From Ignavibacteria bacterium (GTDB lineage: Bacteria > Bacteroidota > Ignavibacteria > Ignavibacteriales > Ignavibacteriaceae), in the NCBI GenBank assembly GCA_030684555.1, contig JAUXVN010000075.1, positions 1 to 54,207 on the forward strand: a DNA stretch of 54,207 bases, given 5' to 3'. Numbering within the stretch: position 1 is the stretch's first letter; every line of letters starts with the position of its first letter. Positions 1 through 54,207 of the stretch are shown piece by piece. The notes below the pieces were generated by a model. That model did no database searches. It had not been told where the DNA came from and saw only the letters and a program-made list of their open reading frames with translations. Made by a program: the position numbers and the translations under genes.

Positions 1-93
1 ATGATAAACGAGAATACAAAAGAATATAAAATCAAAAACAACATTAAATAGCTTTCTGAAAAAACGAACTTTTTCTAAAGTCTGCCAGTCGAT

Positions 94-720
94 TTATAAA
101 ATGCTGTTTTTAGAGATGCACTTAAGCTTAGCAGAATTGCCAGAAAGCCCGCGATGAAAATATGATAAAGCCCCGGCAAGAAGATCCGTAATTTGCAGCA
201 ATATAACTTCATGGGATCTTACTTGCTGAATTAGTTTAATTATGTTTTTTTCGAAATCATAATGACTATTCCTCAATACTTCAGTAAGTTTTTTTACCTT
301 TGATTGGCTTCGAGTATCTTTTATATCAATATAAATGTTGTATGAGAATTCCGGGGAAAGAATAATTTTTAATAAATCAAAATACATTTTGTAATAGAAA
401 TCATCGTGAGTTTGAAAGAACGAAGCGTGATCGAGAATTGATTTATCCGGAACTATTAACGCTCTAAAATGAAGGTCGTCATCATCAAAGAAATAATTAA
501 TTATTTCCATATAAAAATCTAATTTCTGTTTTGAGACTTTATTCCATTTTATTTCAAAGGAGGACTTGAAGCCGTGTGCTAATTTTATTTCTTTTAGGCG
601 AATGAAAATCTCATCTTTTTTCTGTTCCGGGCACCACACTGCCCCTAGAATCATGGGACGTATACCATCATGCTCAAGATGGCAGCTTTCGTCGCAGTAT
701 ATATTAAATTCAGGTTTCAT
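94..720 (-). CDS. DUF3800 family protein
   Basis: 208 codons. The N-terminal IYCDES motif and the late QITDLLAGA motif (about residues 175-185) are the two hallmarks of DUF3800, a family with a predicted RNase H-like fold whose acidic residues are thought to bind metal; its members often sit in defence islands. It is the last gene of the minus-strand hsd operon, 27 nt after a 54-codon ORF. The frame stays open after the TAA at 94-96 for about 31 further codons to the window edge, so the stop may be premature, or the native C-terminus may simply end here. The substrate is unknown; a role as a nuclease effector of the neighbouring RM-like operon is inference. Confidence 0.8.
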   Translation of the reverse strand: MKPEFNIYCDESCHLEHDGIRPMILGAVWCPEQKKDEIFIRLKEIKLAHGFKSSFEIKWNKVSKQKLDFYMEIINYFFDDDDLHFRALIVPDKSILDHASFFQTHDDFYYKMYFDLLKIILSPEFSYNIYIDIKDTRSQSKVKKLTEVLRNSHYDFEKNIIKLIQQVRSHEVILLQITDLLAGALSYFHRGLSGNSAKLKCISKNSIL

Positions 721-747
721 ATTTCTTGCTATTTTTTAAAGTAAGTA

Positions 748-912
748 TTATTTTTGTACCACAAGAACACCTCCAAGAATAACTCTCTTGGACCAACGCA
801 CCGGAAACGGTGCGTTTCGCTTTTTAAACAGACCACTTGGATTAAGCCAACCGAGAGATTGAAGTTGCTCGATGGCGAAGTATCGTATTTGGTCTTTAGT
901 TATCGGCTTCAT
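748..912 (-). CDS. small hypothetical protein, 54 aa
   Basis: An ATG two nucleotides after the stop of the upstream nuclease gene opens a 54-codon frame starting MKPITKDQIRYFAIEQLQ and ending GGVLVVQK. The tight spacing suggests translational coupling within the operon. The frame runs through a perfect 9-bp hairpin (795-816), which is unusual for a real coding region and could instead mean an RNA element or a palindrome insertion. No family is recognised. The start resembles the short helical N-termini of restriction-associated proteins, but this is only an impression. Confidence 0.4.
   Translation of the reverse strand: MKPITKDQIRYFAIEQLQSLGWLNPSGLFKKRNAPFPVRWSKRVILGGVLVVQK
795..825. terminator. 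perfect hairpin with GAAA loop
   Basis: Arms 795-803 and 808-816 pair perfectly over 9 bp around the loop GAAA, a GNRA tetraloop. On the plus strand a run of five T follows at 821-825, the shape of a Rho-independent terminator. On the minus strand, the direction of the operon, the hairpin lies inside the 54-codon ORF and has no U tract, so it may act as an RNA structure or a processing signal there. Confidence 0.45.
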
Positions 913-914
913 AA

Positions 915-2165
915 TTATTTTAATTCTATTGTAATATCAGATTTATCAGGAATATTAAATAGTAAAATAGTTAGGATTAATTCTTTTTCATCGTCATCTT
1001 TATGATGAAATACAAATCTGAAACCAGTATCAATCTTGTAAGGTAGTTGTTTAATGTAGTAAGGATGAGATTTTACGTTCTCGGGGATTTGTTTTAAGAC
1101 ATTGGTAAAATCTTTATTCTTATTAAAAACAAGTATTGCGGTTTTCGTATCGCGCCAACTAATATAACCTAATAGCTGCGTTATTGTATCTAATAATACT
1201 TTCTCGCCTTTCCAGAATTTGCATTCAGCTATAAAAATGTTTTTATTTTTTTCTCTAATTAAGATGTCTGTCTTGCCTTCATAATTGAATGTTTCACCAG
1301 ATGCAGCACCCTCAAATTGAGAATTCAGTACCATCAAAAAATGATCTCGTATTTCTTCCTCTTTCAGTTTGGAAAAAGTTTTTGGACTTCTTTCCATTGT
1401 CAATGACATATTCGTAATTGTTGTGAGAATATCTTCGTAAGCCGATAAATCAAGGACGGGATATGGAGGTAAATTCGGATGTTTAATTGGTGGAAGAGAT
1501 GGAATTATTTTTTTCTTTATGGTAGGGACATTATAATTTTTAGGAATGTTTTCGCGTCTGCGAAGTGGATAACCCAAATTGTTTATTAGCGAAATATTTT
1601 TGTTGAGTTTTTCTTTTCGTTGATCAATAAGACTTTTTATCTTGTCTTTTAATGAGTTATTAAATCCGGACAGATCTTTGTTAATCCAGCCTAAACATTG
1701 AAGTATGTTAGAAACAGTACTATTATATGATGTTTTTATTTTTTCATCAGCATAATCAAGCGTATCAATTGAAATCAGAATTTCAGTATCTCTAACATCT
1801 CCATAGGGTAAAAGTGATGAGTAAGTAGAAGCTCTGCAAAAGAAAAGAGTTTTATCGCCGGTATAAGGAATAAAGTAACTTATTCTGTTGCCTTTAATAT
1901 AACAAGGTTGACTTCTATCTCTAATTGCTCTTGACCAATCATTTCTTACATCAATATCAACTTCCGAGTGTTCGATTGTAATATTTTCTAAATCTAATGA
2001 TAAAGGAATAATCTCATACAGAGATGAAAAATACTCTACTAATTCAGTTCCATCAGAGTTGAAGATTCGATTTTGGTCCAAATTATTTATTTCATTAGAC
2101 ATTTTTTTCTCGTGTTCTAAAATCATACTTGAGAGGTCATATTTATAGAACAAAATTTCTTTCAT
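915..2165 (-). CDS. PD-(D/E)XK nuclease-like protein in hsd operon
   Basis: 416 residues. The C-terminal third contains GKTDILIRE followed by NIFIAECKFWKG: Asp300, then Glu314-Cys-Lys316, the D-x13-ExK pattern of the restriction endonuclease-like superfamily. The first 250 residues match nothing I recognise; a proline-rich linker (PSLPPIKHPNLPPYP) lies near residues 220-240. The start ATG is 2 nt after the hsdS stop, so the two genes are almost certainly co-transcribed and coupled. No intact hsdR is visible, so this gene is a candidate cleavage subunit or independent effector of the locus. That role is inferred from position; the nuclease fold is well supported by the motif. Confidence 0.75.
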   Translation of the reverse strand: MKEILFYKYDLSSMILEHEKKMSNEINNLDQNRIFNSDGTELVEYFSSLYEIIPLSLDLENITIEHSEVDIDVRNDWSRAIRDRSQPCYIKGNRISYFIPYTGDKTLFFCRASTYSSLLPYGDVRDTEILISIDTLDYADEKIKTSYNSTVSNILQCLGWINKDLSGFNNSLKDKIKSLIDQRKEKLNKNISLINNLGYPLRRRENIPKNYNVPTIKKKIIPSLPPIKHPNLPPYPVLDLSAYEDILTTITNMSLTMERSPKTFSKLKEEEIRDHFLMVLNSQFEGAASGETFNYEGKTDILIREKNKNIFIAECKFWKGEKVLLDTITQLLGYISWRDTKTAILVFNKNKDFTNVLKQIPENVKSHPYYIKQLPYKIDTGFRFVFHHKDDDEKELILTILLFNIPDKSDITIELK

Positions 2166-2167
2166 TT

Positions 2168-3349
2168 TTAATTTACTCTCACTTTCCCACTCATCAACTT
2201 GGGTAAAAGAGTTTCGCGAAGTTGTATGAGTGTACGGATTTGTAAATTATTTCCACTTTTCTTTTTCCAATAGTCATTAACAATTTTTGAAAATGTAACA
2301 ACCTTATATTCTGGTGGTAATTTGAATACCGGTCTTTGCAGCCCATCAATCGCAAGCATGTTTACTGTTGACCCATTCGTTGCACTAATAATTTGTTCTC
2401 TAACTGATGGAGTCATGAGCAAGTAATAAATGAACTCTCTTGATAAATAAGTATGTTCCAATAATGCAAGTTTATAAAGATGTTGACTAAATAAACCCTC
2501 TTTCCCATAGTAATCCGGAACAATTGCGGGAAATCCGATTAAACGGAATTCGTGTCCTTGCTCTGTATTTGTTACTATTATGTCTCCATAACTTACAAGA
2601 TGCCTGTCTCTATACTCACCATTATAAAATTTAATTCCTTCATACTTATATCCCCCACCTTCATAAACGGAATTAAGGTTATGCATTGGTAAACCAACAT
2701 CTATCAAAGTTAAACCACTTCCTTTATAGCTTAACCCACGAAAGATTTCAATGTGTTGATCGAGTGTAGTGCTTTCCCAATTTTCTTCAATTTCTTCCAC
2801 AAACCATTGCCTAAAAAGAGTTTCTGCGAGTTGTTCTAAGGTTTTGTTTTGGCGGTGGAGTAAATCTATTTTGTCGTCTAAGCTGGAAAGGATTGATGCG
2901 ATAGCGCATTGTTCATTTTGATCTGTTGGTAATTTCCATTCAGTATCTTTCAGGAAATTCCAGTCTGCTCTTGGCATATGGGTTCCGCCTTCACCACTAT
3001 TTGCTGTATCAACAAAATCCCAATTTGCTAAAAAATAAAAAAGATAACTTTGGTCAATTCCTTTCTTAGCGCGAAAAACCCAAATATCAGTTGAGCAAAT
3101 TCCGTCAAATTGCGGCTTCACAACTTTTCTAAAGTATGGCCGAAGTTTACCAAACAAAACATCATTTGCTTTGAATAAAAATTTGTTACTAGTAACATCA
3201 GACGAAACTCCAATCGAATTCAATCTCAAGGTCCCTTGTTCTATATGTTCGAGTCCAATATAAACATACTCATCACTGCCATTAGGATTGTGAGTAGTCT
3301 TAATGGGCTCCGTAATTTCTTCTAATTTATATTCTTTCCACTCACTCAT
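2168..3349 (-). CDS. hsdS: Type I RM specificity subunit HsdS
   Basis: 393 residues with two target recognition domains, each followed by the long helical spacer. The first half ends with QNEQCAIASILSSLDDKIDLLHRQN and LFRQWF, classic HsdS conserved-region features; the second ends LRETLLPKLMSGKVRVN. HsdS sets the bipartite DNA target and holds two HsdM subunits. Length is normal and no frameshift is visible. It is separated from hsdM by the ORF6N gene and a PIN toxin pair. A run of ten A (plus-strand T at 3355-3364) lies just before the start codon and could slip. Confidence 0.93.
   Translation of the reverse strand: MSEWKEYKLEEITEPIKTTHNPNGSDEYVYIGLEHIEQGTLRLNSIGVSSDVTSNKFLFKANDVLFGKLRPYFRKVVKPQFDGICSTDIWVFRAKKGIDQSYLFYFLANWDFVDTANSGEGGTHMPRADWNFLKDTEWKLPTDQNEQCAIASILSSLDDKIDLLHRQNKTLEQLAETLFRQWFVEEIEENWESTTLDQHIEIFRGLSYKGSGLTLIDVGLPMHNLNSVYEGGGYKYEGIKFYNGEYRDRHLVSYGDIIVTNTEQGHEFRLIGFPAIVPDYYGKEGLFSQHLYKLALLEHTYLSREFIYYLLMTPSVREQIISATNGSTVNMLAIDGLQRPVFKLPPEYKVVTFSKIVNDYWKKKSGNNLQIRTLIQLRETLLPKLMSGKVRVN
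3335..3348 (-). repeat. direct repeat copy at hsdS start
   Basis: The 14 bases TGAGTGAGTGGAAA (minus strand), which form the hsdS start, occur again at 4858-4871 over the ORF6N stop codon. The two copies bracket the PIN/antitoxin pair exactly. Confidence 0.6.
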
Positions 3350-3390
3350 AAGGGTTTTTTTTTTATCACAATAGTTATCATATTCAAAGA

Positions 3391-3843
3391 CTATTTACTT
3401 TCATATTTGATCAACTTAATCCACTTAGGGCTGAGGTGGTCAAATTCGCTGTCATTTGTAAGAAGCGTTGCATCGGCAACACTTGCCAGAGCAGCAATCC
3501 AAAGATCATTTTGCCCGATACCAACGGAGCGACCTAACTTTTCAGTCGGATGAATATTTTTACTATAGTTTGATAAATTGGCAAATGCCGCTAATAATTT
3601 CTGATCGTTTTGAGAGATGTCAATTATCAATGCATTATCGAGAAGGGATTTTAACCTTAGCTTTTTATCATCATTCCAGTTTAACCTTTGTACAAATCCT
3701 TCAAGTTCTCCTAATGTTACAACTGAAATCAATATCATCACATCTGGTGAAGTGAGCTGATTTTCTTCTTCGATTTTTTGGTATATCTTATTTGATCTTG
3801 AATAATGCAGAATTACACTTGTGTCAAGTACAAATCGTTTCAT
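3391..3843 (-). CDS. PIN domain protein, VapC-like toxin
   Basis: 150 residues beginning MKRFVLDTSVIL, the first PIN acidic motif (Asp7). A central TLGELEGF supplies the Glu, and NDLWIAALASVADATLLTNDSEF supplies the later Asp residues of the metal site. PIN domains of this type are Mg-dependent RNases; VapC toxins cut tRNA or rRNA. The start codon overlaps the stop of the upstream 309-codon gene by one base (TGATG), so the two are translationally coupled like a toxin-antitoxin pair. The target RNA cannot be predicted. Confidence 0.85.
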   Translation of the reverse strand: MKRFVLDTSVILHYSRSNKIYQKIEEENQLTSPDVMILISVVTLGELEGFVQRLNWNDDKKLRLKSLLDNALIIDISQNDQKLLAAFANLSNYSKNIHPTEKLGRSVGIGQNDLWIAALASVADATLLTNDSEFDHLSPKWIKLIKYESK

Positions 3844-4772
3844 CAGTCAAGTTCCTTCAACAGTTGTTCGAATTCTTCATCAGATTCGTCTCCAGGCCAT
3901 TTACCTATAATCTTCGACAATGAATTTTTGTTTTTCCCTTCTTTTAAATGAAATAGAATCTGTTGCTCGGTTGTCATTGCAATAGGTCTTCTAGAAAATA
4001 TTTTATCGCTCTTTCCCGGTTCAAAAAATTCAAGAATTTCTACAAAAGATAAATGACCACTCGGTTTAAAGTGTCCAATTCCATTTATGGTTATTTCCTT
4101 ACCCATGAAATTTACAATCTGATCTATAATGGAATTATCCTTGATAAATGAGTTTACATTTCCATCAGAAGTAATTAGAACAAGTTTACCTTTAGAATAC
4201 TTCATCTCATCAAGTTTTCCATTAATGATTACTTTACTGGGGGCTGGAATACTATCTTCAAGGCTCTCAATTTTTTTAAAATCTTCTTTTTTAATCTCAA
4301 TTTCCGGAATAGAACTACGGTTTGATAACGAGAACACTTCTTTGTTTGTAACAAAATTCTTTTTGAATTTTAATAGAGACTTCAAAAGTGGTTTATCCAG
4401 GTTATCCTTATCACCGTCTTCCTTCAATGCAGCGCTAAAAGATTGAATTACTAGAGCCATCGGAGTTAATTTCAACAATTCTTCAGTAGGCTTAAATAAG
4501 TTGTATTGAATGTCTTTTAATGATTTTTCAAAAGTGTCGCAATCAATAGTAATCAAAGATTCGCTTCTTGATGGGGTAGTAAAATTACTTAATCTAATTT
4601 CCAGCGCTTGCTTTATTATTTTGCTGGGTGTTAATTCACTAAATCCGCCTAATCTTAGCATTAATGACTTAGTAGCAATATCCTTTGTATTTTGAGTTAT
4701 CTGATTGAATCTGTCAAACTCTATTAAACCATCCTTCTCCAGTTCACCCTTTATTTTTATATCATAATTCAT
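3843..4772 (-). CDS. putative antitoxin partner of PIN protein
   Basis: 309 residues, no domain recognised with confidence. The last 25 residues contain GKWPGDESDEEFEQLLKELD, an acidic, tryptophan-containing tail resembling the toxin-binding tails of VapB-type antitoxins. The rest is a mixed alpha/beta sequence much longer than normal VapB (70-90 aa) with no obvious DNA-binding N-terminus. A strong AAGGAG Shine-Dalgarno lies about 13 nt before the ATG. The one-base overlap with the PIN gene, order antitoxin then toxin, and the tail all suggest an antitoxin. The family itself is unknown to me. Confidence 0.55.
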   Translation of the reverse strand: MNYDIKIKGELEKDGLIEFDRFNQITQNTKDIATKSLMLRLGGFSELTPSKIIKQALEIRLSNFTTPSRSESLITIDCDTFEKSLKDIQYNLFKPTEELLKLTPMALVIQSFSAALKEDGDKDNLDKPLLKSLLKFKKNFVTNKEVFSLSNRSSIPEIEIKKEDFKKIESLEDSIPAPSKVIINGKLDEMKYSKGKLVLITSDGNVNSFIKDNSIIDQIVNFMGKEITINGIGHFKPSGHLSFVEILEFFEPGKSDKIFSRRPIAMTTEQQILFHLKEGKNKNSLSKIIGKWPGDESDEEFEQLLKELD

Positions 4773-4857
4773 TTTTCTCTTCTCCTTCCATCAATAAGTA
4801 AAATAAAAGCATTCTCTAAGTCAAAATTACTATTTTCTTAATCAAAACTTAATTCTA

Positions 4858-4871
4858 TTTCCACTCACTCA
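4858..4871 (-). repeat. direct repeat, vestige of hsdS 5' end
   Basis: TGAGTGAGTGGAAA, matching the start of hsdS at 3335-3348. Here it overlaps the TGA of the ORF6N gene. The simplest reading is that hsdS once followed the ORF6N gene directly and that the PIN pair was inserted between them with duplication of the junction. Confidence 0.55.
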
Positions 4872-5813
4872 AATTTTTTTATCGTTCAACATTTTTAGAA
4901 TCATAAATGCAGACTTATCGAATTTAGAAAATGCAAACCATTTTTTGCCAAGGTCTTTAAGAGAAGCGCCGATATGATAAACATCTTCATTATCAATTAT
5001 CATAAATCTATCGTGGGAGTCTGAAAATTCTTTTATTTCAACTGCCGGATACTGGGCGTTAAATTTGTTAAGGTCAAGCGCTAACTCTTTAGTTATTTTC
5101 TTTGTAAGGATAGTAACCGCAACATTCTTTTTTCTTTTGGTAAACAAATCCAATACGGTATCATCAATGTAGTTATCAATTAGAAGGATAGACTTTTCGG
5201 CTTTTCTGATAAGCCAAGAAACAAATTTATGTGCGTCAAAAATTTGCCCATCGAAAAAGATTCCTTGTTTGGGTTCAAGCTGGTTACTCTGCATTTCATT
5301 AAAAACTTTTTCAAACTTTTCATCTATTTCCATTTCATGTTTAAGCTGACGCTTTTCAACAGTATCAATCCTTTGAAAGAGTTGGGCGTTGTTGATAATA
5401 AACTTACGCATAGCAACGAACGCGCCAATAATTTGGATGCTCATTTTAACGGCGGTTTCACTCCGCAGAACACCGGAAAGCATGGCAACACCTTGTTCGG
5501 TGAAAACGTAAGGTAAGTATCTTCTACCGCCTTTTTTAATTGAGGTCGCAATTTGCGACCTCAAACCTGGTTGCTTGGAAGTCACAATTTGTGACTTCCA
5601 ATTTTCAAATTCATCATCTGAAAGACGGAACATGAATTCTTCGGGAAATCTTTCAATATTTCTACTTACTTGTTCGTTTAGTCTTTTAGTATTGACTCCA
5701 TAAAACTCAGCTAAATCGTTATCAAACATAACTTGAGCATTGCGAATAGTGTAAATTTTCCGCTGGATAGCGGTGGAATCAGGAACAACTATTTTATTAT
5801 TTGATTCGTTCAT
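4869..5813 (-). CDS. ORF6N domain protein with PLD-like C-terminus
   Basis: 314 residues. Residues about 15-125 are an ORF6N domain (AQVMFDNDLAEFYGVNTKRL, then YLPYVFTEQGVAMLSGVLRS), a phage-type DNA-binding module. A coiled-coil-like helix follows. Residues about 190-310 look like a phospholipase D-like fold: ILLIDNYIDDTVLDLF, then SHDRFMIIDNEDVYHIGAS, which keeps the His and Asp but has Arg where HKD has Lys. Such genes are frequent inside type I RM loci. The SQIVTS motif is duplicated (KSQIVTS and LRSQIATS), and at DNA level each copy is a near-perfect palindrome. Co-directional with hsdM and likely in the same operon. Confidence 0.82.
   Translation of the reverse strand: MNESNNKIVVPDSTAIQRKIYTIRNAQVMFDNDLAEFYGVNTKRLNEQVSRNIERFPEEFMFRLSDDEFENWKSQIVTSKQPGLRSQIATSIKKGGRRYLPYVFTEQGVAMLSGVLRSETAVKMSIQIIGAFVAMRKFIINNAQLFQRIDTVEKRQLKHEMEIDEKFEKVFNEMQSNQLEPKQGIFFDGQIFDAHKFVSWLIRKAEKSILLIDNYIDDTVLDLFTKRKKNVAVTILTKKITKELALDLNKFNAQYPAVEIKEFSDSHDRFMIIDNEDVYHIGASLKDLGKKWFAFSKFDKSAFMILKMLNDKKI
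5541..5601. repeat. two intragenic palindromes in ORF6N gene
   Basis: Palindrome at 5541-5563 (11-bp perfect arms, 1-nt centre) and palindrome at 5575-5601 (13-bp perfect arms, 1-nt centre). Both share the core TCRCAA-W-TTGYGA. They encode the repeated peptides LRSQIATS and KSQIVTS at about residues 71-91. Centre-to-centre spacing is 36 bp. Confidence 0.85.
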
Positions 5814-5832
5814 AATGTTTATAAGTTTAATG

Positions 5833-5887
5833 AGGTCACAAATTGTGACCTTAAAGAATTTTTTGATATCGCAATTTGCGACATCAA
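5833..5887. promoter_or_regulatory. paired palindromes upstream of ORF6N gene
   Basis: Palindrome at 5833-5851 (9-bp perfect arms) and palindrome at 5863-5887 (12-bp arms, one mismatch), centres 33 bp apart. They repeat the core found inside the ORF6N gene. Read on the minus strand they form a 21-codon ORF (start 5884) containing SQIAIS and LRSQFVTS, which ends 5 nt before the ORF6N ATG. Position and symmetry suit an operator or leader; a copied gene segment is the other reading. Confidence 0.6.
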
Positions 5888-5891
5888 ATTC

Positions 5892-7529
5892 TCACAATTT
5901 TATTTTAGATAGATTTTGAATAATCTTTTTATTCAGTTCGTCTTCTTCCGAAAGCTGTTTTTCTAATTCGGTTTTTAATGATGTAAAGCGTTCAACAAAA
6001 TTGAAATCATCTTCAGCATCGGGTAAACCAACGTATCTGCCGGGAGTAAGAACGTAATTTAGTTTTCTAACTTCTTCAATGGTTGCGGATTTGCAAAAGC
6101 CGGGGATGTCTTGATACCCAACCAACTCATCGGGCAAATTTTTACTCACTCCTAAATCCCCTCCCGAGAGGGGACTTTTTGAACGCCAGGTGTGGTAGGT
6201 GTTGGCAATTCTGGTAATGTCTTCTTCGCTGAGATCACGGTTTCTTCTGTTTACTAAATAACCAAGGTTACGGGCATCAATAAAGAGGATTTCGTTAGCC
6301 CTCACCCGACCTCTCCCAAAGGGAGAGGAGATATTTCTATCTCGACTTAGGAACCAAAGGCAAGCGGGAATTTGTGTGTTGAGAAATAGTTTTGTCGGAA
6401 GGTTAACAATGCAATCGATCAATCCTTTTTCAATTAATGCTTTTCTTATTTCGCCTTCTGTATTTGTCTGTGTGGTAAGGGAGCCTTTCGAGAGGACGAA
6501 TCCGGCTTGTCCGGTTGGTGCAAGATGATAGAGGAAGTGCATGATCCATGCGTAGTTTGCATTACCGGATGGAGGGATAAGATTCTCGCCAAGTATTTTC
6601 CAGCGCGCATCGTTTTTTAATAATTCACCGGACCAGTCGCTATCATTAAACGGGGGATTAGCTAAAACATAATCGGCTTTTAAATCTTTGTGGGCGTTAT
6701 TTAGAAAGCTTCCTTCGTTATTCCATTTTACGTTTGTGCTGTCGATACCGCGAATTGACAAGTTCATTTTTGCCAAGCGCCAGGTGGTCTGGTTGCTTTC
6801 TTGTCCAAAGATTGAAATTCTATCAACCGGATTCAACACACCCCCAACCCCTCTCGAGAGGGGAGATTTTTTATAATGGTCTGTGTGCGCTTTAATAAAT
6901 TTTTCGCTTTGCACAAACATACCGCCGCTGCCGCAACATGGATCAAATACTCTTCCTTCGTAAGGTTCGAGCATTTCAACCAACAATCTTACAACACTTG
7001 AAGGAGTATAGAACTGCCCACCTTTCTTTCCTTCAGCAAGAGCAAACTCTCCGAGAAAATATTCATACACTTTACCGAGAACATCTTTGCTTTGCGCTTC
7101 TTTGGTACCAAGGACTGCGGTTCCGATTAAATTTATTAAACCTCCGACGGTTGCTTTATCTAATTTTTCTTGAGCAAAAACTTTTGGAAGAACTCCTTTT
7201 AGGGAAGGATTGTCTTTTTCGATAGCATCCATCGCATCGTCAACATCTTTACCAATTGTTGGTAATGCCGCTCTGCCTTGTATCCATTTCCACCGTGCTG
7301 AGGGGGGAACATAAAAAACTTTCTCGGCAGTGTATTCGTTTTTGTCTTCGGGATCAGCGCCTTCACTTTTTTGTTCTAATAATTTTTGATAAAGTTCTTC
7401 GTGAGCATCGGAAATGTATTTGAGGAAGATTAGACCTAATACAACATGTTTGTATTCTGCGGCGTCCATATTCTTGCGGAGTTTATCGGCAGTTTGCCAG
7501 AGTGTTTTTGCGAGTTCCTGGTTATCCAT
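5892..7529 (-). CDS. hsdM: Type I RM methyltransferase HsdM
   Basis: 545 residues. An N-terminal HsdM helical domain ([31 protein letters not shown]) precedes an N6-adenine methyltransferase domain with SAM motif [11 protein letters not shown] near residue 196 and catalytic NPPF near 290. C-terminal [19 protein letters not shown] and PGRYVG are typical. The enzyme methylates adenine in the HsdS target. Three peptides that look foreign to the family (around 220-235, 398-410 and 448-465) each coincide with a GC-rich hairpin in the DNA and keep the frame, so the protein is longer than usual but apparently intact. First visible gene of the operon. Confidence 0.95.
6157..6174. repeat. in-frame palindromic insert A in hsdM
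   Basis: Arms TCCCCTC and GAGGGGA around CCGA. It encodes [12 protein letters not shown] near residue 452, in a place where related HsdM proteins run directly from the YH-WR helix to the [10 protein letters not shown] motif. Confidence 0.7.
6310..6328. repeat. in-frame palindromic insert B in hsdM
   Basis: Arms CCTCTCCC and GGGAGAGG around AAA, with a CCCTCACCCGA flank. It encodes [12 protein letters not shown] near residue 401, just before the conserved [11 protein letters not shown] segment. Confidence 0.7.
6848..6863. repeat. in-frame palindromic insert C in hsdM
   Basis: Perfect 16-bp palindrome CCCCTCTCGAGAGGGG. It encodes [15 protein letters not shown] near residues 219-233, just before the conserved [19 protein letters not shown] segment. 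Its peptide and flanks resemble insert A. Confidence 0.75.
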
Positions 7530-7579
7530 GTGTTATAAACTTATTTGATAGCGAATAAAATTCATTGTTATAGTTTCAA

Positions 7580-8014
7580 TTAAAAGTCCCTACCCAAAAG
7601 GGGTTTTGATGGAGTAAGTTGAATTATTGTGTTAGCAATAATTTTGTTGAGTCTAAAATCTTTTATCTCATCAAAGTAATCATGATCATTTAATGTTAAA
7701 ATATATTGAAACTTAGTGTTATTAGCTATCAGTTCATCAATAAATGAAACGAAAGCAAAGAAATGAGTTTTATGTAAGTTTTCAAAGATACCGTCGTGAA
7801 TATTGAACCTGGGAGCGTTATAATTTTGATCGATGGAGTTAAATAAAACCGAAAGATCGTAAATGAGTGACCGGACTTTGAAATATTCAGAGTCACGGAA
7901 ATATCTAAAAAGTGCATCAAACGGTCGTAGACTATCAATATTATTTGAGAATACATCCCCAATTTTTTTTAATAGGCTATTATCCTCTTGTTTGGTAAAA
8001 GATTTTGTCGGCAT
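7580..8014 (-). pseudogene. C-terminal fragment of DUF2326 (ABC-3C type) protein
   Basis: 144 codons. The segment PRFNIHDGIFENLHKTHFFA followed by FQYILTLNDHD and ending PSKPLLGRDF matches the C-terminal end of DUF2326 proteins, coiled-coil ABC-ATPase-like components of ABC-three-component defence systems that are usually 500-600 aa. An in-frame stop lies just upstream of the ATG and no Walker A region or coiled coil is present, so this is a remnant. It sits between hsdM and the hsdR stub, all on the minus strand. Identification is from memory of the family motifs; an HsdM-linked accessory protein is a less likely reading. Confidence 0.55.
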
Positions 8015-8127
8015 AAATTATATTTAGAAAACTGATAAGGATCTAAATTATTAAAGACAAATTATCTATAGAAATTTAGGCAATAAAGTATAAGTAAAAA
8101 AATAAATTAGAAATAATGGATAAATGG

Positions 8128-8352
8128 TCAGTTCGTGAATAGCACGAAGTAATCGCAAAATGTCAGCTTTTCAACAAAAAGCCCGAACCATAATGATTCG
8201 GGCTTAAAGAGTTTTCCGCGAACAATTATTTTCCCGTTGGTAAAAGAGACTTCTTCACGAACTTGCAGATTAACATCCCACCCGGCTTGCATTAAAGCAG
8301 GCGTAATAAATTTGGTGCAGACATCCCGTTCGGATAGGAGTTTTTTATTCAT
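8128..8352 (-). pseudogene. hsdR: hsdR 5' stub, fused to repeat
   Basis: Codons 1-47 (LSERDVCTKFITPALMQAGW, then REEVSFTNGKIIVRGK) match the extreme N-terminus of EcoEI-class HsdR, the translocase/nuclease subunit that is normally 800-1000 aa. From codon 48 the frame runs through the 58-bp repeat at 8156-8213 and then random sequence to a stop at 74. The nuclease and helicase domains are absent, so the product cannot restrict DNA. The break falls exactly at the repeat boundary, pointing to recombination there. Confidence 0.85.
8156..8213 (-). repeat. 58-bp repeat with terminator hairpin, left copy
   Basis: Identical to 13206-13263 at 56 of 58 positions, same orientation. It contains hairpin arms 8179-8187 and 8197-8205 (AAGCCCGAA / TTCGGGCTT). 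On the minus strand a T run follows, so it is a Rho-independent terminator in that direction. It abuts the hsdR stub. Confidence 0.85.
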
Positions 8353-8618
8353 ATGTCTCAGAGACTAAGTGGAATAAATCAGTACGGGAAATATTATGTA
8401 AGTAAATTCAACCCACCTTACAATTTAGTATAAAAATACGACGAAATAAACCCGCAATTTCTGTATCAAAGAAGACCCTTAGCTATTGTTGAAATATTTC
8501 AATAATAACGAGTGTATAATAAAGAAATAATTAAAAAAGAAAAAATGAAAGATGTGTGGAATGAAGGCAAAATAGTGACGAGAGACGAGTGAAAAGTTAA
8601 AAATAGAGAAAAGGATTG
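8353..8618. other. gene-free interval
   Basis: No coding sequence is seen. The interval is AT-rich with an imperfect palindrome around 8484-8503 (TTGTTGAAATATTTCAATAA). It separates the hsdR stub from another gene scrap. Confidence 0.5.
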
Positions 8619-8810
8619 TTATTTTGACATGAATGATTTTATAACTGTGTTTGCGATTTCTGTATTTGATTTTGTGTTTGTAACAGCAGGGATTTGTTTG
8701 TCTTGGTATTCTTGAAGTTTTCTTTCGATGTAGTTTTCGATATCGCCGAAATAAATCTTGTCGCGGTTGAGTCCGTTGGTTCTACAATTAGATTGTAACT
8801 GCTGATTTCC
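8619..8810 (-). pseudogene. C-terminal fragment of unidentified protein
   Basis: An open frame of 63 codons without a start, preceded by two tandem TAG stops, reads like real protein: RDKIYFGDIENYIERKLQEY and ending VIKSFMSK. Codons end often in C (AAC, ATC, TAC), unlike the neighbouring genes. The parent family is not recognised. It is another truncated gene in the island. Confidence 0.4.
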
Positions 8811-8822
8811 CTACTATAACTC

Positions 8823-8928
8823 TGTCCAATGCTTATGAAAAACAAGAAATAATGGACAAGCTGCTTGGATAAATTAAGAAATTAGTTATATTTGTCCAAT
8901 AAACATCAATACTCATGAGCAATGGACA
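8823..8928. promoter_or_regulatory. two inverted-repeat operators for abiEi
   Basis: TGTCCAAT at 8823-8830 with AATGGACA at 8851-8858, and TGTCCAAT at 8893-8900 with AATGGACA at 8921-8928. Both copies have exactly 20 nt between the arms and the copies are 70 nt apart. The second right arm covers the AbiEi start codon. Known AbiEi proteins repress their own promoter by binding paired inverted repeats, so these are the likely operators. Confidence 0.65.
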
Positions 8929-9938
8929 AAGAAAAGGTTTTTATGGGACCAAGAGAAAAAGAAGTAATAAAAAGGGCAATAAAGAATCTTGAGGAAGAAA
9001 CCCATACCAGAGTTACGGCGGAAATATTTGAAAAAGATGTTGATGTCTTCATAAAGATTGATGAACATAATTTAGTATTTAATGCAGAAGTCAGGCTCTT
9101 TTTAAATAAAGCAAGGTTAGGGTTAGTCCTCAATCAAAAGAGAACCCATAGAGGAATACCTTTATTAATTACGGAGCATGTGAATCCGGAATTGATGATC
9201 CATTTGGTAAATAATGGAGTAAATTTCATAGATGCTGCAGGGAATGCATATATTAATGAACCACCTTTATTTATAAAGATTAAAGGTAATAAGCGAGAGG
9301 AAAATAAAAAGACAAAAAATATAGAAAGACCTTTTTATACCGCAGCCTTACAAACAATATTTACTATTTTATGTAATCCGGGAATAGAAACAAAACCCGT
9401 GCGCGAAATAGCAGAGTTAGCGGGAGTTGCTCATGGCACTGCCCACATCACGCTAAAAGAATTGGAACGGCAGGGCTACTTAATACTAAATAATCAGACC
9501 AGATTAATTAACAAAAAAGATTTATTAGAAAGATGGGTAGTCCTATACCCGGAAAAATTAAAACCAAAATATATTTTAGGAAAATACAAAGCAGAAAACG
9601 AACAAATTAATAATATAGATATATTAAATTTTGATGCGCTCTGGGGAGGAGAAGCGGCAGCGGCCAAATTAACAAATTATCTGCAGCCATTTATCTACAC
9701 CATATATATAGGTGACCGGCAGGGAGAATTTATTTTGAAAAACCGTTTAAAAAAACATCCGCAGGGAAATCTGGAATTGATAAAAAAATTCTGGAAATTT
9801 CAGAACAATGATTACAAGGGAATAACCCCGCCTATTTTAGTTTATGCTGATCTTTTATCGACCGGTGACCCACGTAATATAGAAACAGCACAAATAATTT
9901 ACGAGAAAGACATTGCTAGATATATCGAAAAAGATTGA
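8922..9938 (+). CDS. abiEi: AbiEi-family antitoxin / transcriptional regulator
   Basis: 338 residues. The middle contains a winged-helix segment (PVREIAELAGVAHGTAHITL, KELERQGYL, about residues 160-190), and the C-terminus shows NYLQPFIYTIYIGDRQGE and PPILVYADLLSTGDPRNIET, typical of AbiEi family proteins of type IV toxin-antitoxin systems. AbiEi represses the abiE promoter and counteracts AbiEii. Two operator-like repeats overlap its promoter and start codon. Only a remnant of the toxin gene follows, so the antitoxin appears orphaned. An alternative ATG at 8943 would skip the overlap with the operator. Confidence 0.82.
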   Translation: MDKEKVFMGPREKEVIKRAIKNLEEETHTRVTAEIFEKDVDVFIKIDEHNLVFNAEVRLFLNKARLGLVLNQKRTHRGIPLLITEHVNPELMIHLVNNGVNFIDAAGNAYINEPPLFIKIKGNKREENKKTKNIERPFYTAALQTIFTILCNPGIETKPVREIAELAGVAHGTAHITLKELERQGYLILNNQTRLINKKDLLERWVVLYPEKLKPKYILGKYKAENEQINNIDILNFDALWGGEAAAAKLTNYLQPFIYTIYIGDRQGEFILKNRLKKHPQGNLELIKKFWKFQNNDYKGITPPILVYADLLSTGDPRNIETAQIIYEKDIARYIEKD

Positions 9939-10041
9939 CGGATTAAATCTTGAAATACTGAAAACGGTTAAGGAAATAGCTGACAAGCTAAATATCGAAT
10001 TTTATCTTTCCGACGTTCGGGCTCCTCGTACCTTAAAATAG
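9913..10041 (+). pseudogene. abiEii: abiEii 5' remnant
   Basis: Overlapping the abiEi 3' end in another frame, about 33 codons read DGLNLEILKTVKEIADKLNI and EFYL, matching the start of AbiEii-like nucleotidyltransferase toxins. Similarity stops near 10008, before the GATARD-type catalytic motif that should come next, and a stop follows at 10039-10041. The toxin is lost. Confidence 0.6.
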
Positions 10042-10090
10042 CAAATGTAGCTTGGGTCTTTACAATCGGATAAAGCTCATTCCAATCCAT
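9968..10090 (-). pseudogene. possible minus-strand gene fragment
   Basis: A 40-codon frame starting MDWNELYPIVKTQATFAI and continuing YEEPERRKDKI looks protein-like on the strand opposite the abiEii remnant. It seems to end where AbiEii similarity begins, as if two broken genes were joined head-on near 10008. The family is not identified and the length is short, so this could be chance. Confidence 0.25.
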
Positions 10091-10681
10091 AAGCAGATCT
10101 CCAATTGTTAATGAAATTATAAACAATGATTCGCGGGGGTTGGTTTGATTGTTTTGGTAGGGTAGTAGCGGGATAATTAACGAAGAAAAGAAGTTAACTT
10201 CTCCTCCTTATTCTTATACCCATAAAACAAAAAAGCCCAGCGGAGGTGGCTGGACTTTGGGAAAGATTCACTATGGGGGTAAGCATAATGAATCGTGGTA
10301 TAAAATTAAAAACCTGATCGTAAAATGTCAAGATTTTTTTCTTAATGGGGGAAATAAAAAACCGCCCCAGTGTGTGGCTAAGGCGGCTATGATGTCACTA
10401 TTTATTTGGAGGTAAATAAATGATGGACTTGACTATAAAAAATAGTAATGGTAAGTTGACGGCGATTATATAAAATTAATTTCTATAATATTCTTCCAAG
10501 CGGTAGTGTTCAAAGTGGAATGGTGCAATGGAATAATAAAAATAATCTTTAGGATACGGTCTTCACATTTCTGCAGTAAATGCGGGGTAAAGAGTGTAGG
10601 GGTAAAATATTACTTAGCCGAGAGCTTGTCTTTTTGTAACGATACGACAAACATACCAACTAAACCCTTAGGAGCTATCCA
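10042..10681. other. long intergenic region with two minus-strand terminators
   Basis: No gene is seen. On the minus strand the hairpin 10232-10258 (AAAGTCCAGC / GCTGGGCTTT) is followed by a T run, and the hairpin 10362-10386 (CCGCC / GGCGG with an inner 3-bp stem) is followed by TTTTTTATTT. Both are shaped as Rho-independent terminators reading left, yet no minus-strand gene lies to their right before 13.2 kb, so a small RNA is possible. A Shine-Dalgarno AGGAG lies at about 10669, before the next gene. Confidence 0.5.
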
Positions 10682-12826
10682 ATGAAACAGCAGAAACCGG
10701 CACGAAAAAACTGGGTGCGTACTTTTGTTTTAGCTGTTGGCATTTACACCTCAGCACTACAAGCACAAGTAATCTCGGGGAGGGTAATAGACGGAATAGA
10801 CGGAACAGGAGTAGCAGGAGTGAACGTGAAAATAGTTACGACAAACCCCTGGACCAATTACTCAGTAACAAGCGGACCAAACGGAGAATTCTCATTCATA
10901 ACTGATGTTAAGGACGAAAATAATAATTCTACAAATACAACAATAGACGCAGACGTAACAAGCATATCATCAAAACCATACTTCACAATACAAAACAGAA
11001 ACGAACAAGACGCAAACATCACAATATACGATATACGAGGACAAAAAGTACGAAGCATAAACATGCCAATAACAAACGGAATAAACAACACACAATGGGA
11101 TGCAAAAAACGACAACGGACAAAAAGTAGGCACAGGAATATACATATCATTAATACAAATAGGAAAAACAAACATACCAAAAAAATTCATGATAATAAAC
11201 GGAGAAACAGAAGGACAACCAAGAAATAATATTACAACAAAAACAAACAATACAACATTCAACAAAACAACAGAAATCATAGATGTAAGACTAAAATTAA
11301 CAGATCCACAAGGAATATATGAAAACAGCATAGACGACTTCACATGCGAAGGAGACACCACATACAATATAATTGCTCGACCAAAAAAAGACATAGAAAA
11401 CCAATTCCCAGCAAAAGGACAACTAATAAAAACATTCAGCAACATAACAGAATACATACTAGGAGTAGACATAAACCAACACCTACCATCAAACAAACCA
11501 ACATACCCAATACAAATAAACACAACAACACTACCAACAAACATAAAAGAAAACGTCACACAAGCAATGAACACAATAGACAGCCTAACAGAAAAAGACT
11601 TCACAACAGAAGGAAACGGAAACATAGAACTATTCGTTGTAAACAACGACACAACAAAACCATTAATGACACAAAACATATACGGAGAATGGACAGAAAA
11701 CGATACAACAGGACACCCAACAAAAGGAAAAATATACATCAACACAAGTCATGATTTAAATTCTACAGAATTGATTGCATACATTACAAAAACATTACAA
11801 AAACTCATACTAAACACAAACAAAAACTCATACAACAAAAAACATAATCTATACCCAAAAGGCACACAAAAAATAAGCAAAGACGAAAAAGAATTATTAA
11901 ACTTCCAATTTAACAGAAGAGAAACAACACAATACAACAACAGCGAAACAACACCAACTGAAAATATAAATATAATAGGAACAATAACAATACCAGACAC
12001 ACTAACAAGAACACTAAGAGCAGTAAGAAACGCAATAATACACCTAAACGAAGAAACAGACACAACAGACGCAAGCGGAAAATACATATTCACAAATGTT
12101 ACTAAAGGAACAAAAAACTTAACAATAGACAGCACAATGACTGATGGAAAAAGCGATTTCCACCAATACGAAGAAGAAGGAATAAACACAAACAACGACC
12201 AAGAAATAAACAAAACAATGTTCCCAAAAATAAACCTGATATACAACTTCGTAGAAATAAACACAATATTAGATTTATGGAAATACAACAGCTTTGCAAA
12301 CGAATATCCTGACCGAATATATTACAAACCAAATTATTCTATGCAAATAAATATTGACCCGACGAACGCGCCAGCGGGTTGGATAGAACAAACGACAAAC
12401 GCAATAAACGACTGGAACAACCAAGCAAAAACAGAACTATTCAAAATAAACGGAACAGAAGAAGGAAAAACCACGGTAACAGTACACTACGAAGGAAACG
12501 GAGGACCAAACATAACAAATAATCTCGGAACAACAAAATTACGCACATGGAGTGGAATAACACCAACAAGATTCGAAATATACCTAAACACAGGACAACA
12601 AATGACAACAATGGAAGCATACAGAACAATGGCACACGAACTACTAAGAACAATATACGGTGCAAGTCTAGGACAATACTACATGTCATACCGACCAGAA
12701 CACATAGGATCCCTCGGAAGAGGACCACCATACACAATATCATACGACGAAGCAACACTAGCATACATAACAAAAAACATACCGGCGGGGATAAGGATAA
12801 ATAATTACAAGGATAAAGTATGGTAG
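10682..12826 (+). CDS. exported protein with T-poor codons and degenerate peptidase motif
   Basis: 714 residues. A signal peptide ends near ALQA-Q (residue 29). Then come a carboxypeptidase-regulatory-like segment (ISGRVIDGIDGTGVAGVNVK), a FlgD-like segment near 100-165 (TIYDIRGQKVRSIN, GTGIYISLIQ), a second regulatory-like segment near 430-480, and a C-terminal region like a matrixin-type metallopeptidase. There MAHELLRTIYG stands where HExxH is expected: His652-Glu653 are kept but the second His is Arg656. Composition is striking: codons end almost always in A or C (ATA, ACA, CTA, CCA, AAC); bases 11521-11580 contain 34 A, 16 C, 5 G, 5 T. Short stretches of normal codons interrupt this. AGGAG lies before the ATG. 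Function unknown; probably surface or secreted. Confidence 0.8.
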   Translation: MKQQKPARKNWVRTFVLAVGIYTSALQAQVISGRVIDGIDGTGVAGVNVKIVTTNPWTNYSVTSGPNGEFSFITDVKDENNNSTNTTIDADVTSISSKPYFTIQNRNEQDANITIYDIRGQKVRSINMPITNGINNTQWDAKNDNGQKVGTGIYISLIQIGKTNIPKKFMIINGETEGQPRNNITTKTNNTTFNKTTEIIDVRLKLTDPQGIYENSIDDFTCEGDTTYNIIARPKKDIENQFPAKGQLIKTFSNITEYILGVDINQHLPSNKPTYPIQINTTTLPTNIKENVTQAMNTIDSLTEKDFTTEGNGNIELFVVNNDTTKPLMTQNIYGEWTENDTTGHPTKGKIYINTSHDLNSTELIAYITKTLQKLILNTNKNSYNKKHNLYPKGTQKISKDEKELLNFQFNRRETTQYNNSETTPTENINIIGTITIPDTLTRTLRAVRNAIIHLNEETDTTDASGKYIFTNVTKGTKNLTIDSTMTDGKSDFHQYEEEGINTNNDQEINKTMFPKINLIYNFVEINTILDLWKYNSFANEYPDRIYYKPNYSMQINIDPTNAPAGWIEQTTNAINDWNNQAKTELFKINGTEEGKTTVTVHYEGNGGPNITNNLGTTKLRTWSGITPTRFEIYLNTGQQMTTMEAYRTMAHELLRTIYGASLGQYYMSYRPEHIGSLGRGPPYTISYDEATLAYITKNIPAGIRINNYKDKVW

Positions 12827-12983
12827 AAGAGATGGATGGGAGCGCTTTTCTGTTAATCAAAAAAATATGCTTAGTTTTGGAATAAAATATTTCAAATGAA
12901 AATAGTAAAACTGAATCCGAAGAAATCACTTAATAAAGCATTCTTAAAACAGAGACCGTTAAGAAGCGAGATTTTAAGGATTT

Positions 12984-13190
12984 GGATTGAAAATGAATTT
13001 GTTTGGTTCGAAAGTATTTTAATCGGTTTGGAAAATATTTAAATTGGATTGGAATTCAATTCAATCGGTTAGAAAATAAGTTCAATCGGTTTGGAAATGA
13101 ATTTGTTTGGTTTCAAAATAAATTTTTTGGTTTGGAAATAATTTAAAACGGTTTCGATAGTGAGTTGTTTGGTTTCATTATGAATTATTT
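12984..13190. repeat. degenerate 21-bp tandem repeat, about 10 units
   Basis: Ten successive units of 20-21 bp each begin GG(T/A)T(T/C) and share a GGTTTGGAAATNAATTT-like core, for example at 13089 and 13130. Stops occur in all frames over the array, so it is not coding. The period equals two helical turns, giving phased A/T tracts that could bend DNA. It lies between the T-poor gene and the tRNA terminator. Confidence 0.75.
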
Positions 13191-13205
13191 ACTCTGTGTT
13201 CCAAT

Positions 13206-13263
13206 CAAAATGTCAGCGTTTCAACAAAAAGCCCGAACCATAATGATTCGGGCTTAAATAGTT
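13206..13263 (-). terminator. 58-bp repeat, right copy; tRNA-Arg terminator
   Basis: Second copy of the repeat at 8156-8213 (two mismatches). Its hairpin and T run lie about 65 nt downstream of the tRNA-Arg 3' end on the minus strand, the right place and direction to end that transcript. Confidence 0.75.
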
Positions 13264-13320
13264 TACTGATTATTTATCGAAATTTCAGAAGTCGAAGGTT
13301 TGAATCGTCGACTTGTCGTG

Positions 13321-13395
13321 TACCCCCGAGAGGATTCGAACCTCCGACCAATAGTTTAGGAAACTACTGCTCTATCCATACTGAGCTACGGGGGC
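13321..13395 (-). tRNA. tRNA-Arg (CCT anticodon)
   Basis: The minus strand folds into a full cloverleaf: acceptor GCCCCCG / CGGGGGT with a G-T first pair, D arm GCTC...GAGC, anticodon loop TTCCTAA (anticodon CCT, Arg AGG), T loop TTCGAAT, discriminator A at 13321. CCA is not encoded. The 3' end faces the defence island, the usual geometry for a tRNA integration site, although no duplicated tRNA end is seen in the window. Confidence 0.95.
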
Positions 13396-13468
13396 ATGAA
13401 TATTTACTAATTGAAAAATAAAGAATAGTCGACTTAAAGTCATCACTCTTGGTAGGATGTAGAAATAT

Positions 13469-13813
13469 TTATTTCTCTATCAGAGATATAGTTTCAACTT
13501 TTTCTTTAGTCATTAATCCGTCTGTTTTTGATTCGTGGAATAGCTGCTTAATAACGGTAACAAATTTTTCAATTTTTTCAACTGAATCAACTATCTCAAT
13601 TATTATCGGAAGGTCTTCTGATAATCTTAAAATTTTAGAAGTGTGGATTAAACTTGCTTTTCCAAATCCCATAATTCCTTTATATGCGGTTGCTCCGGCG
13701 ATTCCGTTTTTACGTGCTTCAACAATAATTCTTTCATACAAAGGAACTGAATTATGAATATCTGATTCCCCCAAAAAAATTCTTAGTAAAACACCTTGAT
13801 ATGTTGTTTCCAT
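13469..13813 (-). CDS. DUF190 family PII-like protein
   Basis: 114 residues with the DUF190 signature: LLRIFLGESDIHNSVPLYE, then ARKNGIAGATAYKGIMGFG and LPIIIEIVDSVEKIE. DUF190 proteins have a PII-like ferredoxin fold and are very often encoded next to Fluc/CrcB, as here (7-nt gap). They may bind a nucleotide or modulate the channel; this is family-level inference. Confidence 0.92.
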   Translation of the reverse strand: METTYQGVLLRIFLGESDIHNSVPLYERIIVEARKNGIAGATAYKGIMGFGKASLIHTSKILRLSEDLPIIIEIVDSVEKIEKFVTVIKQLFHESKTDGLMTKEKVETISLIEK

Positions 13814-13820
13814 TTTTACC

Positions 13821-14207
13821 TCAAATTTTGAATAGCCAATAGGCTATTGTTATTCCAATAAGACTAAACAAAACATTCAAAAAAATATTTGTAAGGGCAA
13901 GTAAAAACTGTGCGGAATTAAATAGTGCTAAGGTTTCGTAACTGAAAGTTGAAAAAGTTGTAAATCCACCGCAGAAACCGATTGTCAATAAAAGTTTAAC
14001 CGGTTGTGATATTAATTGTCGCTCATCAAAATAAAAGATAACTACACCGAGTAGGAAACTTCCTAAAATATTTACAACAAGAGTTCCATACGGAAAGAAA
14101 GGATTAAAATATTTTTGAACTACATCGGACAACCAATATCGAAAGACTCCTCCGAAAGCTGCTCCAATAAAAACAAACAAATAATTGTATAGTGAACCGA
14201 CTGCCAT
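13821..14207 (-). CDS. crcB: Fluoride channel Fluc/CrcB
   Basis: 128 residues, four predicted transmembrane helices. The signature GFCGGFTTFSTFSYE and the upstream NILGSFLLG, with its pore Asn, are those of dimeric Fluc channels that export fluoride from the cytoplasm. The start overlaps the preceding gene's stop by one base. No fluoride riboswitch is recognisable directly upstream, which fits its internal position in the operon. Confidence 0.95.
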   Translation of the reverse strand: MAVGSLYNYLFVFIGAAFGGVFRYWLSDVVQKYFNPFFPYGTLVVNILGSFLLGVVIFYFDERQLISQPVKLLLTIGFCGGFTTFSTFSYETLALFNSAQFLLALTNIFLNVLFSLIGITIAYWLFKI

Positions 14208-14989
14208 CAGATACTTTGAATATACTCTAACTTAAATGCTCTATCTGCAGAGCCGGGGCTCCATTTTTTATTACTAAGTAAATCTCTAAGATCAACTCCG
14301 AGTGTAAAACCTTCAGCCATTGCCCAACGAACACCAACATTCAAATAGCCGTCACCTTTACCAAAATTGCGGCTTTTATTATCATTGAATGCGAAATCAT
14401 ATTCCATTAAAAATGAGACTCTTTTACCGATAGTTTTTTCAACTCCAATCATCAGGTTGGCAAAGTTATCACCATCTTTATGTTCAAGAGAATAATTCAA
14501 AACTCCATGCAAACTTAGATAACCGAGAAAACTGAAATTTTTAGAAGCGGCTGCAAAAAAACCGGGAGATTTTAAATCGTACCTGCTTGAAGAATCAAAA
14601 TATTCTCCTTTACCCTGGGAATCAAATCCAAGTGTAAATGTTGGATAGGAGATTGATTCATCAAACATTCTGAATCTAAAATTTACTGCAGGCAGCTTAT
14701 ACCATTTAGGCATTCCGGTTCCGATTAAATTACTTCCGCCATAAGAAATTCCGAAACTGATATTCTCAAAAGTCCCGACTTCAATTTTGCTGATGAGCAC
14801 TCCGGCAGCCATTAAATCGGATGTAACAGAAACATTTCCTTTTTGAAGAATTCCTGCCGTTGGTAAATCAATCAGATTTCGGTATTCAAATTTTGCTCCT
14901 TCACCTGCAGAACCTTGTCCGTAAATGAAAGATGTTATAAGTAATGTAAATAATGCGGAAAGTAATTTAATTTTCATTTGACTTTTCAT
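14207..14989 (-). CDS. putative outer-membrane beta-barrel protein
   Basis: 260 residues with a signal peptide ending near SFIYGQ-G. The rest alternates short hydrophobic strands with turns (FEYRNLIDLPTAGILQKGNV, SFGISYGGSNLIG, RVSFLMEYDFAFND), the pattern of an outer-membrane barrel; the start resembles YjbH-like barrel proteins. It heads the transcript with crcB and DUF190. Role unknown; association with fluoride export may be only positional. Confidence 0.6.
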   Translation of the reverse strand: MKSQMKIKLLSALFTLLITSFIYGQGSAGEGAKFEYRNLIDLPTAGILQKGNVSVTSDLMAAGVLISKIEVGTFENISFGISYGGSNLIGTGMPKWYKLPAVNFRFRMFDESISYPTFTLGFDSQGKGEYFDSSSRYDLKSPGFFAAASKNFSFLGYLSLHGVLNYSLEHKDGDNFANLMIGVEKTIGKRVSFLMEYDFAFNDNKSRNFGKGDGYLNVGVRWAMAEGFTLGVDLRDLLSNKKWSPGSADRAFKLEYIQSI

Positions 14990-15043
14990 GGTTGTTTAAG
15001 AATAAACCATTAGAATAATTTATGCAAATATAAACAATTGAAT

Positions 15044-15460
15044 TCATTCAACAAGGGATGATTTTAAGTTTGTGACTAATGCGAGGTTCGGTTCGATTAA
15101 TATTTCAAATGATGTTGGCAATAACGAGAATTGAGATTTTGAATGGATGACAACTTTTCCGGTTCTGCTTTTCGCACGAATTTTTATTATTCCACTTTCA
15201 TAATCATTTATCAGAACATCAACTAAATCACTTCCTTCACGGATTTCAAACTTTGTATTTGCATTTCTAAAAGGAGCTTTTTTTCCAAGAGCATTCACAG
15301 GGATTGCTTCGATTATTAATATCGATTGTTCATCTGCAAAGAGTTTAGTTGTATTCTGTTGATATGTTAACTCGTAAATGGAAAATATATAATGATGAAC
15401 CGCAAGCAGTATTAACAATACTAAACTAATTGATAAAATAATGATTAGACTTTTATCCAT
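15044..15460 (-). CDS. single-pass membrane protein, unknown
   Basis: 138 residues. One N-terminal transmembrane helix (SLIIILSISLVLLILLAV) is followed by a roughly 110-residue periplasmic domain rich in beta strands (SILIIEAIPVNALGKKAPF, IIKIRAKSRTGKVVIHSKS), resembling an Ig-like fold. Its start overlaps the stop of the upstream ATP-grasp gene by one base, so the two are coupled. No family recognised. Confidence 0.6.
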   Translation of the reverse strand: MDKSLIIILSISLVLLILLAVHHYIFSIYELTYQQNTTKLFADEQSILIIEAIPVNALGKKAPFRNANTKFEIREGSDLVDVLINDYESGIIKIRAKSRTGKVVIHSKSQFSLLPTSFEILIEPNLALVTNLKSSLVE

Positions 15461-16380
15461 TAAAACGACCGCTTTTGTTTTTTCAACCGGATGATATTCT
15501 TTGCAAGATTATTAATAATTCTCGTTACAATCGAGTCAGGTACGCCATCTTTATGAAGAGATTGAAATCTCATATCACACTGATCGTTCACATAATCTAT
15601 CACTACAAAATTATTCTTTTCTGTAAAAACAATTTCAGTTGAAAAGAAATCAAGAGAAGTAACTCTTGCGATTGTTTTTGTTAATGAAAACAATTTTTTC
15701 AATCCGAATTCATCAATTGGTTTTGCTGTTAATAATTCGTAGAGATGCGTTTGATCATCCCACCAAACCGGAATGGCTTCACCGAAAGCCCAGAAAGTTC
15801 TAAACCAGCCGCGATTACCGTTCAACATTTTCGGAAATATTTTTTCTTGAAGAAGATACTTATCATTTGAATTGGTTGCGCGCTCTTCTATAACTTCGCG
15901 CAGTGTTTCCGCACCTGTAACAACTCCAACGCCGCCTCCCGTTGTATTGCAAGGTTTGATAATAAAGGGTCTGCCAAGTTTTCTTAAATCATTAATAGAA
16001 AGAAAAATTTCTTCAAAATGATTATAAGGAGGTATGATAATTGAATAAGGGACATTCAATCCAGCAGTAATAAATTCAAGATGCATATTTGCTTTGTCGA
16101 TTGCGTGAGTAACCTTATCGTATTCGTTGAAAAATTGAGTGCCCCGTTTTCTTAACAGATTACCCATCGCCCCAAAGTCATCTTCAACATCCCAGGCTCT
16201 GTCTAAGTAAAAATTAAAATGAAGTTTTTTTGAATTTAATTTATTTCTAACTTCTTTAAAATTGTGATAGCTGATTCTATAAGTCGATATATTGTTTCGA
16301 GCAAGAATTGTTTCTATTAATTTGATGAAATCGTCATCAAACTCCCAGACATAAGCTAAACCTAAATCAAAAGTTTCCAT
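15460..16380 (-). CDS. ATP-grasp enzyme
   Basis: 306 residues. RPFIIKPCNTTGGGVGVVTG is the ATP-grasp glycine-rich loop with its Lys; later STEIVFTEKNNFVVIDYVND supplies the metal-binding Glu/Asp/Asn end. ATP-grasp proteins join a carboxylate to an amine or thiol via acyl phosphate. The N-terminal 90 residues fit a pre-ATP-grasp domain. The substrate cannot be told; RimK-like or peptide-ligase-like chemistry is possible. Coupled to the downstream membrane protein. Confidence 0.75.
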   Translation of the reverse strand: METFDLGLAYVWEFDDDFIKLIETILARNNISTYRISYHNFKEVRNKLNSKKLHFNFYLDRAWDVEDDFGAMGNLLRKRGTQFFNEYDKVTHAIDKANMHLEFITAGLNVPYSIIIPPYNHFEEIFLSINDLRKLGRPFIIKPCNTTGGGVGVVTGAETLREVIEERATNSNDKYLLQEKIFPKMLNGNRGWFRTFWAFGEAIPVWWDDQTHLYELLTAKPIDEFGLKKLFSLTKTIARVTSLDFFSTEIVFTEKNNFVVIDYVNDQCDMRFQSLHKDGVPDSIVTRIINNLAKNIIRLKKQKRSF

Positions 16381-16481
16381 AATCGTTTAATATTTTTACA
16401 AAGATAGTTTTCATTTATGAATTCAGCAAACTGAGTCATCGGATATTTTATTTTTTCGTAGTGTTATCGAGTCTTTGAGGC

Positions 16482-16655
16482 AGAAGAAATGCCACGAAGT
16501 CACCAAGGCACAAAGTTGTTGTTTAGTATCCATCTGTTTTTCATTGTGTCTTCGAGGCTTCCTGGCGAAGAAGAAATGTCACTAAGTCATCAAGGCACAA
16601 AGTTGTTGTTTAGTATCCATCTGTTTTTCATTGTGTCTTCGAGACTTCGTGGCGA
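16482..16655. repeat. 87-bp tandem duplication
   Basis: Two units, 16482-16568 and 16569-16655, with an identical core around TTTAGTATCCATCTG. They carry GCCACGAAG at 16491 and CTTCGTGGC at 16645, the same inverted ends as the element at 37034-37157, so this is a dispersed element that has been tandemly duplicated. The open frame through it is not a credible gene. Confidence 0.75.
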
Positions 16656-16762
16656 AAAGGAAAGCCATTTGAACACTAGGAGATAAATCAGCCAGAAATT
16701 ACCTTGTTAATGAAAACCTTCATTAATATATTTTTATTGATAATTCTTAATAATAGGTAAAA

Positions 16763-18562
16763 ATGAGATATGTAATAACGATAATCTTTTCATCGCTTTT
16801 ATTATTCGGTTGTGCCACGCAAAAAGAGATGAATAAAGAAACAACTGATGAGAAGATATTTTTTGAAGTCGATAAGAAGAAAGCATTAGAATATTTTATT
16901 AATGGTTCTGCAGCCGAATCAAAAGGGGATTATGCCGGAGCTGTCCTCGAATTTCAAGATGCATTAAAATATGATCCGAATGCAGGTGTCTATTATGCCA
17001 TCGCAAAAAATTATTTTTTCTTAAATAAACTTCCAGCGGCACTCCAAAATTCACGCAAATCGGTTGAACTCGAACCGGACAATTTGGAATACTTGAATCT
17101 GCTTCAAGAAATTTACACTTCAGGAAAACAGAATGACTCTTCAATAAGTGTACTTGAAAAAATTATTTCGCTTGATTCTTCTCAAGTCAACGCATACTAC
17201 AAACTTGCACGTTTATATGAAGTAAATAAACCGGTTCAGGCAATTAAAATTTATAGCAAAATAAGTAAGCTAATCGGAAATGAATGGTCAGTTTTAATTC
17301 GAATAGCTGAACTGTATGAAAGACTTGGAGATGACGCTAAAGCTATTCAAACGATTGAGGAGCTTGTCCAACTTGATCCGTCTAATCCCATGATACAAAA
17401 ATTATTGATTGACTTCTACAATAAAAAAGGGGATTACGAAAAATCTATCGCAGTTCTCAATGATATTATTGAATTATATCCTGATGATGAAGAATCATTG
17501 GAGAGAAAAGCACAAGTATATTTAATGATGAAGGAATGGGAAAAAGCATCTGCAATCTACATGACATTATTTGAAAAACCTGGTGTTTCGTTAGATGCGA
17601 AGGTACGAATCGCCTACGCTTATTTTATTGAATCGTTTAAAGATTCAACTCTACTTCCGATGGCGAAAAACCTATTTACAATAATTGATAAAGATACAAC
17701 CGATTGGCATGTCAAAATGTATCTCGGGGGAATCGCACTTCGTGAATATCAAGATACTTTAGCGATAAATTACTTTAAACTCGTTACTGAACTAGCACCA
17801 TGGAACCCCGAAGCATGGTTACAACTCGGTTCAATCTATTATGAAAATAAAGATTATGAACATGCTTCAATAATCTTTTATCAAGCATTAGAGAAGTTCC
17901 CTGAAGATTTTCCGGTTAATTTTATGCTTGGAGTTACTCTTGTACAATTAGCTAAGTATGGAGAGGCTGAACCTGTTCTTGCAAAAGCTGTTGAGCTGAA
18001 CGGAAAAGATGTTTATGCTCTTTCCGCATATGGACATACGTTAAGCCAATTGAAAAAAACAGATAGCGCAATTGATTACATTAAAAGGGCAATTAAAATC
18101 GAACCTTCTAATGTTGATCTTCTCGGTTCACTCGGTTTAATATATGATAATCTTGAAAAATGGGAAGAGTGTGACAGCATTTATACACTTGCTCTAAAAA
18201 CAGATCCTAAAAATGCTCTAGTAAATAATAACTACTCTTATTCTCTTTCTAAAAGAGGAGTGCGTCTTGAAGAGGCATTAAATATGGTTACTCATGCACT
18301 TCAAGTTGAGCCGGTGAATAGTTCGTATCTCGATACAAAAGGGTGGGTATTTTATCAAATGGGAATTTATGATTCCGCAAAAATATATATTGAAAAATCA
18401 TTAAGTGTTAGCGGTGATAAGTCCGTTGTTCTTGATCATCTCGGTGATGTTCATTATAAACTCGGTGAAAAATCAAAAGCAATTGATATTTGGAAAAAAG
18501 CATTAGAACTTGATTCATCTAATGAAGCTTTAAAATCAAAAATTGAAAAAGGGGAACTTTGA
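16763..18562 (+). CDS. TPR-repeat lipoprotein
   Basis: 599 residues. A lipoprotein signal ends LLLFGC with Cys17 as lipid site. About a dozen tetratricopeptide repeats fill the rest, from AESKGDYAGAVLEFQDALKY to GEKSKAIDIWKKALELDSS. TPR solenoids are protein scaffolds; here probably on the periplasmic face of the outer membrane. The stop overlaps the next gene's start (TTGA), and the trio TPR / DUF4292 / EnvC-like recurs in Bacteroidota, suggesting a shared envelope function. Confidence 0.9.
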   Translation: MRYVITIIFSSLLLFGCATQKEMNKETTDEKIFFEVDKKKALEYFINGSAAESKGDYAGAVLEFQDALKYDPNAGVYYAIAKNYFFLNKLPAALQNSRKSVELEPDNLEYLNLLQEIYTSGKQNDSSISVLEKIISLDSSQVNAYYKLARLYEVNKPVQAIKIYSKISKLIGNEWSVLIRIAELYERLGDDAKAIQTIEELVQLDPSNPMIQKLLIDFYNKKGDYEKSIAVLNDIIELYPDDEESLERKAQVYLMMKEWEKASAIYMTLFEKPGVSLDAKVRIAYAYFIESFKDSTLLPMAKNLFTIIDKDTTDWHVKMYLGGIALREYQDTLAINYFKLVTELAPWNPEAWLQLGSIYYENKDYEHASIIFYQALEKFPEDFPVNFMLGVTLVQLAKYGEAEPVLAKAVELNGKDVYALSAYGHTLSQLKKTDSAIDYIKRAIKIEPSNVDLLGSLGLIYDNLEKWEECDSIYTLALKTDPKNALVNNNYSYSLSKRGVRLEEALNMVTHALQVEPVNSSYLDTKGWVFYQMGIYDSAKIYIEKSLSVSGDKSVVLDHLGDVHYKLGEKSKAIDIWKKALELDSSNEALKSKIEKGEL

Positions 18563-19350
18563 AAAAAATAATTTTAGCAATCACAACTTTAACGATACTT
18601 GTTTCACTCTTCTCGCTGAATGGCTGCGTTCCTTCACAAACATCAGAGGACATAGAAATTCTGCCTGCTGACCGGCTTGTAAAAAAACTTGAAGCAAATA
18701 GAAGAAAAATTAGAGCATTCGAAGGAACCGGTACGATTGATATCAAATCTTCTGCATTCAATAACAGTGCAACTTTCCGTGTTGTTATGGTAAAACCGGA
18801 TTCAATTTATTTTACTGTATTAGGTCCGTTTGGAATTGAGTTAGCACAAACATTAGTTACAAAAACCGATTTTGTTTTTTATGAAACCCTCTCAAATACA
18901 GTTTATCGCGGTGACATGAGTGACGATATTCTTGAAACTATATTCAAAGTTAATTTATCTTTTAACGATCTTATTGATGCACTTGTCGGGGCTGTGAATC
19001 TTACTGACAATCTTTACAAAGCTCCAAGTACATATCAAGTTGTGTATGACAAATACTTAATCGGATATATTGATTCAACAAAAAACATTACATATAACTA
19101 TCGAGTTGATGTTCGCGACCTTGGTATTACTGATTATTCTGTAAAAAATGCAACCGGTAAAATTGTACTTGAAGGGGAATATTCTAAGTTTGGTGTTCTT
19201 GACGGTGTAGCAATTCCTTACAAAATTTCGGTCGCAAATAAAAATGATAATCAGCTTATAACAATTAGTTACAAGAATATTGCTGTAAATGCGCGAAACA
19301 TTTTCATTGATTTCAAACTCCCCGCCGATGCAACGGTAATTCAATGGTGA
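18559..19350 (+). CDS. DUF4292 lipoprotein
   Basis: 263 residues, TTG start at the 4-nt overlap with the TPR gene. Lipobox SLNGC, Cys23. The mature part (IRAFEGTGTIDIKSSAFNNS, VVMVKPDSIYFTVLGPFGIE) matches DUF4292, a LolA/LolB-like beta fold thought to handle lipids or lipoproteins at the outer membrane. Overlaps the downstream EnvC-like gene by 7 nt. Confidence 0.82.
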   Translation: MKKIILAITTLTILVSLFSLNGCVPSQTSEDIEILPADRLVKKLEANRRKIRAFEGTGTIDIKSSAFNNSATFRVVMVKPDSIYFTVLGPFGIELAQTLVTKTDFVFYETLSNTVYRGDMSDDILETIFKVNLSFNDLIDALVGAVNLTDNLYKAPSTYQVVYDKYLIGYIDSTKNITYNYRVDVRDLGITDYSVKNATGKIVLEGEYSKFGVLDGVAIPYKISVANKNDNQLITISYKNIAVNARNIFIDFKLPADATVIQW

Positions 19351-20630
19351 TGAGATTTTTATTCTTAATTATTGTTCTTGGATTATTTTCAATTATCCTT
19401 CCCCAGCAAATGGAGATAAAGGAGAAAAATCAAGAACTTGATGGAATAAGAAATGAGATAACATCACTTGAAAAAGAATTACGATCAATATCAAATAAAG
19501 AAAAACAAAGTGCTGAAACAATTGAAAAATTCAGCAGACAAAATTTTCTGATCAATAAACTTATCTCTTCACTTAAACAGGAAGAGCTAAAAAAAGATAA
19601 TGATATTAAAGGTTTACAGCGTGAGATAAGCCGCCTCGAAAAGGAAGAAACCCGTCTAAAAGATAATTACGCTAATTATGTCCGCTCTTTATATAAAGGT
19701 ATCAGCAAAAATGAATGGTCTTATCTGATAGGAGCTGAATCAATTCAGCAGGCAGTTCTTCGATACTATTATTTAAGACGTTTTTCGGCTCAACGAAAAA
19801 AAGATCTGGTTTATCTTGAAGAAAATAGATTAGCACAAATATTAACGCAGAAAGTTCTTCAGAAAGAGAAGAAAGAAAAAACTGTTTTAAGAAATGCTAA
19901 AGAATCTGAAGAGAAAAATCTTACTCAAAAAATTAGAGAGAGGAAAAAGATTTTAACTCAATTGAAGAAAAATAAAACTCTGATTACAAGGGATATAGCC
20001 TCTAAAAAGCAAGCCGAAAAAGTTATTAAAAGTTTAATAACCAGACTTGTTGAAAAAGAAGAAGCCCGTAAACGTGAGGAAGCTAGAAGAAGGGAAGAAC
20101 AACGGAAAAAAGAGTTAGCTAAAACTGATTCAAAAAAATCAACTTTCCCAACACCAAAGGCACCAACCAAAATAGTTGAAACAGAAGATTTTATAACACC
20201 TGAAGATATTACACAAGGTTTCAGTTCGTTTAGTAATTTAAGAGGACGGCTTGGCTGGCCCGTTAAACGCGGCAGTGTGATGAGAAAGTTTGGAGAGAAT
20301 AAAAATCCTAAACTCAATACAGTCACTCTTAACTATGGAATTGATATAGAAGTTAAAGGAGATTACTCTGTCTTTAGTGTAGGCGAGGGAGTTGTTTCAG
20401 CTATTGATTGGATTCCCGGTTACGGCAGCGTTTTAATTCTTACTCACAAAGATGGTTATCGTACGGTTTATGGGCACCTTGACCGAATCTCTGTAAATGA
20501 AGGTGAAAAAGTAACAAGGGGACAAGTGATCGGACAAGTTGGCGAGAGTCTCGAAGGTTACATACTCCATTTTGAAATATGGAATCAAAGGAAAAATCAA
20601 AATCCCGAAGTATGGTTAGCAAGGAGATAG
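19344..20630 (+). CDS. EnvC-like murein hydrolase activator (degenerate M23)
   Basis: 428 residues: signal peptide, long coiled coil (about 25-260, repeated KEEKEKE and RREEQRKKE patterns), then a C-terminal LytM/M23 domain (YGIDIEVKGDYSVFSVGEGV, YGHLDRISVNEGEKVTRGQV). The first zinc ligand motif HxxxD is replaced by YGIDI, and the last HxH is LHFEI with one His, so the domain is probably not a peptidase but an EnvC-type activator of amidases at cell division. Last gene of the operon. Confidence 0.85.
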   Translation: MVMRFLFLIIVLGLFSIILPQQMEIKEKNQELDGIRNEITSLEKELRSISNKEKQSAETIEKFSRQNFLINKLISSLKQEELKKDNDIKGLQREISRLEKEETRLKDNYANYVRSLYKGISKNEWSYLIGAESIQQAVLRYYYLRRFSAQRKKDLVYLEENRLAQILTQKVLQKEKKEKTVLRNAKESEEKNLTQKIRERKKILTQLKKNKTLITRDIASKKQAEKVIKSLITRLVEKEEARKREEARRREEQRKKELAKTDSKKSTFPTPKAPTKIVETEDFITPEDITQGFSSFSNLRGRLGWPVKRGSVMRKFGENKNPKLNTVTLNYGIDIEVKGDYSVFSVGEGVVSAIDWIPGYGSVLILTHKDGYRTVYGHLDRISVNEGEKVTRGQVIGQVGESLEGYILHFEIWNQRKNQNPEVWLARR

Positions 20631-20648
20631 ATTGAATAATTTAATAAA

Positions 20649-20776
20649 TCACCATACGCAGATGTCATGCTTGCCCGCCTCAGGCGGGTCAGCATCTAAA
20701 TATTATGGGAAAACAGATTCTGAAACAAGTTCAGAATGACAAGTAGTCTTTTTTCCATATCTTCTGCAAAAGGTTA
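20649..20776. mobile_element. 128-bp MITE-like element, copy 1 (decayed ends)
   Basis: Reverse complement of the element at 54077-54204 and exactly the same length. Its ends TCACCATACGCAGA and TCTGCAAAAGGTTA are mutated versions of the perfect 14-bp terminal repeats of copy 2. An internal CCCGCCTCAGGCGGG hairpin lies near 20673-20690. It separates the envelope operon from the polysaccharide cluster. Confidence 0.8.
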
Positions 20777-20822
20777 GTTAATAATATTCTTAACTCGTTA
20801 TTCATAATTAAATAATATCAAT

Positions 20823-22073
20823 ATGAACTTTTCACCGGTTAGAATAAATCTTCTCAAGAATTTCACTTCACTCTCTGCAATTCAGTTTTCCAATTATCTT
20901 TTCCCTTTAATAACACTCCCATATTTAGTACGTGTACTTGGTCCTGAAAGATATGGATTAATAAATTTTGCAGCCGCATTTGTCGCATACTTCACAACTC
21001 TAACCGATTATGGTTTTAATCTTACTGCCCCTCGTGAAATATCTATTCATCGGAATGATAAAGAAAAACTTTCGGAGATATTCAGCTCAGTCTTAACAAT
21101 CAAGTTTGTTATCTTTATACTCTCGTCTGTTCTTTTATTTATTGTAGTAAACAGTTTTTTACGGTTCAGTGAGTTTAAGGAAATTTATTATTTAAGTTTC
21201 ATTGTAGTAGGCGGACAAATCCTTTATCCGGTCTGGTTTTTTCAAGGTATTGAAGATATGAAATACCTCTCGTTTATTACTATTACATTAAGAGGAATAT
21301 CGGTTGCTCTAATATTCTTATTAATTAAAACTCCAAATGATATTTTGCTTCTCGTATCCATAAACAGTTTTACCTATGTGATAATGGGGATTATCGGGCT
21401 TTTAATAATAATTCTGAAATTCAAAATCAAATATAGATTACCTTCCCTTACGACTCTTAAATATCATTTTATAAACGGAGGACATATATTTATTTCTTCT
21501 GTTGCTATAAATTTATATAGTTCTACAAATACTTTTTTACTCGGACTCTTTGCAAACGATACAGTTGTAGGTTATTTCTCGGCGGCTGATAAAATAAGAA
21601 TCGCAGTACAATCATTTTTCTCAATTTTGTCTCAGACAGTTTATCCCCATCTTGCACTGAAATTCAAAAACTCATTCGAAGACGGAATAGCTATTGTTAA
21701 AAAATTAGTTTTATATGCCGGGAGTATCAGTTTTTTGTTTTGTTTATTAATATTAATTTTTGCCGGTGAGATAATTCACTTATTACTTGGTTACCAATAT
21801 GAACAATCGATAATCGTACTTAGAATAATCTCATTTCTTCCGTTTTTAATTTTGCTGAGTAACATTTATGGTATTCAAACAATGTTGAATATTGGTTACA
21901 AGAAAGAATTCACAATTTTCATAACTTTGGCTGCGGTAATTAACCTAATAATATCATTGATAATCGTTCCGATTTACTTTGAAATAGGCACAGCATTTTC
22001 GGTTGTAATAACAGAGTTTTTTGTAACGTCTTCTATGATTCTGTTTTTATGGAAGAAAAGAAAAATTGTATAG
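20823..22073 (+). CDS. Polysaccharide flippase (Wzx/RfbX-like)
   Basis: 416 residues, about 12 hydrophobic segments across the length. The start (NFTSLSAIQFSNYLFPLITL, PYLVRVLGPERYG) is characteristic of oligosaccharide flippases of the MOP superfamily, which move undecaprenyl-linked repeat units across the inner membrane. It is the first gene of the surface polysaccharide cluster. Confidence 0.92.
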   Translation: MNFSPVRINLLKNFTSLSAIQFSNYLFPLITLPYLVRVLGPERYGLINFAAAFVAYFTTLTDYGFNLTAPREISIHRNDKEKLSEIFSSVLTIKFVIFILSSVLLFIVVNSFLRFSEFKEIYYLSFIVVGGQILYPVWFFQGIEDMKYLSFITITLRGISVALIFLLIKTPNDILLLVSINSFTYVIMGIIGLLIIILKFKIKYRLPSLTTLKYHFINGGHIFISSVAINLYSSTNTFLLGLFANDTVVGYFSAADKIRIAVQSFFSILSQTVYPHLALKFKNSFEDGIAIVKKLVLYAGSISFLFCLLILIFAGEIIHLLLGYQYEQSIIVLRIISFLPFLILLSNIYGIQTMLNIGYKKEFTIFITLAAVINLIISLIIVPIYFEIGTAFSVVITEFFVTSSMILFLWKKRKIV

Positions 22074-22356
22074 TGTTACTCCGTTTACAGCCTGATTTAT
22101 TTTGTAATCAAGATTTTTAATACAATTAAACACAAGGGGCACAAAGGGAAAACACACAAAGGAGACGATTTGAAATGTCAAGTTATTAAACTTAGTGAAC
22201 TTAGTGTTAAAATGCTTTAAGTTTTAGAAGACTTAACCACAAGGTACACAAAGAGAAAACACACAAAGCACACGATGAGATTTCAGATTGTAAGTAAATC
22301 AATAAACATTATTTTGGGATTGAGTTAAAAGAAAGTGATTAAACGATAAAACTGAT
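22074..22356. repeat. intergenic CACAAAG/CTTAGTG repeats
   Basis: No gene. Contains one copy (22191-22272) of an approximately 82-bp repeat running from CTTAGTGAACTTAGTG through TTAAACC-like sequence to ACACACAAAGCACAC, plus a partial one near 22126-22163. The two ends are partly complementary (CTTAGTG / CACAAAG), so it can fold. Confidence 0.65.
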
Positions 22357-22737
22357 ATGAACGAAAATGAATTATCAAAATTAGTTTTTGAACTTGGTTT
22401 AAAAGTTCATAGAAACCTTGGGCCAGGGCTTTTAGAAAGCGCATATGAGGAGTGCTTATATTATGAAATTAATAAAGCGGGTATAATTGTTGAAAAACAG
22501 AAAGCACTTCCTTTAGTTTATGAGGAGGTAAAATTAGATGCCGGTTATCGGATTGATTTATTGATAGAAAGTAAGTTGGTTGTAGAAGTTAAATCCGTTG
22601 AGGCTTTAAATGATCTGCATCTGGCACAGATACTTACATACTTAAGATTATCTAATTGCAAACTTGGGTTATTAATCAACTTCAACAATATACTTTTTAA
22701 AGATGGTGTAAAAAGAGTAATTAATGGATATTTATAA
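22357..22737 (+). CDS. GxxExxY protein
   Basis: 126 residues with the name-giving motif GLLESAYEE (residues 28-36) and a PD-(D/E)XK-like core: DAGYRIDLLIESKLVVEVKS, giving Asp, Glu-Val-Lys. GxxExxY proteins are small, common in Bacteroidota, and of unknown function; the fold suggests nucleic-acid binding or cleavage. It is flanked on both sides by dispersed repeats, so it may have moved together with them. Confidence 0.9.
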   Translation: MNENELSKLVFELGLKVHRNLGPGLLESAYEECLYYEINKAGIIVEKQKALPLVYEEVKLDAGYRIDLLIESKLVVEVKSVEALNDLHLAQILTYLRLSNCKLGLLINFNNILFKDGVKRVINGYL

Positions 22738-23159
22738 AAATTAAACAAGCGATAAACTTAGTGTCCTTAGTGAAAAATCCTTGTGTCCTTAGTGAAAAAC
22801 CTTTGTGAACTTAGTGTTAAATTGCTTTAAGCTCTAGAAAGATTTACCACAAGGAACACAAAGAAAAAACACACAAAGTGCACAAATAAAAATATTGAGT
22901 ACTTAAAACTTAGTGAAAAATCCTTGTGTCCTTAGTGTTAAAATGCTTTAAGTTTTAGAAGACTTAACCACAAGGTACATAAATAGAGAGTCCGGAAGTA
23001 TTAAGCAAAAAAAGACACAGAGAGATTTTACACAGAATAATTTGTAAAGAGACCGAGTTTTTTAGCAAAGTTGTAAAAAAGTTGGCGATAAATTTAGCAA
23101 AGTTGTAAAAAATATCGGGATACTCTCAATTACTTATAGAAAAGAAAATAAGAAATTAT
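22738..23159. repeat. intergenic repeats before glf
   Basis: No gene. Two more copies of the approximately 82-bp repeat (22801-22882 and a shorter one near 22921-22988) and extra CCTTAGTGAAAAA units near 22755-22800. Near 23070-23115 the sequence TTAGCAAAGTTGTAAAAA occurs twice about 36 bp apart and could form part of the glf promoter region. Confidence 0.6.
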
Positions 23160-24248
23160 ATGTACGATTACCTTATAATCGGTGCCGGTTTTGCCGGCTC
23201 TGTAATGGCTGAACGATTTGCTTCACAATTTAATAAAAAAGTATTGATTGTTGAGAAGCGGAATCATATTGCCGGTAATGCTTATGATGAATATGATGAG
23301 CATGGAATTCTTGTCCACAAGTATGGACCACATATTTTTCATACAAATAGTAAACAAGTATTTGATTATCTCTCTTTATTTACCGAATGGCGGTTTTACG
23401 AACACAAAGTATTGGCAAATTATAGGGGAGAACTTTTCCCAATCCCAATAAATAGAATTACAATAAACAAGTTCTTTGGACTTAGTTTAACAGCCGAGGA
23501 AGAAATAAAAAACTTTTTATTGAGTAAGGCGGAAAAAAGATATCCGATTATGAATTCGGAAGACATTATTGTGAATCAAGTCGGAAGAGAATTGTTTGAA
23601 GCCTTTTTTAAAAATTATACAAAAAAGCAATGGAATCTTGAACCGAATGAATTAGCTCCCACAGTCTGCGGGAGGATTCCGGTAAGATTTAATGATGACT
23701 GCCGTTATTTCACAGACAAATACCAGTTCATGCCCAAAGATGGTTACACAAAAATGTTCGAGCGGATGTTGAATCACAAAAACATAGAAATAGTATTAAA
23801 TACAGACTTCAAAAAAATTATAAATGATGTCAAGTTTGAAAAAATGATTTATACCGGACCGATTGATTATTACTTTGATTATTTACATGGAAAACTTCCA
23901 TATCGTTCAATAAGGTTTGAGTGGGAGAATATAGAAGAAGCTAATTATCAATCGACCGCACAAGTTAATTTTGTCGATTCATCTATAGATTACACCAGAG
24001 TAGTTGAACATAAATATCTCTCCGGAGAAATATCGAAAACGACAACAATATCGCGTGAATATCCTCATAACAATGGAGAACCGTTTTATCCTATCCCATC
24101 TGAAATGAACAGAAAATTGTATAGTAAGTATAAAGAGGAACAGGTCAAGGAAAAAAATACAATCTTTTGCGGAAGATTAGCAGAATATCAATATTATAAT
24201 ATGGATCAGGTAGTAGGGAATGTACTGTCAATTCTCTCTAAATTGTGA
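23160..24248 (+). CDS. glf: UDP-galactopyranose mutase
   Basis: 362 residues. N-terminal FAD-binding IIGAGFAGSVMAERFA, then GNAYDEYDEHGILVHKYGPH and HIFHTNSK, plus the conserved NYTKKQW and EYPHNNGEPFYPIP stretches. The enzyme converts UDP-Galp to UDP-Galf, so the polysaccharide made here should contain galactofuranose. Length is typical. The nearby GT2 protein at 24955 resembles Galf transferases. Confidence 0.95.
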   Translation: MYDYLIIGAGFAGSVMAERFASQFNKKVLIVEKRNHIAGNAYDEYDEHGILVHKYGPHIFHTNSKQVFDYLSLFTEWRFYEHKVLANYRGELFPIPINRITINKFFGLSLTAEEEIKNFLLSKAEKRYPIMNSEDIIVNQVGRELFEAFFKNYTKKQWNLEPNELAPTVCGRIPVRFNDDCRYFTDKYQFMPKDGYTKMFERMLNHKNIEIVLNTDFKKIINDVKFEKMIYTGPIDYYFDYLHGKLPYRSIRFEWENIEEANYQSTAQVNFVDSSIDYTRVVEHKYLSGEISKTTTISREYPHNNGEPFYPIPSEMNRKLYSKYKEEQVKEKNTIFCGRLAEYQYYNMDQVVGNVLSILSKL

Positions 24249-24608
24249 GTATTGCATATTATTATATCTCTTTCTGGAAAATTATTTATATGTCTGTTAA
24301 AGTTATTTTTCTAAAAATCATAGTTCAGATAATAAATGAATAATTATAACTACTAAAAGATATCATTCCCCTAATAAGGATTATCATTGTACTCTTAATG
24401 GTAATATCTTAACCAATAAAGTTATAATTATATATACTAACTTAAATCATTAGAATAATGAAATAAAAGTTTAAAGTTCTAAAGTATATCATTAGAGTTC
24501 TGATTTAAATATTAGAAATACTAAAATCATTCATTCTAATCTTTTCAGACTATTGGATAAGTTGCTCAATAGTTTGTATTTTGCAATAAAAAATGAGTTT
24601 AATTAATT
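24249..24608. other. AT-rich intergenic region
   Basis: 360 bases without a gene. Very AT-rich, with short recurring motifs (ATTAGA, TCATTAGA, AAAGTTATAATTAT) but no clear repeat unit, RNA or terminator. It probably holds the promoter of the HTH gene. Confidence 0.4.
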
Positions 24609-24962
24609 ATGTTGAAGTATAACCTTAATAGATTATTCGCGTTAAGAGGAATCCACAATCCGGTTCAATTTATGATTGAAAAAGGATATCATAAAGATAC
24701 TGCTTATAGGATAGTCAATAATATAGCCAAAGGTTTACCCCTATATCAAATTGAAGATTTTTGCAAGTGGCTAAAATGTACTCCGAATGATCTATTCGAA
24801 TGGTATCCGGATAAAGGTGAAGCTCAAAGTTCTTATCCGGAATTAGAAAAATTGATTCGCAAGAGCAATCCGGACATTGAAAGCATTACTCGAAATATTC
24901 CGGTTGAAAAAATCCCCGAGTTTATTCAGAAAGTAAACGAATTAAAAAAAAGTTATGAGTGA
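24609..24962 (+). CDS. HTH (XRE-like) regulator
   Basis: 117 residues. The first 65 residues read as a lambda-repressor-like HTH: NLNRLFALRGIHNPVQFMIE, HKDTAYRIVNNIAKGLPLYQ and ending CTPNDLFEW. The C-terminal helix (VEKIPEFIQKVNELKKSY) may dimerise. The gene overlaps the start of the following glycosyltransferase, so it may regulate this cluster. Confidence 0.78.
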   Translation: MLKYNLNRLFALRGIHNPVQFMIEKGYHKDTAYRIVNNIAKGLPLYQIEDFCKWLKCTPNDLFEWYPDKGEAQSSYPELEKLIRKSNPDIESITRNIPVEKIPEFIQKVNELKKSYE

Positions 24963-25944
24963 ATTGAGCAAATTAACATCACATGAACTTTCTGAGATGA
25001 AAGCTGCAGAAGGTAAAATCGAACATATGAAAGTAAACTCTGATAATTTTAAAATTGCAGCTGTTGTCGTTACATATAATCGTTTAGAACTGTTAAAGAT
25101 TTGTATCGACTCATTGAGAAGACAGACCCGAAAACTCGATGAGATTATTATTGTGAATAATTCGAGTACGGATGGAACTTTAGAATGGCTTAGTAAGCAA
25201 AAAGATCTCACGGTGATTACACAAGAAAACTCTGGTAGTGCGGGAGGGCAATATACCGGTATTAAAACCGCTTATGAAAAAGGTTACGATTGGATCTGGT
25301 GTATGGATGATGATGGAAATGCAGAATGCAATTGTTTGGAAAATCTTATAAGTTGTATTCGAATAGATAGAGATTTAGCTGTGATTGGGTCATTGGTACG
25401 AGAAAATACGAATGCCACTCAATTAACTTTTGGAATAACGATTAAACTTAAAGATGGTACTTATGTTGAAATTGAAAATACTGAGCATCTGAGGTGTTTA
25501 GTCCAAGAAGGCGTATTATTAAATGACTACGCAGCATTTTTTCTTGGTGTGCTGATTAATAGAAAAGTAGTAGAAATTGTTGGGCTACCTAATAAGGATT
25601 TCTTTGCCTGGGGAGAAGAGACTGAGTATTTTTTGAGGATTTTAAAATCAAAGCTGAAAATAGCAACATGCTTTAATGCATTTTTCTTCCACCCACAAAA
25701 TAATTGGAAAACTAAAAAGTGGATACTCAACCGAAAGGTGTATATTGGAGAATTAAATCGTAAATCAGAATACTATTTTCGAAATAGGGCAATAATTGCT
25801 AGCAAATATAACAGATTCTATGATTTGAGATTTTTTGTATCACAGATTTCATATTATTCGATGAAGTTGAACTTTAAAGGAGTTGTTTTCTTTGTGAAAT
25901 CATATTTCCAAGGCCTAAAATTAAATTTTTTGAAAAATGTCTAA
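24955..25944 (+). CDS. GT2 glycosyltransferase, Galf-transferase-like
   Basis: 329 residues. GT-A fold: AVVVTYNRLELLKICIDSLR, DEIIIVNNSSTDGTLEWLS, and WIWCMDDDGNAE with the metal-binding DDD. The WCMDDDG form and the later DFFAWGEETEYFLRI are characteristic of rhamnosyl/galactofuranosyl-type transferases, matching the glf gene. The overlapping ATG gives 20-odd residues before the domain; the ATG at 25027 is an alternative start. Confidence 0.85.
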   Translation: MSELSKLTSHELSEMKAAEGKIEHMKVNSDNFKIAAVVVTYNRLELLKICIDSLRRQTRKLDEIIIVNNSSTDGTLEWLSKQKDLTVITQENSGSAGGQYTGIKTAYEKGYDWIWCMDDDGNAECNCLENLISCIRIDRDLAVIGSLVRENTNATQLTFGITIKLKDGTYVEIENTEHLRCLVQEGVLLNDYAAFFLGVLINRKVVEIVGLPNKDFFAWGEETEYFLRILKSKLKIATCFNAFFFHPQNNWKTKKWILNRKVYIGELNRKSEYYFRNRAIIASKYNRFYDLRFFVSQISYYSMKLNFKGVVFFVKSYFQGLKLNFLKNV

Positions 25945-27019
25945 ACTTAATGTTTTACTGCTAGCCAATCATCTAGACTTCGCATCAGGAGTAACAACTT
26001 ATCTTAAGAATTTAACTTCTGAATTAGTTACTCAAAACGATATTAACCTATTTTTAGGCTGTTCATCTGGAACAGACATATCTTTCTTTAAAGAAAAGGG
26101 GATTAAAGTTTTATTGATTGATGAATTGAGTTTTCCTAAACGTTCACTTATTCGTTTTATGGGGGCTATTTCTAAAATTATCAAAATCATAAAATCTTAC
26201 AAGATAAATATCATTCATTCAAATGATCACTTTGTTGCAAATATTGCTAAATTCGCTTCACTACCATTCAGAAGTACGTTTTGCATTCAGACAATTCATG
26301 GTTCTATCCCCCCATTTGGAAGACTAAGAGTGGAGAATGCGGACTTTTATATTTTTATCAATGAAACATTGCAAGATACATTTATAGCTAAATATCCGAG
26401 TAAAAAAAACAGGACACAACTAATTTATAATGGAATAGTTATTAATCAGTTTTATAAGTCCAAAGAGGAAGCTCATGAAGAATTTATTTTCCTTTGCCTC
26501 TCTAGATTGGATAAGAATAAAGGAATTCATAATGTTATTGATGCGTTTGACCTTATGGAAAATAAAATTAGGATACGCTCAAAGCTAATAATAGTTGGTG
26601 ATGGAGATGAAATTTTTTTTTTGAAGGATAAAATTAAAGCAAGTTCTTCAAAAATATCATTATATGATAAGACTACCAATCCCAAAGAGTATTATCGCAT
26701 TGCTGATGTCTTTATTTTAGCTAGTATTGAAGAGGGTTTTGGTTATACGATTGTTGAAGCTTCATTATCAAATTGCTTCGTGATTGTTTCTAATTTTAAA
26801 GGAAGTGATCAAATATTAAGAGACAATATTGATGGATACTTGTATGAAAAGAATTCGATATATGACCTAAAAGACAAAATGGAAAGAGCATTCATAATGA
26901 GAGCAGAAGAGAGAAATAAATACATAAGTAATTTCAATAATAGAATTCAAGAGCATTTTAATTCAAAATTGATGGCAAATCATACTGTGACAGTATACAG
27001 AAAGGTATTAACTATATGA
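25937..27019 (+). CDS. GT4 glycosyltransferase
   Basis: 360 residues, GT-B fold. N-terminal NHLDFASGVTTYLKNLTSEL, central IYNGIV, then FLCLSRLDKNKGIHNVIDAF and the late ADVFILASIEEGFGYTIVEA, the E-x7-E donor site of GT4. Adds a sugar to the repeat unit at the cytoplasmic face; donor unknown. Overlaps genes on both sides. Confidence 0.9.
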   Translation: MSKLNVLLLANHLDFASGVTTYLKNLTSELVTQNDINLFLGCSSGTDISFFKEKGIKVLLIDELSFPKRSLIRFMGAISKIIKIIKSYKINIIHSNDHFVANIAKFASLPFRSTFCIQTIHGSIPPFGRLRVENADFYIFINETLQDTFIAKYPSKKNRTQLIYNGIVINQFYKSKEEAHEEFIFLCLSRLDKNKGIHNVIDAFDLMENKIRIRSKLIIVGDGDEIFFLKDKIKASSSKISLYDKTTNPKEYYRIADVFILASIEEGFGYTIVEASLSNCFVIVSNFKGSDQILRDNIDGYLYEKNSIYDLKDKMERAFIMRAEERNKYISNFNNRIQEHFNSKLMANHTVTVYRKVLTI

Positions 27020-27987
27020 TTAGTGTCTTGATGCCAACATATAATTGTGCTGAATACATCTCGGATGCGATAAATAGTATTTTAATGCAAACTTATAAAG
27101 ATTTTGAGTTTCTGATAATTGATGATGGATCAACCGACGATACAGCAAAAATTTTGCATCAATTAACTGATAGTAGGATAAGGGTGATTTCAGTAGATCA
27201 TTGTGGGAAATCTGCTGCATTAAACTTAGGACTGAATGAGGCCTCTCATAATTTGATATTACACATGGATGCAGACGATATAGCTCATCCAAAATTACTT
27301 GAAAATCAAATTTTTCTTTATGGAAAGAAAAGTAGACAAACTTGGGTTGGTTGCAATTATGCAGTGTTTGATGAAAAAACGAAAAAAATAACATTCTTAG
27401 TAAGAAATCGGATTAAACATGAGGAAATAGTAGCAGCGATGTCCTTACATGGGGCAATCGCTCATGGTGGAAGTATAGTGGATAGACAATTTTTGATAAA
27501 AGCGGGTGGATATAAAGAATTAGATGCATTTGGAGACTACGAATTTTGGTTGCGTGGTATTCGTGATTTTTATTTTGAGAATAATCAGGAAATACTCTTA
27601 TATGTTCGGAGTAGATCAAATTCACTTTCTCGAAGTAACATAAACTATAAATACAAATTGCATTACGAAATCCAAAGGCCTTACTATAGTAATATGGAAT
27701 ATTATTTCAAGATTAATAATATTACTAATCAAATTTCAATTAGAGGCTGGCGTGAATTCTTTTATGGCGATAAGAACAAAGCAAGAATGTATTGGTTGCA
27801 AGATAAAAGATGTTTCTTCAGAGATTATAGAATTGCTCTAGCGTTTTTATTGACAAAATTACCAGAGACAATGTTGACATTATGGAAAGAAAACAGAGTT
27901 AGATATAGAATGAAATACTGGATTAAAATATTAACAAAAGAAAATAGAATAATACGCGCTGATTTCAATAAATTAGTGCAAAAATAA
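27016..27987 (+). CDS. GT2 glycosyltransferase
   Basis: 323 residues. ISVLMPTYNCAEYISDAINS, FLIIDDGSTDDTAKIL and LILHMDADDIAHPKLLE are the GT2 nucleotide-sugar and DxD motifs. The C-terminal 100 residues are basic and amphipathic, suiting membrane association. Overlaps the preceding gene by 4 nt. Linkage unknown. Confidence 0.9.
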   Translation: MISVLMPTYNCAEYISDAINSILMQTYKDFEFLIIDDGSTDDTAKILHQLTDSRIRVISVDHCGKSAALNLGLNEASHNLILHMDADDIAHPKLLENQIFLYGKKSRQTWVGCNYAVFDEKTKKITFLVRNRIKHEEIVAAMSLHGAIAHGGSIVDRQFLIKAGGYKELDAFGDYEFWLRGIRDFYFENNQEILLYVRSRSNSLSRSNINYKYKLHYEIQRPYYSNMEYYFKINNITNQISIRGWREFFYGDKNKARMYWLQDKRCFFRDYRIALAFLLTKLPETMLTLWKENRVRYRMKYWIKILTKENRIIRADFNKLVQK

Positions 27988-27991
27988 TTTT

Positions 27992-28693
27992 ATGCTTAAT
28001 ATTAAACTAACTGGTATAAAGGGCCGAAACTTAAGAGAGTTTCTTAGTCATCCCAAAACTCTTCTGTACGCTGATTTTAATGTTCTAAATTATTTATATG
28101 AAGAGAAAATACAACTGCCTGAAAATATTATTGCATATCCCGATTCTCTTGCGGTCTATTTAGGTATTAAATATCTAACTAAAAATCCTATCTCCAAATT
28201 TGTTAGCACTGATTTTCAAGATGAACTTCTAATTTTTTTAATAAATAGTAATTGTAAAGTATTCTTTTTTGGAGATCATAAATCAGTACTTGATAAATTG
28301 GTGGTTGGTCTAGAGTACAAATATCCAGGGATAATAATAAGTGGTATCCATGATGGCTACATTTATGAAACCAATAATGTAATAGAATTGATTAACCGAT
28401 CAAATGCCGATATATTATTTGTTGGACTTGGAGTCAGGCACCAGGAAAAATGGATCATTGAAAACTTCAATTCCCTAAATTGTAAATTGATTATATCAGT
28501 TGGTGGGTGGTTTCAATATTTAGCACATAGCAAAAAACGTGCACCAAAATTCTTGAGGGATTTACATTTAGAATGGATTCATAAACTTGTAATGGAATTT
28601 GGAAGAGTTTGGACGCGATATTTTTTCGGCGTACCATTATTTTTCTATAGAATTATTACCAAAAAAATTATCATTGATTATGATGGAGATTAA
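27992..28693 (+). CDS. WecG/TagA/CpsF family glycosyltransferase
   Basis: 233 residues. The family pattern is clear: YPDSLAVYLGIKYL, KVFFFGDHKSVLDKL, IISGIHDGYI, ADILFVGLGVRHQEKWI and SVGGWFQYLAHSKKRAP, ending in RDLHLEWIHKL and a membrane-associated tail. GT26 enzymes add ManNAcA, ManNAc or a related sugar as an early step on the lipid-linked intermediate. The 3' end overlaps the next gene. Confidence 0.92.
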   Translation: MLNIKLTGIKGRNLREFLSHPKTLLYADFNVLNYLYEEKIQLPENIIAYPDSLAVYLGIKYLTKNPISKFVSTDFQDELLIFLINSNCKVFFFGDHKSVLDKLVVGLEYKYPGIIISGIHDGYIYETNNVIELINRSNADILFVGLGVRHQEKWIIENFNSLNCKLIISVGGWFQYLAHSKKRAPKFLRDLHLEWIHKLVMEFGRVWTRYFFGVPLFFYRIITKKIIIDYDGD

Positions 28694-29564
28694 TTCCCCA
28701 CGAGTAACTGTATTAATGGCTGTAAAAAATGGGATGCCATATTTAATTCAAGCCATAGAATCAATATTAGGGCAGTCATATCAGAATTTTATATTTATCA
28801 TTATTAATGATAATTCTGAGGATGATACTTTGAGTTATCTAAATAGCGTAACAGATAAAAGATTGAAGATTTTCCAAATCCCCGAAAATGGGTTGATAAA
28901 TGCTTTAAATTTTGGAGTACAAAAAATTGAGACTGAATATATAGCAATAATGGATGCTGATGATATTTGTTCTACAACCCGTCTTGAGAAACAAATTATT
29001 TTTTTGGACCAGAATCCTGATTATGTGTTAGTTGGTTGTTCCATAAAATATTTTACCGGAAACACGAATATCTCATGGTCACTAAAACTTCCAACAGAAA
29101 ACTCTAAGATACTTTTAGGACTGGGGAATGGCATTTATAGTATCTCTCACCCAACAGTAATGGTTAGAACTGAGGCTCTTATATCTATTGGTGGTTATAG
29201 AGAAGAAGCCTTTCCAAATCCCGACTATGATCTTTATTGCCGTTTAATTAAATTAGGAAAAATTTCCAATCTGAAGGATGAATATTGTTTTATTCGATTG
29301 CACAAAACCAGTCATACGTGGAAAAATATTTCACAAATAACGATCAAGAATGAATATGATAGATATCTCTATTTCGAACCAAATAAATTGAAATTAAATA
29401 ATTTCGCACTAAATATAAAAGTATTATCTGCAAAGTTTTATAAAGATGGTTTATATAACTATCTCGAGGGGGATCATTTGAAGAGTTACATGCAAATATT
29501 TCTGAGTGGAATATTTGCCCCAAGAAGAGCTATATTTTATTTGTTGAATAAGATAAATTTTTAA
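28683..29564 (+). CDS. GT2 glycosyltransferase
   Basis: About 293 residues from the ATG at 28683 (28680 is an adjacent ATG). Opening MEINSPRVTVLMAVKNGMPY puts the GT2 domain where expected; IIINDNSEDDTLSYL and YIAIMDADDICSTTRLE follow. A longer frame from 28599 would overlap the WecG gene by 95 nt and adds nothing family-like, so the shorter start is preferred. Last glycosyltransferase of the cluster. Confidence 0.88.
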   Translation: MEINSPRVTVLMAVKNGMPYLIQAIESILGQSYQNFIFIIINDNSEDDTLSYLNSVTDKRLKIFQIPENGLINALNFGVQKIETEYIAIMDADDICSTTRLEKQIIFLDQNPDYVLVGCSIKYFTGNTNISWSLKLPTENSKILLGLGNGIYSISHPTVMVRTEALISIGGYREEAFPNPDYDLYCRLIKLGKISNLKDEYCFIRLHKTSHTWKNISQITIKNEYDRYLYFEPNKLKLNNFALNIKVLSAKFYKDGLYNYLEGDHLKSYMQIFLSGIFAPRRAIFYLLNKINF

Positions 29565-29588
29565 ACTGAGTAGGCTTTTAGGAAATCA

Positions 29589-32500
29589 ATGAGATACATT
29601 TGTTTTTATGTTTGCTTTGTAAATTTTATAGTGTTTTCCCAGGTGGAGATTACTAAATATGTTGAAGAGAGTAATAAAATTAGCATTAGTTGTAAATTCG
29701 AACTCCCAGAATTTATACTTGAAAATGTTAATAGTGAATCAAATTTACAGTATGAATCGGCATACAAGAATATAACCATCCCTTCAAAAACTTTATTGAT
29801 TGGCATTCCTTTTACCAACCAAGTTAGATATACTTACACAATTGTACAAAACGAGCAGTATAACGCTACAGATATAATGCACCACTTCGATAAGAAGAAT
29901 GAAGTTCAACCAATTGAAGCCAATTTGATTTCAAAATTGAAGAACAAGGAATCTGATCTGCAACTTAAAGGAAAATTCTGGTTAGATGACGTATATACAT
30001 TACATTTTGAAGTATTTCCATTTTCATTTAATTCTTCCTCAAAGAGTATTTCCGGTTTTACTGAGATCGAAATTGAAATTTTCTTAGTCGATCCCATAAT
30101 GACCTCGAATAAAGCACCTGAGAGTTATTCTAAATTGCATACGAATTCGGAATATGCAAACAAATATAAAAATCTGACCCACTCAAAATTGGATTCTGAT
30201 ACAACGGGTAACTGGATTGATTATCAATCAACTTATGTAAAGTTGGGAGTGTTTTCAGATGGGATTTATGAAATAAATTCGAATGATTTAACCTCTCTGG
30301 GAATTAATGTAAACTCCTTGGACCCAAGAACATTTAAATTGATGAATCTTGGAGTAGAAGTGCCGATTTTTGTTGCAGGGGAGAATGATGGTTACTTTGA
30401 AGCGAATGATTATATTGAATTCGTGGGGCAAAGAAATCTCACAGGAAAACACAGGTTGGTGAGCAATTATGGGGAACCTTATAATGAATATATTGATCGT
30501 TATACAGATACAACTATTTACTGGCTAACTTGGGGTGGGGGAGAGGGTAAACGTGTTGAAATTGTAAATACCTCTGGATTGATTTCTACTCTGGATACAA
30601 TTAAATACTATAACCAAGTTTTACATTATGAGAATAATGTAGTATTCGATTTTTCTATGGCAGATCTGGTCCGCAGAGAGTTGCCATTCTGGACCGAGAA
30701 TAAAACTTGGATCTGGAATCTATTAGGAGTCGGTACAAGGAATATTACATTTACAGTTTCCGATAAATATCCCGGGAAGACGGTAAAGCTCTTTTCAAAA
30801 TTGCAAAGCTATGCTTCAAGTGTAACAAGTAATGCCCATCTTTTAGCTATTTCTCTGAATAGCTCTCAACTGCAAGATTCTGGGTATATAAATAAATATC
30901 AACAAAAAGTTATCAGGGGAGATTTCAACTCAGATTTGCTAGTTAACGGAAATAATACATTCAAAGTCCATTCTTTCGCAACCTCAGCTAATCCCAACAG
31001 TTGTGCTTTTGATTGGGCGGAGATCGAATATCCAAGGTATTTGAAAGCCATTAATGATTCATTACTTTTTTCATTTCCGTTTTTAGAAAACTTATCCAAT
31101 TTACGCAGTATTACCGTAACAAATCTTTTAACAGACACAATTTCTGTTTGGAAATTCGGCACATCACTGAAGAAGTACATAACCACCGTGAGTAATAATA
31201 AGATTACATTCTATGATACTATAACAAATCATGATAAGTTTGTTTTAATTGCCTCTAATAAAGTTCTTAAACCAAAGATTTTCTATAAGAAAGAATTCAC
31301 TAATCTTCGTAACTTCAATAATCAGGCTGATTATTTAGCAGTTACACATAAAAAATTTTTAAGTAGAGTAATTGATTACAATAATTTTATTCAGAATACA
31401 TATGGTGTTACTCCCAAAGCAATCGATATCGATGATGTTTATGATGAATTCAGTTATGGATATTTTAATCCTGAAGCAATAAAATTATTTCTGAAAAGTA
31501 GCCATACTTATTGGCAATATCCATTACCAAAGTATGTTACTTTAATAGGGGCAGCTACATATGATTATCACAAGAATAAATATCTTTACGCAGGCTCTCC
31601 ACTTTCACCTGTTTATGTTCCTTCATTTGGTGCTTCAGTTAGTGATAACTGGTTTGTTACCTGGGATACAACGGGGGCATATATTCCTCAAATGAATATT
31701 GGCAGAATACCTGTCAAATCAGAAGCCGAGTTTCAATCTTATTTTAATAAGCATGTTAATTATGTAAATAATCCTTTTAATGAATGGAATAAAAATTACC
31801 TTTTCTTTTCAGGGGGGACAGGGACAGATCAAAACCAATTAAATCAACTTAGAGAAGTGAATAATTTTGTTCTTAACAATTATGTCACTCCGGCACCGGT
31901 TGGAGGTAATTCTACGCATTTTTATAAGACAATCAATCCAACAACTAATTTTGGACCTTATACAGCTGAACAGATTCAAAATGCAATTGATAATGGAGCA
32001 GTTTTTATTTCATATCTCGGACATAGTGGGACTCAGACCTGGGATAACTCAATCACTCAGCCCGCCCAACTTAAAAACAAAGTCAATCGAAATCCGTTGA
32101 TCACAGATTTTGGTTGTTCAACTGCCCGTTTCGCCGAGCCTGATGTTACTTCTTTTTCTCAATTATTTGTTTTATCAAATGATGGACAGGCAATAGCATA
32201 TATCGGTAATGCTTCACTCGGATTTTTATCAACCTCTACAATTGCTCCCAAATTGTTTTATAAAAAAGTATTGCAAGATTCGGTTTATAATATAAGTGAA
32301 GCATTAAAACTTGCTAAGTTAGAGATGCTGCAGACTTATGGGAGTTCAGGTGTTTATCAGTTGTTTGCTTTAACAAATACATTAATCGGAGATCCGATTA
32401 TTAATCTTGCAATTCCTCCAAAACCGAATTTGTCAATAAGTTCGGGGAAGGTTGAATTATCAAATGCAAACCCAACAGATGATTTAGATTCCATTTCAAT

Positions 32501-34868
32501 TACTATCTCTTATCTTAATGTTGGGAAAGTACTCCCCGATTCGTTTTACATTAAAGTATATAGTGAATATACCGACTCTTCAAATCTGATTTATCAGTCA
32601 AGAAGATTATTACCAAGGTTTTCTGATTCCCTCTTCTTTTCTCTTATGATAAAAAATAAACCGGGGATACATAAAATCCGTGCATATTTAGATTCAGAAA
32701 ATGAAATTAGTGAGATAACAGAGAATGACAATCTATTACAATTTTCGGTTAATGTAGCAAGTACTTCATTACGTACCACCTTTTTGAATGAGATAGAAAA
32801 CGGTTCTGATGATTCAATCTTCTTTTTGAATCCGGTCGGTAAACCCCAAAGTGATACATTAATAATTCAGCAAAGCAATAATCCTGCTTTTGATTTTACA
32901 AATACTCTATATATACAATTCGATACATTGTTTACAAAAGTTTCACTGTCGAATTTAAATAGTGGAAATAGGTATTGGATACGTTCAAAAGTAAAAAACT
33001 CTGAATCTTATGGGAAAACAAATTCATTTGTCAACAATTCTATCCGCAATTATTACTTGAGTGACAAAATAAGTTTTTCTTCATCGGAACTAAATAAGCT
33101 AAAGTATTCGGATAATAGGTTGGAGCTTGATTCTAAATCACATATTATTTACGCTATGTCTGCAGGGTTTCACGATGGTCGGTCTGTGGTAATTTCAATT
33201 AATACTCAGAACTTCATTCCCGATAATTTATTAAGAGGTCATCATATATGTGTATTTAATGATTCTACGTATGAGTTTGTTCTTTATAAAAGATTTGATA
33301 CATATTCAGGAGGTGCTAATATTACAGATTATATAACTTTTTTAGATACACTCTCTACAAATTATATTATCGCTATAGCAGTTGCTGATGAGGGTCGAGT
33401 AACTTCTGTTCCCCTTAAAAACCAACTAAAATCAATCGGGAGTAAATATATTGATAGTTTGGTCTTCAGAGGTTCATGGGCGATTATCGGGAAAAAAGGA
33501 GCTGTTCCCGGTTCAGTACCTGAGGCATTTACAATTCCATATGGAGGTCGTGCCGAGGTTGATACAACAATCTACAAACGTTACAATTCGGGTTCATTAT
33601 TAACATCAAGTATTGGTCCCGTTGCAAAGTGGGATGATATTAATGTTGAGCAGCAGATGGAGAGTAATTCTTCTATAGCTTTTCGTCCGGTTGGAATACG
33701 GGAATCCGGGGAAATAGACACTCTTAATTATCTAACATTAAATAATAATAGTGCTTCTCTTGGGCATGTGGATGCTTCTGTTTATCCACATATAAAAATA
33801 CTTGCAGATTTTAATGCAAGTTCTGATTCTGTCTCTCCTTCACTCTCCTCATTAGCTGTAAACTTTAAGAGGTTACCCGAGCTGGGAGTAAATTATCAAA
33901 CCGTGTCTTTATCTAAAGATTCAATTATTGTTGGTGATTCGATTAAAATATCTGCAATGGCGATGAATCTTGGCGAAACTACCGCAGAGGATGTGAAAGT
34001 CGTTTTTGAATTGATTAGACCTGATAATACCAAACGAATATTATTTGCGCAGAGTATCCAGGAGTTTCATCCGTTTGAACGGAAAAGATTTGAATGTTTC
34101 TATAATGCTACACGCTGGGAAGGAGTCGGCGATTTTTCGGTTAATGTAATAGTCGATAGCGGTAACAATATAAAAGAATTGTTTAAAGATAATAACATTT
34201 ATCGAATCAACTTTAAGGTCAATCCTGATACTGTAAAATCTATAGTTGAGTCGGCAATTGAAATGACAGTCAACAGTAAAGAAATTTTTGACGGCGATTT
34301 TATTCCTTCTAATCCGGATATAAAAATTGAATTACATTATCCGACCTGGTTTGAAGTGGGTGATTCCACAGCGGTTCAATTTTATCTTAACGATAATAAA
34401 TTAACAACTGAACAGTTCAGCGGAATATCATTCGATACTACTAACCGCACTATGACTTTCAATTATAAAAATTTACTAACTGACGGTGAGTACCGATTAA
34501 AAATATTTTCGAAAGATATTAACGGAATATTAAGTAATACACCTGTATTCGAAAGATTTTTTGTAGTTTACAATGAATTGAAAATCAAACAAGTATATAA
34601 TTACCCTAATCCGTTCACGGAAGGGACTAATTTTACATTTGAACTTACTCAAGTTCCTGATGAAGTAGTAATTAGAATCTATACCGTTTCCGGAAGATTA
34701 ATACGTGAGATTAAGACAAACTCTTCTATTAATTTTAATTATCTTTACTGGGATGGGCGGGATCAAGATGGTGATGTTATAGCGAATGGTGTTTATTTAT
34801 ATAAGGTAATTGCAAGACTCGGTGATAAAACTGAGCACATAACAGAAAAATTAGCGAAGATAAGATGA
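29589..34868 (+). CDS. C25 (gingipain-like) peptidase, T9SS cargo or PorU-like
   Basis: 1759 residues. Signal peptide, then a long beta-rich N-terminal region; the peptidase C25 domain covers about 600-945. Catalytic His812 lies in SYLGHSGTQTWDN and Cys843 in ITDFGCSTARF. CARDB-like domains lie near 945-1050 and 1430-1530, and a FlgD-like type IX secretion C-terminal domain ends the protein (NYPNPFTEGTNFTFEL, GVYLYKVIA). The N-terminal segment VKLGVFSDGIYEINSNDL resembles PorU, the T9SS sortase that cleaves cargo tails and attaches them to surface polysaccharide, so a PorU-like role is possible. It follows the polysaccharide genes by 24 nt and overlaps the next gene by 4 nt. Confidence 0.85.
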   Translation: MRYICFYVCFVNFIVFSQVEITKYVEESNKISISCKFELPEFILENVNSESNLQYESAYKNITIPSKTLLIGIPFTNQVRYTYTIVQNEQYNATDIMHHFDKKNEVQPIEANLISKLKNKESDLQLKGKFWLDDVYTLHFEVFPFSFNSSSKSISGFTEIEIEIFLVDPIMTSNKAPESYSKLHTNSEYANKYKNLTHSKLDSDTTGNWIDYQSTYVKLGVFSDGIYEINSNDLTSLGINVNSLDPRTFKLMNLGVEVPIFVAGENDGYFEANDYIEFVGQRNLTGKHRLVSNYGEPYNEYIDRYTDTTIYWLTWGGGEGKRVEIVNTSGLISTLDTIKYYNQVLHYENNVVFDFSMADLVRRELPFWTENKTWIWNLLGVGTRNITFTVSDKYPGKTVKLFSKLQSYASSVTSNAHLLAISLNSSQLQDSGYINKYQQKVIRGDFNSDLLVNGNNTFKVHSFATSANPNSCAFDWAEIEYPRYLKAINDSLLFSFPFLENLSNLRSITVTNLLTDTISVWKFGTSLKKYITTVSNNKITFYDTITNHDKFVLIASNKVLKPKIFYKKEFTNLRNFNNQADYLAVTHKKFLSRVIDYNNFIQNTYGVTPKAIDIDDVYDEFSYGYFNPEAIKLFLKSSHTYWQYPLPKYVTLIGAATYDYHKNKYLYAGSPLSPVYVPSFGASVSDNWFVTWDTTGAYIPQMNIGRIPVKSEAEFQSYFNKHVNYVNNPFNEWNKNYLFFSGGTGTDQNQLNQLREVNNFVLNNYVTPAPVGGNSTHFYKTINPTTNFGPYTAEQIQNAIDNGAVFISYLGHSGTQTWDNSITQPAQLKNKVNRNPLITDFGCSTARFAEPDVTSFSQLFVLSNDGQAIAYIGNASLGFLSTSTIAPKLFYKKVLQDSVYNISEALKLAKLEMLQTYGSSGVYQLFALTNTLIGDPIINLAIPPKPNLSISSGKVELSNANPTDDLDSISITISYLNVGKVLPDSFYIKVYSEYTDSSNLIYQSRRLLPRFSDSLFFSLMIKNKPGIHKIRAYLDSENEISEITENDNLLQFSVNVASTSLRTTFLNEIENGSDDSIFFLNPVGKPQSDTLIIQQSNNPAFDFTNTLYIQFDTLFTKVSLSNLNSGNRYWIRSKVKNSESYGKTNSFVNNSIRNYYLSDKISFSSSELNKLKYSDNRLELDSKSHIIYAMSAGFHDGRSVVISINTQNFIPDNLLRGHHICVFNDSTYEFVLYKRFDTYSGGANITDYITFLDTLSTNYIIAIAVADEGRVTSVPLKNQLKSIGSKYIDSLVFRGSWAIIGKKGAVPGSVPEAFTIPYGGRAEVDTTIYKRYNSGSLLTSSIGPVAKWDDINVEQQMESNSSIAFRPVGIRESGEIDTLNYLTLNNNSASLGHVDASVYPHIKILADFNASSDSVSPSLSSLAVNFKRLPELGVNYQTVSLSKDSIIVGDSIKISAMAMNLGETTAEDVKVVFELIRPDNTKRILFAQSIQEFHPFERKRFECFYNATRWEGVGDFSVNVIVDSGNNIKELFKDNNIYRINFKVNPDTVKSIVESAIEMTVNSKEIFDGDFIPSNPDIKIELHYPTWFEVGDSTAVQFYLNDNKLTTEQFSGISFDTTNRTMTFNYKNLLTDGEYRLKIFSKDINGILSNTPVFERFFVVYNELKIKQVYNYPNPFTEGTNFTFELTQVPDEVVIRIYTVSGRLIREIKTNSSINFNYLYWDGRDQDGDVIANGVYLYKVIARLGDKTEHITEKLAKIR

Positions 34869-36127
34869 AATTTTTTAGATATACAACATTAATATTTACA
34901 GCTTTGTTCTCATTATTAAAAGCAGATGTACCGATGCCGGTTGAACTAATCTATTTTGAGGGGAGTGCAATTGAGAATGGAGCTCATCTTATTTGGGGAA
35001 CTGCAACCGAACTCAATAATTATGGTTTCGAAATACAGCGTTCTATAAACCAATCAACTTTTGAGAATGTCGGATTTGTATTCGGTCACGGTACGACTTA
35101 TGCACCGCATGATTATGAATTTGATGATACCGGATTAGTTTATTCAGGGATTTACCGTTATTTTCTTAAACAGATTGATAATGACGGTCAGTATAAACAT
35201 TCCGATACAATCTCAATTGATATTATCAGTACTATTACAACGACTATAAATTATTTTCTGATTGAACCAATAACAAATGGTGTTTCGCTTACGTGGGGAA
35301 CAACTGTTGAGGTTAACAATTATGGATTTGCAATTTTTCGTTCGATTAATCAATCGCAATTTGATAGTATCGGATTTGTTGAAGGGCACGGGACATCCAC
35401 CGAACCCTGGAATTATTCTTATTCGGATACCGGATTAACTATATCAGGTTCGTATAGCTATTTTTTAAAACAGATAAACAGTGACGGGCAGTTCAGATTT
35501 TCAGATACAATCTCAATTGATATTATTAGTACTATAACTACAACAATTAGCTATTTTCAGTTTGAGTACATTCCGACCGGGATTTCGCTTTTATGGGGAA
35601 CAACTATCGAAGTTAATAATTACGGATTTGCGATCTTTCGCTCAATAAATCAATCACCATTTGATAGTGTCGGATTTGTTGACGGGCATGGAACCTCAAC
35701 AGAGCCATGGAACTATTCTTATGCTGATTTAGGATTAAATATCCCCGGAATTTATAACTATTTTATAAAGCAGATTAACAATAACGGCGATTTCAAAAAT
35801 AGCGATACTCTTTTTATCGATTTCCTCGTTTCTATTCGTTACTCAGATCAATTGGTAAATGAATTTTCACTTTTACAGAATTATCCCAATCCGTTTAACC
35901 CATCCACAAAAATTAGATTTAGCATTTCGAATCCTGGTTATATAACATTGAAAATTTATGATGTTACAGGAAGAGAAATCGGTCTACTTATAAATAATGA
36001 GTATATGTCGGGTCATTTTGAGATGAATATCCCCGCGGACAAATACGGATTAACAAGTGGTATTTATTTTTTGAGTTTAGAGATGGGGAATAATAGAATA
36101 ACAAGGAAAATGGTGCTGCAAAAATAA
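34865..36127 (+). CDS. surface protein with three 100-aa repeats and T9SS tail
   Basis: 420 residues: signal peptide, three tandem repeats of exactly 100 residues (about 28-327) marked by WGT, NNYGF, RSINQS, GHGT and YFLKQI, and a type IX secretion tail from NEFSLLQNYPNPFNPSTKIR. At DNA level the period is 300 bp (for example CTTATTTGGGGAAC at 34988 and CTTACGTGGGGAAC at 35288). Each repeat looks like a fibronectin-like beta sandwich. Probably a surface adhesin or partner of the C25 peptidase with which it overlaps. Confidence 0.85.
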   Translation: MKFFRYTTLIFTALFSLLKADVPMPVELIYFEGSAIENGAHLIWGTATELNNYGFEIQRSINQSTFENVGFVFGHGTTYAPHDYEFDDTGLVYSGIYRYFLKQIDNDGQYKHSDTISIDIISTITTTINYFLIEPITNGVSLTWGTTVEVNNYGFAIFRSINQSQFDSIGFVEGHGTSTEPWNYSYSDTGLTISGSYSYFLKQINSDGQFRFSDTISIDIISTITTTISYFQFEYIPTGISLLWGTTIEVNNYGFAIFRSINQSPFDSVGFVDGHGTSTEPWNYSYADLGLNIPGIYNYFIKQINNNGDFKNSDTLFIDFLVSIRYSDQLVNEFSLLQNYPNPFNPSTKIRFSISNPGYITLKIYDVTGREIGLLINNEYMSGHFEMNIPADKYGLTSGIYFLSLEMGNNRITRKMVLQK

Positions 36128-36167
36128 TTTATTTCAATTGTTACGAAAAAATCTTTATTAACAAATT

Positions 36168-36584
36168 TTATAACTCAAAACCTTCGTTTACAAATCTTTC
36201 CATTATAACTTTTTGACAAAACTTAGCAAGTTCCAAAGATTCTATAGCTTCTGATTCAGTAAGTTTCTGATAGAAGTCAGGGTATCTTCTATTTACTGCA
36301 TAATCAGTTAATTTCACAATAGGAATTAATTCATTCTGAATACTTGAATGTCCAGGGATTAATTCAATCAGTTTCATTAAGTCATGCGTATAAGGGAAAT
36401 CAACATTATAAAAGAGTAAAAGTGCTTTGATGAATTTTTCGGCTGCTTGCTGAGAATGAAAACCAATCATCCGAAACGGAATACTACTCTCCATTTTAAA
36501 AGTAAATTCAGCCACTCTTAAATCTTCAAGGGCTATTTCGAGCCATTTTTTTATATGCTCTATCCTTCTCTCATCAAGATGCAT
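36168..36584 (-). CDS. HEPN domain protein
   Basis: 138 residues, all helical. FRMIGFHSQQAAEKFIKALL and DFPYTHDLMKLIELI are typical of HEPN proteins paired with minimal nucleotidyltransferases; AVNRRYPDFYQ follows. The RX4-6H RNase motif is not evident, so catalytic activity is uncertain. Overlaps the upstream nucleotidyltransferase by 11 nt. Confidence 0.88.
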   Translation of the reverse strand: MHLDERRIEHIKKWLEIALEDLRVAEFTFKMESSIPFRMIGFHSQQAAEKFIKALLLFYNVDFPYTHDLMKLIELIPGHSSIQNELIPIVKLTDYAVNRRYPDFYQKLTESEAIESLELAKFCQKVIMERFVNEGFEL

Positions 36585-36888
36585 ACAAAATTTTCCCCTC
36601 TTTTTCGACAGAGCGGGAAACAGTTCCCGGGATATGTTTATCTAGGTCATACTCAGATTTTGTAATGACAATAATATCAAAGGCGTATTCCATTCCTGAC
36701 AATTTAGATCTGAAATTTCTCGACATTTCGTATCTGTCCGTAACAGCTTTGACGATCACGGCTAAATCGATATCGCTTTTGTTATCAGCAGTTCCACGCG
36801 CTTGTGAGCCGAAGAGAATAATACTCTCAATCTCTTTCATCTCTTTCAATCGCTGTTTTATGGTTTCTATAGTATTTATATTTAACAT
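36574..36888 (-). CDS. MNT-type nucleotidyltransferase
   Basis: 104 residues. IILFGSQARGTADNKSDIDL gives the GS-x-ARG loop and the Asp-x-Asp metal site of minimal nucleotidyltransferases. With the downstream HEPN gene it forms an MNT/HEPN pair; in characterised MntA/HepT systems the MNT AMPylates and so neutralises the HEPN toxin. Confidence 0.9.
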   Translation of the reverse strand: MLNINTIETIKQRLKEMKEIESIILFGSQARGTADNKSDIDLAVIVKAVTDRYEMSRNFRSKLSGMEYAFDIIVITKSEYDLDKHIPGTVSRSVEKEGKILYAS

Positions 36889-37304
36889 AATGAATTTGCA
36901 GAATTATTGCTCAAATATCTGAAAAGGGAGACCCATTATCAATGATAAATTTTGATAAGTTTCAGTCCAATAGAATTGAAAGAGTAAAATATATATCTAA
37001 ATATGATCGATAACCAATAGTTTTTAAAGAGTTGCCACGAAGTCACAAAGTCTCAAACGGGAGAAGCCAATCTAAACTTAATATAACTTTAATTTTCGAA
37101 ATAACTTTTTCCTGAGGGATGAATAATTTTTACTTAGTGTCTTCGAGTCTTCGTGGCTGATTATTTTTAAGTCACCACAAAACTTGAAAGAATTGAAGCT
37201 GATAAATTTTTGATACCTCAACATCTTCTTCCCACTACAATCCATTTATTCGGAATATTTCATTATTTTAACTCATCATTTTTGAAATTATTGGGGTTAG
37301 CTTT
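36889..37304. repeat. intergenic region with dispersed repeat 37034-37157
   Basis: No gene. GCCACGAAG at 37034 and CTTCGTGGC at 37149 form perfect 9-bp inverted ends of an approximately 124-bp element, with AAGTCACAAAG and CTTAGTGTCTTCGAG just inside. The element at 16482 has the same ends. The start region of the next gene lies to its right. Confidence 0.65.
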
Positions 37305-38576
37305 ATGAAAAAAATTATCATCTCTCTTTTTTTAATTCTTGTCTATTCACAATCGGCATTTTCACAATTTGCTCCATCTGATGTAAGCAATTTAAGCGGT
37401 GGTTTGGGCATGACCTGGATTGACGGAAAACCTTTTTTTGCTGTCAGATTTACACCTGAGTTTTCAATCTCAAAAATTGGAGTGGGACTTGATTTGAATC
37501 TTGAATTTAATTCTGATGGACTTCGCAAAGAAAACTTTAACGAAACTTCAGATTATTTAAGCATCATTCGTTATGTACGCTATGGAAATAAACGTGAAAA
37601 AGTTTTTGTGAAGTTGGGCGCTTTAGATTATTACACTCTCGGACATGGAAGTATAATGTATGCATATAATAACAGTCCAAGTTTTGACAATAGAAAAATC
37701 GGATTAAATGTTGATCTCGATTTTGATAAGTTCGGTTTTGAATCGATATATGGCTCTTTTGGTGAAGCCGGTATTGTTGGTATGCGCGGTTATGTAAGAC
37801 CCATGCAATATACACCAATGGCAGGCGTTCCCGTTTTAGGTAATCTTGAAGTCGGTTTAACGGTTGCTTCCGATTTTAATGATAATGCCGGAAAAGTTTA
37901 CGGTATTACTGATACAACAAATAACAGTATGGCTGTTTTTGGATTTGATTTGGGTTTACCGGTTGTAACGACTTCGATGTTAAATCTCTCTTTATATTTT
38001 GATGTTGTGAAGTTTGCAGATTTCGGTTCAGGTTCATCTGCAGGCGCATTACTTGAACTTAATGGATTGGGAATAGTAAATGCTTCAGTAAAACTTGAAA
38101 GAAGATGGAACGGTAAAGAATATATACCCGCTTATTTCGGATCATTTTATGAGATCGAGAAATTTGGAAAAGCTAATCTTCTTAAAAGCATTAACTCATC
38201 AATGGATGGATATTTTGGTGCTTTGAATATAGGTGTTCTTGGAACCGTAAATCTTCTCGGAAGTTTCCAAAAGTTGGATGATGACCCGAATAGCGGGATA
38301 CTTCACCTTACAACTGAGATTGCTCCTTCAGGTGCTCCATTTATAGCCCGTGCCGGTTATGATAAAGTTTACATCAGAGGTAGCGAGGATTTATTTAAAC
38401 TTGATGACCGTTCATATTTGTTTGCAGAATTGGGTTATAAACCATATTCATTTATGATTGTCTCGTTGGTTTATCAATGGACTTATACACCTATTAGAGA
38501 TCTTGATGACAATGTAATAGGTTTCACTCCACAAAAGAAAATTGAACCACGAATTTCTTTTATTTATCCTTTATAA
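37305..38576 (+). CDS. putative outer-membrane protein
   Basis: 423 residues with a signal peptide ending near SAFSQ-F. The mature part is a series of amphipathic strands (KIGVGLDLNLEFNSDG, LFAELGYKPYSFMIVSLVYQ) and ends RISFIYPL, an aromatic-rich terminus usual for beta-barrels. No family recognised. Monocistronic, with terminators downstream. Confidence 0.6.
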   Translation: MKKIIISLFLILVYSQSAFSQFAPSDVSNLSGGLGMTWIDGKPFFAVRFTPEFSISKIGVGLDLNLEFNSDGLRKENFNETSDYLSIIRYVRYGNKREKVFVKLGALDYYTLGHGSIMYAYNNSPSFDNRKIGLNVDLDFDKFGFESIYGSFGEAGIVGMRGYVRPMQYTPMAGVPVLGNLEVGLTVASDFNDNAGKVYGITDTTNNSMAVFGFDLGLPVVTTSMLNLSLYFDVVKFADFGSGSSAGALLELNGLGIVNASVKLERRWNGKEYIPAYFGSFYEIEKFGKANLLKSINSSMDGYFGALNIGVLGTVNLLGSFQKLDDDPNSGILHLTTEIAPSGAPFIARAGYDKVYIRGSEDLFKLDDRSYLFAELGYKPYSFMIVSLVYQWTYTPIRDLDDNVIGFTPQKKIEPRISFIYPL

Positions 38577-38612
38577 AATTTAAGAGTTTAATAATTAATA
38601 ACTCGTTTTATA

Positions 38613-38692
38613 AGAGACTCCTTTTTTTGTTTTAAGTTTTTTCTGTTAATTAAACTTAATCTTTTTATCAAAAATTGGGGTCTCTTTTTTTT
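38613..38692 (+). terminator. terminator-like stem with T run
   Basis: AGAGACTCC (38613-38621) pairs with GGGGTCTCT (38677-38685) across a 55-nt loop and is followed by T at 38686-38692. It lies 36 nt after the outer-membrane protein gene. Confidence 0.5.
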
Positions 38693-38763
38693 ATTTTTAA
38701 CTAACTTGTAATTTTCGTCTATAAACAGAAACCATTTTGTGTATGTAAACTAAAAATCCTTAG

Positions 38764-38793
38764 TACTCTCACAAAATTGTAGAGTGTTTTTTT
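38764..38793 (+). terminator. Rho-independent terminator candidate
   Basis: ACTCT-C-ACAA / TTGT-AGAGT stem (38764-38785) with a single bulged C, followed by G and seven T. A second terminator-like structure before the MNT/HepT operon. Confidence 0.5.
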
Positions 38794-38847
38794 ACCATGT
38801 TTTCAACTATATTTTTGAAGTGATTTAAAACAAAGTGAAGTGATAAG

Positions 38848-39135
38848 ATGAGCAAAGAATATTCAGAAAAGATTGCAGGTTGTCTAAGAAACAAACCGGT
38901 GAAAAGAGCATTTCTATTTGGTTCTGCTGCGAGAGGGGATGAAGACGAAAATAGTGATGTGGATATATTGGTTGAATTGGATTATTCTAAACCAATCGGA
39001 TTAGGTTTTATAAGAATGAAATTGGAATTGGAGGATTTATTAAAAAGAAAAGTAGACCTCTTAACAAGCAATAGTGTTTCAAAGTATATTCGCCCATTTA
39101 TTGATTCAGAAAAAAGATTGATATATGAGAAATAG
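38848..39135 (+). CDS. mntA: MntA-like nucleotidyltransferase antitoxin
   Basis: 95 residues. AFLFGSAARGDEDENSDVDI carries the GSxARG loop and the Asp-x-Asp pair. The downstream frame encodes a DUF86 HepT protein and overlaps it by 11 nt. In the known MntA/HepT system this protein AMPylates HepT and blocks its RNase activity. Confidence 0.9.
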   Translation: MSKEYSEKIAGCLRNKPVKRAFLFGSAARGDEDENSDVDILVELDYSKPIGLGFIRMKLELEDLLKRKVDLLTSNSVSKYIRPFIDSEKRLIYEK

Positions 39136-39469
39136 TTTAGGCGACAAGGCAAGATAACAACACATTTATGATGCGATTATCGAAATTGAATCTTATGTCC
39201 AAGAATTTTTATACGATTTGTTTTCATCTAAATCCATGATGCAATATGTTTGTGTAAAACAATTAGAAATTATCGGGGAAGCCGCAAATCATCTCACTCC
39301 ACATTTCAAGAAACTCTATTCAGAAATACAATGGCGTGAAATAGTAGATTTAAGGAATTTACTGATTCACGAATATTTTGGCATTGATACTAAAATAATC
39401 TGGGATATAATTAAAACAGATATTGTTTCATTAAAACCGCATATCAAAGAGATCATCGATCAACTATAA
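39125..39469 (+). pseudogene. hepT: hepT (DUF86) with nonsense codon 11
   Basis: The frame from ATG 39125 reads MRNSLGDKAR, then TAA at 39155-39157, then QHIYDAIIEIESYVQEF and on to EIIDQL. Related HepT proteins have a Leu at the stop position, so TTA to TAA explains it. The HEPN RNase motif is intact downstream (RNLLIHEY: Arg, four residues, His). Initiation at the internal ATG 39218 would give an 83-residue protein lacking the first helix. Probably inactive, or a weakly made toxin. Confidence 0.8.
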
Positions 39470-39599
39470 ACAGGGGCTAATCAGCATCTTTTAATTATTT
39501 TGTAATGAATAGTTGCTTTTATACTTAGAAACAATCTTGATGTTGTCCTAATATGGGTTTATATTTGGGTCAGAATAAAGACAATATAAAGGTGTAAAA

Positions 39600-39890
39600 A
39601 TGAAAAATATTTTAGTTTCAAATGACATAATCCCGGTTGGTCAATTCAAATCCGGTTTAGCTAAATACCTAAAAGAAATTCAGGAGAAGGGTAATTCCTT
39701 GATTATCACTCAAAATGGTAAACCCGCCGGAGTATTAATCTCTCCATCAGAATTTGATGAGTTGAGACAAACTAAACTCTTCATTGATTCAATATCACGT
39801 GGTTTATCAGACTCTGAAAAAAGGGATGTGTTATCTACTTCTCAACTTCGAAGTGAACTGAAAAAATCAAGAGTCAGAAAAGTGAGATGA
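39600..39890 (+). CDS. Phd/YefM-type antitoxin
   Basis: 96 residues. The N-terminal half (IPVGQFKSGLAKYLKEIQEK, LIITQNGKPAGVLISPSEFD) is a Phd/YefM DNA-binding fold; the charged C-terminal tail would wrap the toxin. Such antitoxins repress their own operon. Its stop overlaps the toxin start by 4 nt. Confidence 0.92.
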   Translation: MKNILVSNDIIPVGQFKSGLAKYLKEIQEKGNSLIITQNGKPAGVLISPSEFDELRQTKLFIDSISRGLSDSEKRDVLSTSQLRSELKKSRVRKVR

Positions 39891-40207
39891 AAATATTCTG
39901 GACAAAAGAAGCAATTCTTCGATTACAAGAAATTCAAAATTACATCTCAAGAGATAATACTGCTGCCGCCATCGAGTTTGTAAACGAGTTGATTTCGGTT
40001 GCAGAGACAATAAGTGATTATCCGGAGAAAGGCAGAATTGTACCGGAATTATCAATTGAGAAAATCCGTGAAGTCCTCCATAAAAATTATCGAGTTGTTT
40101 ACTTGATAAAGAAAAACTCAATAGATATTCTTACACTATTTGAAGGACATCAATTATTAAAAAAGGAAGAAATATTTAAAAGTAAATTAAAATCCCCGAA
40201 ACAATAA
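39887..40207 (+). CDS. RelE/ParE-type toxin
   Basis: 106 residues: IFWTKEAILRLQEIQNYISR, then YPEKGRIVPEL and IREVLHKNYRVVYLIKKNSI are the ParE/RelE core. RelE proteins cut mRNA at the ribosome; ParE proteins poison gyrase. The sequence looks closer to ParE. Overlaps the antitoxin (ATGA). Confidence 0.9.
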   Translation: MKIFWTKEAILRLQEIQNYISRDNTAAAIEFVNELISVAETISDYPEKGRIVPELSIEKIREVLHKNYRVVYLIKKNSIDILTLFEGHQLLKKEEIFKSKLKSPKQ

Positions 40208-40278
40208 TTAAAAAATTTTATCTATATAATTGATAATCATTTATCTTTGCATAACAGAGAAAATAAAAGGTGGTTGAT

Positions 40279-41022
40279 TTGGAACAACGAATTTATGATT
40301 TAATTAACCGTAGTATTGAAAATAAACTTACGGCGAATGAGAAGAAAGAATTGGATGATATTCTCCAAAGTGATGTTGAAGTAAGAAATCAATATGATTC
40401 AATTATATCTTCAAAGAATAGTGAGAAGAAAAAAATAAATAATATTTACCAAACTGATGATAAAACGTCACCGAAACCGAAGAAGAATATTTTTGCAAAG
40501 TTTTGGGATGAATTGTTATCAAGTCCGGGACTCCGTTACTCTGCTTTAATTCCACTCGGAATAGTCATCGGTATATTCGCTCACATTGGATTTCAGAATT
40601 TGGTAAATCCCAACTCCGTTACTTTAGATGAGGTTAGAGGAACAATGGCAGACTTCCCAACATTATCGGGTTATGAAGCGGGTGAAGAAGTTATAATTGA
40701 ACAGGATAATATTGAGGGAACAATTACAACTCAAATCTCAGATGAAATGGTCATCGCCGAAGTGAATCTTAATCTTCAAAATAATGTGAGAATGGATATC
40801 ACTTTTAATCAAAATGCGTTAACTATTTTCGGATTGAAAACTTTATTGCATGATGATAAAAGTCAAATCAATTGGGGTGGGGGATTAATTCGTATGGAAG
40901 TAAACGGTGAAAATAAATATTTGTTCTTCTTCAAGAAAAAAGATAATCCACCGAAGGAATTAAGAATAAAAATTTATGATGACATTCGTGTTGTATACGA
41001 AAATGTCATCAAAGTTGGTTAA
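40279..41022 (+). CDS. putative anti-sigma-like membrane protein
   Basis: About 247 residues. The GTG at 40270 lies within the Shine-Dalgarno-like AAAGGTGG; the TTG at 40279, 5 nt after it, is the better start. The N-terminal LEQRIYDLINRSIENKLTAN and KKELDDILQSD resemble anti-sigma factor N-termini, then comes a transmembrane helix near 95-112 (YSALIPLGIVIGIFAHIGF) and a roughly 130-residue periplasmic beta domain. No sigma factor gene is adjacent. Role uncertain. Confidence 0.55.
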   Translation: MEQRIYDLINRSIENKLTANEKKELDDILQSDVEVRNQYDSIISSKNSEKKKINNIYQTDDKTSPKPKKNIFAKFWDELLSSPGLRYSALIPLGIVIGIFAHIGFQNLVNPNSVTLDEVRGTMADFPTLSGYEAGEEVIIEQDNIEGTITTQISDEMVIAEVNLNLQNNVRMDITFNQNALTIFGLKTLLHDDKSQINWGGGLIRMEVNGENKYLFFFKKKDNPPKELRIKIYDDIRVVYENVIKVG

Positions 41023-41032
41023 TAACTTCTTC

Positions 41033-42238
41033 TTAAGAAAATCTTTTCAATATTAATGCGGCAATTGTATCGCCTATACTAAGGGATGCTGTAGCTGCAG
41101 GTGACGGAGCATTTAATACATGAATCATCTTTTCTTTTTCGATAATACAAAAATCATCTAACAATTTTCCTTTATTATCAAGAGCCTGAGCGCGAACTCC
41201 CGCACCACCGGGAACAATATCTTCACTTTTAATTTCCGGAATTAATTTCTGCAAAGCTTTGATGAATGCACTTTTACTGAATGATCTATAAAATTCTTCA
41301 ATTCCCATTTTATAATATTTTGAAGCCATTATCCAGAAACCGGGGTAGAGTAACATCTCAGTAAAATCACCGATTGAGAAATCTTTATTAGTGTAACCTT
41401 CCCGCTTGAAAGCGAGTACTGCATTAGGACCTGCTTCAATTCCACCGTTTATCATTCTTGTAAAGTGAACCCCGAGGAAAGGGAATCGTGGATCGGGAAC
41501 AGGATAAATTAAATTTTTTACAAGATAGGATTTTGCTTTATTGATCTCATAATACTCCCCTCTAAAAGGAATTATTTTAACTTCAGGTTTTACACCACAT
41601 AATTTTGCGACACGATCTGAATATAACCCGGCACAGTTCACAATTAATTTTGTTTTATAACTTCCGGAGTTTGTTTCGACAATTAATTCTCCCGATTTTC
41701 TTGAGAGATTTAAAAACTTAGAGTTTGTTTTTACAATCCCGCCGCTTGATTCAATAAGCGATTTGTAAGTTTCAGTAACCTGAACATAATCGACAATTCC
41801 GGTTTCACCAACAAAAAGTCCTTCGATACCGTTAACATGAGGTTCGTAGGATTTTAATTCTTCTTTATTAAGTCTTTTAAGATTTGTTAACCCGTTAGCA
41901 ATTCCTCTTTTCTCAAGCTCATCTAATGCGGGAATTTCATCTTTAGAAGTTGCGACAACAAGTTTTCCGCAACGTTCATGTTTTATGTTGTGTTCTTCAC
42001 AGAAACGGTACATTCGCTCCCGCCCGTTTGTACAATTTATAGCCTTTAGTGAACCGGGTTTGTAATAGAGTCCACTGTGAATAACACCGCTATTGTTGCC
42101 TGTTTGATGAGCCGCAACACGATCTTCTGCTTCGATTATCAGTAGTTTAAGTTTCTTTTGATTTAATATTGATAAAGCAGTTGCAGTCCCTATTATTCCA
42201 GCCCCGATAATAATAACATCAAAACTTTGATCAGCCAT
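41033..42238 (-). CDS. lhgO: L-2-hydroxyglutarate oxidase
   Basis: 401 residues. FAD-binding VIIIGAGIIGTATALSIL at the start, then QTGNNSGVIHSGLYYKPGSL and RGEYYEINK and PGGAGVRAQALDNKG near the end, all typical of LhgO in the DAO superfamily. It oxidises L-2-hydroxyglutarate to 2-oxoglutarate, repairing a by-product of the TCA cycle. Confidence 0.92.
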   Translation of the reverse strand: MADQSFDVIIIGAGIIGTATALSILNQKKLKLLIIEAEDRVAAHQTGNNSGVIHSGLYYKPGSLKAINCTNGRERMYRFCEEHNIKHERCGKLVVATSKDEIPALDELEKRGIANGLTNLKRLNKEELKSYEPHVNGIEGLFVGETGIVDYVQVTETYKSLIESSGGIVKTNSKFLNLSRKSGELIVETNSGSYKTKLIVNCAGLYSDRVAKLCGVKPEVKIIPFRGEYYEINKAKSYLVKNLIYPVPDPRFPFLGVHFTRMINGGIEAGPNAVLAFKREGYTNKDFSIGDFTEMLLYPGFWIMASKYYKMGIEEFYRSFSKSAFIKALQKLIPEIKSEDIVPGGAGVRAQALDNKGKLLDDFCIIEKEKMIHVLNAPSPAATASLSIGDTIAALILKRFS

Positions 42239-42368
42239 TTTCGAACCTCTAAACTTGAGAAATTTGTCTATTCAAATTAAAAATCTTACTTAATAGAAAC
42301 TAAAAAATTCTTAAATTGAATTACTAAAAAAGAAATATTTCAATCTTTAGAAATAAGGGCAAATGTAA

Positions 42369-43322
42369 GTGAAAGAAAAGAAAATTTATCTAGCGGGTAA
42401 CCGCGGGATGGTTGGCTCGGCAATTCATAGAAATCTTGAGAGTAAAAATTATTCGAATATTATCACCCGCTCAATTGATGAATTAGATTTAATTCGTCAA
42501 CGAGATGTAGAAGAATTTTTTGAAAAAGAAAAACCCGAGATTGTGATTATTGCAGCAGCCAAAGTTGGCGGTATTTTAGCGAACAATGTTTATCGTGCTG
42601 AATTTATTTATCAAAATATTATGATTGAATCAAATATCATTCACGCTGCACATCAACAAGGAGTAGAAAAACTTATTTTTCTCGGAAGTTCGTGTATTTA
42701 TCCAAAGCTTGCTCCACAGCCGATCAAAGAGGAATCGCTGCTTTCAGGATATTTAGAATATACAAATGAACCTTATGCTATTGCAAAAATTGCCGGATTA
42801 AAATTGTGCGAAAGTTATTACAAGCAATACGGAAGTAATTTTTATTCCGCAATGCCGACAAACCTTTTCGGCTACTATGATAATTTTGATTTGGAAACAA
42901 GTCATGTTCTCCCGGCATTAATCAGAAAATTTCACGAAGCAAAAATGGCTGAAAATAGTTCTGTAACTTTATGGGGAACAGGAAAACCTAAACGTGAATT
43001 TATGTTTGTTGATGACCTTGCCGATGCAATTGTTTTTTTACTCGAAAATATTAATGCAGTTGATATTTATTCGAAAGAAATTTCGCAAATTAATATCGGC
43101 ACAGGTGAAGATGTTACTATTACAGAAGCAGCCGAAATTATTTCTCAAGTAATTGGATTCGACGGGGAAATTAATTATGATCTTACTAAACCAGACGGTA
43201 CTCCGCGCAAATTGATGGATGTTTCCCGATTACATTCTCTCGGATGGAAACATAAAACTTCGTTCAAAGAAGGAATCGAAAAAACTTATGACTGGTTTAT
43301 AAATAATAGAATTTGGAATTGA
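42369..43322 (+). CDS. fcl: GDP-L-fucose synthase
   Basis: 317 residues, GTG start. [15 protein letters not shown] is the NADP-binding loop; [19 protein letters not shown] and the YAIAK (Tyr-x3-Lys) catalytic pair follow. It epimerises and reduces the product of Gmd to GDP-L-fucose. The gmd start lies 11 nt after its stop; fucose may enter the surface polysaccharide made by the 20-29 kb cluster. Confidence 0.95.
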
Positions 43323-43333
43323 AAAGGAATAAA

Positions 43334-44452
43334 ATGAAAAAAGCATTGATAACCGGCATTACCGGACAAGATGGAAGTTATTTAACTGAACTTCTTTTAG
43401 AAAAAGGATATGAAGTTCATGGAATTATTAGGCGAAGTAGTTCATTCAACACCGGAAGAATTGATCATCTATATAACGACCCGGAAATATTAAACAAAAA
43501 AATGTTTCTTCATTACGGTGATTTAGTTGATACAAGTAACCTCAATAGATTATTAGAAAAAATAGAACCCGATGAAATTTATAACTTAGCCGCTCAAAGT
43601 CATGTTAAAGTTTCATTTGAAATTCCAGATTATACTGCTCAAGTTGATGCTCTCGGAACACTTAGATTTTTAGATGCAATTCGTGAAGTAGGATTGAGAG
43701 AAGTTAGATTCTATCAAGCATCAACAAGTGAACTTTTCGGAAAAGTTCAAGAAGTACCGCAATCTGAAACAACACCGTTTTATCCCCGTTCACCTTATGG
43801 TGTAGCAAAACTTTATGGCTATTGGATAATTATCAATTATAGAGAAGCGTATGATTTATTTGCGAGCAACGGAATTTTATTTAATCATGAATCACCACGA
43901 CGCGGCGAGACTTTTGTAACAAGAAAAATCACTCGTGCGGTTTCCAGAATATTTGCCGGAATTCAAGACTCGTTGTCACTTGGTAACCTTGATGCAAAAC
44001 GGGATTGGGGATTTGCCCCCGAGTATTGTGAAGGAATGTGGCGTATTCTTCAACACAAGAAAGCAGATGATTTTGTTCTTGCAACCGGTGAAACCAGAAC
44101 AGTGCGTGAGTTTGCAGAAAATTCTTTTAATTCATTGGGAATTAAAATTGAATGGCAAGGGAAAGACGAAAATGAAAAAGGTGTTGTTTCTGAATTTAAT
44201 CCGGACGTTGCCCAAAAGTTTTTAGGTGATATTGGAAATACCCAATTTCAGTTTAATGAGAATATTAAAAAAGGTGATGTCTTATTAACAATCGACCCGA
44301 CATATTACCGCCCGACCGAAGTTGATTTACTAATTGGTAATCCTGCAAAAGCAAAACGAGAATTAGGCTGGCAAGCAAAAACCGATTTCAAACTACTTGT
44401 TGAATTAATGATTAAATCGGATTTGAAGAAAGTACTTCAGAGAGGTTATTAA
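43334..44452 (+). CDS. gmd: GDP-mannose 4,6-dehydratase
   Basis: 372 residues from ATG 43334, preceded by AAAAGGAATAAA; a TTG at 43313 would overlap fcl and adds nothing conserved. [20 protein letters not shown], then [14 protein letters not shown], and [12 protein letters not shown] with the Tyr-x3-Lys pair. First step from GDP-mannose to GDP-fucose. The order fcl then gmd is the reverse of the most common one. Confidence 0.96.
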
Positions 44453-44617
44453 TTGAAGGGCTCCTCTAAAAACTAATCCGTCGACTAACGGATAACAGGT
44501 ATATGCTGCCAAACTGGATTTTCGAATAGAGCTAAATAAAGATTTTAGAGTTGCCCTGAATCCAATTGACTTCAATTACATCCTAACTCAAATTTGTATA
44601 TTTATTGGAGAGTTTTT

Positions 44618-44827
44618 GTGATTAAGAATATGGGATACCTTGATAGTATAATAAGGAGAGTTTTAGGATTTGCACTTATTTCAATGTTGTTTTGGGTTAA
44701 TAGTGATTGGAAGTATTTAGGGTTATTCGGATTTGTTTTGATTGGAACTTCATGTGCAAATTCATGTCCGCTTTACTTAGTTTTTAAGTGGAGTTCAATA
44801 AAGAAGAAACTGAGTCAATCATCGTAG
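44618..44827 (+). CDS. DUF2892-like small membrane protein
   Basis: 69 residues from GTG 44618, which has GGAGAG 6 nt upstream. NMGYLDSIIRRVLGFALISM, a tryptophan-containing loop, LGLFGFVLIGTSCANSCPLY: two transmembrane helices and the CPLY ending of DUF2892 (YgaP-like inner-membrane domain). Role unknown; some relatives carry a rhodanese domain, absent here. Confidence 0.75.
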   Translation: MIKNMGYLDSIIRRVLGFALISMLFWVNSDWKYLGLFGFVLIGTSCANSCPLYLVFKWSSIKKKLSQSS

Positions 44828-44988
44828 TATCTTTCAAAATTAAAATCGATGGATGAGTGTTTAATTCGATTTAGTCAGATGTTATAAATTTTGATAACAA
44901 TTAAAAATTGATTACAATTGCGCTTCGAAAACTTAAATGAATTCGAACAATATTATGTAAGTTTTTGATCCAAAAAACCGGAGAAACA

Positions 44989-46455
44989 ATGAAAAGAAAA
45001 GTTATTCTATTTTTTATTCTATTTATAACCGCTTCAACATTTATATTTCCCCAAACATCAAAGAAAAAAGTTTTCCATCCTTTTACTGGAACTATGGTAC
45101 TTTCACTTGAAGGGGGCGCAACATATGGATTGTTGGATTATAAAGATTTTGCAATCGATTTTTTGGGACGCGGTTCATTAGAGTATTATCTTCCGATGTA
45201 TTCTAAAAGCGCATTCGGAATTAGATTAACCGGAGGCGGTGGATACTTGAAGGGGAAAGACCAACTCTTAACACCTGTGGAAACTCGAACGGATTTAACT
45301 TTTACAGGCTTATCATTAGTTTACCTTTTATCAATAGGTGAAATGGTTTTCCCATATTTTTCTGCCGGTGCATCGTATCTTTGGTTTAATCCAAAAGGTG
45401 ATAATGGTGCTTTTCTGCCGAATAACCTCGCAGGCAATTATAAAAAAAATGAGCTAATAATTAACGGTGAACTCGGTTTCCGATTTTTATTAACCGACAA
45501 TTTAACTTTGAATACAAGCAGTACCGTAAATATTGGTCGAACTGATTATCTGGAAGATTATGTATCCGGTACCGGAAACGATTTATATTTATCCGGGCAA
45601 ATAGGTCTTTCCTTTGCCTTTTTTGGTGATAATGATATGGACGGTGACGGAGTTGTTGATTCTAAAGATATGTGTCCGGAAACTCCACGTGGAGTTAAAG
45701 TTGATTTATTTGGCTGCCCGATTGATTCTGATAAAGATGGTGTCCCCGATTATCAAGATTATTGCGCTGATACTCCCGAAGGAGTTAAAGTTGATAAAAA
45801 AGGCTGCCCTATCGATTCAGACAATGACGGAGTTCCGGATTACTTAGATATTTGCCCGAACACTCCAAAAGGTGTTATGGTTGATGAATTCGGCTGTGCA
45901 AAAGATAGCGATAATGATGGCATCCCGGATTATATTGATAAATGCCCCAATACTCCTGTTGGTGTTATGGTAGATAAAGATGGATGTCCGCTTGATACAG
46001 ATAAAGACGGAGTACCCGACTATTTAGATAAATGTCCGAACACACCTAAAGGGACACAAGTTGATGCCGATGGTTGTCCGATTGTTAAAGAAGAAGTTGT
46101 TAAAGAAGTTCCAAAAGAAGTGGTTTTAAGTGCAGGAGCTTCGTTTGCAGTTGGTAAAGCAACATTGTTGCCGGGTGCCTATGCAGAATTGGATAATTTA
46201 GTTAAAGTCATGCGTATGGATCCAACAACGAGATGGATGATTGAAGGACATACGGATAACACCGGTTCTTATAATAATAACAAAAAATTATCTGCTGCAC
46301 GTGCAGAAGCTGTTTTGGAATATTTTGTCTCAAAAGGGGTTAACCACGGTAGATTTACTGTTCGTGGAATGGGCCCTGATTACCCTGTTGCAGATAATAC
46401 AACCCCGGACGGCAGAGCGAAAAATAGAAGAGTTACAATTATTAGAGTAAATTGA
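44989..46455 (+). CDS. OmpA-family protein with TSP3 repeats
   Basis: 488 residues from ATG 44989 (an upstream TTG at 44965 lacks support). Signal peptide, an 8-strand-like barrel (about 30-210), five thrombospondin type 3 calcium-binding repeats (SDKDGVPDYQDYC and similar, about 215-365), and a C-terminal OmpA domain (MIEGHTDNTGSYNNNKKLSA) that binds peptidoglycan. Links outer membrane and cell wall. A strong terminator follows. Confidence 0.93.
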   Translation: MKRKVILFFILFITASTFIFPQTSKKKVFHPFTGTMVLSLEGGATYGLLDYKDFAIDFLGRGSLEYYLPMYSKSAFGIRLTGGGGYLKGKDQLLTPVETRTDLTFTGLSLVYLLSIGEMVFPYFSAGASYLWFNPKGDNGAFLPNNLAGNYKKNELIINGELGFRFLLTDNLTLNTSSTVNIGRTDYLEDYVSGTGNDLYLSGQIGLSFAFFGDNDMDGDGVVDSKDMCPETPRGVKVDLFGCPIDSDKDGVPDYQDYCADTPEGVKVDKKGCPIDSDNDGVPDYLDICPNTPKGVMVDEFGCAKDSDNDGIPDYIDKCPNTPVGVMVDKDGCPLDTDKDGVPDYLDKCPNTPKGTQVDADGCPIVKEEVVKEVPKEVVLSAGASFAVGKATLLPGAYAELDNLVKVMRMDPTTRWMIEGHTDNTGSYNNNKKLSAARAEAVLEYFVSKGVNHGRFTVRGMGPDYPVADNTTPDGRAKNRRVTIIRVN

Positions 46456-46509
46456 TAAATTGAATTTATCGAAGTTATAATACTTCGAAAATCAATCTAA
46501 TAGAAACTA

Positions 46510-46544
46510 AACCTCAGAGGTTTGCCAAACTCTGAGGTTTTTTT
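46510..46544 (+). terminator. Rho-independent terminator after ompA-like gene
   Basis: AACCTCAGAG (46510-46519) and CTCTGAGGTT (46530-46539) form a perfect 10-bp stem, followed by T at 46540-46544. Confidence 0.88.
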
Positions 46545-46661
46545 ATGTACTCTAAACTAAAACAGATTTTGGTAATCACATTTCACACGAAGAATCTCTG
46601 TTTCTATTACCATTCCGGGAAGGTGATTGCATCTTAAAATTTTAGCGTATGATTATATAAC

Positions 46662-46694
46662 AAAAAAGCCGTTCAGTTTTAATCTGAACGACTT
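46662..46694 (-). terminator. Rho-independent terminator of cytochrome gene
   Basis: Read on the minus strand, AAGTCGTTCAG and CTGAACGGCTT pair with one G-U, loop of 7, followed by TTTTTTG. It lies about 25 nt past the cytochrome stop codon. Confidence 0.85.
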
Positions 46695-46718
46695 TTGAAT
46701 TGAGAAACTAATTTTTAT

Positions 46719-48290
46719 TTATTTTACGAGCAACATTTTTTTAACCATTTTGAAGTTGTTAACTTCGATGGAGTAGAAGTAAATACCTGAAGCAAATGAT
46801 TTGCCGCTCCAGTTGACAACATGTGTTCCGGCATCTTTATGTTCATTTACCAGAACGCCAACTTCTTTTCCTATAGCATCATAAATTTTAAGTGTAACTT
46901 GACCTGATTCAGGTAAAGCAAATTTAATTTGTGTGGCGGGATTAAACGGATTAGGATAGTTTTGTGATAATTCATATTTAACCGGTAAATTGATTTCATT
47001 TTCAACACCAACAGGTCCGAAATTATTTATGGCATCACGCAATAATTTCTGAACGAGACGTGTATTATGAATACCGCGGCTTCCTTCAGCTTGAGCTGAA
47101 AGAAGATTATAATTAGCTTGTTTAAATGCTAATGTAGCAGAATCTGTAGAAGAAGCATTCGCCAACTTAGTCGAAAGTGCATTCATTAAACTATCTGTTT
47201 TCGATTGAATTCCACGATAATCAAATCGGGTTAAATGATTTGATGTATCAACATCAGTGTAATAATCATTATGGCACTGTTTACATGCTTCAACTCTTGG
47301 CTCAAATGTATGCCCTGTTTTAGCCGCTGCTCCACCTACTGAAGGTGAAGACATTACGTGACAAGTTATACATCTGTTTTGGATTGCATAAGTATGAGCA
47401 GAGTTTTGATATGTTTGTCCGGGATATCTATACCCGAAACTAAGTGAACCATCAAACGCTTCTGAAGTAGCATGATGAGGAACTACATTAACGTCAACGG
47501 TATCAATGCCCGATGTATGACATATATCGCAAATTGAAGTTGATTGTGTAGTTGCGAAGCGTAATTGTCCCGGATTATTATTTGCATGAGGATCATGGCA
47601 GGTTACGCAAGTTAACGGCTGAATATCAGCACCGGTTACTAATATCGTATCTCTGTAATTTTCAGGATCTTTTGCATACATTACAAAGTTTTGTGCGACG
47701 TGACATTTAACGCATCTTTTATTATTTACAACAAATGCTTGATTAGCTGACATTGCATGAAGTGAAGCACTCCATTCTTCCATATATGGATGATGAGAGT
47801 CCTGGTGGCAATCACCGCAAACTTGAGCGGCATAATTAGGTTTATTTTGTGTACCGAACAACCAGTGAGAGAAAGCTAAAGTATTATCAGCATTTCCCAT
47901 TGGACCGTGGCAGCTTTCACAGCCAATATTTTTAACTCTGTTCCAACCGGTTTGATCAGTTATTGTATAGTTCGGGGTTTGGGTTGTATCTTTAATTACG
48001 TATTCATCAGCACCGTAGTTAACTGTATTTGGATCCCAGCCTGTATTGTGGCACTTTAAGCAATCGTAACCGTAATATGGATTTGTGACTGCATCTTGAG
48101 CAACTGCGTGACGGGTATTTTTCCATTGGTTATAAACAGGAGTAGCAATTCCGTCAGTTTTATGACATGATGCACAAGAAGTGTTTTGAGGATCGGATTC
48201 AGTTCCGACACCCAAATAAAAATTTTGTCCGAAAGCTGAATAACTGATTCCGGTTATAAATAAAATTGCAAGAAGTAATCGTTTTGTCAT
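46719..48290 (-). CDS. nine-haem cytochrome c with T9SS tail
   Basis: 523 residues. Signal peptide ends near SAFGQ-N. Nine CxxCH haem sites are visible: CASCH, CLKCH, CESCH, CGDCH, CVKCH, CVTCH, CDICH, CITCH, CKQCH, with distal His residues in between, resembling cytochrome c554/c-type multihaem proteins. The last 85 residues are a type IX secretion domain (LSQNYPNPFNPATQIKFALP, GIYFYSIEVNNFKMVKKMLL). A multihaem cytochrome exported to the cell surface would suit electron exchange with outside acceptors. Single gene with its own terminator. Confidence 0.93.
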   Translation of the reverse strand: MTKRLLLAILFITGISYSAFGQNFYLGVGTESDPQNTSCASCHKTDGIATPVYNQWKNTRHAVAQDAVTNPYYGYDCLKCHNTGWDPNTVNYGADEYVIKDTTQTPNYTITDQTGWNRVKNIGCESCHGPMGNADNTLAFSHWLFGTQNKPNYAAQVCGDCHQDSHHPYMEEWSASLHAMSANQAFVVNNKRCVKCHVAQNFVMYAKDPENYRDTILVTGADIQPLTCVTCHDPHANNNPGQLRFATTQSTSICDICHTSGIDTVDVNVVPHHATSEAFDGSLSFGYRYPGQTYQNSAHTYAIQNRCITCHVMSSPSVGGAAAKTGHTFEPRVEACKQCHNDYYTDVDTSNHLTRFDYRGIQSKTDSLMNALSTKLANASSTDSATLAFKQANYNLLSAQAEGSRGIHNTRLVQKLLRDAINNFGPVGVENEINLPVKYELSQNYPNPFNPATQIKFALPESGQVTLKIYDAIGKEVGVLVNEHKDAGTHVVNWSGKSFASGIYFYSIEVNNFKMVKKMLLVK

Positions 48291-48566
48291 GGTTTCACCG
48301 AGTGTTTAGTTTGTTAATTTTCTAACGTTTTTTATATCAAATTGTAAACCAAAAAAAATTGAGCCTTTTCCATAAAAAAAATAAGACTGTTGACTAAAAT
48401 ATCAACATATTTTTCAGAATCAAGAATCAATTTTCAACACATTCTATTAAATGAGAATCAACTTTTGCCAGATGGCAAATAATTGGTGAAAATTGTATTA
48501 AAAATATTATTTATCTTTACCCAATAAATTATGTTCAGTATAAAGAAAAATTTCTAAAAAGAACTT

Positions 48567-49346
48567 ATGAAAATCTCGTTACTACAATATAATCCACTTT
48601 GGGAAAATAAATCAGCAAATAAGGAAAAAATTTTGCAAATCATTAAGTCCATTTCAGATGATTCAAATTTACTGATTCTACCTGAAATGACTTTAACAGG
48701 ATTTTCAATGGCAGCTTCAGAATTAAGTGAACCTCTTGATGGTGATAGTTTTAATTTCTTTTCTGAACTCGCATTTTCATTGAATATTAATATAATAGCC
48801 GGATTGATAGAACGGAATGACAATCGTTTTTACAATACGCTTATTCACATTAACAAATTTGGTGAACTCAAAAGAGTTTACCGAAAAATTCATCCTTTCT
48901 CTTTTTCTGACGAAAATAAATATTTTACTTCGGGTGAATCCCCAGTAATAACTGAAATCAATGGATTTTCGATTGGACTTTCTATCTGTTATGACCTCCG
49001 TTTTGCTGAGTTATTCAGATACTATGGGAGCAAAAAAGTTGATCTGATTATTAATATTGCAAATTGGCCTATCCCACGAATTGAACATTGGAATACTCTG
49101 CTCAAATCCCGTGCGATTGAAAACTTGTGCTATATGGCAGGCGTAAATAGAACCGGTTCTGATCCCAAAGGAAAATATAACGGGTTCAGTTCGGTTTATA
49201 ATCCTTTAGGAGAGAGTTTAGTTTTTTTAGAAGAATCGGAAGGCATTATTGAAACGGAAATTTTTACGGAAAACGTGAATGAAGTTCGAACTAAGTTCCC
49301 ATTTTTATCTGATATGAAACCAAAGGAATTTTGGTCAAAATTTTAA
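48567..49346 (+). CDS. carbon-nitrogen hydrolase (omega-amidase-like)
   Basis: 259 residues of the nitrilase superfamily. Catalytic Glu in LLILPEMTLTGFSM, Lys in RVYRKIHPFSFS, Cys in GLSICYDLRFAEL. The motif set is closest to omega-amidase/YafV-like enzymes that hydrolyse 2-oxoglutaramate-type amides. The following epimerase gene starts 24 nt on. Confidence 0.9.
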   Translation: MKISLLQYNPLWENKSANKEKILQIIKSISDDSNLLILPEMTLTGFSMAASELSEPLDGDSFNFFSELAFSLNINIIAGLIERNDNRFYNTLIHINKFGELKRVYRKIHPFSFSDENKYFTSGESPVITEINGFSIGLSICYDLRFAELFRYYGSKKVDLIINIANWPIPRIEHWNTLLKSRAIENLCYMAGVNRTGSDPKGKYNGFSSVYNPLGESLVFLEESEGIIETEIFTENVNEVRTKFPFLSDMKPKEFWSKF

Positions 49347-49370
49347 TAAAATAATTTTTTAGGAACAAAA

Positions 49371-50318
49371 TTGAAAAGAAAAAAAATTGTTATTACCGGT
49401 GGTGCTGGATTTATCGGAAGCCACATAGCTGAGTATTGGTCTAATCAAAATGAAGATGTTGTAGTTCTTGATAACCTTCGTTCCGGTTATAAAAAAAACA
49501 TAAACGGTTTAAGTAACGTAAATTTTGTTGAAGGTAGTATAACAAATAAAGAATTAGTAGAAGAAGTAGTTACAAATGCCGATTATGTTTTTCATCTTGC
49601 AGCTATGATTTCTGTCCCCGAATCTGTTATTAATCCATACGAATGTGTTGAAATAAATATAATCGGATTGTTAAATATTCTTGAAGCAGCAAAAAAACAT
49701 AGTGTAAAAAAAATTATTCATAGCAGTTCGGCTGCTGTTTATGGTGATAATCCCGAATCACCAAAACATACCAATATGAAACCTGAACCAAAATCACCAT
49801 ACGGAATTACAAAACTTGACGGAGAATATTATCTTCAAATGTATAAGGAAAATTTTGGAATAAATACAACCTCGCTCCGTTACTTTAATGTCTTCGGTCC
49901 ACGGCAAGATCCCAAAAGCCAGTACGCCGCCGCCATTCCAATTTTTGTTGCATCTGCATTAAAAAATGATGACATAATTATCTATGGAGATGGTGAACAG
50001 ACTCGTGATTTTGTTTATGTGAAAGATGTTGTTCAAGCCAATATTCTTGCAGCCACTAATGATTCTTTGTCTGGAGTTTTTAATGTAGGAAATGGTTATT
50101 CAATTTCCATTAATAAACTAGTTGAGATGGTTTTAAGTTTAACTGAAAGCACTAGCAAAATTATTTACAAGGAAGAACGTGCGGGGGATATAAAACATAG
50201 TCTCGCATCAATTGATGATACAAAAATGAATTTAAAGTTTTCACCTCAGTTTGACTTGTTAAAAGGACTTGAAGAGACAATCAACTATTTCATAGCGTTA
50301 TTTAAACAACATAATTAG
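49371..50318 (+). CDS. NAD-dependent sugar epimerase
   Basis: 315 residues, TTG start with AGGAAC before it. VITGGAGFIGSHIAEYW binds NAD; SSSAAVYGDNPESP and SPYGITKLDGEYY hold Ser and the Tyr-x3-Lys pair. Extended SDR of the UDP-glucose 4-epimerase/WbpP type. It would provide UDP-galactose or UDP-GalNAc-type sugars, a plausible source for the Glf enzyme. Confidence 0.9.
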   Translation: MKRKKIVITGGAGFIGSHIAEYWSNQNEDVVVLDNLRSGYKKNINGLSNVNFVEGSITNKELVEEVVTNADYVFHLAAMISVPESVINPYECVEINIIGLLNILEAAKKHSVKKIIHSSSAAVYGDNPESPKHTNMKPEPKSPYGITKLDGEYYLQMYKENFGINTTSLRYFNVFGPRQDPKSQYAAAIPIFVASALKNDDIIIYGDGEQTRDFVYVKDVVQANILAATNDSLSGVFNVGNGYSISINKLVEMVLSLTESTSKIIYKEERAGDIKHSLASIDDTKMNLKFSPQFDLLKGLEETINYFIALFKQHN

Positions 50319-50341
50319 TAAGTATTATCCGGATAATCAAA

Positions 50342-51310
50342 ATGAAAAAATCCATTATAACCGTTTTCCTAACATTGTTGCTGATAATTCAATCTTTTGC
50401 AGGTGAAAATAATGGAGACAAAAAATATGTTTTAGTAATTCATGGTGGTGCGGGGGCGGTATCGCGCGATATTCCTGAAAGTCTGAAACAAGAATATATT
50501 GACGGATTAAACCAGGCTCTGTTAATTGGTAAATCAATTCTAACTAATGGCGGCTCTGCATTAGATGCTGTTGAGAAGGTTGTTAATTATTTAGAGGATC
50601 ATCCAAGCTTTAATGCGGGTAAAGGTTCCGTATTAACTTCTGATGGAACAGTTGAGATGGACGCAGCAATAATGAGTGGAATAGATCTTTCCGCCGGGGC
50701 TGTAGCCGGAATAAAGAATGTTAAAAATCCGATTTCACTTGCCAGGTTAGTTGCCGAGAAAACCCCTCATGTTTTATTGATTGGTGAAGGAGCTGAGAAG
50801 TTTGCCGATGAAATGAAAGTGCAAAAAGTTGATTCGACTTATTTTTTTATTCGAGCACAAAATGAAAGATGGAAGGAACTGAAAAAGAAAATTAGTGAAG
50901 ATAAAAAGGGAACTGTAGGTGCAGTAGCACTTGACATAAATGGAAATCTTGCAGCAGCAACTTCAACAGGTGGAATGATGATGAAAAGACCGGGAAGAGT
51001 TGGCGATGTTCCAATAATCGGAGCCGGAACCTATGCCAATAATAAAACTTGTGCTGTATCTGCAACAGGTTGGGGAGAGAAGTTTATCAAAAACAATGTT
51101 GCAGTCTCAATTTCAAAATTGATGGAGTACAAAGGATTATCAATTTCTGAAGCAGTTGATGAATTAATCAATAAAGTTCTTGTTCCGAATGACGGAGGTG
51201 TAATAGCACTTGATAAATTCGGGAATTATTCAATAATGTATAATACAAAAAGCATGTTCAGAGGTGTGATCACCTCTGAAGGAAAAATCGAAATTAAAAT
51301 TTGGGAATAA
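50342..51310 (+). CDS. isoaspartyl peptidase / type 2 asparaginase
   Basis: 322 residues, signal peptide (SIITVFLTLLLIIQSFAG). VIHGGAGAVSRD at the mature N-terminus and GTVGAVALDINGNLAAATST with Thr191 as the autocleavage nucleophile define an Ntn-hydrolase precursor. The enzyme removes isoaspartate from peptides and deamidates asparagine. Likely periplasmic. Confidence 0.93.
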   Translation: MKKSIITVFLTLLLIIQSFAGENNGDKKYVLVIHGGAGAVSRDIPESLKQEYIDGLNQALLIGKSILTNGGSALDAVEKVVNYLEDHPSFNAGKGSVLTSDGTVEMDAAIMSGIDLSAGAVAGIKNVKNPISLARLVAEKTPHVLLIGEGAEKFADEMKVQKVDSTYFFIRAQNERWKELKKKISEDKKGTVGAVALDINGNLAAATSTGGMMMKRPGRVGDVPIIGAGTYANNKTCAVSATGWGEKFIKNNVAVSISKLMEYKGLSISEAVDELINKVLVPNDGGVIALDKFGNYSIMYNTKSMFRGVITSEGKIEIKIWE

Positions 51311-51312
51311 TT

Positions 51313-51858
51313 ATGGATAAAATATTTTTCAAACCTGAAACAAGTGAGTATGATAAATTCTATCAGACTTACATGGATTATCTTCCTGATGAATTAGATA
51401 TTATTGGACAGTTGTTAACACAAAAGCAAATTGTTCTGGATTTTATAAGTTCGCTTACAGAAGATAGTGCATTATTTTCATATGCAGAAGGGAAGTGGAC
51501 TATTAAAGAAGTACTGGGACATATGATCGATACAGAGAGAGTTTTTTCATATAGAGTTTTAGCTATATCTCGAGGTGAGCAACAGAAACTTCCCGGATTT
51601 GAACAAGATGATTATGTAATAAACGGAAAATTCAATTTAAGACCGCTTAAAAGTTTATCAAATGAATACGAAAGTTTGCGTAATTCCAATATCGCACTCT
51701 TCAGATCATTTGAAACTGGCCAGTTGTCTAGAAAGGGAATTGCGAGTGAAAAGTCAGTCTCCGTAAATGCATTATTATTTATGCTGACGGGACACGAACT
51801 TCATCACATCAAAATATTGAGAGAAAAGTACAAATCTTTCAACAACAAAACTTTATGA
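51313..51858 (+). CDS. DinB-like protein
   Basis: 181 residues from ATG 51313 (an upstream TTG at 51301 is less likely). Four-helix DinB/YfiT fold: the metal-binding His residues are GHMIDTERVFSYR and GHELHHIKILRE, preceded by KWTIKEVLGH. Family members are metal-dependent thiol transferases or damage-linked proteins; the substrate is unknown. Confidence 0.9.
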   Translation: MDKIFFKPETSEYDKFYQTYMDYLPDELDIIGQLLTQKQIVLDFISSLTEDSALFSYAEGKWTIKEVLGHMIDTERVFSYRVLAISRGEQQKLPGFEQDDYVINGKFNLRPLKSLSNEYESLRNSNIALFRSFETGQLSRKGIASEKSVSVNALLFMLTGHELHHIKILREKYKSFNNKTL

Positions 51859-52106
51859 TTTTTTTGACTGAAAGATTTAGCAACAATATACTCCTAAATA
51901 TTTCAACAATCGATTGGACTTTAGAATTATCTGCAATAGCAATTCTGACAAGCTATATCCGTGGTTGGCTTTATTTCAGATCGACGAGCTTATTGGGAAT
52001 TTCATTATCCCACTTTATATTAGAAAACTTTTTAATCCTTTTAGATTTTTAGCAGTTATTTGTAAAATAGATTTTAAGAATATTTTTATTATAAGAAAGA
52101 TTCAAA

Positions 52107-53411
52107 ATGAATGTAGCAGAACTTATCAGAAAAAAACGAAATGGCGAAGAATTAACGAAGAACGAGATGATGTACCTTGTCCTTGGTTATACTAAAAATA
52201 AAATTCCAGATTATCAATTCGCTTCTTTTTTGATGGCTGTTTATTTCAATGGAATGACTATTGATGAAACTGCAATTTTAACTGAAGTGATGTTGTACAG
52301 TGGAAAAGTTATTAGTCTTGATTCTATTAAAGGATTCAAAATTGACAAACATTCAACAGGTGGAGTTGGAGACAAAACATCCTTAATATTAGCTCCTATA
52401 GTGGCTGCTGCAGGAGTTAATGTTCCGATGATATCGGGGCGTGGGTTAGGACATACAGGCGGGACACTCGACAAATTAGAAGCAATTCCGGGATTCAGAA
52501 CCGATTTAAATCTTAATGAATATAAAAGAGTTATCAAGAAGTGTGGAGCAGTTTTAATCGGACAAACTAAAGAGATTGCTCCTGCAGATAAAAAGATTTA
52601 TGCTCTCCGTGATGTCACTTCAACGGTTGAATCCATTCCACTAATTACAGCCAGCATTATGAGTAAAAAACTTGCAGAAGGAATTGATGGACTTGTTCTT
52701 GATGTGAAAACCGGAAGTGGTGCATTTATGCAAAAGCAAAAAGATTCTATTGCTCTTGCAGAATCTTTAATGAACACTGCAAAAGCATTTAACAAAAAAG
52801 TTATTTCATTTATTACCGATATGAATCAACCGCTTGGAAATTATATCGGTAATTGGTTTGAAGTACTCGAGTCTGTGGAAGTGTTGCAGGGTAAGAAAGT
52901 TCCGGACTTATGTGAATTAAGTTTTGTCCTTTCAGGTGCAATGATTTATCTTGGAGGCAAAGCAGCTTCTATTGATGAAGGGAAAGAGATAGCAATTGAA
53001 TTAGTTAAAAACGGAAAAGCATTTAATAAATTTGTTGAAATGGTGAAACTTCAAAGCGGTGATATTTCAGTATTGACGAATCCTGGTAAATATCCAAAAT
53101 CAAAATATAAACATCAGATTAAATCAGTGAAGAGCGGTTATTTTTCAGAAATTGATACTTACCAATTAGGGCTTGCTGCTTTGGAGCTTGGTGCAGGCAG
53201 GGAAACAAAGGAAGATATTATTGATCCAAAAGCGGGAATTATTTTTTATCCGAAGTTGGGTGATAAAATTAATAAGGGGGATGTGATAGCAGAACTTCAC
53301 ACGGATAGGAAAAATAAACTTGATTCTGCAATCGAACGAATAGAAAAATCAGTTAAACTTTCTAAAGAAAAAGTAAGAAAGGAAAAATTGATTAAGAAAA
53401 TTATGAAATAA
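52107..53411 (+). CDS. pyrimidine-nucleoside / thymidine phosphorylase
   Basis: 434 residues. KHSTGGVGDKTSLILAPIVA is the phosphate-binding signature; ISGRGLGHTGGTLDKLEAIP and DVKTGSGAFM are likewise diagnostic. It cleaves pyrimidine nucleosides with phosphate to base and (deoxy)ribose-1-phosphate. Whether it acts as DeoA (thymidine) or Pdp (broad) cannot be decided here. Confidence 0.94.
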   Translation: MNVAELIRKKRNGEELTKNEMMYLVLGYTKNKIPDYQFASFLMAVYFNGMTIDETAILTEVMLYSGKVISLDSIKGFKIDKHSTGGVGDKTSLILAPIVAAAGVNVPMISGRGLGHTGGTLDKLEAIPGFRTDLNLNEYKRVIKKCGAVLIGQTKEIAPADKKIYALRDVTSTVESIPLITASIMSKKLAEGIDGLVLDVKTGSGAFMQKQKDSIALAESLMNTAKAFNKKVISFITDMNQPLGNYIGNWFEVLESVEVLQGKKVPDLCELSFVLSGAMIYLGGKAASIDEGKEIAIELVKNGKAFNKFVEMVKLQSGDISVLTNPGKYPKSKYKHQIKSVKSGYFSEIDTYQLGLAALELGAGRETKEDIIDPKAGIIFYPKLGDKINKGDVIAELHTDRKNKLDSAIERIEKSVKLSKEKVRKEKLIKKIMK

Positions 53412-53455
53412 TAGTTTGCAAACAAAAATGTTCGCAAAATGAATAAATGATGAAA

Positions 53456-53490
53456 GATGCTGACCCGCCTGAGGCGGGCAAGCATGACAT
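53456..53490 (+). terminator. partial MITE copy acting as terminator
   Basis: ATGCT-GA-CCCGCC / GGCGGG-CA-AGCAT hairpin, identical to an end of the 128-bp element at 54077-54204 but lacking the rest. Followed by TTAACTTTTTT. Placed 45 nt after the phosphorylase gene, it probably terminates it. Confidence 0.7.
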
Positions 53491-53576
53491 TAACTTTTTT
53501 CGCCCAAATAAAAACGTTCCCAACTTGACTAAATTATAGCCGGATTGGGAACACTTTTGTAAAATTCAATTTTTTA

Positions 53577-53948
53577 TTAAAAATCGTCGTCGTCGAATTC
53601 TTCGTCGTCTTCTACGAAATCATCGTCGTCATCGTCTTCATCTTCCTCATCAAAATCAAAATCTTCTTCGTAAAATTCATCTTCTAATTTTTCATCATCA
53701 AGCGAGACTTCTTTCTCATCTTCATCATCATCAAAGTCATCGTCATCATCAAATTCATCATCATCGTCAAAGTCATCATCCTCCAACAAATCATCGTCGT
53801 CATTGTTTTTTTTAGGCGAAGCAGAAATGTTAAATTTTTCAAAATAATTTTCTGATGTGCTTTCAAGAATTTCAGAATTATAAAATAACTCATCTTTTTT
53901 TTCATCGCTCAAAGAATTTTCATCGAGTGAATAAAAATCGACTGACAT
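53577..53948 (-). CDS. highly acidic protein, unknown
   Basis: 123 residues. The first 48 are ordinary (MSVDFYSLDENSLSDEKKDE); the rest is almost pure Asp/Glu with regular Phe or Leu (DDDDEFDDDDDFDDDEDE). Such tails resemble DNA mimics, calcium sinks or RNA polymerase delta-like C-termini. The codons are GAT/GAA repeats, so strand slippage could change the length. Role not known. Confidence 0.6.
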   Translation of the reverse strand: MSVDFYSLDENSLSDEKKDELFYNSEILESTSENYFEKFNISASPKKNNDDDDLLEDDDFDDDDEFDDDDDFDDDEDEKEVSLDDEKLEDEFYEEDFDFDEEDEDDDDDDFVEDDEEFDDDDF

Positions 53949-54076
53949 AATAATAAGCTCCTTTGTATAGTTTCTAATGTATAATTGAAAATTTCATAAT
54001 AAAAATAAATTACCGGACAAATATTACAAAAAAAATTAAAACGAAAAAATGAAGAGAATAAAAATTACTTATTAGC

Positions 54077-54204
54077 TCACCTTACGCAGAAGATATGAAA
54101 AAAAGACTACTTGTCATTCTGAACTTGTTTCAGAATCTGTTTTCCCATAATATTTAGATGCTGACCCGCCTGAGGCGGGCAAGCATGACATCTGCGTAAG
54201 GTGA
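54077..54204. mobile_element. 128-bp MITE-like element, copy 2 (intact ends)
   Basis: Perfect 14-bp terminal inverted repeats TCACCTTACGCAGA and TCTGCGTAAGGTGA at 54077-54090 and 54191-54204. No coding capacity. The body matches the reverse complement of 20649-20776 almost base for base and includes the CCCGCCTGAGGCGGG hairpin. Size and structure fit a non-autonomous miniature element. Confidence 0.85.
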
Positions 54205-54207
54205 CTT

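Follow-up and report, generated by a model that had tools for sequence, protein, structure and literature searches.

A predicted secreted-protein gene written almost without T-ending codons in an Ignavibacteria bacterium, and genes with the same spelling in a second bacterium and an archaeon

Proteins carrying T9SS-type sorting or FlgD Ig domains (PF18962, TIGR04183, PF13860) are known from Bacteroidota, and two relatives found in the same order as the organism studied here (loci L011 and L012) combine a signal-peptide-like start with a CarboxypepD_reg-like domain and a FlgD/T9SS-type domain. The protein described here starts in the same way, but its sorting-type domain is internal, and its gene is spelled almost only with codons ending in A or C, whereas L011 and L012 have ordinary spelling (T at third codon positions, T3, of.41 and.35) and 41 genes of its own genome with a T9SS-type tail average a T3 of.44 in the body and.39 in the tail. 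An A- and C-rich, T- and G-poor coding strand is a feature of the strand-asymmetric vertebrate mitochondrial genes; here, however, single genes in ordinary chromosomes are affected, with A far above C at fourfold sites. Near-identical copies with dense, in-frame, amino-acid-changing patches and a swapped module, as found below in an archaeon, recall the vls-type antigenic variation loci (Borreliella vlsE and silent cassettes; PMC3828179), although no expression site with silent cassettes was shown in the archaeon and, to our knowledge, no counterpart of the spelling rule has been described for vls. Variable patches in a conserved frame are also shared with diversity-generating retroelements (DGRs), a possibility that we rejected because the archaeal variable patches change all bases, not adenines only, and also length, and because RVT_1 was matched in only 1 of 3 carrier genomes, on another contig than the gene (C75, own genome), and in neither of the other two.

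We analysed a window of 54,207 nucleotides of an Ignavibacteria bacterium (assembly GCA_030684555.1, contig JAUXVN010000075.1, positions 1 to 54,207 of the forward strand), in which an earlier note, made from the sequence alone, had pointed to a 714-aa gene at 10682-12826 (+) with T-poor, A/C-ending codons. The observation made in that note is confirmed. Bases 11521-11580 contain 34 A, 16 C, 5 G and 5 T, exactly as it had stated, and the third positions of the gene are A.598, C.242, G.063 and T.097, against.339/.130/.127/.404 in the ORFs of at least 200 aa of the first 20 sampled stretches of the same genome plus the window. The AT skew reaches +0.585 in 500-base windows. The short normal stretches that had been noted at 11749-11780 and 12330-12370 exist, and there are others. 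The long ORFs on the other strand, of 295, 179 and 162 aa, exist as well, and we take them as by-products of the composition.

To investigate whether other genes of the genome share this bias, the condition under which the note would have withdrawn its reading, we enlarged the sample to the window plus 40 stretches, 770 kb without N of the 4.34-Mb genome, the other 82% being left out of the composition scan. Among 443 other ORFs of at least 200 aa, T3 averages.402 (sd.035, minimum.247) and third-position A+C averages.472 (maximum.612), against.097 and.840 in the gene, and none of the 443 shows the bias. In one window of 60 consecutive codons of the gene every third position is A or C, whereas the best such window in any other ORF of at least 200 aa of the sample has 82%; it lies in an ordinary 861-aa gene with a T9SS-type tail (stretch L162, 8198-10783, own genome C105), whose last codons are locally A/C-spelled.

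A likelihood segmentation placed the A/C-spelled segment at codons 22-700 (10745-12781), with A or C in 86% of third positions, and left an ordinary-codon start at 10682-10744 (codons 1-21, the first part of a signal-peptide-like stretch) and an ordinary-codon end at 12782-12826 (the last 14 codons and the stop). A ribosome-binding-site-like AGGAG, inferred from the sequence, lies at 10670-10674, 7 bases before the ATG. Inside the segment, ordinary-codon patches occur at 11747-11785 and, as the longest one with approximate limits, at 12280-12390, the latter over a motif (IDPTNAPAGW) whose archaeal counterpart is A/C-spelled. The exceptions are clustered: codons 26-695 hold 74 T/G-ending codons (ATG and TGG left out) with 27 adjacent pairs, against a mean of 8.0 and a maximum of 17 in 5000 shuffles.

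The rule followed by the segment is A if a synonymous A exists, otherwise C. Fourfold sites are A in 87% (host 36%), Ile is ATA in 88% (28%), twofold purine sites are A in 98.5% (78%) and twofold pyrimidine sites are C in 79% (24%), while fourfold C, at 4%, lies below the 13% of the host. Leu uses CTN in 64% against 48%, so that the rule also reaches a synonymous first position and is a rule on bases, not on tRNA pairing. The protein follows, with more Thr, Asn and Ile and fewer Leu, Ser, Val and Phe than the genome. Translational selection for codons read without wobble (NNA by U34 and NNC by G34 tRNAs) would fit the third-position pattern, but Leu CTN is preferred over TTA although both can pair without wobble, ATA is preferred over ATC, and the EF-1alpha gene of the archaeal carrier does not share the pattern (T3.30); this explanation is therefore strongly disfavoured. 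We also considered an overlapping gene. The +2 frame is open over long stretches because T is missing at third positions (2 and 3 stops in the two archaeal genes tested, 17 in the window gene), but for the same reason it has few start codons (3, 2 and 7), and this reading was rejected.

We then asked whether the spelling occurs elsewhere. A DNA search with the gene over 164 genomes of the order brought up 13 genomes, the own one included, at E values up to 1e-3. As a detector of composition this search is useless, since the two halves of the gene do not find each other, and the lack of clustered hits is no evidence. Of 22 loci checked, only L048, found through the FlgD segment in a Melioribacteraceae MAG (genome G110), has a clearly T-poor 300-base window (10% T; the next lowest 18%). 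The gene there, L058:12373-14526(-), is of similar design and is A/C-spelled in codons 42-462 of its 717, ordinary before and after. A tandem CGTCTCACGT-like minisatellite lies upstream of it (L048 2172-2310, G110:C5) and, judged by its repetitive false ORF, perhaps again on another contig (L059 8165-8512, G110:C8). A scan of a collection described as holding one genome for each of 84,980 species for an A/C-spelled FlgD-domain motif gave 66 loci, all scored (frames under 80 codons received no window score), of which three carry the spelling: L092, from a Melioribacteraceae MAG, which carries the L048 match too (A or C at 76% of third positions, 97.5% in its best 80 codons), and two from the Woesearchaeota archaeon KatS3mg002 (96-97%, 100% in the best 80). 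The next locus reaches 72.5% in its best 80 codons.

The archaeal genome (G164) has three full copies with 2% T at third positions, at C12:24529-26031 (C12a), C12:26044-27564 (C12b) and C4:75023-76528 (C4a), and broken or partial copies at C12:24408-24515, C4:76545-79390 and C4:83628-85158. The copies lie in archaeal gene surroundings: the C4 clusters between an EF-1alpha gene (over the cut-off of the archaeal model) and a partial ORF best matched by the archaeal EF-2 model (below its cut-off), the C12 cluster between an Orc1/Cdc6-like ORF (below cut-off) and an ORF whose best model is the bacterial GldE (below cut-off). In 168 kb of this genome, 117 ORFs of at least 150 aa include 6 family ORFs with T3 of.02-.13; the next lowest have.15 and.19 with few C (.12,.10), and the rest lie at or above.19, up to.50 and one at.67.

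The spelling was compared with host usage in the window gene, in L058 (residues 35-465 of its 705-aa reading) and in the three full archaeal copies, in this order. Fourfold sites are A in.87/.72/.94-.97 (hosts.36/.25/.46), twofold Y sites are C in.79/.96/.945-.96 (.24/.40/.24), twofold R sites are A in.985/.88/1.0 (.78/.74/.77), Ile is ATA in.88/.875/.92-.93 (.28/.28/.65) and Leu is CTN in.64/.89/.86-.94 (.48/.43/.40). The host sets were ORFs of at least 200 aa of the sampled stretches; for G110 and the archaeon ORFs with T3 of.2 or less were dropped, and for the archaeon also those of.55 or more and stretch L139. The sampled ordinary genes of the hosts do not follow the rule.

Window and archaeal proteins are homologous at 23-30% identity in multiple alignments, far enough apart for an unkept third-position pattern to fade. 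They align in the N-terminal domain (BLASTP E 4e-5, single comparison) and in the C-terminal domain (E 6e-5). The L058 protein is only weakly similar (E 4e-4 to an archaeal copy, 0.15 to the window protein), its residues 18-230 are 33% identical over 213 residues to an ordinary-spelled protein in another genome of the order, and a profile comparison of its C-terminus with the window/archaeal C-terminal domain showed no relation, so that L058 is not shown to be in the same family over its whole length. The nearest hits of the window protein in 59 relatives, L011 and L012, match only its N-terminal part. Profile searches found the window/archaeal family in 1 of 391 genomes of the class, 1 of 395 of the phylum and 1 of 352 of the archaeal order, in each case the known carrier, although these searches start with a loose filter and may miss members, and the class and phylum sets overlap. 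No second copy was found by protein search in the own genome or in G110, and an uncalibrated search with a false-frame peptide found nothing else in the own genome. A search for related loci in genome contigs missed the archaeal genes that lie in that collection, so its negative result counts for little, and in viral contigs it found none. Protein searches in phages, plasmids and the PDB gave nothing, and a PDB profile search gave only two designed proteins at E about 6e-4, taken as chance.

The window protein has a CarboxypepD_reg domain at residues 31-73 (10772-10900; whole-protein E 1.9e-9) and a FlgD_ig/T9SS sorting-type Ig domain at residues 103-154 (10988-11143; FlgD_ig E 6e-7). On TIGR04183 (cut-off 23) the window protein scores 25.3, the archaeal L067 copy 28.3 and L058 18.5, below the cut-off; on PF18962 (cut-off 27) the archaeal copy scores 32.3, which makes a bacterial origin likely, while the window protein (21.8) and L058 (16.5) fall below. 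The other archaeal copy tested has no such hit. In contrast to T9SS cargo with a C-terminal sorting domain, the domain lies at residues 100-171 of 714 in the window protein and 164-227 of 506 in the archaeal copy. The C-terminal domain shared with the archaeal family (12119-12823) matches no family model. It contains HELLRTIYG (12635-12661), which resembles a degenerate metallopeptidase site but lacks the further histidines of the metzincin HExxHxxGxxH zinc site; there is no HE at that place in the four archaeal rows of the alignment, and the AlphaFold model, with a pLDDT of 35.5, is too poor to use.

To investigate how the rule behaves over short times, we compared the archaeal copies, which are near identical over long stretches and differ in dense patches; C12b has another FlgD module, itself A/C-spelled. 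Pairwise there are 36, 73 and 85 amino-acid-changing codon differences but only 4, 3 and 3 synonymous ones. All 4 synonymous columns among 403 constant codon columns have T in one copy and C in two, and one more such change (AAC to AAT) and one CCA to CCC are visible by eye in the fragment C4p. This small sample (4 of 4, chance 1 in 16) suggests that new mutations move towards T and that the rule is kept against them, or was brought in and is now eroding. Of the variable codons (ATG and TGG left out), 264 of 272 still end in A or C, and T/G-ending codons are not significantly enriched among them (8 of 272 against 18 of 1191, p.12). Nor do the ordinary patches of the window gene significantly match the archaeal variable sites (Fisher p.09; 27 of 225 circular shifts reach the overlap).

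The direction of these changes weakly disfavours strand-biased mutation in the present, one of the three causes that the earlier note had offered. Active local mutagenesis or editing in the present hosts (any base to A, T to C, on the sense strand), working in tracts and leaving unedited patches, would agree with the clustered exceptions and with borders inside the gene. It would also agree with the archaeal gene C4:80259-83528 (L139 259-3528), a cysteine-rich repeat protein gene (TIGR02232) between the A/C-spelled clusters and on the opposite strand, which is the most T-ending of the 117 ORFs (T3.67; G at twofold R sites.49 against.23) and so shares the bias of the DNA strand. However, fourfold C lies below the host average in the window gene (.04 against.13) and in the archaeal genes (.02-.04 against.08;.17 against.20 in L058), which simple deamination (T to C, G to A) does not give, and the DNA flanking the window gene is not T-poor in a 500-base profile and by eye. 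We regard this explanation as unlikely.

We next calculated mRNA folding energies per 150 nt. The window gene gave -7.9 kcal/mol against -18.0 (sd 1.0) for 30 host-usage recodings of the same protein, the L058 tract -11.2 against -18.6, C12a -3.9 against -13.1 and C4a -5.4 against -13.8, while 90 ordinary genes of the own genome average -26.0, the weakest being -20.6. The mRNA is nevertheless no less structured than synonymous permutations with the same codons (z 0.5, -0.15 and 0.8), and the L058 tract is more structured (z -4.3), so that only composition, not folding, is constrained.

Taken together, what the data show is that in the window gene, in the archaeal copies and in part of a gene of similar design in a second bacterium the coding strand is T- and G-poor whatever the codon usage of the host; all that concerns the cause is inferred. 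We tentatively favour, without proof of any mechanism, purifying selection on the base composition of the sense strand, most simply for an mRNA that is poor in U and G and so hardly folds and would offer few U-dependent processing sites. In this view the ordinary 5' ends, 3' ends and patches would be stretches brought in by recombination with ordinary DNA in a rare, horizontally moving family. Secretion is inferred from a signal-peptide-like start recognized by eye, and a role in surface or extracellular binding or adhesion, diversified in the archaeon by recombination between tandem copies, is likewise inference. Against selection on the transcript stand the opposite-strand archaeal gene, the archaeal copies with frameshifts or stops that still keep most of the pattern, and the end of the rule at codon 462 in L058.

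A close rival, which we consider possible but rather unlikely, is inheritance from an unsampled lineage or mobile element whose strand-biased mutation drives all its genes to this spelling, with copies that reached these hosts recently and now decay towards host usage. The very patchy occurrence, the gain of T in the archaeal copies, the ordinary ends that look like fusions with host DNA and the T9SS-type domain in an archaeon fit this idea, but a donor with this composition was not found in the scans made. Exact A/C-spelled Walker and PolB motifs in viral contigs gave 75 loci with 445 ORFs of at least 100 aa, none with the pattern (lowest T3.15, an ORF of A+C.78 with C above A), only three of the 66 genome loci from the FlgD-motif scan qualify, and the one viral locus does not. 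The N-terminal part of L058 is, in addition, nearest to an ordinary-spelled gene of the same order. A further, unlikely option is that the GT-rich template strand promotes recombination and so keeps gene conversion between copies high, serving diversification. The preference of RecA and Rad51 for GT repeats is stated in PMC5948810, whose reference list names Tracy et al. 1997 on GT-rich DNA, and the archaeon has tandem copies, a swapped FlgD module between otherwise near-identical copies and a fusion between subfamilies; the lack of a detected second copy in the own genome and in G110 speaks against it, and the preference for A over C is not required by it.

The interpretation in the earlier note, transfer from a very different host, strand-biased mutation or selection against T in the mRNA, is thus partly supported, its three options being narrowed but not decided. 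Horizontal movement is supported by the relative with the same spelling in an archaeon and by the sporadic distribution. Selection against T remains possible, but G is avoided too and A is preferred over C, so that this wording is too narrow. Codon usage is normally a property of the genome; here it is a property of certain genes that keep one extreme spelling in two bacteria and an archaeon while the related proteins have diverged to 23-30% identity, so that either a strong, unknown selection acts on the composition of one strand or an unsampled lineage or element with this spelling exists. It is tempting to speculate, at somewhat less than even odds, that a host-independent, gene-bound rule is actively kept in a mobile family of secreted proteins across Bacteria and Archaea by a force that reads the base composition of one strand, an mRNA-level or DNA-level requirement of a kind not yet described. 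Searches of open-licence literature on Woesearchaeota with codon usage, horizontal gene transfer and Ignavibacteria, on KatS3mg002, on T-poor or A/C-ending codons and on type IX secretion in Woesearchaeota returned no paper, and others listed mostly mitochondrial genome papers or papers on DGRs; the absence of the rule from print rests on these searches alone.

The surroundings of the gene would be compatible with a variable region at a tRNA. Upstream lie a type I restriction-modification methylase and specificity gene, an AbiEi-type gene and a PIN-domain gene, and downstream a tRNA-Arg and a DUF190 gene. The AbiEi-type gene (8922-9938; PF09952, E 1.8e-36) has no hit in PADLOC, and as the next ORF of at least 90 aa on that strand is the A/C gene, its usual toxin partner may be missing here. 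A protein encoded at 915-2165, near the HsdM and specificity genes, matches the PADLOC candidate defence model PDC-S54 (E 1.1e-150). Just after the A/C gene, non-coding DNA at 12963-13178 contains degenerate direct repeats with a 20-21 base spacing (eight overlapping registers; GGTTTGGAAATGAATTTGTTT-like).
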